This document shows, one piece after another, positions 1 through 33,151 of a DNA stretch of 33,151 nucleotides. The DNA is from Treponema sp. (GTDB lineage: Bacteria; Spirochaetota; Spirochaetia; Treponematales; Breznakiellaceae): the NCBI GenBank assembly GCA_003245635.1, contig QKCO01000172.1:1-33151 (forward strand), given 5' to 3'. The notes beneath the pieces were generated by a model. The model searched no databases. It had not been told where the DNA came from and was given only the letters and a program-made list of their open reading frames with translations. Every line of letters begins with the position of its first letter. Position 1 is the first letter of the stretch. The position numbers were made by a program, and so were the translations under genes.

Positions 1-242
1 GGTTCGACCGGAGGCGCCGCGTACGGCACGAAGACGGCCTTGCGGGGCTCCGGCGCTTCGGGGGACCGCGGACCTTCATCGGGCGGCGGGGATTCGGCCG
101 GCGACGCTCCGGGAACGTTCGCCGCCGGGCTGTCCGAGCCGGAGGAGGGAGCGCCGCCCGCGAGCGGAGGAGCCCCGGCGGCGCAGGAAAAGAGAAGCAG
201 CCCGGCGGCGGCCGCCGGAATCGCGCGGCGAAGATGCATCAT
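1..242 (-). CDS. Lipoprotein, 3' part beyond window (partial)
   Basis: Read from an ATG at 242, this minus-strand frame stays open to the window edge (80 codons visible). The N-terminus has two arginines, a hydrophobic stretch of Ala/Leu and a lipobox Leu-Phe-Ser-Cys at residues 17-20, so the product is very likely exported and lipidated at Cys20. After the cysteine comes a low-complexity Pro/Ala/Gly/Ser linker of about 50 residues, typical of a tether before a folded domain that lies outside the window. The ATG overlaps the stop codon of the upstream gene (ATGA, 4-base overlap), which implies co-transcription and translational coupling. The domain and function cannot be seen. Confidence rests on the lipobox and the overlap. 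Confidence 0.75.
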   Translation of the reverse strand, partial: MMHLRRAIPAAAAGLLLFSCAAGAPPLAGGAPSSGSDSPAANVPGASPAESPPPDEGPRSPEAPEPRKAVFVPYAAPPVE

Positions 243-823
243 TTGAGTCCTTTCAAGGCGCTGAGCAGCAGGAGCGGATTCGCGTTGCCTATCCGCTCGA
301 GCCGAACGAAGTCTTCCTTCGTTTCCGTATCGGAACCGGAGAGAATCAGATCGTGCCGCAATCGGCGGTACCACAGGAAATGGCGTTCGCGGATCTGGCG
401 GATGCGCATTTTCTCGAGCCGATCCTCGAGGTAGCCGCAGATCGCCACGTGGTTGTCCTCTCCCGCCAGCCAGTAGACGCCTTCGTCTCCGAGAAACAGC
501 ACCAGGCGGCGGAAGCCGTCCCTGAGGCACGCGTCGTTGCGGAAGCCGTCGAACACCAGGTTCTGCGAACCGAGGGACAGGTCGTAGCCCAGATGCCGCA
601 GCCCCTTGCGCAGTTCGACCAGATCCTTCTTGACGGCGGCGGCCACCTCCCCGTTCTTCGGCGCCGACTGGAGCGTCGCGCGCATCTCGCGCAGCTGCGC
701 CTCGTACTGGGCAAACAGGCGCGTGCGGCCGAGGAAAGCGCCCGTCTCGGCGAGCAGCTTCCAGACATCGGTGAACTGTTCCGATATCGCGTTCGCTATG
801 GACGAAACTCCGGGCCGCCGCAT
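239..823 (-). CDS. Conserved-looking protein of unknown function
   Basis: This frame encodes 194 residues without signal peptide or membrane segment, so a cytoplasmic protein is likely. The N-terminal half (about 10-75) looks helical and charged, with an AQYEAQLREMRATLQ stretch that could form a coiled coil. The C-terminal half is rich in Arg, Trp and Tyr (HFLWYRRLRHDL). I do not recognise the family. The stop overlaps the ATG of the downstream lipoprotein by 4 bases, so the two genes form an operon. It is transcribed divergently from the metallophosphoesterase, with only 49 bases between the starts. Codon use matches the neighbours and the opposite frames look like shadows, so it is probably a real gene. 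Confidence 0.7.
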   Translation of the reverse strand: MRRPGVSSIANAISEQFTDVWKLLAETGAFLGRTRLFAQYEAQLREMRATLQSAPKNGEVAAAVKKDLVELRKGLRHLGYDLSLGSQNLVFDGFRNDACLRDGFRRLVLFLGDEGVYWLAGEDNHVAICGYLEDRLEKMRIRQIRERHFLWYRRLRHDLILSGSDTETKEDFVRLERIGNANPLLLLSALKGLK

Positions 824-872
824 TTTTTCCCGCTTCCCTCCGACTAGCAGTATAGGCTACATTGATCTCCGT

Positions 873-1601
873 ATGCGAGCTTTAGTCGTCTCGGATATCC
901 ACGCGAACCGGGAAGCCTTCGAAGCCGTCCTCGACGACGCGAAAGGCTCCTGCGATACGATCCTCTGCCTGGGGGACCTGGTCGGCTACGGCCCCGAGCC
1001 CGACGCCTGCGTCTCGCTCGCGCAGGAAGTCTGCGACCGCGTCCTCGCGGGCAACCACGACCTGGCGGCCTGCGGCCGGATGGATATGTCGTCGTTCTCG
1101 TCCCACGCGCGCGCCGCGATGGAATGGACGCGCGGCAACCTGTCGAGCCGAACCATCTCCTTCCTCGAATCGCTGCCGGCCAGCGAAGAATGGAACGGGA
1201 TCACCCTTTCCCACGGAAGCCCGGCAGACCCGGTCTGGGGCTACATCCTCTCCGCCGAGGACGCCGCGGAAGCGCTGTCGGCGATGAAGACGAGCCTCTG
1301 CCTCTTCGGCCATACGCACGTACCGTCCGCCTTCCTATCCGCGGAGGACGGGAGAAGCATACGCATCGAATACGGCGAGCCGGATGCGGTCGTGCGGACG
1401 AAGGGAGCCGCCATGCTGCTCAATCCCGGCAGCGTCGGCTTTCCGAGGGACGCGGCTGACGCCCATTCATCCGATTCGGAGCGCCGGGCCGCCGCCCGCT
1501 ACGCGATCTTCGACGACGAGGCCGCGACCTGGAAATGGAAACGGATCGAGTACGACCTGACGAAGACGGCCAAGCGCATGCGGAAGGCGGGGCTGTGGTA
1601 A
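873..1601 (+). CDS. Calcineurin-like metallophosphoesterase (YfcE/MJ0936 type)
   Basis: The 242-residue product has all signatures of a small dimetal phosphoesterase in order: SDIHAN at 6-11, GDLVGYGPE near 36-44, GNHD near 67-70, a central HGS (LSHGSPAD), and GHTH near 149-152. These Asp, His and Asn residues bind the two metals. Family members hydrolyse phosphodiesters or phosphomonoesters in the cytoplasm; the substrate here cannot be told. The reading frame is open further upstream, but the homologous part begins at the ATG at 873, just before the first metal motif, so I use that start. No clear Shine-Dalgarno precedes it, and a weak -10-like TACATT lies at 858-863. The PilZ promoter follows downstream. 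Confidence 0.9.
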   Translation: MRALVVSDIHANREAFEAVLDDAKGSCDTILCLGDLVGYGPEPDACVSLAQEVCDRVLAGNHDLAACGRMDMSSFSSHARAAMEWTRGNLSSRTISFLESLPASEEWNGITLSHGSPADPVWGYILSAEDAAEALSAMKTSLCLFGHTHVPSAFLSAEDGRSIRIEYGEPDAVVRTKGAAMLLNPGSVGFPRDAADAHSSDSERRAAARYAIFDDEAATWKWKRIEYDLTKTAKRMRKAGLW

Positions 1602-1620
1602 GAGGGATCTGCGCCGATCG

Positions 1621-1649
1621 TTGACCAAGGCAGGGCAAAAGCCTATATT
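1621..1649 (+). promoter_or_regulatory. Sigma-70-type promoter of the PilZ-TPR operon
   Basis: TTGACC at 1621-1626 and TATATT at 1644-1649 are separated by exactly 17 bases, a near-consensus housekeeping promoter. The predicted transcription start, about 7 bases after the -10 box, is near 1656, and the PilZ ATG is at 1658. The transcript would therefore be leaderless or nearly so. This agrees with the lack of a Shine-Dalgarno sequence before that ATG. Confidence 0.7.
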
Positions 1650-1657
1650 GAAGCCAG

Positions 1658-2497
1658 ATGGGTGTCGCCACAAGCCAGCAGCTGACAAAATATTACGAAC
1701 GATATCGCGGGATAGACGTTACCTTCACGAAAGAAGTGATCAAGGCGACCGGACTGGTCACCCAGCAGGTGTATCTCAAGTGCGTGGGCGAGACGTGGCC
1801 CTGCGTCATCTACTCGGCCTCTTTCGTCGGCGCGAAAGTCATCATCAACGCGAAATCCGGGCTCCTCGAGAAGATACGGAAGGCGAACAACGTCGTCAGC
1901 GTACGGTTCAGCTTCAAGGAATCCGACAAGGTCGATCCCTTCATGTTCTTCGTCGCGGGCAAGGTGTCCGGATTCGCTCCCTACGGCGGATCGGCCGATG
2001 TGGCGATGCTGACCATGGTCTTCACCCAGCGCCCCCCGGACGACCTGATCGAGATCATGGGCAGGCTCCTGGACGCGAACGTCAATTCCACCAAGCGCAG
2101 GGAAGACCGTATCCTGCTCACCGCCGACTCGATGAGGCGCATGCGGCTGATCGCCAAGGAGACCGCGATCTTCATCCAGGGCGTTCCCCGGCGCTGCATT
2201 CTGCGGGATCTTTCCTTTTCCGGAGCGAAGGCCATCATGGTCGGCGTCGCCAAATTCCTGCTCGAACGGGAAGCGTCCATCCGCATCGATTTCGACGATC
2301 CGCGCGAATCGCACCTCATCAAAGGCAAGATAGTCCGCACCGAGGATGTCGAAGGCAGGAAAGAGCTGGTGGCGCTAGCCATAAACTTCACGGAGCAGTC
2401 GGTCCCCATGACCTACAAGCTCCGCGTCAACGAATATCTCACGCAAAGCCGCGCTGAAAGCCGCGGCGATCAGCACACTGTCGACGGAGACCAATGA
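1658..2497 (+). CDS. PlzA-like PilZ-domain cyclic-di-GMP receptor
   Basis: The 279-residue protein has an N-terminal domain (about 10-135) of the kind seen in spirochaetal PilZ proteins and a C-terminal PilZ domain (about 145-255). The PilZ ligand signature is intact: R147xxxR151 (within KRREDR) and the DxSxxG motif DLSFSG at 184-189. Family knowledge says these residues clamp a c-di-GMP dimer and that Borrelia PlzA and its Treponema counterparts link c-di-GMP to motility and host or carbon responses. There is no membrane segment. The gene has a strong promoter ending 8 bases before the ATG and no Shine-Dalgarno. Its stop overlaps the next start by 4 bases, coupling it to the TPR protein, which may be its partner or output. 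Confidence 0.88.
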   Translation: MGVATSQQLTKYYERYRGIDVTFTKEVIKATGLVTQQVYLKCVGETWPCVIYSASFVGAKVIINAKSGLLEKIRKANNVVSVRFSFKESDKVDPFMFFVAGKVSGFAPYGGSADVAMLTMVFTQRPPDDLIEIMGRLLDANVNSTKRREDRILLTADSMRRMRLIAKETAIFIQGVPRRCILRDLSFSGAKAIMVGVAKFLLEREASIRIDFDDPRESHLIKGKIVRTEDVEGRKELVALAINFTEQSVPMTYKLRVNEYLTQSRAESRGDQHTVDGDQ

Positions 2498-3594
2498 ACG
2501 GAACGAACAACGTGGACAGGATCGTATTCCTGTCCGTCCCCGAATCCCTCGGAACCAGCATCGGCGAATTCCGCATCGACCCTTCTATTCCCATTCCGGT
2601 AGAGCTGCCGCCGGGATCCTCCCGCGAAGCGATCGAGAATCTCTCCTGGGAGATGATGATCTCGGGCATGCTGAAGGTCATCGCCCGCGATCCCGCGGCC
2701 GACGACGCGGACTACTACCGGAAATTCGTCGTTTCGGTCAAACCCGACATTCTGGCCGAATTCACCGAAGCCGCGATCCTCAAATCGCGCAACGGGGACT
2801 TCGCCCTGTCGATCGAAATCTTGGGAGCGCTCAAGGGCCTCTTCCCCGATTCGCCGGCCGTCGCCCTCAATACGGCCCTCGTCCTCGAAGCCCAGGCGGA
2901 CGCGCTCGAGCGCGCCGGCAAGGAAGACGCCGCCGAGGAAGCCTCTGAGCTCGCGTTCAAGGCCTACCGCGCCGCGCTCGAGATCGAGCCGCCGTTCCCG
3001 GAGACGCTGTTCAACGCGGGCTTCTTCTACATGAAGCGGCGCAATTTCGCGAAGGCGAAGGAATGCTTCGAAGCCTACGGGCGGGTCGCGACCGATCCGA
3101 AGAAGAAGGCGAAAGCCGCCGGGATCGCGAAGGAGATCGAGGCCCGGGACCTGGACGACTCCGTGTTCCGGGAAGCCTACGACTTCATCCGCATGGGCGA
3201 AGAAGAGACGGGCATCGACAAGGCGCGCGATTTCCTCGAGCGGCACCCCCGCGTCTGGAACGGCTGGTTCCTGCTCGGCTGGGGCCTGCGCCGGATGGAA
3301 CGCTGGCAGGACGCGATCGCGGCCTTCAGGCAGGCGGAGGAGCTGGGCGCTGAAGGCTGCGACGTGCACAACGAGCTGGCCATCTGCCTCATGGAAACGG
3401 ACGATCTGGCCGGCGCGCGGAAGGAACTGGAGAAAGCGCTCCGCATCGAAAACGACAACGTGAAGGTCATTTCGAACCTCGGCGTCGTCGCGCTCCGCGC
3501 GGGCGACCGGGAAGAGGCTGCCGGCTTCTTCAGGACGGTCCTAGAGATCGATCCGGAAGACCCGGTCGCGAAGCGCTATCTCGAGGAACTCTAG
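2494..3594 (+). CDS. Tetratricopeptide-repeat protein
   Basis: This 366-residue protein has no signal peptide and is mostly helical. TPR-like helix pairs cover roughly residues 85-365. The clearest are around SIEILGALKGLFPDSPAVALN, TLFNAGFFYMKRRNFAKAKECF, GWFLLGWGLRRMERWQDAIAAF, and two near the C-terminus ending in Asp-Pro positions (LEIDPEDPVA). Such repeats usually make protein-binding scaffolds. The first 80 residues are a separate small domain I do not recognise. The ATG lies within the stop of the PilZ gene (ATGA overlap), so the two are translated together, which suggests a role with the c-di-GMP receptor. The actual binding partner is unknown. Confidence 0.85.
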   Translation: MNGTNNVDRIVFLSVPESLGTSIGEFRIDPSIPIPVELPPGSSREAIENLSWEMMISGMLKVIARDPAADDADYYRKFVVSVKPDILAEFTEAAILKSRNGDFALSIEILGALKGLFPDSPAVALNTALVLEAQADALERAGKEDAAEEASELAFKAYRAALEIEPPFPETLFNAGFFYMKRRNFAKAKECFEAYGRVATDPKKKAKAAGIAKEIEARDLDDSVFREAYDFIRMGEEETGIDKARDFLERHPRVWNGWFLLGWGLRRMERWQDAIAAFRQAEELGAEGCDVHNELAICLMETDDLAGARKELEKALRIENDNVKVISNLGVVALRAGDREEAAGFFRTVLEIDPEDPVAKRYLEEL

Positions 3595-3622
3595 GCGATC
3601 CTATGGAGTTGAGCGCGGCCTA

Positions 3623-4093
3623 TCAACGGACGCGCAGCCGCTCGGGTAGCTCAAGCCGGTCGCCGACGGCGACCCCCGCCCGGGCGAACCACCCCTGCGG
3701 AACCTCCAGCGCGAAGCGCGCGTAGCGGTCGGAGTTGACCGGCGCCTCGGAAAGCGGCTCCATATCGTGAAGCTCCAGGATGCGCCCGTCCGAAGACAGG
3801 TAGGCGATCGAAAGCGGCACGTAGGTGTTCTTCATCCAGAAGGACATCATCCGGTCGGAGGAGAACGCGAACAGCATCCCCTTCCCCTCCGGCAGGGATT
3901 TCCGGTACATGAGGCCGCGGGCGTGATCGGCGTCCTTTTCGGCGATCTCCGCCTCCAAAGCGACCGATGCGCCCGACGCGGCGCGGATCAGCAGCCTTTC
4001 GGAAGGAAGGATCTTCGCCTGGGCCCCGCAGGAAGCGGGCATCGCCGCAAGCACAGCCGCGGCCAACGCGGCGAGCGCGATCCTAGAACTCAT
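3623..4093 (-). CDS. Exported DUF192 family protein
   Basis: The 156-residue product begins with a cleavable or lipid signal (Ala/Leu-rich, then MPASC at about 18-22). The cysteine could be a relaxed spirochaetal lipobox. Residues 35-155 fit the DUF192 family: the RGLMYRKSLPEGKGMLFAF stretch, then the MSFWMKNTYVPLSIAYL core and a C-terminal FALEVPQGWF segment. DUF192 proteins are small beta-rich domains of unknown biochemical role that are often exported. The start lies inside the end of the upstream gene (11-base overlap), so this is the last gene of the minus-strand operon starting with the potassium channel. The stop faces the TPR gene convergently, with 28 bases between them and no clear terminator hairpin. 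Confidence 0.85.
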   Translation of the reverse strand: MSSRIALAALAAAVLAAMPASCGAQAKILPSERLLIRAASGASVALEAEIAEKDADHARGLMYRKSLPEGKGMLFAFSSDRMMSFWMKNTYVPLSIAYLSSDGRILELHDMEPLSEAPVNSDRYARFALEVPQGWFARAGVAVGDRLELPERLRVR

Positions 4094-4652
4094 CGATGAA
4101 CTCCTTGCGCAGCTTGAATTCCTTCGATTCCTTGACCGCCGAATCGCGGGCGAGCCCGTCGAAGACGGCCCGGTCGATGTATTTGACCGTGAGCGGCCGC
4201 TCGACCGAAAGCCTTACCGCGTCGGAGATCCAGACCGCTTCCTGCGGATTGAGCGTCGCCGGTTCGCCGTAGTCGGCGACCAATGCGGTGAACACCGAAT
4301 AGTGGTCGACCTTGTCCGTATTAAGGGTGAAAGCCATCATGAAGAGCTTCCCGTCCCGCAGCTGGAAGAAGGCCCGTTTGACGAAGGAAAGCCCGGTCGT
4401 CTCGATGAGCACCTGATCGCTCATCGGGAGCAGAGAGACGTCCCGGTCGCCGCGGAAGACGAACAAGTCGTCGTCGGCCAGCGCCTTCTTCAGCGCCTCG
4501 ACTGGCATGCCGAGCTTGTAGCCCCTGAACGAGTCGGGCACGGGCTTGGGCTCGGACGAGGAAGCGGCCGCTCCCGTCTGGGCCGGCGCCGCGGCGGCGG
4601 AGAAAAGCAGGCAGCACATAAAAGCGGCGGCGCGGAATCGGACAAATCGCAT
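4083..4652 (-). CDS. Periplasmic protein of unknown function
   Basis: The protein has 189 residues. The N-terminus is a classical signal peptide: Arg residues, a hydrophobic core (AAAFMCCLLFSAAA) and an APAQ cleavage site near residue 25. The mature part begins with a short Ser/Pro-rich stretch. It then contains YKLGMPVEALKKALADDD, which resembles the opening of small exported proteins where a beta-strand precedes a helix, and ends in a charged helix (KEFKLRKEFIDEF). I cannot assign a family with confidence. It sits 10 bases after the cNMP-binding gene and overlaps the DUF192 gene by 11 bases, so it belongs to the channel operon. Its role there is unknown. Confidence 0.75.
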   Translation of the reverse strand: MRFVRFRAAAFMCCLLFSAAAAPAQTGAAASSSEPKPVPDSFRGYKLGMPVEALKKALADDDLFVFRGDRDVSLLPMSDQVLIETTGLSFVKRAFFQLRDGKLFMMAFTLNTDKVDHYSVFTALVADYGEPATLNPQEAVWISDAVRLSVERPLTVKYIDRAVFDGLARDSAVKESKEFKLRKEFIDEF

Positions 4653-4662
4653 CGGATGCTCC

Positions 4663-5193
4663 CTATACCCGCGCGAGCGCGATGCTCAGCGCGGTCGACA
4701 GTTTGAGGACTTCGTCGTTTTCCTTCCTGACCCGACCGGACAGCAGCCGGGCGATCAGCCGCAGCAGCTTGACGCCGAGGTCGGGCCGCTTCGCGCACAG
4801 CGCGTCGAAATCCTCTCGGCTTATCTCGTAGAGGACGCAGTCGGCCGAGGCGGTCACCGTCGCGGCCCGCGGCGCGTTCTCGAGCATGGCCATTTCGCCG
4901 AACACCGACGCGGTGCCGGCCTTCAGCTTCACGAACGACTTCTCCGCGTTCTTGAACCCGTGGCGTCCGACCGACAGCGTGAGCGACCGGGTGATGTCCA
5001 CCTCCCCGGAGAGGAACAGATACATCGTATCGCCCCCGTCGCCCTCGCGCATGATTTCCGTGCCCGAGGCGAAGCGCGTTTCGCGGCAGATCTCCCTCAG
5101 CGCCGAAAGCTGATCGGCAGAAAGATCGTCGAAGCCGGGCAGATCGCCGAGCTCGAGCCGTCCGGCCGCCGTCCGTTTCTTGAAGAGCGCCAT
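4663..5193 (-). CDS. Stand-alone cyclic nucleotide-binding domain protein
   Basis: The ATG at 5193 gives 176 residues, mostly one cNBD (about 18-135) with the beta-roll GTEIMREGDGGDTMYLFLSGEVDI. Its phosphate-binding cassette is intact: FGEMAMLENAPRAATV at 98-113, including the Glu and the Arg that normally contact the ribose and cyclic phosphate. After the cNBD there is only a helix pair, no DNA-binding domain, and no membrane segment. The reading frame continues far upstream, but that part is antisense to the channel gene and is a shadow. The start lies 2 bases after the stop of the channel gene. That spacing suggests the protein acts as a detached ligand-sensing subunit of the channel. This partnership is inference. 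Confidence 0.85.
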   Translation of the reverse strand: MALFKKRTAAGRLELGDLPGFDDLSADQLSALREICRETRFASGTEIMREGDGGDTMYLFLSGEVDITRSLTLSVGRHGFKNAEKSFVKLKAGTASVFGEMAMLENAPRAATVTASADCVLYEISREDFDALCAKRPDLGVKLLRLIARLLSGRVRKENDEVLKLSTALSIALARV

Positions 5194-5195
5194 GG

Positions 5196-6398
5196 TCAGC
5201 CCACCACGAACAGCGAGTCGGTTTCGCGGAGCACGTACTCCGCGCCGGGCGCGAGCTTCACGTGCTCGGCGCCTTCTAGAGCCTGGGCCAGATCGATCTC
5301 GGCCTCCTGGAACTTCTTTCGTATGAACGCGTCGATCGCCGAGCTGTCGTCGGAAAGGAGGTCGGTGAAGGAAACCGACTTCTCCCGGGATACGACCCCG
5401 ACGATGACGCCTTTTCCGTTGCGCACGAACCAGTCCGCTGCGTCCGCGAAGCTTTTGCCGACCAAAAGCTGCGGCAGCTCCTCCTCGCGCAGCCGGGCGG
5501 GGTTCGCGGGAGCGATGAGCTCGCGGGCGGCCTGCGGCACGCTGCGCGATTCGGCCGTGGAGGAGAGGAGGTATCCGGACAGCTCGCCGGACACGAGAAC
5601 GTCGGAGACGCCCGCCCGCCTGAGGTGCGGCGCGTTGTCGCCGCTCAGAAGCTCGGCGCCGATCGAAAGTTCGGGATTGATCGATTTGAGCGCCAGGACG
5701 CCCAGAATGGTGCGCTCGTCCGCGCCCGTCAGGTTCCCGTTCAGGGAATCGTCGGGAAGCACGATGGCGGAGGCGGCCTGCGCCGCGGCGGCCTTCCTCA
5801 GGATGTTCTCGCTGGTGAAATCGCCCCGAACGAAGCGGATGTCGAGCGTCGGGAAGCGGGAGCGGATGGCGTCCACCCGATCGCTTTCCAGAGCGTTGAC
5901 CAGGACGGCCGACGGCTTGCGCCCCCGCGCGGAAGAAAGGCCTTCCAGCACGGAGGCGGCGTTGCCGTTCCATCCGCACACCAGCGTATGACCCTTGGAG
6001 ATGACGTCCTGCAAACCCTTACCCTCCCGGATCCGCCGCTCGACCAAGAGCGACGCGACGGCGCCCGACAGCACCGACGTGACGACCACGCCCAGCATGA
6101 TCAGGACGATGGCCCACGCGCGGCCGGCCGGGCTGACCGGAAATTTGTCGCCGTATCCGACGGTGGCGATCGTCACGACGGCCCACCAGACGGCGTCGAA
6201 GAAATCCCCGAACATCTGGGCGTTCGAGGCGTGCTCCGCGGCGAGAACCAGCGCCGCGCCCAATAGCGCCGTCAAGCCGAAAGCGATGGAAATGCCCGGA
6301 AGGCCGGAGCGGCGCATATCCGACCCGAGCCCCGCCCAGGAAGAGCGTATTCTTTTGATCGTTTCGGAAAGGGTCGAATGCCGTTCTTTTCGTTTCAT
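5196..6398 (-). CDS. Two-helix potassium channel with MthK-like RCK domain
   Basis: The 400-residue protein has a cytoplasmic N-tail, a first membrane helix (about 36-55), a pore loop with the K+ selectivity filter TVGYGD at 79-84, and a second membrane helix (about 94-118). The C-terminal part starts with an RCK/TrkA-N fold: HTLVCGWNGNAASVLEGL at 137-154, then an acidic turn (VRGDFTSENIL) and the conserved AIVLPDD. This matches MthK-type channels, where cytoplasmic RCK rings gate the pore. Residues about 305-400 form a second regulatory lobe. The gene heads an operon with a stand-alone cNMP-binding protein (2-base gap), a periplasmic protein and a DUF192 protein. There is no clear Shine-Dalgarno. 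A possible -10 (TAGAAT on the minus strand) lies in the 70-base gap upstream. Confidence 0.9.
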   Translation of the reverse strand: MKRKERHSTLSETIKRIRSSWAGLGSDMRRSGLPGISIAFGLTALLGAALVLAAEHASNAQMFGDFFDAVWWAVVTIATVGYGDKFPVSPAGRAWAIVLIMLGVVVTSVLSGAVASLLVERRIREGKGLQDVISKGHTLVCGWNGNAASVLEGLSSARGRKPSAVLVNALESDRVDAIRSRFPTLDIRFVRGDFTSENILRKAAAAQAASAIVLPDDSLNGNLTGADERTILGVLALKSINPELSIGAELLSGDNAPHLRRAGVSDVLVSGELSGYLLSSTAESRSVPQAARELIAPANPARLREEELPQLLVGKSFADAADWFVRNGKGVIVGVVSREKSVSFTDLLSDDSSAIDAFIRKKFQEAEIDLAQALEGAEHVKLAPGAEYVLRETDSLFVVG

Positions 6399-6468
6399 AG
6401 GCGAAGGGCGGCCCCGTCATTGGAACCGCCCATTCTAAGTATCGGCGGAAGGGAAGAAAACTGGAGCG

Positions 6469-7698
6469 CTACATCCGGGAAGCCGCTTCGCGCCGCGCGC
6501 GCTCGATCTTCTGCATTTTGCGGTAATACTCGGTCTGCTTCACGACTTCCGATACGTCGACGACGGACATCTTGTTGTCGGATACCCGGACCTTTTGGTT
6601 CTCGAGGAGCTTGCGCAGGACCAGGTTGCCGTCGGCGGGAGGAAGGCCGACCATGTTGATCAGCTCCTTCGGTCCAAAATCGAAGATGTACGCCGCCGAA
6701 TTGATCGGTACGCGGTTCTTCTCCAATTGGATTTGGAGCGCATCGTACATGCGGCCGAGGGGGTCGGAAATGAGCGTATTGGCCAGCTGCTTGTAGATGA
6801 ACCAGATGCGCTCCGCGAGCAGCTGCGTGAGCCGGGTGACGATCTGCGGCTGGGAGGCTACCATCCGCTCGAAGTTCTCTTTGTTGACCGCCAGGAGCTG
6901 GCAGTCCTCGTAGGCGACCGCGCCCGCGGAGCGGGGCTTGGCCTCGAGCAGGGCCATCTCGCCGAACATGTCTCCCTGCTTGAGCACGGCCAGGAGCACC
7001 TCGTTGTTGTCGACGATCTTGGTGATCTTCACCGAGCCCCGCTGGATGATGTACATCTCCTCGCCGGGCTGGCCCTCCGAAAAGATCATCGTATCCTTGG
7101 GATAGACGCGGTTGAATTCGTCGGCCTTGCGCTCGAGGTACACGGCCTTCGAGTAGGGCTGTATCTTGACCATCCGTTCGCGGGCCAGCGCGACGTTCTG
7201 TCCGGTCGAGCAGTATTTGATGTACTGGTGGTAGGCGTAGTACGCCAGATTGTACTGGCTCTGCCGCGCGTAGTATTCGGCGACCTTGAACAGGTGGGAG
7301 GGATCATTGTCCGCGGTGTTCTTCAGCGTCAGCCGGGTCAGCGCCTCGTCGAGGTAGCGCATCCGCTTGCTGAACTGCAGGATGATCTTCATGGCCACCG
7401 GCGCGTTGTTTTGGATGAGCTGGCCGTACTGTTCCTTTTGGACCGAAATGAGGGTGACGTCCGTCAAGGCCTGCGCGGTTTCGATGTGGCTGTGCGAAGA
7501 CATCGTCGAGACGACGCCGAAGAAATCGCCGGGGCCGAGGACATTGCCGCCTTCCTCCTCGACCACCTCGACTTCCTTGAAAAGACGCACCTTCCCCTGG
7601 CGGAGGATGAAGAAGCGGTCGGCGTTCTGCTTGCCTTCCACGATGATGTACGAGTCTTTTTTGAAGTTAACGAAGGTAAGTTGCAGTGAATTCGTCAT
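6469..7698 (-). CDS. Protein with two cyclic nucleotide-binding domains and a possible winged helix
   Basis: I use the ATG at 7698 (409 residues) because GGGGAG sits 4 bases before it. A TTG one codon earlier is too close to that site. The first cNBD (about 8-120) has a degenerate phosphate cassette: FFGVVSTMSSHSHIE lacks the Gly-Glu and the Arg. The second cNBD (about 190-310) is canonical, with FGEMALLEAKPRSAG. Between them is a helical stretch rich in Tyr (ARQSQYNLAYYAYHQY). Residues about 340-390 (KELINMVGLPPADGNLVLRKLLENQKVRV) resemble the winged helix of CRP-type regulators, which would make this a DNA-binding regulator. That point is uncertain. A very strong promoter precedes it, so it is probably abundantly expressed. 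The substrate cNMP and the target are unknown. Confidence 0.85.
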   Translation of the reverse strand: MTNSLQLTFVNFKKDSYIIVEGKQNADRFFILRQGKVRLFKEVEVVEEEGGNVLGPGDFFGVVSTMSSHSHIETAQALTDVTLISVQKEQYGQLIQNNAPVAMKIILQFSKRMRYLDEALTRLTLKNTADNDPSHLFKVAEYYARQSQYNLAYYAYHQYIKYCSTGQNVALARERMVKIQPYSKAVYLERKADEFNRVYPKDTMIFSEGQPGEEMYIIQRGSVKITKIVDNNEVLLAVLKQGDMFGEMALLEAKPRSAGAVAYEDCQLLAVNKENFERMVASQPQIVTRLTQLLAERIWFIYKQLANTLISDPLGRMYDALQIQLEKNRVPINSAAYIFDFGPKELINMVGLPPADGNLVLRKLLENQKVRVSDNKMSVVDVSEVVKQTEYYRKMQKIERARREAASRM

Positions 7699-7730
7699 CA
7701 AGCTCCCCGTACATACCGCTTATGCTAAGG

Positions 7731-7760
7731 AGTATAGGAACCGGACTCGGCGTTTGTCAA
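7731..7760 (-). promoter_or_regulatory. Strong sigma-70 promoter of the two-cNBD gene
   Basis: On the minus strand the -35 box is a perfect TTGACA (7760-7755) and the -10 box is TATACT (7736-7731), with an 18-base spacer. The predicted start is near 7724, giving a leader of about 26 bases that contains GGGGAG before the ATG at 7698. No palindromic operator is visible next to it. Confidence 0.75.
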
Positions 7761-7801
7761 CGCCGAGGCGGGAGTTTTGCCGAACGGGGGAATGGAACGA
7801 A

Positions 7802-8926
7802 TCAGTCGAAAAACGACGAGGTATCGTCGAAAAAGTCTCCTCCGTCGTCACCCATGGAAAGATCGCGGCCCTCGTTGCGCTCGGCGTAGAGCAGGAGCGC
7901 GTAGCGGTAGGCCGCGGCCATCCTCTCGAGCTGCCTCTTGTCCACCGAGAATTGGTTGTAGAAATCTCCGACCGTTCCTCCGGAGGAGAGCTCCCGGTCG
8001 CGCAGGGTTCCGACCCCGACCTGCTCCCTGATGTCCTCGAGGCGGTAATAGATGCGCTCGAACAGGAACAGAACCCGGCGGACGGCCATCAACTTCGGAA
8101 CGATCGCGCTTTTCTGGCGCATCACGGCGATGTCGTTGGCCCGGGGGACCACTCCGCGCTTGTGTTCCGAAGACCACAGGGCGAGCCCCTCGTCGTTGGC
8201 GAGCGGCGAGAAGGCTTTGAGGAAATCGGTCTTCATGCGCCGGTACAGCGTCGCGTACTGGTCGATCGCGCGCAGCGGGGCGGCCTTGAACACGCCGATC
8301 TCGTCGGCTATCCATTCCTTGCGGAAGGTTTCCAGGTCGCTGACGGCCACCGGCACGCGCTTCAGCCGCTCGCCGGCGCGGCGGGTGACCGACTGGCCGG
8401 GCACCGCGTCGAGCTCGTCGCCTTCATCCCCGACGCAGGCGACCCGGCCTTCGGAACAGCCGACCAGAACCGCATCGTTGAGGGACAGGACGACTTCGAA
8501 CTCGGTTCCGCGCACTCCCATGACCGTCGCGGAGGTGCGGATGCTGAACGAAGGGGTCCCGGCGATCTTCTTGACCTTGACGGACACGGCGCCGGCGATC
8601 ATGTCCGTCTCCGTCGCGGGCGCGCCCTTCACCGTCTCGGTCTTCACCGAAAAGACGGAATTGGGCTTCATAGTCAAGGATCCCCGCATCCCGGTCGCCG
8701 CGTCCAGCGCGATGACGAGGCTGCCGTCGCCGCCCGTTTTAAGGAGATCGAAATTCTCGATATCGTCCCCGATCTCGATTCCGTCGCGGACCTGTCCGGC
8801 TCGGGTGAGAGAGACCGTCCCGTCGACGTACTCGACGACGCCGACGGCCGAGAATGCCGGGGATGCGGCGGCGAGAATCAGGCAAGACGCGAATGCGGAC
8901 GAAAGAAGGAAACGGTGGTTCATCAC
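7802..8926 (-). CDS. Exported FecR-domain protein
   Basis: The 374-residue product has a signal peptide with a likely cleavage after SPAFSA (about residue 27). The FecR-like beta domain follows (about 30-170), recognisable from VEYVDGTVSLTRAGQ, a central TGGDGSLVIALD, the FSVKTE and FSIRTSATVMGVRGTEFEV strands and GRVACVGDEG. In many bacteria lacking iron-citrate systems such domains are part of envelope proteins, not FecI regulators. The remainder is helical and ends in an acidic Asp/Phe tail. The start is GTG at 8926 (GGAGG 7 bases upstream) or ATG at 8923 (10 bases). The leader there can fold on itself, since GGAGG is followed two bases later by CCTCC. It lies 72 bases downstream of murB, with TATACT as a possible -10. 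Confidence 0.85.
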   Translation of the reverse strand: MMNHRFLLSSAFASCLILAAASPAFSAVGVVEYVDGTVSLTRAGQVRDGIEIGDDIENFDLLKTGGDGSLVIALDAATGMRGSLTMKPNSVFSVKTETVKGAPATETDMIAGAVSVKVKKIAGTPSFSIRTSATVMGVRGTEFEVVLSLNDAVLVGCSEGRVACVGDEGDELDAVPGQSVTRRAGERLKRVPVAVSDLETFRKEWIADEIGVFKAAPLRAIDQYATLYRRMKTDFLKAFSPLANDEGLALWSSEHKRGVVPRANDIAVMRQKSAIVPKLMAVRRVLFLFERIYYRLEDIREQVGVGTLRDRELSSGGTVGDFYNQFSVDKRQLERMAAAYRYALLLYAERNEGRDLSMGDDGGDFFDDTSSFFD

Positions 8927-8998
8927 GGAGGGACCTCCCGGGGCTGCTTCGTAAACGGTATTTTCGCTCTATAAGTATAGCCGGAACGGCCGCTTATT

Positions 8999-9961
8999 TC
9001 AGGGTGCGGGCTTCCGGGACTCCGGCCAATCGCCGACGAAGAGGATTTCGGGCTCCAGATCGACGCCGATCGCGGCGCGGACCCGCGCGGCGACCTCGTC
9101 GGCGAGCGCGCGTATGTCGGCGGCGCTGGCGGTTCCGTCGTTCACGATGATGTTCCCGTGCCAGGGGGCCACCTTCGCGCCGCCGAAAGCCAGCCCGCGC
9201 AGGCCGAGCTCGTCGACGATCTTGCCCGTCGGCTTTCCGATCGAATAATCGTTTTTGAAGGAAGAACCGGCGGACGGAAGCCGATAGTGCCCCTTCGCAT
9301 CCCGGTCCGCGCGGTTCGCCGCCGCGGCGGCGCGGATGACATCCTCCGAGCCCTGCTCCAGGCGGAAACTCGCCGAAACGATGAAGACGGGCCGGGTCTG
9401 AAAGGGGCTTTTCTTATAGTCGAAATCCGAAGCGGCGAAAGGAACCGTCGCGGCATTGAGGTCTTCGTCCAGGATTTCGGTCTCGACCAGCAGGTCCGAG
9501 ATCGACCGGCCGTAGCAGCGCGCGTTCATCCAGACGGCGCCGCCGACGGTCCCTGGCATGCCCGCCAGAAATTCGAGGCCGCCCAGAGAGAGCGCGGCGC
9601 AGGCCTCGACGGCGTCGTCGACCGTCAGCCCCGCTTCGGCGGTGAGGACGACCGATCCGTCCCTCTCCTCGAAGCGCGCTGCCGTGCAGCCGGTCGTCTC
9701 GAGCACCAGGCCGCGGATGCCCGCGTCGGCGACGACGACGTTCGCGCCGCCGCCGAGGATGAAGACGGGGACCCCTTCGTCGCGCGCCGCGCGGAGCGCG
9801 GCTGCGGCTCGTTCGGCCGATCCCGGACCGGCGGGACGGACCCACGCGTCCGCGGGACCGCCGACGCGGAAGGTGGTGTGCGGCGCCATCGGCTCGTCGA
9901 AGCGGCATTCGTCTGGCCCGAGCAGCGCGGAAAGACGCTTTTTCAGTTTTACAAAGCTCAC
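8999..9961 (-). CDS. murB: UDP-N-acetylenolpyruvoylglucosamine reductase MurB
   Basis: MurB reduces UDP-GlcNAc-enolpyruvate to UDP-MurNAc with NADPH and FAD in the cytoplasm, the second committed step of peptidoglycan synthesis. The 320 residues carry the FAD-binding motifs HTTFRVGGPAD (28-38), GGGAN (70-74) and GMPGTVGG (134-141). The catalytic serine lies in SAGSSFKN (230-237, Ser233) and the C-terminal glutamate in LEPEILFVG (302-310). The motifs GLRGLAFGGAKVAPWHGNIIVN place it with the shorter type II MurB enzymes. The start is GTG at 9961. The gene diverges from cysS across 71 bases. It reads toward the FecR-domain gene. Confidence 0.96.
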   Translation of the reverse strand: MSFVKLKKRLSALLGPDECRFDEPMAPHTTFRVGGPADAWVRPAGPGSAERAAAALRAARDEGVPVFILGGGANVVVADAGIRGLVLETTGCTAARFEERDGSVVLTAEAGLTVDDAVEACAALSLGGLEFLAGMPGTVGGAVWMNARCYGRSISDLLVETEILDEDLNAATVPFAASDFDYKKSPFQTRPVFIVSASFRLEQGSEDVIRAAAAANRADRDAKGHYRLPSAGSSFKNDYSIGKPTGKIVDELGLRGLAFGGAKVAPWHGNIIVNDGTASAADIRALADEVAARVRAAIGVDLEPEILFVGDWPESRKPAP

Positions 9962-10011
9962 CGGCGCATTGAACTACCTTCTATTGATTTTTTCAAGCAA
10001 TTTCCGTACCG

Positions 10012-10032
10012 TACAATACAAACGGAGGATCC
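10012..10032 (+). promoter_or_regulatory. Likely cysS -10 element and ribosome binding site
   Basis: TACAAT at 10012-10017 is a good -10 box, but only a T-run (about 9988-9994) stands at the -35 position. The start of transcription would fall near 10024, directly on GGAGG (10024-10028), which lies 4 bases before the cysS ATG. The leader would therefore be only about 9 bases long. Confidence 0.45.
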
Positions 10033-11460
10033 ATGCAGCTGTCCCTTTTCAACTCCCTCGGTCGAAAACTCGAAACCTTCGCTCCGCTCGTTCCGGGGAA
10101 AGTCGGCTTCTACGGCTGCGGTCCGACCGTCTACAACTTCGCGCACATCGGCAACCTCCGCGCCTACGTCACGCACGACATCCTTTCGCGGACCCTCCGC
10201 CGCGCGGGCTACGCCGCGACCTACGTGATGAACGTCACCGACGTCGGACACCTGACCGGAGACGACGACTCGGGCGACGACAAAATGGTCAAGTCGGCCG
10301 CCGAACGGGGACAGAGCGTCCTCGAGATCGCGCGGTACTACACCGACGCCTTCTTCGCGGACACCGAGCGGCTCAACGTCCGCAAGCCGGACGTCGTCTG
10401 CAAGGCGACCGAGCATATCGGAGACATGATCGCCCTGATCGAGCGCATCGAGGCCAACGGCTTCACCTATTCGGCCGGCGGAAACCTCTACTTCGACATC
10501 ACCAAGTTCCCTTCGTACGGCGAGCTCGCCAATCTCAACATGGACGATCTCAAAGCGGGCGCGCGCATCGACGTGGACCCGAACAAGCGGAATCCGCACG
10601 ACTTCGTGCTGTGGTTCACCAAGAGCAAATTCGAGAACCAGGCGCTCGTCTGGGACAGCCCCTGGGGCCGGGGCTACCCCGGTTGGCATATCGAATGCTC
10701 CGCGATGAGCATGAAGTACCTCGGGGAGAGCTTCGACATCCACGCGGGCGGCATCGACCATATTCCGATCCACCATACGAACGAGATCGCCCAGAGCGAG
10801 GCCGCCACCGGAAAAAAATGGGTGCGCTACTGGATTCACAACGAATTCCTGGTGCTCGACCGGGGCAAGATGTCCAAGTCGAAGGGCGGCTTCCTCACCC
10901 TGCAGACGCTGGTCGATGCGGGCTACGACCCGCTGGACTACCGCTACTTCCTCCTGGGCGGCCATTACCGGAGCCAGCTCCAATTCTCCTACCCGGCCCT
11001 CGACGGCGCGAAGAACGCGCGGCGGAGCCTGGCCGACCGCGTGCGCGCGCTGGCGAAGGCCGCGGGCGGAGCGCAGGCGGCCGTTCCGCTCGGAGATAAA
11101 GCCCGCGGCTACCTGGCGGCCTTCGACGAGCACCTCTCCCAGGATCTCAACACGCCCCGGGCCCTGGCCGACCTCTGGGGCCTGCTCAAGGATACCGAGG
11201 TTCCGCCTGCGGAGGCGCTTCGGGCGGCCTTCGACATGGACGGCGTGCTCGGCTTCGACCTCGAAAAGGAAGCCGGGGGAGCGGCGCAGGAGGACGAGGA
11301 TCCGGCTTTCGCCGCCGAGATAGACGCGCTCGTCGCCGAACGGGCCGCCGCCAAGAAGGCACGCGATTTCGCGAAAGCCGACGCCCTGCGCGATACGATA
11401 AAGGCGAAAGGGATAGCCCTTGAAGACGGACCGTCCGGGACCACGTGGCGGAGAGCGTAG
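10033..11460 (+). CDS. cysS: Cysteine--tRNA ligase
   Basis: This class I aminoacyl-tRNA synthetase activates cysteine with ATP and loads tRNA-Cys. The 475-residue length is normal. The HIGH-type motif is HIGN at 38-41 and the KMSKS motif is at 279-283. The zinc ligands that discriminate cysteine are all present: Cys29, Cys222, His247 and Glu251. WHIECSAM and the [21 protein letters not shown] stretch are also as expected. The C-terminal third is the helical anticodon-recognition region. It starts with ATG at 10033 behind GGAGG. It is transcribed away from murB and is followed after 44 bases by the ECF sigma operon, with no terminator between them. Confidence 0.97.
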
Positions 11461-11504
11461 GAAGGGATGCCGCCTATCCATCCTGTAACGATTGAGAGGA
11501 TGCT

Positions 11505-12041
11505 TTGTTTCTAAGCAAAGGGAGACCCACGACCGCGGCGGAGTTCCGCCGCCTCTACGAAACCGCGTTTCCCATCCTTTTCAGGGTGGCATTGCGTATC
11601 GCGGGAAGCGAAGAGGCGGCCGAGGATCTTTGCCAGGAGGCTTTTTTTCGCCTCCATGAAAAGGAAATGGTCTTCCCGAACATGGATGAAGCCAAGTATT
11701 GGCTCATCCGCGTGGTCAAGAACGGAGCGCTCAATTACGCCAAGCGCAAGGAGCGGGAACGGAAAGCCTACCAGAAGGCGTTCCGGGAGGACCGCAGGGT
11801 CCAGGAAACCGGGGAGGATGCGCTCCTCAAGAAGGAGACGCGGCAGGAAGTGCAAGCGGCTTTGGTCAAGCTTCCGGACAACCTCAAGACGGTTCTCGTC
11901 CTGAAGGAGTACGGGGAGCTGAACTACAAGGAAATCGGAAAAACTCTCGGCATCAGCGAGGGCAACGTTAAAGTCCGCGTTTTCCGGGCTCGCGAACGCC
12001 TTGCTTCGATGATCGGAAAGGACGGTACGCATGTGTCCTGA
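11505..12041 (+). CDS. ECF-family RNA polymerase sigma factor
   Basis: The 178-residue protein has sigma region 2 (about 14-85: FPILFRVALRIAGSEEAAEDLCQEAFFRL and the AKYWLIRVVKNGALNYAKRK stretch) and region 4 (about 118-170: LPDNLKTVLVLKEYGELNYKEIGKTLGISEGNVKVRVFRARERL). It lacks region 3, as ECF factors do. Family members direct RNA polymerase to a small stress or envelope regulon and are held inactive by a membrane anti-sigma factor, which is encoded next. The start appears to be TTG at 11505, preceded by AGAGGA 4 bases upstream. The nearby ATG at 11500 is out of frame and stops at once. The end overlaps the anti-sigma gene by 11 bases. Confidence 0.92.
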   Translation: MFLSKGRPTTAAEFRRLYETAFPILFRVALRIAGSEEAAEDLCQEAFFRLHEKEMVFPNMDEAKYWLIRVVKNGALNYAKRKERERKAYQKAFREDRRVQETGEDALLKKETRQEVQAALVKLPDNLKTVLVLKEYGELNYKEIGKTLGISEGNVKVRVFRARERLASMIGKDGTHVS

Positions 12042-12597
12042 TCGTCAACTGATTTCGCTTTACGTCGACGGCGAACTGCCGTCTCCGTGGCGGGAAAAAC
12101 TGGAAACTCATCTGACCGGCTGCGCTTCGTGCGCGCGCGCGGTCGAGTCATACCGCGGCATTTCGGCCGAACTGGCCGCCGTTCCTGCGGAGGGGTTGGA
12201 CGAAGCGAAGTCCCGCGTGTGGAACGCGGTGTCCAAGCGCCTCGCTGCCTCTTCCGCGCCCGTTCCCTTCCGGCATACCCGCCGCCCGCTCGTGCTGCCT
12301 ATACCGGCGGCGGTCGCCGCGCTCCTGGTGGTCGCGATCGCGGCCGCGGGCGGCACCGGCGTCGCCCTCGGATCCGGCAGGAACGCCGCCAAGAGCGAAG
12401 CCGTAGCCGTGGTCGAGCAGCCGCCGACCCCCGCCGTGCCCGTTTCCGATATGGGCAGCGTTCTGCGCTATCTGGATTCGCAGGAAGGTGCGGGAGACAT
12501 ACTTATCATCCGACTCCCCGAAGGATCGAATTTCTCTTCCGACGGAAGGCCGACGCTCATACGGGCCGCCGACTACAACGGGAGGCCGTTGCCTTAA
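12031..12597 (+). CDS. Membrane anti-sigma factor with zinc-binding HxxxCxxC motif
   Basis: The 188-residue protein starts with a zinc anti-sigma domain: His27, Cys31 and Cys34 in HLTGCASC, the classic HxxxCxxC motif. A single membrane helix (about 87-112, Ala/Val-rich) separates the cytoplasmic domain from an extracytoplasmic part of about 75 residues that contains VLRYLDSQEGAGDILIIRLPEG. The protein would hold the ECF factor at the membrane and release it on a signal sensed outside or through the zinc site. Its ATG lies inside the sigma gene (11-base overlap). Its stop TAA shares a base with the ATG of the next gene (TAATG). All four genes 11505-14782 overlap, so they form one coupled operon. 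Confidence 0.9.
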   Translation: MCPDRQLISLYVDGELPSPWREKLETHLTGCASCARAVESYRGISAELAAVPAEGLDEAKSRVWNAVSKRLAASSAPVPFRHTRRPLVLPIPAAVAALLVVAIAAAGGTGVALGSGRNAAKSEAVAVVEQPPTPAVPVSDMGSVLRYLDSQEGAGDILIIRLPEGSNFSSDGRPTLIRAADYNGRPLP

Positions 12598-13166
12598 TGC
12601 GCTCCCGCAGCACCACCCTCGGCGCCGCGATGCTGCTCTTCGCGGCCGCGGCAGCGGCCGGTCAGCAGAATTCCTCCGACGTCATCGCCGCTATGAAGGA
12701 CCGCGCGGTCGTGCTCGAGATGACGGCGCGCGTAGTCGAGCGCGACGTGGCCGAAACCTGGAATTCGGCGACGTCCAAAGTCACGATTCCCGGCCGCCCG
12801 GTGACCCTCAAGCTGGTCGGGCCGACCCTCGTCGTCGCCGTACAGTTCACGCCGTACCAGAAGGAAGACGGCAAGAACCTCCTGGTCGCGCAGGGCCAGG
12901 TCTGGGTCTCAACCAAGGACAACGGACTCCTCTACTACACGAGCATGCAGACGCTGCCGGTCGAGTTCGGCGAGCGGCTCTATTTCTTCCCGCTCGGACA
13001 GAAAAAGGACGACCAAGGAGCCCGCATCGAGGTCCAGCTGGTGATGAAGCCGTATTCGGAAAGCCAGTCCGCTCAGGACAACGCGCCCAAAACGGGCCCG
13101 GACCGTCAGAAAGGCGACGAACCCGCCGGCTCCGCGCCGAGCACGGAGAAGCGGGCCGAAGAGTGA
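12597..13166 (+). CDS. Exported protein of unknown function in the ECF operon
   Basis: The ATG at 12597 overlaps the stop of the anti-sigma gene by one base and gives 189 residues. The first 22 form a signal peptide (SRSTTLGAAMLLFAAAAAAG). The mature protein has a domain (about 28-155) that looks beta-rich, with VVLEMTARVVERDVAETWNS, VTLKLVGPTLVVAVQFTPY and QVWVSTKDNGLLYYTSMQTLPVEFGERLYFFPLG. It ends in a hydrophilic Pro/Lys/Glu tail of about 30 residues. I do not recognise the family. Its end overlaps the next start by 4 bases (GTGA). Position between the anti-sigma factor and the TIG/transglutaminase lipoprotein suggests a shared periplasmic job with the latter. This is inference. Confidence 0.8.
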   Translation: MRSRSTTLGAAMLLFAAAAAAGQQNSSDVIAAMKDRAVVLEMTARVVERDVAETWNSATSKVTIPGRPVTLKLVGPTLVVAVQFTPYQKEDGKNLLVAQGQVWVSTKDNGLLYYTSMQTLPVEFGERLYFFPLGQKKDDQGARIEVQLVMKPYSESQSAQDNAPKTGPDRQKGDEPAGSAPSTEKRAEE

Positions 13167-14782
13167 GAAGAAAGGCACTATTCGGGACGTTCATCGTCTC
13201 CGCGGCGCTGCTGTCCGGATGCCTGGACGGAGCGCCGCGCATCGATTCGATAGATCCGCGCATAGGCAACCGCGGAGAGGTCCTTACGATAAAGGGGACC
13301 GGATTCCGCGACGAACGTGGAGAAAGCCGCGTTCTCATCGCGGGCACGGCTCCCACCGCGTCCTCGTACATCGAGTGGAGCGACACGCGCATAACGGTGC
13401 GCATCCCCGATTTCGGCGAGTCGGGGCTCGTATACGTCAGCGTTGACGGGAAGAAGAGCAACCCGACGCTCTATACCGATCGGGCATCCGTGCCCCAGCC
13501 GGTTTCGACCGCCAACGTCGGGGTCGGACCGCGCGCCGTGTCGATCGACCCGCCGAAGGCGGCCGTCGGGGCATCCGTCACCATAGCGGGCCTCAACTTC
13601 GGCGCGGCCCGCGAGAACGGAGCCGTCCTGTTCGCGTGGGACGCCGAAGCGGCGCCGTCGGCGCCCGCGGCCGTGCGCGCGCCCGATTCGATCGAGCCTT
13701 CCGAGATCGAGTTCGCCTACGAACAGTGGAGCGACCGCGAAATCCGCTTGCGGGTCCCGGACGGGGCGGTTAGCGGCAATCTGCGCGTCAGGACCGATCG
13801 CGGCACGAGCGATCCCCTTTACTTCGAGGTTTCCGACAAACCCGGCGCGAAGACCTACAAAGACAAGCGCACCTACGTATTCACCTATTCAGCCGAAATC
13901 ACCGCGCCGCAGGTTTCGGGGCCGAACACCCTATACCTCTGGATGCCCGTTCCCGTTTCGGCGCCCTACCAGCGGAACCGGCAGCAGCTCTCCCGGTCGG
14001 TCGACCCCTTCGTCGAAGGCCATCGCGGCGCGGCCCTGTTCCAGTTCAAGGATCTGACGGCCGGCAAGCAGGAACGGGTGACGCTGTCGTACCTGGTCGA
14101 CAGCTACGCGGTCGAGACGCAGATCAAGGCTTCATCGATCAAGAGGGAGCAGCAGGGGCCGATACGCTCCGCGTACACGCTTGCGACCAAGCTGGTTCCG
14201 TCCGACGACAAGGAAATCGTCAAGCTGGCGGAGCGGCTGGCCGGCAAGGAGCGCAATCCCTACCTCCAGGCGCGCAGAATCTACGACTGGCTGAGGACCG
14301 ATGCGGGAATCGCCCTCGAGACGAGGACGGGCGGAGCGCTCGAAGCGCTCACGGACAAGAAAGCAGACGCGTACTCCGCCGCCCTGCTCTTCTGCGCGCT
14401 GGTCCGGGCCCGGGGCATTCCGGCCATCCCGGTCGCCGGCTATCTGGTGGACCGCAGCCGGAATTCGCGCCGGCATTGGTGGGCCGAATTCTGGATCGAC
14501 GGCTTCGGCTGGATCCCGGTTGACCCCGCTTTCGGCGCGGGCGCGATTCCGGAGGGCTTCGGCGCGGGAGTCGACGCGAAGGAATACTATTTCGGCAATA
14601 TCGACAACCAGCGCATCGTTTTCTCGCGGGGGCAATCGGACCTTTCGCCGATGGATCCCCGCGGAAAGACGGTCGCGCGGACGAGGAGCTACGCATTCCA
14701 GACGATATGGGAGGAATCGGTGGGCGGACTGGACGCCTACTCTTCCCTGTGGAACGATATAGAGGTCACGGGAGTCTACTGA
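13163..14782 (+). CDS. Lipoprotein with TIG domains and a transglutaminase-like domain
   Basis: A GTG at 13163, inside the stop of the previous gene, gives 539 residues with a lipobox Leu-Ser-Gly-Cys at 17-20. Two IPT/TIG Ig-like domains follow (about 27-105, PRIDSIDPRIGNRGEVLTIKGTGF; and about 120-225, VSIDPPKAAVGASVTIAGLNFG). A linker domain (about 235-340) comes next, then a transglutaminase-like papain-fold domain (about 345-480). Its His and Asp are present in HWWAEFWIDGFGWIPVDPAFG. However, the usual nucleophile motif Gly-Asp-Cys aligns with Ala-Asp-Ala before YSAALLFCAL, so the canonical Cys seems to be Ala, with a Cys eight residues later. It may be a non-catalytic binding domain. It is the last gene of the ECF operon. 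Confidence 0.88.
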   Translation: MRRKALFGTFIVSAALLSGCLDGAPRIDSIDPRIGNRGEVLTIKGTGFRDERGESRVLIAGTAPTASSYIEWSDTRITVRIPDFGESGLVYVSVDGKKSNPTLYTDRASVPQPVSTANVGVGPRAVSIDPPKAAVGASVTIAGLNFGAARENGAVLFAWDAEAAPSAPAAVRAPDSIEPSEIEFAYEQWSDREIRLRVPDGAVSGNLRVRTDRGTSDPLYFEVSDKPGAKTYKDKRTYVFTYSAEITAPQVSGPNTLYLWMPVPVSAPYQRNRQQLSRSVDPFVEGHRGAALFQFKDLTAGKQERVTLSYLVDSYAVETQIKASSIKREQQGPIRSAYTLATKLVPSDDKEIVKLAERLAGKERNPYLQARRIYDWLRTDAGIALETRTGGALEALTDKKADAYSAALLFCALVRARGIPAIPVAGYLVDRSRNSRRHWWAEFWIDGFGWIPVDPAFGAGAIPEGFGAGVDAKEYYFGNIDNQRIVFSRGQSDLSPMDPRGKTVARTRSYAFQTIWEESVGGLDAYSSLWNDIEVTGVY

Positions 14783-14815
14783 CGCTTGCTTCGGGCCGGT
14801 TGCCCGAAGCAAGCG
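14783..14815 (+). terminator. Hairpin ending the ECF operon
   Basis: A perfect 14-base-pair stem (14783-14796 with 14802-14815) closes a 5-base loop (CGGTT) directly after the stop codon. The following bases are GCTTATAGTCTTTCC, not a clean T run, so it is either a weak intrinsic terminator or a 3'-end stabiliser. Confidence 0.65.
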
Positions 14816-14832
14816 GCTTATAGTCTTTCCTG

Positions 14833-14930
14833 CGGAAAAACTATGCTATACAGGTTCTCAAAAGTTGAAACTTTTGAGAACGGAAGAACTATGACACACG
14901 GGGCTTGAAGGTTGAAACATTCAAGCCCCG
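14833..14930 (+). repeat. Two tandem diverged hairpin repeats before the UMP kinase gene
   Basis: Unit 1 (14833-14880) and unit 2 (14881-14930) have a period of 48 bases. Each begins CGGAA(A/G)AACTATG (12 of 13 identical), which reads as a Shine-Dalgarno followed by an ATG, and then folds into a hairpin. In unit 1 the stem is 11 pairs (14854-14864 with 14871-14881). In unit 2 it is 11 pairs (14899-14909 with 14920-14930). The stem sequences differ (GTTCTCAAAAG against CGGGGCTTGAA) yet both are perfectly paired. Both display the loop TTGAAA closed by a G-C pair. In unit 2 a G-A mismatch lies between stem and loop. Small frames starting at 14843 and 14891 end together at 14907. The stem changes suggest selection on RNA structure. 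Confidence 0.75.
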
Positions 14931-14955
14931 AGCACGAAATAAGGCAGGAACATAC

Positions 14956-15639
14956 ATGGTTACGGTTATTTCACTCGGCGGGTCCATCGTCGCTCCGGAG
15001 ACGGCGGATGCCGCATTCCTCAAGGAATTCACGGCGCTGGTCGGCGGCTTCATCAAGGAAGACGAGAAGCGGCGCTTCATCTTCGTGGTGGGCGGCGGCG
15101 GTCCCGCGCGGGCGTGGCAGAAGGCGTACCGTGAAGCTTGCCCGACGAGCAAGGACGACCAGGCGGACTGGATCGGCATCATGGCGACCCGGCTCAACGC
15201 GCAGCTGCTCAAGGCGGTCATGGGCGACTGGTGTACACAGGAGGTCGTGATCGACCCGACCCAGGTGGGCCCCTTCGTCGGCAAGGTGCTGGTGGCGGCC
15301 GGCTGGAAGCCGGGCTTCTCGTCGGACTACGACGCGGTGCTGCTCGCCGAGCGCTTCCAGGCCGACAAGGTCATCAACCTATCCAACATCGCCAAAGTCT
15401 ATACAGCAGACCCCAAGATCGATCCGAGCGCTACGCCGATCGACAGCATTTCGTGGGTCGATTTCAGGAAACTCGTCGGCGACGAATGGACGCCCGGCAA
15501 GAACGTGCCCTTCGATCCGATCGCGAGCCGCCATGCCGCCAAGATCGGCCTGAAGGTGGTCTGCGCGGCGGGCAAAGATCTGCCCAATCTGCGCGCGCTG
15601 TTGTCCGGAAAGCCCTTCGTCGGCACCTCCATCGGCTGA
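14956..15639 (+). CDS. pyrH: UMP kinase, archaeal-like type
   Basis: The enzyme phosphorylates UMP to UDP with ATP and belongs to the amino acid kinase fold. The 227-residue product has the Gly-rich start ISLGGS (5-10), FVVGGGGPAR near 43-52 and the WIGIMATRLNAQLLKA helix. It also has PGFSSDYDAVLLAERFQADKVI, the nucleotide motif NIAKVYTADP, and PFDPIASRHAAKIGLKVV. The IGI-x-x-TRxNAxLL block and the short length match the archaeal-type UMP kinases better than the usual hexameric bacterial PyrH of about 240 residues. The ATG at 14956 has AGGA 6 bases upstream. The frame extends to 14905, but that part lies in the repeat. It stands alone, not in an rpsB-tsf-pyrH-frr cluster. It may be a second UMP kinase. 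Confidence 0.87.
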   Translation: MVTVISLGGSIVAPETADAAFLKEFTALVGGFIKEDEKRRFIFVVGGGGPARAWQKAYREACPTSKDDQADWIGIMATRLNAQLLKAVMGDWCTQEVVIDPTQVGPFVGKVLVAAGWKPGFSSDYDAVLLAERFQADKVINLSNIAKVYTADPKIDPSATPIDSISWVDFRKLVGDEWTPGKNVPFDPIASRHAAKIGLKVVCAAGKDLPNLRALLSGKPFVGTSIG

Positions 15640-15671
15640 ACCGATAGTCCGACCGCGACCGCCGTGACTGC

Positions 15672-17396
15672 TCAGAACGCGTATTCGAGGCCGAAGCGGA
15701 ACGCTCCGGTCCCTTCGCCTCTCGATAGATCCGCGGAACCGCCGTCGAGGGGGGATCGGTATTCGCCTTCCCAGGAAACCCGCCAGAGAAAGGGCCTGAT
15801 CGGGGGCAGGCGGAAGCCGACGCCGCCGGCGATCGCCGCCGCGTGGATCATGCCTTCGTCGGGCGACGTTCTGACGCGCGACGACGCGGCTGCTTCGAGC
15901 CGCAGGCCGACGGACGGCCTCAAAACGCTCTCAATCCCTAGGTTGATGTCCCGCGCGAAAACGAAACCGTCCCCCGGAGGCAATTCATAGGAGAACGTCG
16001 TCAGCCAGAGAGGCACCGATCGGCGGGAGCCGAGCCGATCGCCCGCGCTGCCGAGCGTCACGGCGACCGCGGCGATGGGATCTCCCGTTCCCGAACCGTA
16101 GCTCCGCGACCACTCCCAGCGGAATCCGAGTCCGAATACGCCCTTCCCGAAAAGGCCGACGTCGACTCCCTGGGCAAGCACCGCCGCCTCGTCGTCGACG
16201 AAGGTCCGGTCGACGCCGTAGGACGCGACGCTCCTGCACCACAAGCCTGCCGATCCCACCGGAAAGGCGCCCTCCAGCCGGGCGTCGATCTTCCAGGGCA
16301 GGCTCCGCGCTTGCGCGCCGGAATCGGATGGAGCCGCGCCGAAGGGGAAGGCGACGCCGAACGCGGCGACGTCCTTCGGCAAACGCAGCAGCAGCCCCGC
16401 GGCCGCGCGGGCCGGAACCGAACGCCGCAAGCGTTCCCCGTTCACCGCCGAGGCGATGTTCTCGTACCGAAGAAGCAGAGAATCGATCCGGTCGCCGATC
16501 AGCCGGGCGCGGGCGCTCGGATACTCCATTTCGGGAGGGAGCGAGGACGCCCGTTCCGCGACGAGTTTTCCTCGTCTGCGCAGGGAATCCCTCGCTTCCC
16601 GCAACCGCGATGAAGCCGCGTCGAGCTGCTCGATAGGATACGATTTCGGTGAGGCGGCGAGCTGCCGCAGCTCGTCGGCCACCCGTTCGTACGCTTCGAT
16701 CTCGGCTTCGACCGCGTCGAGCAGCCCGAGCGCCGCCTTGAAGGACTCGTCGACCGCAAGACGCCGCTGGCTTTCACGGACCCGGTCCAAGCCGGAGTCG
16801 GCGGTGCCGACCAGGGCTCCGATAACGGCCTTCAGCTCGGGAGCCTTCCGCTTGCCCGCCGTGGAGAAGAAGACCGCGTCCTCTACGGGCCCCACGACGC
16901 GGAGCGCCTCATCAGCCTTCGCCCGGGCCCTCCGGTAGGCGGTCTCCGCCCCGCCCAGATCGCCGTTCGACTCCCGTTCGCCGCCTTCCGCGAGCAACGG
17001 CTCCATCTCCGCGAGTATCGACTCGGCGCGGTCGAGCAGCGATCCTACCGTCGTCGAATATCGACCGTAATACAGCGCGTCCAGGAGGCTCTCATCGATG
17101 AGCGCCGTCGCGTGCGCTTCCCAGCGACCGGTCAGGGTCCGCTTCTTCGAAACCGACTCGAACCAGTCGTTCTTGAACGCTTCTGAAACGAGCAGATCGG
17201 CGAATACGGCGTCCCGCTTGAGCACCGACCGGGCCAGCGTATCGACGGCGGCGATCTTCGCGGCCTCGACCGCGTCCGCCGCGTTCGGCCCCGTCCCGGA
17301 GCCTTCCGCGGAAAGCGCGCCCGTCTGCTGCGGGAAAAGGGGCGCGAGAACCGATATGAAGCAGAAGCAAGCGGCGACGATTTTTTGTTTGAACAT
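15672..17396 (-). CDS. Envelope protein: LPP20-like domain, helical region and C-terminal beta-barrel
   Basis: I place the start at ATG 17396 (574 residues), with GGAG 6 bases upstream. The frame is open further up, but that part is antisense to the next gene. A signal peptide (about 1-24) precedes an LPP20-like segment (about 28-105: GSGTGPNAADAVEAAKIAAVDTLARSVL), seen in envelope proteins of proteobacteria and spirochaetes. Residues about 110-330 are charged and helical, with coiled-coil character. Residues about 345-574 alternate hydrophobic and polar positions with many aromatic residues and end in FRFGLEYAF. A terminal Phe is the usual outer-membrane barrel signal. The protein would thus sit in the outer membrane with a periplasmic coiled part. 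It converges with the UMP kinase gene, 32 bases away. Confidence 0.78.
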   Translation of the reverse strand: MFKQKIVAACFCFISVLAPLFPQQTGALSAEGSGTGPNAADAVEAAKIAAVDTLARSVLKRDAVFADLLVSEAFKNDWFESVSKKRTLTGRWEAHATALIDESLLDALYYGRYSTTVGSLLDRAESILAEMEPLLAEGGERESNGDLGGAETAYRRARAKADEALRVVGPVEDAVFFSTAGKRKAPELKAVIGALVGTADSGLDRVRESQRRLAVDESFKAALGLLDAVEAEIEAYERVADELRQLAASPKSYPIEQLDAASSRLREARDSLRRRGKLVAERASSLPPEMEYPSARARLIGDRIDSLLLRYENIASAVNGERLRRSVPARAAAGLLLRLPKDVAAFGVAFPFGAAPSDSGAQARSLPWKIDARLEGAFPVGSAGLWCRSVASYGVDRTFVDDEAAVLAQGVDVGLFGKGVFGLGFRWEWSRSYGSGTGDPIAAVAVTLGSAGDRLGSRRSVPLWLTTFSYELPPGDGFVFARDINLGIESVLRPSVGLRLEAAASSRVRTSPDEGMIHAAAIAGGVGFRLPPIRPFLWRVSWEGEYRSPLDGGSADLSRGEGTGAFRFGLEYAF

Positions 17397-17461
17397 TCGG
17401 CACTCCGTTCGCGTTTTCCGTATATTAGACGCATACCCGATGCACGGATAGAGGGGTGAAA

Positions 17462-17836
17462 ATGGAAAACGGAAAGCGGACAACCGCGATCCTCGGGGCG
17501 AGCGACGATCCCGAGCGCTACGCGTACAAGGCGATGGAACGCCTGCTCGAGAAAGGGCACCAAGTCGTTCTCGTGAACCCTAAATTGGGCCCGTTCAGGG
17601 AACTGCCGGTGGTCGACAGCCTAGCCGATATTTCGGAAACGATCGATACCGTGACCGTCTACCTTTCGGCGAAGCGCTCTACGCCGCTCGAAAAGGAACT
17701 TGTCGCCATGAAGCCCAAGCGCGTCGTCTTCAATCCCGGCGCCGAAAACGGCGACCTGGAAGCGGCGCTCGACGCCGCCGGCATCCCCTGGATGCATGCA
17801 TGCACCCTGGTCCTGCTCGCTACGGGGAAGTACTGA
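17462..17836 (+). CDS. CoA-binding domain protein (YccU-like)
   Basis: The 124-residue protein is a single Rossmann domain of the CoA_binding_2 family. The N-terminal ILGASDDPERYAYKAMERLLEKGHQVVLVNP (9-39) is the dinucleotide/CoA-binding beta-alpha-beta unit. DTVTVYLSAKRSTPLEKEL and PKRVVFNPGAENGDLEAALDAAGI follow, and a MHACTLVLL stretch ends the fold. Family members bind CoA or an acyl-CoA, and their cellular function is unclear. I prefer the ATG at 17462, with GAGGGG 5 bases before it, over a GTG at 17456. The gene diverges from the LPP20-like envelope gene. Its last 17 bases overlap the end of the convergent lipoprotein gene. Confidence 0.9.
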   Translation: MENGKRTTAILGASDDPERYAYKAMERLLEKGHQVVLVNPKLGPFRELPVVDSLADISETIDTVTVYLSAKRSTPLEKELVAMKPKRVVFNPGAENGDLEAALDAAGIPWMHACTLVLLATGKY

Positions 17837-18443
17837 ACGCGTACATCCTTTCCAGCATCCGCGTAATCTTGACGCCGTACTCCGGATCGCTCGCCCATTT
17901 CCCGGCGAGATCCATGACGGCCGGCGCCGAGCCGTAGCGTATCCAGCGGTAGCGCGGGTCCACCAGCGGAGAAGCGAGCGGTGCGCCGCTCGCGTAGCCC
18001 TTCAGGTGCTGAATATGCGCGCGGACGCCCGTCCGCGCGTCGGGGAAGCGCTCCCCTGGCTTGCCGGGACCGATCGAGCCGAGACCGCAATAGTTGTGCA
18101 TATCCGGAGTCACCAGGCCGCCGAAACGGAGCAGCCCCGTCTCCAGGCACATCTGGGCGAAGGCGACGTCATGGTTGACCCCTTCGGCATCCGCTTCCTC
18201 GACGTACAGCGCTGACAGCTCTTTCGTCCGCCGCTCGTCCGCGAGCGGATTACCCGAAACAAGAAAAGACGCAAGCTGCTTCGCGTCCAGCAGACCGGCG
18301 CCCATGATGCGATCGGGGACGCGGGCTGGAGCGGGGCGCTCGGGGAAAGTCCGCGTCGCGGGGCGCGGGGGAACGCCTGCGCAGGAAACGGCGAGAAAAG
18401 CGAGAGCAGCGACGCATGAGGCAGAGAGTAAACTGATCCGCAT
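17820..18443 (-). CDS. Lipoprotein with glucosaminidase-like (GH73) domain
   Basis: The 207-residue product has a lipobox Ala-Val-Ser-Cys ending at Cys21, then a Pro/Arg-rich linker to about residue 45. The rest (about 50-205) fits the glucosaminidase family that cleaves peptidoglycan glycans: GVNHDVAFAQMCLETGLLRFGG, with Glu101 as the probable catalytic acid, then NYCGLGSIGPGKPGERFPDARTGVRAHIQHLKGYAS. The final part (RWIRYGSAPAVMDLAGKWASDPEYGVKITRMLERM) is also typical of these enzymes. It would act in the periplasm on the cell wall. The start is ATG at 18443. Its end overlaps the CoA-binding gene end by 17 bases on opposite strands. No Shine-Dalgarno is obvious. Confidence 0.85.
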   Translation of the reverse strand: MRISLLSASCVAALAFLAVSCAGVPPRPATRTFPERPAPARVPDRIMGAGLLDAKQLASFLVSGNPLADERRTKELSALYVEEADAEGVNHDVAFAQMCLETGLLRFGGLVTPDMHNYCGLGSIGPGKPGERFPDARTGVRAHIQHLKGYASGAPLASPLVDPRYRWIRYGSAPAVMDLAGKWASDPEYGVKITRMLERMYAFSTSP

Positions 18444-18526
18444 ACCCTATTTGTCGGAAGAGACGTTTCCCTCCTTGATTCCCCGCGGAGATAAAGCGGC
18501 GGCGGACCTGCGATCCTACCCGCGTC

Positions 18527-19237
18527 ATGGGAATCAGGTACGCATACGATGCCGGAAGCGAGGCCCTCAGCGTCGGCTCGCTCGGACCGGCTGGAGCTGA
18601 AGGCGGGATGCCTCGGGAGCGAATGCTTTCGCTGGGACCGAAGGCCCTCTCCGACAAGGACCTGCTGTCGATTCTGCTCAACGCGGGCATCAAGGGCAAG
18701 CGGGTCGGGATGCTCGCCGAAGAGCTGGTCGAGACGCTCGACGCGAAATGCGGCGTGCCGGAAGCGAAGGAACTGCAGCGGCTCTCGGGGCTCGGCGGCG
18801 CGAAGGCCTGCGCGATAGCGGCGATGATGGAATTCGGACGGCGCCGATGGGGCCCCTGCGGAACGCGGATCAAGACGCCTTCGGACGCGTATCCGATGCT
18901 CCGGCATTACGCGGACAGGCGGCAGGAACGCTTCATCTGCGTATCGCTCAACGGCGCCGGCGAAACGCTGGCGGTACGGGTGGTGTCCATCGGTCTGGTG
19001 GACAAGACCGTCGTGCATCCGCGGGAGGTTTTCGCCGATCCGCTGACCGACCGCGCGAGCTCCATTCTGGTCGCGCACAACCACCCGTCGGGAAAACTCG
19101 AGCCGTCCGCGGAGGACGAGGCGATCACCGAGCGGCTGATCTCGACGGGCCGAATACTCGGCATCGCCCTCGTCGACCACCTGATCTTTTCCGACGCGGG
19201 CTATTTCAGTTTTCTGCAGGCCGGCAAAATAAGATAG
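18527..19237 (+). CDS. radC: RadC family (JAMM/MPN+) protein
   Basis: The 236-residue product has the RadC layout. An N-terminal helix-hairpin-helix part (about 28-105: PRERMLSLGPKALSDKDLLSILLNAGIKG, LSGLGGAKACAIAAMMEF) is followed by an MPN+ domain. The metalloprotease-like motif is complete: HNHPSG at 184-189, Ser194 and Asp197, preceded by TVVHPREVFADPL. Despite the name, RadC has no proven repair role, and its biochemical activity is unclear. The start is uncertain. ATG 18527 adds 27 residues before the usual PRERM block, while ATG 18608 would remove the short leader that most RadC proteins have. The stop codon lies inside the Fur-box-like site of the ferritin gene. Confidence 0.9.
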   Translation: MGIRYAYDAGSEALSVGSLGPAGAEGGMPRERMLSLGPKALSDKDLLSILLNAGIKGKRVGMLAEELVETLDAKCGVPEAKELQRLSGLGGAKACAIAAMMEFGRRRWGPCGTRIKTPSDAYPMLRHYADRRQERFICVSLNGAGETLAVRVVSIGLVDKTVVHPREVFADPLTDRASSILVAHNHPSGKLEPSAEDEAITERLISTGRILGIALVDHLIFSDAGYFSFLQAGKIR

Positions 19238-19248
19238 TAATCATTATC
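19230..19248 (+). promoter_or_regulatory. Fur-box-like operator before ferritin
   Basis: The 19 bases ending in ATCATTATC match the classical 19-base Fur consensus at 14 positions, counted by hand. The right half is perfect over 11 bases (TAATCATTATC). The site lies immediately upstream of the -35 box of the ferritin promoter and overlaps the radC stop. It suggests control by a Fur/PerR-type metal regulator. Its place upstream of -35 leaves open whether it represses or activates. Confidence 0.55.
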
Positions 19249-19251
19249 GTT

Positions 19252-19280
19252 TTGACTTGAAGCATCGGCCATCCTATATT
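19252..19280 (+). promoter_or_regulatory. Sigma-70 promoter of the ferritin gene
   Basis: TTGACT (19252-19257) and TATATT (19275-19280) are separated by 17 bases. The transcript would start near 19287, giving a leader of about 44 bases with GGAG (19321-19324) 6 bases before the GTG start. Confidence 0.75.
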
Positions 19281-19330
19281 TGATTAAACGGATCGGCGAT
19301 CCGGAATCGAACCGATGCGAGGAGTGAAAA

Positions 19331-19867
19331 GTGATAAGCGCGAAGATGACAGAGGCGGTCAACCGCCAGATCAACAACGAGATGTATTCGGCCTACCTTT
19401 ACATGGCCATGTCGGCGCACAGCTCGAGCATGGGGCTGAACGGTTTCGCTTCCTGGTTCATGGTCCAGTACCATGAAGAGATGTTCCATGCGATGAAGCA
19501 GTACAACTACGTGCTCGACCAGGGAGCGGAAGTCCATCTGCAGACGATCAAGGAGCCGCCGAAAAGCTTCGCTTCGGCGAAGGATATGTTCGAGAAAACC
19601 TTGGAGCACGAGCATTTCGTCACCAAGAGCATCAACGAGATAGCGGACCTCGCGCTGCAGGAGAAAGACCACGCCACCTACCAGTTCATGCAGTGGTACG
19701 TCAACGAGCAGATCGAGGAAGAGAAGAACGACAACGAGATCCTGCAGATGCTCAAATTGGCCGGCGAATCGGGACCCGGCCTGTTCATGATCGACCAGCA
19801 GCTCGGCGCCCGCGCGCTGACGGTGCAGTCCGATTTTTCGAAGGGCATTCTGCCCACCGCTCCGTAG
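19331..19867 (+). CDS. ftnA: Bacterial non-heme ferritin
   Basis: The 178-residue protein forms the 24-subunit iron storage shell that oxidises Fe(II) and stores it as mineral. All ferroxidase residues occur at the same numbers as in E. coli FtnA: Glu17, Glu50, His53, Glu94, Gln127 and Glu130. The start is a GTG at 19331 with GGAG 6 bases upstream, and the numbering match supports it. The C-terminal helix extends normally. It is monocistronic: its own strong promoter and a Fur-box-like site lie upstream, and a strong terminator downstream. With katG at the end of the window it points to exposure to oxygen or peroxide. Confidence 0.96.
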   Translation: MISAKMTEAVNRQINNEMYSAYLYMAMSAHSSSMGLNGFASWFMVQYHEEMFHAMKQYNYVLDQGAEVHLQTIKEPPKSFASAKDMFEKTLEHEHFVTKSINEIADLALQEKDHATYQFMQWYVNEQIEEEKNDNEILQMLKLAGESGPGLFMIDQQLGARALTVQSDFSKGILPTAP

Positions 19868-19886
19868 GCCCCGGCCTCCCCGCGTG

Positions 19887-19924
19887 AAAAAGGCCCGGTC
19901 CGCCTTCGCGGTCCGGGCCTTTTT
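19887..19924 (+). terminator. Bidirectional intrinsic terminator between ferritin and MCP genes
   Basis: The outer stem is 12 pairs (AAAAAGGCCCGG, 19887-19898, with 19913-19924). After a T-T mismatch, 4 further pairs (CCGC with GCGG) close a CTTC loop. The stem begins with five A and ends with five T, so it can stop transcription of the ferritin gene and of the convergent receptor gene. Confidence 0.92.
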
Positions 19925-19945
19925 ATCTACCGACGAGGCAGCGAG

Positions 19946-21688
19946 CTAGAATTCTTCGAATTCGTCGTCGCTCCTGGTCGTGATCGCGGTCGGCGGCGGC
20001 GAAGGGGCGATCCGAGGGACCGGAGCGGCCTTCGCCGGCGCGGGGAGCTTCGCAGCGGGCGCCGACTTGGCGCCCGCAGAGCCGGCGCCGGCATGGGTTC
20101 CCGGCGGCACCCGCCGCGGGGATTCCTTGACGGCGACTTCGTGGCCGGAGTCGGAGCGGACGCCGAGGTTGAAGAAGGAAACGGTTTCGCGCAGGTCGCG
20201 CGATTCGGAAGCCAGCTTCGAGGCCATCGCCGACAGCTGTTCGGAAGCGGACGCGTTCTGCTGTATCACCTGGTCGAGCTGGAGCACCGCCGAATTGATC
20301 TGCGAGGCTCCCGATTCCTGTTCTCGGTTCGACGCGACTATTTCCTGGACCAGATCGTTCGTCTTCCTGATGTCGGGAACCATGCTCGCTATAGTGCGGC
20401 CGGACTCCTCGGCGACGGCCGTGGAACGGCGCGACAGCTCGGTGATTTCGCCGGCCGACTTCTGGCTCCGCTCGGCGAGCTTGCGGACTTCGCCGGCGAC
20501 CACCGCGAAGCCCCGACCGGCTTCCCCGGCGCGGGCGGCCTCGATCGCCGCGTTGAGGGCGAGCAGATTGGTCTGCCGCGCGATTTCCTCGATGACGGCG
20601 ATCTTTCCCGCGATTTCCTTCATCGCGGAAACGGTCTGCGTCACGGCCGCGCCGCCGCGCGCGCCGGCCTCCGCCGTCACCCCGGCGATTCGTCCCGTCT
20701 CCGTCGCGTTCTCCGCGTTCAGCCTGATTCCGGAAACCATCTCCTCCATCGACGACGACAGCTCCTCGACGCCGGCGGCCTGCTTGGAGGCGCCCTCGCT
20801 GACCGTCTGGGCCGCTCCGGAAACCTGAGCGGCTTCGTCGTTGATGCTGGCCGCCGCGCCGTCTATGGCGCCGACTATCTCGGACAGCTTCGCGTTCATC
20901 GCGGCCAGGGCGCGCGAAAGCCGGCCGATCTCGTCGGCGCGGCGGGTGAAGGCTTCTCCCATCGTCCCGGAGAGATCGCCTCCGGCGATCCGGTCCGCGA
21001 AGCGCACCGCGCCGACCAAGCCGTCGCGGATGCTGCGGGAAAGAAGGAAGGCGACCACGAAGGCGACGCCGACGGTCAGCAGGGAAAAGACGAGAAGCAT
21101 GACTACGGAACCTCGGAACGACATGTCCGCTTCGGCCGCCTGCTCGGAAGCCTTCTTCAGCGTGAGCTCCTCGAGCTGGTTGATGAATTCGCGCATGGTC
21201 TCGAAGCCGCGAGAGGCTTCTCCGAACGATAAGGCGGCCGCTTCATCGCGTGCGGCCGGCGTTCCGGCCGAGAGCAGGTCCAGGACGCGGCGAGACGACT
21301 TCTCCCACGACGCGCGGGCCGCTCGGTAGGAATCGTAGAAGGCCCGTTCGTCCGATCCCGCATTCAGCGCGATGAATTTGTCGATGCGTTCCGTAGACTG
21401 CCCGGCGTTCTCGTCGTAGTCCTTGCGCAGGGCCACCGCCCGGGGATCCCCGGCGCTCAAGGTCAGCAGGGAACGCTCGGAGACGAGAAGCTGCTGCAGA
21501 TCCCGGTCCGACTGATCCAGATAGTCGATGGAAGGAAGCTTGACGCCGAATATATCGTCGAGCTTCCTCATCAAATCCGCCATATTCAGATAGCCGATGC
21601 ACGCGATCGCGACCATGAACACAATCATGACCGCGTATCCGATGGAAAGCTTCATTCCAATAGAAAAACCGGAACTCTTTGATTGCAT
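19946..21688 (-). CDS. Methyl-accepting chemotaxis protein
   Basis: I use ATG 21688 (580 residues), with AGAGG 6 bases upstream, over a GTG 15 bases earlier. The layout is a first membrane helix (about 14-34), a periplasmic four-helix-bundle-like sensor (about 35-193), a second membrane helix (about 194-216), a HAMP domain, and a long cytoplasmic helical hairpin. Its conserved tip, [32 protein letters not shown], binds CheA and CheW. After the signalling helices comes a Pro/Ala-rich linker of about 50 residues and an acidic-aromatic tail, DDEFEEF. This may serve as a tether, but it is not the canonical CheR pentapeptide. TATACT lies upstream as a likely -10. The ligand is unknown. No other chemotaxis gene is in the window. 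Confidence 0.94.
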
Positions 21689-21774
21689 AGTTGACCTCTG
21701 CACTGAAGTATACAGCAGATTACCGATCGCTGCAGACCTTTTCGCCCCGGAGCCGACGCGTTATTATTGCCGGT

Positions 21775-23370
21775 ATGAAGTTCCGATCCGTCCTGACGGC
21801 GATGCTCCTCTGCATCCGGGCCGCATTCTTCCTTTCAGCGGAGGAGGCGATGCCTGCCGACCGCATCTTCGAAAGCGAAGGCGACGGACTCGAGATCCGC
21901 AGCGATCCGAGCGGCGCGGACGCCTACGTGAACGACGTGCTGAGGGGAACGACGCCGCTCGTGCTCGCGGACCTGATACCCGGACCGCATCGGATCCGCA
22001 TCGAAAAGGACGGATACGGAACTCGGGAAGCCGTAGCCGTGATTCCGAAGGGCAAGCGGCTCTCGGTCTACCTGGAACTCGTCGAGGCGAAGGGCTTGCT
22101 GAACGTGGAAGCGGCGCCGGCGGTGCCGGGCGGACTGCGCTTCATCCCCGAAATCTTCATCGACGGGGAGCGGGCTTTCCTCGGCGAGAACGAAGTCGGC
22201 GCGGGGCTGCACTCGGTGCGCGTCAGGGCTTTCGGCTTCGAAGAGGAAACCCGCGCCGCGTTCGCGGCGGCGGGGGAACGGGAAACGGTTTCTTTCCGGC
22301 TGAGGACGGCAGCTTTCCGCGTCGGGAAGCTCAGCGCGAGCCGCTTCCGCTTCAATCCGCGGGACCCGGGCAAGCTGGGATCCGCCATCTTCGGATTCGC
22401 CGTCTCGGCGCCGGGCAGCGCGCGGGTCGCGGTTCGGAACGCCTCCGGGTCGACGGTGTTCGCGGCGGAGCTGCCCGCGTTCGAATCCTGGGACCAGTCG
22501 TTCGAATGGACGGGAACCGACGGAAACGATATCCCTCTTCCCGACGGAGAGTACCTGATCGAAGTGCGCGCACGGGCCGCGGACGGACGGAGCGAAACCG
22601 AAGGCAGCGTGCGCGTGCGTATCGATTCGAGCATACGGATACGGCCCGCGACGGTCTCGGGAGGCGACGCGGGCCTCTTCTTCGCCCCGCAGGCGGAGTT
22701 GTTGCCGGCAGGGGCTTTCCAGATCGAGCTGGCCGCCGTTTTCGGCAAACCGTACGGCGCGGATGCCGAATTCGGCGCGCCGCCGGCGGCGCTGGGCTTC
22801 CGGTATTCGCCGTTCGATAGGTGGGAAGCGGCTGCCGCAGCCGAACTTGCAGCGGAAGGCGCGGACGCGGCGCGGCTTTCCGCCGGGCTTTCCCTGAAGA
22901 CCGCGCTGGGCCGGCCCCGGGAGAACGGCAGAATCGCCCTGGCGGCGGCCGTCCGCTGGCGCTATGCCGAACGCGGAGACGTCTCGCCGTTCGGCGCCGG
23001 CCCCGTGCTCGAACTGTTGATGCCCGCGCAGCTGACCCTCGCCCGCTTCTCCGGCGCCGAGCTTTCGGCCCTGCTTGCCCCCTCGCTCTGCTGGGAGGGA
23101 GCCGAAGGCGTTCCGGAAACGGCCCTACCCTTCCCGGCCGCGAGCGGAGGGCTCGCCTACCAGGCGAAAATCGTCACGGCGGGTCTTTCAGCCCGCGTCG
23201 AGGCGAAAACCGAGGAGAGCGGCTTCTCCGCGGGCCCCGCGCTGATCGCCGCGGAGCTGCGATTCTTCCCGCCTCCCTCGATATTCGTCTTCAGCACGAT
23301 GCTCGGCGCATGGATCGATGCCCGTCTTTCGGGCTTCTTCGCGGGCGCCGGAATGGGAATAGTCTATTGA
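21775..23370 (+). CDS. Exported PEGA / FlgD-like / beta-barrel protein
   Basis: The ATG at 21775 gives 531 residues with a signal peptide (about 1-22, ending FFLSAEEA). A PEGA domain follows (about 35-100: LEIRSDPSGADAYVNDVLRGTTPLVLADLIPGPHRIRIEKDGYG). A second, weaker PEGA-like repeat covers about 105-175 (FIDGERAFLGENEVGAGLHSVRVRAFGF). Residues about 190-300 resemble the FlgD-type Ig domain, with FEWTGTDGNDIPLPDGEYLIEVRARA. The C-terminal 220 residues look like an outer-membrane barrel, with alternating residues and many Gly and Ala, ending GAGMGIVY. The usual reading is a surface protein with peptidoglycan-facing domains. There is no Shine-Dalgarno. TATTAT at 21762-21767 lies 7 bases before the ATG, so the mRNA may be leaderless. 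It diverges from the MCP gene. Confidence 0.8.
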   Translation: MKFRSVLTAMLLCIRAAFFLSAEEAMPADRIFESEGDGLEIRSDPSGADAYVNDVLRGTTPLVLADLIPGPHRIRIEKDGYGTREAVAVIPKGKRLSVYLELVEAKGLLNVEAAPAVPGGLRFIPEIFIDGERAFLGENEVGAGLHSVRVRAFGFEEETRAAFAAAGERETVSFRLRTAAFRVGKLSASRFRFNPRDPGKLGSAIFGFAVSAPGSARVAVRNASGSTVFAAELPAFESWDQSFEWTGTDGNDIPLPDGEYLIEVRARAADGRSETEGSVRVRIDSSIRIRPATVSGGDAGLFFAPQAELLPAGAFQIELAAVFGKPYGADAEFGAPPAALGFRYSPFDRWEAAAAAELAAEGADAARLSAGLSLKTALGRPRENGRIALAAAVRWRYAERGDVSPFGAGPVLELLMPAQLTLARFSGAELSALLAPSLCWEGAEGVPETALPFPAASGGLAYQAKIVTAGLSARVEAKTEESGFSAGPALIAAELRFFPPPSIFVFSTMLGAWIDARLSGFFAGAGMGIVY

Positions 23371-23395
23371 CCGCTGTTGTGACTTCGGATATATT
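23367..23395 (+). promoter_or_regulatory. Sigma-70 promoter of the DUF134-NifX gene
   Basis: TTGACC (23367-23372) and TATATT (23390-23395) with a 17-base spacer are identical to the hexamers and spacing of the PilZ promoter. The -35 box overlaps the stop codon of the PEGA gene. The predicted start (about 23402) falls inside the palindrome that follows. Confidence 0.75.
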
Positions 23396-23396
23396 C

Positions 23397-23418
23397 ATAT
23401 TGGTCATATGACCAATAT
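23397..23418. promoter_or_regulatory. Perfect 22-base palindrome, probable operator
   Basis: The half-site ATATTGGTCAT is followed directly by its exact reverse complement. The palindrome covers the predicted transcription start of the DUF134-NifX gene and ends 17 bases before its ATG. A dimeric repressor bound here would block initiation. The core TTGGT...ACCAA is different from the Fur-like site at the ferritin gene. The regulator is unknown; the DUF134 helix-turn-helix protein itself is one candidate. Confidence 0.7.
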
Positions 23419-23435
23419 CCCACAAGGGAGGCGAT

Positions 23436-24104
23436 ATGCCCCGCCCCGTGATGGACCGCCGCGTAAGCGGCAGGCCAGCTTCTACCCTGTTCAAGCCGGC
23501 AGGCATCCCTGCGATGGAAATACCGGAACTCGTCCTCACGCTCGACGAGTTCGAGGCTTTGCGGCTTGCCGACTATGACGGCCTGTACCAGGAGGCGGCC
23601 GCGATGCGCATGGGCGTCTCGCGGCAAACCTTCGGCCGGATCGTCGAAAACGCGCGGCGCAAGGTCGCCGATGCGCTGGTGAACGGGAAGGCGCTGCGGG
23701 TCGAAGGAGGAAACGCCGTTCCCGGAAAAGAGGAAACAACCATGAAGATCGCGGTACCGACCAAAGACGGAGCAGTCGACGCCCATTTCGGGCATTGCTC
23801 GCACTATACGATCTATACCGTCGACGGAGGCAGCATCGTCTCCGAGGAGACGCTCGCGTCGCCGGCCGGATGCGGATGCAAGAGCGGCGTCGCGGGCGAT
23901 TTGGCCCGGGCGGGCATCGGAACGATGATCGCCGGAAATATCGGAGGCGGCGCGGTCCGCGTGCTCGGCTCCTTCGGCATCCACGTCGTACGGGGCGCTT
24001 CCGGCTCGGTGAGGACCGCCGCCGAAGCGTTCCTCGCGGGCAAGATCGCCGACACGGGCGCGAACTGCTCGGAGCACGGCGACGACCACGAGTGCGCGCA
24101 CTAA
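23436..24104 (+). CDS. DUF134 helix-turn-helix domain fused to a NifX/NafY-like domain
   Basis: The 222-residue protein joins two domains usually encoded separately. Residues about 1-100 are DUF134 (ELVLTLDEFEALRLADYDGLYQEAAAMRMGVSRQTFGRIVENARRKVADAL), which contains a sigma-region-4-like helix-turn-helix. Residues about 103-210 are a dinitrogenase iron-molybdenum cofactor family domain (MKIAVPTKDGAVDAHFGHCSHYTIY, then CGCKSGVAGDLARAGIGTMIAGNIGGGA). A Cys/His-rich tail, CSEHGDDHECAH, may bind metal. Outside nitrogen fixation such domains accompany iron-sulfur or Mrp-type ATPases. GGGAGG lies 4 bases before the ATG. The promoter overlaps a perfect palindrome, which suggests metal- or redox-dependent control. 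Confidence 0.88.
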   Translation: MPRPVMDRRVSGRPASTLFKPAGIPAMEIPELVLTLDEFEALRLADYDGLYQEAAAMRMGVSRQTFGRIVENARRKVADALVNGKALRVEGGNAVPGKEETTMKIAVPTKDGAVDAHFGHCSHYTIYTVDGGSIVSEETLASPAGCGCKSGVAGDLARAGIGTMIAGNIGGGAVRVLGSFGIHVVRGASGSVRTAAEAFLAGKIADTGANCSEHGDDHECAH

Positions 24105-24129
24105 AGTTCGCGCACTAAAGTGCGCGAAC
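24091..24129 (+). repeat. Overlapping inverted and direct repeats after the DUF134-NifX gene
   Basis: A 10-pair stem (24106-24115 with 24120-24129) closes a TAAA loop, two bases after the stop codon. It overlaps a direct repeat of GCGCACTAAAGT (period 14) and a competing 12-base palindrome (24091-24102). No T run follows, so it is not a standard intrinsic terminator. It may stabilise or process the mRNA between this gene and the next. Confidence 0.55.
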
Positions 24130-24181
24130 CAGCGGGAAGCATCCACTTGCGCTGAATCCCGCTTCGTGGAATAACGGTGGC

Positions 24182-25237
24182 ATGCGCATAGCAATTCGCT
24201 ATTTTTCCGGCACCGGCAACACGATACATGCCTGCGCGATCGCGGCGGACGCGTTCGAACGGTCCGGATGGAGCGTCGACTCGGCCGAACTGCCGTGCGG
24301 CCCCGGAGCGCGGGCCGGAGACGCCGATACCGCCGACCTGCTGCTCGTAGCTTTCCCCATCCACGGATTCGCGCCGCCGCAGCCCGTCGTCCGCTGGCTT
24401 TCGCGCCTGGCCAAGCGGCCCGGACAGCGGGCGGCGGTGCTCGCCGTGGGCGGAGCGACCTTCGTGAAGGGCCGGTACATTCCCGGATGGGGAGCCGACG
24501 CGCCCTTCACCGCCGCCCGCGCGCTGCGGAGAAGGGGCCGCCGGCTCATCGGAGTCTTCGAAGCATCCCTTCCCGAAAATTTCACCCAGGCGTCGAATCC
24601 CCCGACGGAAGCCCAGTGCCGCGGCATCAGGAACCGGAACGATCCCGCCATCCGGGATTTTGCGGAAAAACTCGCCGCTGCCGCGGGAACGGAGTCCGAA
24701 GGCCCCATCCTCGAACGAAACCGCGCCGTCAGGCTGCTTTTCCGTCCCATCGCCGCCCTCTTCAGGCATTTCGGCCGGCCCATCCTTTCCCGCACCTTCA
24801 TCGCCGACGAAAACTGCACCGGCTGCGGTCTCTGCGCGCGCAGCTGTCCCGCGGGTGCGATCCGGCTTGCCGCAGGCCGACCTGTCTGGAGCGTTCGGTG
24901 CATCGAGTGCAACCGGTGCATCAACAGCTGCCCGCGCGCATCGATCGGAACATCCACGCTCGCGCTCGTCCTGCATCTCGCCTTCGCAGGGCTGTCCTTG
25001 GCTGCGGCCCTTTCGGTCCCAATCCCGGACGCGCTTCCCTCCCCGGTTTCCGCGCTCGCGCGCGCGGCGCTCGTTCTCGGCTTGTTCCTGATCCAGCTCT
25101 GGCCCTTCTCGCTTCTCCTGAGGCTCCTATCCCGAAGCGCTAAACTGAGGCGGGCGTTCGAGGCGTCCTTCACCCGGGGCTTCAGACGCTACCGGGCCGA
25201 AGGCTTCTCCCCGAGCGAAGAAGGGCGGATGGCTTGA
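24182..25237 (+). CDS. EFR1-like flavodoxin-ferredoxin protein with C-terminal membrane helices
   Basis: The 351-residue protein starts with a flavodoxin-like fold whose FMN phosphate loop is YFSGTGNT (7-14). It continues to about residue 175. Two [4Fe-4S] clusters follow at about 215-262: CTGCGLCARSCP and CIECNRCINSCP, both complete CxxCxxCxxxCP motifs. The C-terminal part has two likely membrane helices (about 262-285 and 292-315) and a basic tail. Family members pass electrons between flavin and ferredoxin partners. The membrane part would anchor it to the inner face of the cytoplasmic membrane. The start is ATG 24182, 77 bases after the DUF134-NifX stop, and the two may be co-transcribed. 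The partner is unknown. Confidence 0.86.
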   Translation: MRIAIRYFSGTGNTIHACAIAADAFERSGWSVDSAELPCGPGARAGDADTADLLLVAFPIHGFAPPQPVVRWLSRLAKRPGQRAAVLAVGGATFVKGRYIPGWGADAPFTAARALRRRGRRLIGVFEASLPENFTQASNPPTEAQCRGIRNRNDPAIRDFAEKLAAAAGTESEGPILERNRAVRLLFRPIAALFRHFGRPILSRTFIADENCTGCGLCARSCPAGAIRLAAGRPVWSVRCIECNRCINSCPRASIGTSTLALVLHLAFAGLSLAAALSVPIPDALPSPVSALARAALVLGLFLIQLWPFSLLLRLLSRSAKLRRAFEASFTRGFRRYRAEGFSPSEEGRMA

Positions 25238-25262
25238 CCTTTATTCGAAACGGATGCATGAT
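25234..25262 (+). promoter_or_regulatory. Probable promoter of the aminotransferase leader transcript
   Basis: TTGACC (25234-25239, overlapping the stop of the previous gene) and CATGAT (25257-25262, 4 of 6 consensus) are 17 bases apart. Transcription would start near 25269, exactly at the ATG of the leader peptide, which has no Shine-Dalgarno. The -10 match is only moderate. Confidence 0.5.
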
Positions 25263-25268
25263 GCTTCC

Positions 25269-25343
25269 ATGCGAATCGAACTGACGCATCTTCAGTCTTT
25301 CAGTCTCGCCGCGGCGGCCGCTATCCGGGAGGATCGCGACTAG
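25269..25343 (+). CDS. Putative Ala-rich leader peptide (24 residues)
   Basis: A 24-codon frame starts at ATG 25269 and ends at TAG 25341-25343. It contains five consecutive alanine codons (25308-25322: GCC GCG GCG GCC GCT), preceded by Leu, and ends in Arg, Glu, Asp, Arg, Asp. Its last codons (25328-25338) are the strand that would form the antiterminator. A frame of this size could arise by chance. Its position, just after a promoter, with control codons upstream of an antiterminator and terminator, and before an alanine-type aminotransferase gene, is what supports it. It would be a regulatory peptide translated only in cis. Confidence 0.65.
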   Translation: MRIELTHLQSFSLAAAAAIREDRD

Positions 25344-25403
25344 CCGTTCAACATACAGAACGACCGGCCGCGATCCTCCGAACGGGGATCGCGGCTTTTT
25401 TTT
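25328..25403 (+). terminator. Putative transcription attenuator (antiterminator and terminator)
   Basis: The terminator is a 12-pair stem (25367-25378 with 25384-25395, one G-U pair) with a 5-base loop and eight T (25396-25403). The segment 25328-25338 (GGAGGATCGCG) is perfectly complementary over 11 bases to 25369-25379, which is the left arm of the terminator, so the two structures exclude each other. A ribosome finishing the leader peptide covers 25328-25338 and allows termination. A ribosome stalled on the Ala codons leaves it free to form the antiterminator. This is classical amino-acid attenuation logic. It could also serve as a plain terminator for the preceding gene. Confidence 0.7.
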
Positions 25404-25473
25404 CGTCCGAACGGCGAAAGAACCGAAGCGGGCCCCGACGGATCGACCAGCCGACCGGACGGAAGGAGCTCGC

Positions 25474-26796
25474 ATGAGAAGGGACATCGTCCACCCGGGA
25501 GCCGACAGGCTCAAGTACGAAATCCGCGAAATCGTCGCCTTCGCCAATGAACTGGGCAGGTGGAACATCCCCATAACCTGGGAGAACATCGGCGATCCGG
25601 TCAAGAAGGGCGAAATCATCGCCCCCTGGATCAAGGATATCGTCGCGCGGAAAGCCGCCGAAGACCTCTCCTACGCGTACACCGAAACCGAAGGCGCCCG
25701 GGCCGCCCGCGACTTCATAGCCGCCGGGGTGAACGCGCGCGACGATTCGGCGCACCGCGGCGCGAAGATCGACTCTAGGGATATCCTGTTCTTCAACGGA
25801 CTGGGGGACGCGGTGGCGAAGGTGTTCGGCTTCCTCAGGAGGGAAGCGCGGGTGCTCGGCCCTTCGCCCGCCTACTCCACCCTATCGTCCGCCGAAGCGG
25901 CGCACTCGGGTTACGAACACCTGACCTACCGGCTCGATCCCGAGCGCAACTGGATGCCCGACATGGAAGATGTCGAGCTCAAGGTCAAGTACAACGACTC
26001 GGTGGCCGGCATACTGCTGATCAACCCCGACAATCCGACCGGCGCGGTGTACCCCGAGGAGACGCTGCTCGAATTCGTGCGGATCGCGAAGACCTACGGC
26101 CTCTTCATCGTCTGCGACGAGACCTATGCGAACATCGTCTACGGCGGGGCGAAGACGGCCGCGCTTTCGCAGGTGATCGACGGGGTGCCGGGGATCGCGC
26201 TGCGCTCGCTTTCCAAGGAAGTTCCCTGGCCGGGCGCGCGCTGCGGCTGGGCCGAAGTGTACAACCGAAAAGCCGACGCGCGCTTCGACGCGTACGTCCG
26301 GAGCCTCCTGGACGCCAAGCGACTGGAAGTCTGCTCGACGAGCCTGCCCCAGCTCTGCATCCCCGACATCATGGGCGACCCGCGCTACCCGTCCCACCTG
26401 GTGCGCCGGGCGGCGATGTTCGAGAAGCGGGCCGAGGAAGCCGCCGCCGCGTTCGACGGGATCGAGGGAGTCACCGTGGTGAAGCCGCGAGGAGCCCTCT
26501 ACGCGTCGGCGGTCTTCGACGGAGAGCGGCTAGCGAAGGCCGACGCCGACGGCAGGGAGCTGCCGATCGGCGTCGCGGAATTGGCGCGATTCATCGATGA
26601 AAAAACGAAAGACGTCGCCGCCGACAAGCGCTTCGTCTACAAGCTGCTCGCGTCCACCGGCATCTGCGTGGTGCCGCTCTCCGGCTTCATGAGCGACCTG
26701 CCGGGATTCCGCTTCACGCTGCTCGAGAACGACGACGAGAAGCGGGCTTGGATCTACCGGACGATCGCCGAAGCGGCGGGATCGTACGTAAAATGA
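25474..26796 (+). CDS. AlaT-like class I/II aminotransferase
   Basis: The 440-residue PLP enzyme has the class I/II layout. The conserved motifs are ENIGDP at 37-42, NPDNPTG at 184-190, DETYANIVYGG at 215-225 (Asp215 pairs with the PLP nitrogen), Lys248 in SLSK as the PLP-binding lysine, Arg256 in GARCGW, and KPRGALYASAVF. The NPDNPTGAVY and VVKPRGALY blocks resemble AlaT/AlaA-type glutamate-pyruvate transaminases, but this is a reading by eye and the substrate is uncertain. GGAAGGAG precedes the ATG at 25474. The gene is downstream of a putative attenuator with an Ala-rich leader peptide, which fits a role in alanine synthesis. It ends 64 bases before a convergent gene. Confidence 0.82.
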   Translation: MRRDIVHPGADRLKYEIREIVAFANELGRWNIPITWENIGDPVKKGEIIAPWIKDIVARKAAEDLSYAYTETEGARAARDFIAAGVNARDDSAHRGAKIDSRDILFFNGLGDAVAKVFGFLRREARVLGPSPAYSTLSSAEAAHSGYEHLTYRLDPERNWMPDMEDVELKVKYNDSVAGILLINPDNPTGAVYPEETLLEFVRIAKTYGLFIVCDETYANIVYGGAKTAALSQVIDGVPGIALRSLSKEVPWPGARCGWAEVYNRKADARFDAYVRSLLDAKRLEVCSTSLPQLCIPDIMGDPRYPSHLVRRAAMFEKRAEEAAAAFDGIEGVTVVKPRGALYASAVFDGERLAKADADGRELPIGVAELARFIDEKTKDVAADKRFVYKLLASTGICVVPLSGFMSDLPGFRFTLLENDDEKRAWIYRTIAEAAGSYVK

Positions 26797-26835
26797 AAAG
26801 AGCCCGTCCGGAGGATGGACGATCCTCGGGCGGGC
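26797..26835 (-). terminator. Intrinsic terminator of the small barrel gene
   Basis: A stem of about 14 pairs (26802-26816 with 26822-26835, one bulge and one G-U) closes the loop GGACG. Read on the minus strand, it is followed by CTCTTTTCATTTT, a fair T-rich tail. On the plus strand the following bases are not T-rich, so it mainly serves the minus-strand gene. Confidence 0.75.
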
Positions 26836-26859
26836 CCGTTCGATCGGCGCGGCGGGCGG

Positions 26860-27390
26860 CTACAGCTTGAGCGCGAATTTCGCGCCGAAATAATAGAGGA
26901 AGACGATGGCGTTGCTCTCTTTCGGCAGCATGACGCCGACGGCGCCGCCCCCGAGGCGGAACACTTTGCCGAGTTTGAACCAGGCGGAAAGGTCCGGGAT
27001 AAGCACCGCGCCGGTCTGAAGGTCGCTGGCGAGGCCGAAGATGCCGAAAACGCCGCCGCCGAGCTGGCCGGCGACCACGAACCTCCCGAGATCGATTTCG
27101 GCGAACGCGTTCGGCCACCATACGGATTCGACCAGCGCGGTGAACACGCGCAGACCGACGCCGAGGCGGACCGGTCCGGCTTCGCCGAAATAATAGGCTC
27201 CCGCCTCGGGAAGCGGGATGATGTACTGGGAAAAGAACGCGGTCGCGTCGGAGAAGCTCGTTCCTTGACCGTCGACCGAAGCTCCCATGCCCCGCGGAAC
27301 ATCGAAACCGATGTCTATGCGCCAATCTGCGAACGCGGGCGCGGCCGTAGCGGCGAGGAGCAGCAACGATAAAAATGCGGCTCGTTTCAT
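26860..27390 (-). CDS. Small outer-membrane barrel-like protein
   Basis: The 176-residue product has a signal peptide (about 1-21: KRAAFLSLLLLAATAAPAFA, then cleavage before DW). The mature part has strands of alternating hydrophobic and polar residues with frequent Gly and aromatic residues: WRIDIGFDVPRGMG, AGPVRLGVGLRVFTALVE, AFAEIDLGRFVVAGQLGGGVFGIFG, RLGGGAVGVMLPK, FLYYFGAKFALKL. This pattern suggests an eight-stranded barrel. The last residue is Leu, so the C-terminal signal is not perfect. AGGAGG precedes the ATG at 27390 by 7 bases, with TATATT as a probable -10. The gene diverges from pfp. Its function is unknown. Confidence 0.78.
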   Translation of the reverse strand: MKRAAFLSLLLLAATAAPAFADWRIDIGFDVPRGMGASVDGQGTSFSDATAFFSQYIIPLPEAGAYYFGEAGPVRLGVGLRVFTALVESVWWPNAFAEIDLGRFVVAGQLGGGVFGIFGLASDLQTGAVLIPDLSAWFKLGKVFRLGGGAVGVMLPKESNAIVFLYYFGAKFALKL

Positions 27391-27438
27391 AGCGTGGCCT
27401 CCTATTCACCCGTACCCAATATATCCCGTTCTTGCATC

Positions 27439-27482
27439 GATAGCGGCGTTTCAGCTATCATCAATTGGTTTTCACCTATAAT
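27439..27482 (+). promoter_or_regulatory. pfp -10 element with a nearby inverted repeat
   Basis: TATAAT at 27477-27482 is a perfect -10 box, although no good -35 lies 16-18 bases upstream. The mRNA would start near 27489, on or next to AAGGAG (27488-27493). A short inverted repeat GATAGC (27439-27444) / GCTATC (27454-27459) with a 9-base gap covers the -35 region and may be an activator site. This part is weak. Confidence 0.45.
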
Positions 27483-27499
27483 CAGCCAAGGAGCACGCC

Positions 27500-29161
27500 A
27501 TGGAGATATCCGCCCTGCAGAAGGCCCGCTACGCTTATGAGCCCAAGCTTCCCGCCGTCCTCACCGCCCCGGTCGAGGAGATCGCGGTGAAGTTCGGCGC
27601 GGCGACCGAATCGATCGCCGACCAGAAGGAACTGAAGGCGCTTTTCAAGAACACGTACGGCAAGCCCGTCGCGAAGTTCGCCGCCGGCAAGAACGAGAAC
27701 GCCGGCAAGAAGCTCATCGTCGGCGTCATCCTCTCCGGCGGTCAGGCGCCCGGCGGCCACAACGTCATCGCGGGCATCTTCGACGGCCTCAAGAAGGGCA
27801 ACAAGGCTTCCAAGCTCCTCGGCTTCCTGGGCGGCCCCTCGGGACTGGTCGAGAACAAGACGGTCGAGATCACCGCGAAGATGATGAACGAATACCGCAA
27901 CACCGGCGGCTTCGACATGATCGGCTCCGGCCGCACCAAGATCGAGACGCCCGAGCAGTTCGCGGCGTCCCTGGCGACCGCCAAGGCGCTCAAGCTCGAC
28001 GCCGTGGTCGTCATCGGCGGCGACGACTCCAACACGAACGCCGCGCTCCTGGCCGAGTACTTCATCGAGCAGAAGGCTACGACCCAGGTCATCGGCTGCC
28101 CGAAGACCATCGACGGAGACCTCAAGAACGAGCACATCGAGACCTCCTTCGGCTTCGACACCGCCTGCAAGACCTACAGCGAGCTGATCGGCAACATCGA
28201 GCGCGACGCGAACAGCGCCAAGAAGTACTGGCACTTCATCAAGCTCATGGGCCGCTCCGCCAGCCACATCACCCTTGAATGCGGTCTCCAGACCCAGCCG
28301 AACATCACCCTGGTGTCCGAGGAGGTCGAGGCGAAGAAGCAGTCCCTGGCGACCATCGTCGACCAGATCTGCGACTCGGTCTGCAAGCGCGCCGACGCGG
28401 GCCTGAACTTCGGCGTCGTCCTCATCCCCGAGGGCCTGGTCGAATTCGTCCCCGAGATGAAGAAGCTCATCGCCGAGCTCAACGACCTGATGGCCAAGGA
28501 AGCGGACGAGTTCGCCGGACTCAAGGGCTTCGAAGCCCAGGCCGAATGGCTGGCGAAAAAGCTCTCCAAGGGTTCCGCCGCGACCTTCGCGAGCCTCCCG
28601 GCCGAAATCGCCAAGCAGCTCCTGATGGACCGCGACCCCCACGGCAACGTGCAGGTGTCCCGCATCGAGACCGAGAAGCTCCTGATGGGCATGGTCGAAG
28701 CGCGCCTTTCGGTCCTCAAGAAGAAGGGCACCTACAAGGGCAAGTTCAGCTCGCTCGGCCACTTCTTCGGCTACGAAGGCCGCTGCGCCTTCCCCTCCAA
28801 CTTCGACGCCGACTACTGCTACGCGCTCGGCTTCTCCGCCTTCATGCTGATCAACGCGGGCCTCACCGGCTACCTGTCGAGCGTGAAGAACCTGACCGCG
28901 CCCGCTGCCAAGTGGATCGCCGGCGGCGTGCCGCTCACCATGATGATGAACATGGAGCAGCGCCACGGCTCGAAGAAGCCGGTCATCCGCAAGGCGCTGG
29001 TGGAGCTCGAGGGCAAGCCCTTCAAGACCTTCGAGGCCAAGCGCGCCGAATGGGCCGAGAAGACCTGCTTCCTCTTCCCCGGCGCCATCCAGTACTACGG
29101 CCCTGCCGAAGTCTGCGACCAGCCGACCAAGACCCTCAAGCTGGAACACAATAAGAAATAA
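27500..29161 (+). CDS. pfp: Pyrophosphate-dependent 6-phosphofructokinase, long type
   Basis: The enzyme interconverts fructose 6-phosphate and fructose 1,6-bisphosphate with PPi instead of ATP, at the entry of glycolysis. The 553-residue length matches the long PFP of spirochaetes, plants and chlamydiae. [13 protein letters not shown] is at 80-92, GGDDSNTNA at 173-181 and [10 protein letters not shown] at 201-210. The second Asp of GGDD and the Lys of PKT are the known marks of PPi use. The substrate loop [19 protein letters not shown] follows. The gene uses a very biased set of C/G-ending codons, as highly expressed genes do. AAGGAG lies 6 bases before the ATG. It is followed by a terminator-like hairpin. 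Confidence 0.96.
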
Positions 29162-29174
29162 GACTGCCAAGGAA

Positions 29175-29213
29175 GCGGGCGGATGGCGGACTAAGCCTTC
29201 GCCATCCGTCCGC
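29175..29213 (+). terminator. Terminator-like hairpin after pfp
   Basis: A 14-pair stem (29175-29188 with 29200-29213, one G-U) closes an 11-base loop. The following bases CGTTCATCG contain no T run, so it may act as an mRNA 3'-end stabiliser or be a weak terminator. Confidence 0.6.
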
Positions 29214-29252
29214 CGTTCATCGTATCGATGACAGGCGATTATTAAACAACGA

Positions 29253-29311
29253 AAACCTGCCACCGCAAAACCTAGGGAAAAACGCCTAAACGGCGTTGCT
29301 CGAACAGGTTT
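29253..29311 (+). promoter_or_regulatory. Possible structured leader before the sensor kinase gene
   Basis: The outer stem pairs AAACCTG (29253-29259) with CAGGTTT (29305-29311). Inside, AACGCC (29281-29286) pairs with GGCGTT (29292-29297) around a TAAAC loop. A second copy of AAAACCT (29268-29274) could compete for the same right arm, which would give a switch between two folds. I could not match it to a known riboswitch class. The region from 29214 to 29347 holds no gene and no clear promoter. Confidence 0.35.
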
Positions 29312-29347
29312 GCTTCAGACGGCCCGCAAGGCCTCGGATCGAGTCAT

Positions 29348-33151
<3,804 letters not shown>

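Follow-up and report, generated by a model that had tools for sequence, protein, structure and literature searches.

The leader region upstream of the aminotransferase gene in the window (the whole stretch of 33,151 nucleotides of Treponema sp. DNA analysed here) very probably works as a ribosome-mediated transcription attenuator whose control codons are those of alanine. The following paragraphs document its elements and how they are spaced, and show that they recur and that their base pairings are mutually exclusive. The features of the window are:

25234–25262, forward strand: predicted promoter, with −35 box TTGACC (25234–25239) and −10 box CATGAT (25257–25262)
25269–25343, forward strand: leader peptide ORF of 24 residues, with ATG at 25269 and TAG at 25341–25343, reading MRIELTHLQSFSLAAAAAIREDRD
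25308–25322, forward strand: Ala control codons, five in a row (GCC GCG GCG GCC GCT)
25317–25340, forward strand: hairpin 1:2, in which 25318–25326 (GCCGCTATCC) pairs with 25331–25339 (GGATCGCGG)
25328–25338, forward strand: region 2, the 5′ arm of the antiterminator (GGAGGATCGCG), within the last leader codons
25366–25379, forward strand: region 3, shared between the antiterminator (as 3′ arm) and the terminator (as 5′ arm), in which 25369–25379 is CGCGATCCTCC
25366–25403, forward strand: intrinsic terminator 3:4, with 13 pairs, a loop of 5 and then eight T
25474–26796, forward strand: the regulated gene, a class I aminotransferase PRK06855 (NF005334), predicted to be an alanine transaminase

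A preliminary description of this region, made from the sequence alone, had placed every element it named correctly. Its 24-codon frame with five consecutive Ala codons (25269–25343) was exact to the base, and its 11-base complement is indeed perfect, 25328–25338 being the exact reverse complement of 25369–25379. The terminator was found with its eight T as described, with a stem of 13 pairs instead of the 12 reported; hairpin 1:2 and the promoter had not been reported.

The −10 box ends six bases 5′ of the leader ATG, and the transcription start is predicted at or adjoining position 25269. Since the promoter stands at a fixed distance from the ATG, this ATG itself should be the point where transcription begins. 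No Shine-Dalgarno sequence was seen upstream of the ATG at 25269, and the mRNA from which the window leader would be translated is predicted to be leaderless. The product of the gene upstream (24182–25237) has a ferredoxin-type 4Fe-4S domain, and the −35 box of the attenuator promoter overlaps the stop codon of that gene.

In the terminator, 25366–25378 pairs with 25384–25396 (dG −24.7 kcal/mol) and the eight T occupy 25396–25403. Among 19 terminator-like sites in 20000–33151 it ranked first, with the most pairs and the most G-C pairs. The duplex of region 2 with the terminator arm reached −22.6 kcal/mol, compared to −13.1 in shuffles (p 0.008). Hairpin 1:2, which overlaps Ala codons 4–5, is predicted to act as an anti-antiterminator or pause hairpin, and its addition gives the full trp-type 1:2 / 2:3 / 3:4 topology. 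Folded as a whole, the leader had only a modest z-score (−2.05), and our case therefore rests on comparison rather than on energy.

The downstream gene, preceded by GGAAGGAG, gives a product that scored 606 bits against NCBIfam PRK06855 (curated cut-off 443), a family whose NCBIfam name is merely generic (‘pyridoxal phosphate-dependent aminotransferase’). Among proteins of solved structure, its best sequence match is E. coli AlaA, a glutamate-pyruvate aminotransferase. The N-terminal plug of AlaA places Tyr15, Ile17 and Arg18 near the substrate (PMC4094517); the window enzyme carries Y15, I17 and R18 with identical numbering. Because AlaA is the best solved relative and its plug residues are shared, the window aminotransferase likely makes alanine. 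Judged by sequence (PRK06855, AlaA and plug residues), the gene would thus act in the alanine pathway, and the leader ORF would carry repeated codons for the end product. Elsewhere in the window, a catalase-peroxidase-like gene (30960–33035, reverse strand), with the Pfam peroxidase domain in two stretches, sits in this relative of anaerobic termite-gut spirochaetes.

The leaderless start, the termination in vivo, the stalling and the alanine response that we infer from this layout would proceed as follows. Transcription would begin at the ATG of the leader, whose 24 codons a ribosome would translate behind the polymerase. With alanyl-tRNA plentiful, the ribosome would reach the stop codon and cover region 2 (25328–25338), leaving region 3 free for region 4, and transcription would stop near 25403. 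With alanyl-tRNA short, the ribosome would stall in 25308–25322, masking region 1 and leaving region 2 exposed; region 2 would pair with region 3 before region 4 exists, the terminator would be blocked and the aminotransferase gene would be transcribed.

These two states were examined by folding, with the edge of the ribosome set 12 nt past the first base of the A-site codon and the 3′ arm of the terminator not yet made. In the window, the paired probability of the terminator 5′ arm was 0.92 for a ribosome on Ala codon 1 and 0.34 for one at the stop codon. The same direction was obtained in all 31 leaders of the simple type (31/31): on average, the arm was paired with a probability of 0.85 when the ribosome stood on Ala codon 1, against 0.38 when it had reached the stop. 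When the complete terminator was allowed to form at equilibrium, it prevailed over 2:3 despite a stalled ribosome in many leaders, that of the window included. The switch must therefore be kinetic and decided during RNA synthesis, which is also how other attenuators work. For the ribosome-free RNA of the window the model predicts the antiterminator, and default termination by hairpin 1:2 is thus not supported there.

The window belongs to a family that includes Breznakiella homolactica (class Spirochaetia). In this family, a covariance model (E<1e-16) detected the leader ahead of the orthologue in 14 of 200 genomes, and an exact pattern did so in 13, as a single copy and, at convincing score, only before the aminotransferase gene; weaker matches of the model in other genomes (E 5e-4 to 0.05) were regarded as chance. 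Homologous leaders are present in f1/f2 relatives. The C-terminal part of the peptide is kept (S/I-L-A-A-A-A-A-I-x-E-D-R-x), and codons 2–12 vary freely in sequence and hardly in length. Ala codons 1–3 differ only synonymously, except for one Val in L030, and Ala codons 4–5 are nearly invariant, since they belong to hairpin 1:2. This hairpin is paired in 96% of the cells of alignment A2, the window itself being without one outer pair, and in L030, where the central bases are changed, 1:2 and 2:3 can still form. Terminator 3:4 is kept in every close relative carrying the leader.

The preliminary description had made its reading depend on conservation of the Ala codons and of the 2:3 pairing in relatives, with compensatory changes. 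Both features are kept in the close relatives that carry the leader; the gene stands without a leader in the close relatives L002, L005–L009, L018 and L020. In L005–L007 the leader is lost, judging by the sequence of these loci: a promoter (TTGACA/CATAAA) lies directly 5′ of the aminotransferase coding sequence, much as a clean excision of the attenuator would leave it. As for compensatory changes, base-pair covariation in the close family (alignment A2) showed no excess over shuffles because the columns are almost invariant and most pairs never vary. Covariation was dropped as main proof, the close family being too conserved; in distant loci the Ala codons and the 2:3 pairing are re-formed with unrelated sequence.

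To cover the class and the phylum, we turned to orthologues of the PRK06855 gene, which were found in 42 of 395 genomes of the class and in 45 of 393 in the phylum search. Including the close set, 38 leaders were listed, each preceding an orthologous aminotransferase gene and together spanning 12 families of class Spirochaetia. The recurrence across families supports the trp/his/ilv-type layout claimed in the preliminary description. No Ala leader was seen at orthologues in other classes of the phylum (L086–L107, L113, L118–L122), and the gene is also without a leader at L131, L134, L136, L140, L141, L143, L150 and L151. At five of these (L136, L140, L141, L143 and L151), TTGACC lies immediately 5′ of the aminotransferase ATG, which suggests from sequence that the gene itself is leaderless there.

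All 38 leaders are Ala-rich and nearly all carry runs of 4–8 Ala codons, with all four Ala codons in use across the set. Alanine accounts for 226 leader residues (24%), the second commonest residue for 71, and the first Ala codon lies 30–45 nt after the ATG. In 36 of the 38, TTGAC was found 35–41 nt upstream of the ATG, so that the mRNA is probably leaderless throughout the set. Counted from the first Ala codon, region 2 mostly begins after 18–30 nt, and it spans or adjoins the leader stop. Its complementarity to the terminator 5′ arm exceeded that of dinucleotide shuffles (p<0.05) in 23 of 38 leaders; the combined p-value by Fisher's method, 6e-25, is overstated, as it ignores relatedness and related leaders are not independent. 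Taken overall, the antiterminator and its predicted masking by a ribosome at the stop codon, though not by one at the control codons, were recovered across the set, with weak or unclear signals in L029, L115, L117, L123, L149, L152 and the relay types.

The latter (L108, L130, L132 and L133, of f21, and perhaps L123 and L125 too) have longer leaders with two extra segments, predicted to give two successive exclusive hairpin switches (2:3, 3:4, 4:5 and 5:6) before the aminotransferase gene. In this relay form, stalling would free segment 4 for pairing with 5, and the terminator would be 5:6. Folding supported it only in L132 (0.63 versus 0.00) and L133 (0.69 versus 0.13).

Between families the leader peptides share no sequence but alanine, as seen with MKHTNLSSQHLHLAAAAAAAATMVGPL, MIVRSSDVQILLAAAAAAP, MNTYKALQLNNSAKASVINSLW, MKTQHMSVQHNRKRAAAAAARKSGDCRRL and MENKDFKKIIFTKAAAALSYCGY. 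This bears on the possibility of an arrest peptide, stalled by its own sequence, a ligand or a drug, in which the Ala codons would not gauge charged tRNA-Ala. An identical RNA layout would serve such a peptide, and chloramphenicol is reported to stall ribosomes most after Ala, Ser or Thr codons (PMC12121999). However, residues outside the Ala run are unconserved between families, unlike those of arrest peptides, the Ala codons of L010 and L109 are not even contiguous, and the downstream gene is probably alanine-making rather than a drug resistance gene. We consider an arrest peptide highly unlikely, and stalling at Ala codons for want of alanyl-tRNA remains the preferred reading.

The region might also be a mere terminator or processing site after the ferredoxin-like gene, the Ala-rich ORF being a by-product of G+C-rich repeats that pair into stems. 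A GCGGCCGC-like sequence does participate in hairpin 1:2, and the upstream gene ends at 25237, as such a site would have it. Yet Ala codons 1–3 lie outside the stems and change almost only synonymously, and the A+T-rich loci L010, L109, L129 and L137 retain the Ala codons and the layout with unrelated stems. Nearly every leader moreover has its own promoter at a fixed distance. A census of short ORFs in 0.72 Mb of collected DNA, overlaps included and enriched in these loci, points the same way: it contains 100 different TTGAC-led short ORFs at leader spacing, of which 36 reach 4 or more Ala within 6 codons. Of the latter, 35 are leaders of this aminotransferase, and the one exception had itself been fetched by an Ala-run pattern. 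Ala runs are absent from the other short ORFs of the census. Among the matches listed in a search for such leaders before other genes, those seemingly in frame proved to be the beginnings of long genes: an nadE-like gene in G604/G615, its start judged from the peptide, and a lipoprotein-like gene in G022. A by-product of this kind is even less probable than an arrest peptide, and an attenuator acting on the aminotransferase gene is retained.

A leaderless-looking ATG after TTGAC was thus also observed at other genes, one lipoprotein-like and one nadE-like (loci L186, G604:C1:1564660 and G615:C4:133664). Leaderless mRNAs may be common in these spirochaetes.

An intrinsic terminator lies between the leader ORF and the gene in 37 of 38 leaders, the exception, L127, having a stem without a good T run. 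Translational or Rho-dependent attenuation, by which the leader would govern coupling, or how accessible the aminotransferase start site is, instead of intrinsic termination, and as leader peptides can in general act, is the least probable reading, given the canonical stem and T run in all leaders except one and, in the window, the distance of about 60 nt from the T run to the gene's own Shine-Dalgarno sequence.

The alanine T-box, found in alaS leaders of Firmicutes, senses tRNA-Ala charging and controls termination by binding the tRNA directly. The system proposed here would sense the same charging, and differs in that the T-box binds tRNA without a leader peptide. Rfam, T-box included, gave no match for the element in the window (gathering threshold) or for seven leader loci (E up to 0.05). 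With the trp, his, leu, thr, ilv and pheA attenuators of proteobacteria (PMC1183508), the element shares control codons for the product, the 1:2/2:3/3:4 hairpins, an intrinsic terminator and a biosynthetic gene; it differs by its Ala codons, a predicted leaderless mRNA, a region 2 that usually overlaps the leader stop, and its occurrence in Spirochaetia. The Corynebacterium glutamicum ilvBNC attenuator (PMC11857589) likewise has three hairpins and a leader peptide on a leaderless mRNA, but with branched-chain codons and in actinobacteria. The mycobacterial attenuators with poly-cysteine leaderless short ORFs (Canestrari 2020, cited in PMC13236596), as far as that citation describes them, also combine a run of one control codon with a leaderless mRNA, the codon being that of cysteine. 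At the mycobacterial whiB7 upstream ORF (PMC10727445, PMC13236596), stalling in the leader ORF suppresses a terminator, as proposed here, but what is regulated there is a transcription factor, and the attenuator responds to many antibiotics. According to the papers citing it, WhiB7 has been reported to coordinate the alanine-starvation response (Poulton 2024, cited in PMC10727445 and PMC13236596).

The preliminary description knew of no attenuator with alanine control codons, and we found none in the open-licence literature either, the closest being the leaderless ilvBNC, the poly-cysteine and the whiB7 systems; nor is a leader-peptide attenuator in spirochaetes described in the open-licence literature examined. 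The alanine-codon attenuator is probably new to the literature. We lean, if only slightly, towards the wider view that a so far undescribed, class-wide attenuation by Ala codons controls the alanine transaminase of Spirochaetia through a leaderless leader, with a relay in some lineages that leaves the logic unchanged. Several dozen natural versions, of unrelated sequence and the same geometry, constitute a natural experiment on the spacings that attenuators need, and the leaderless start would make ribosome–polymerase coupling unusually simple to test. The Ala control codons would also assign a function, alanine synthesis, to the aminotransferase family PRK06855.
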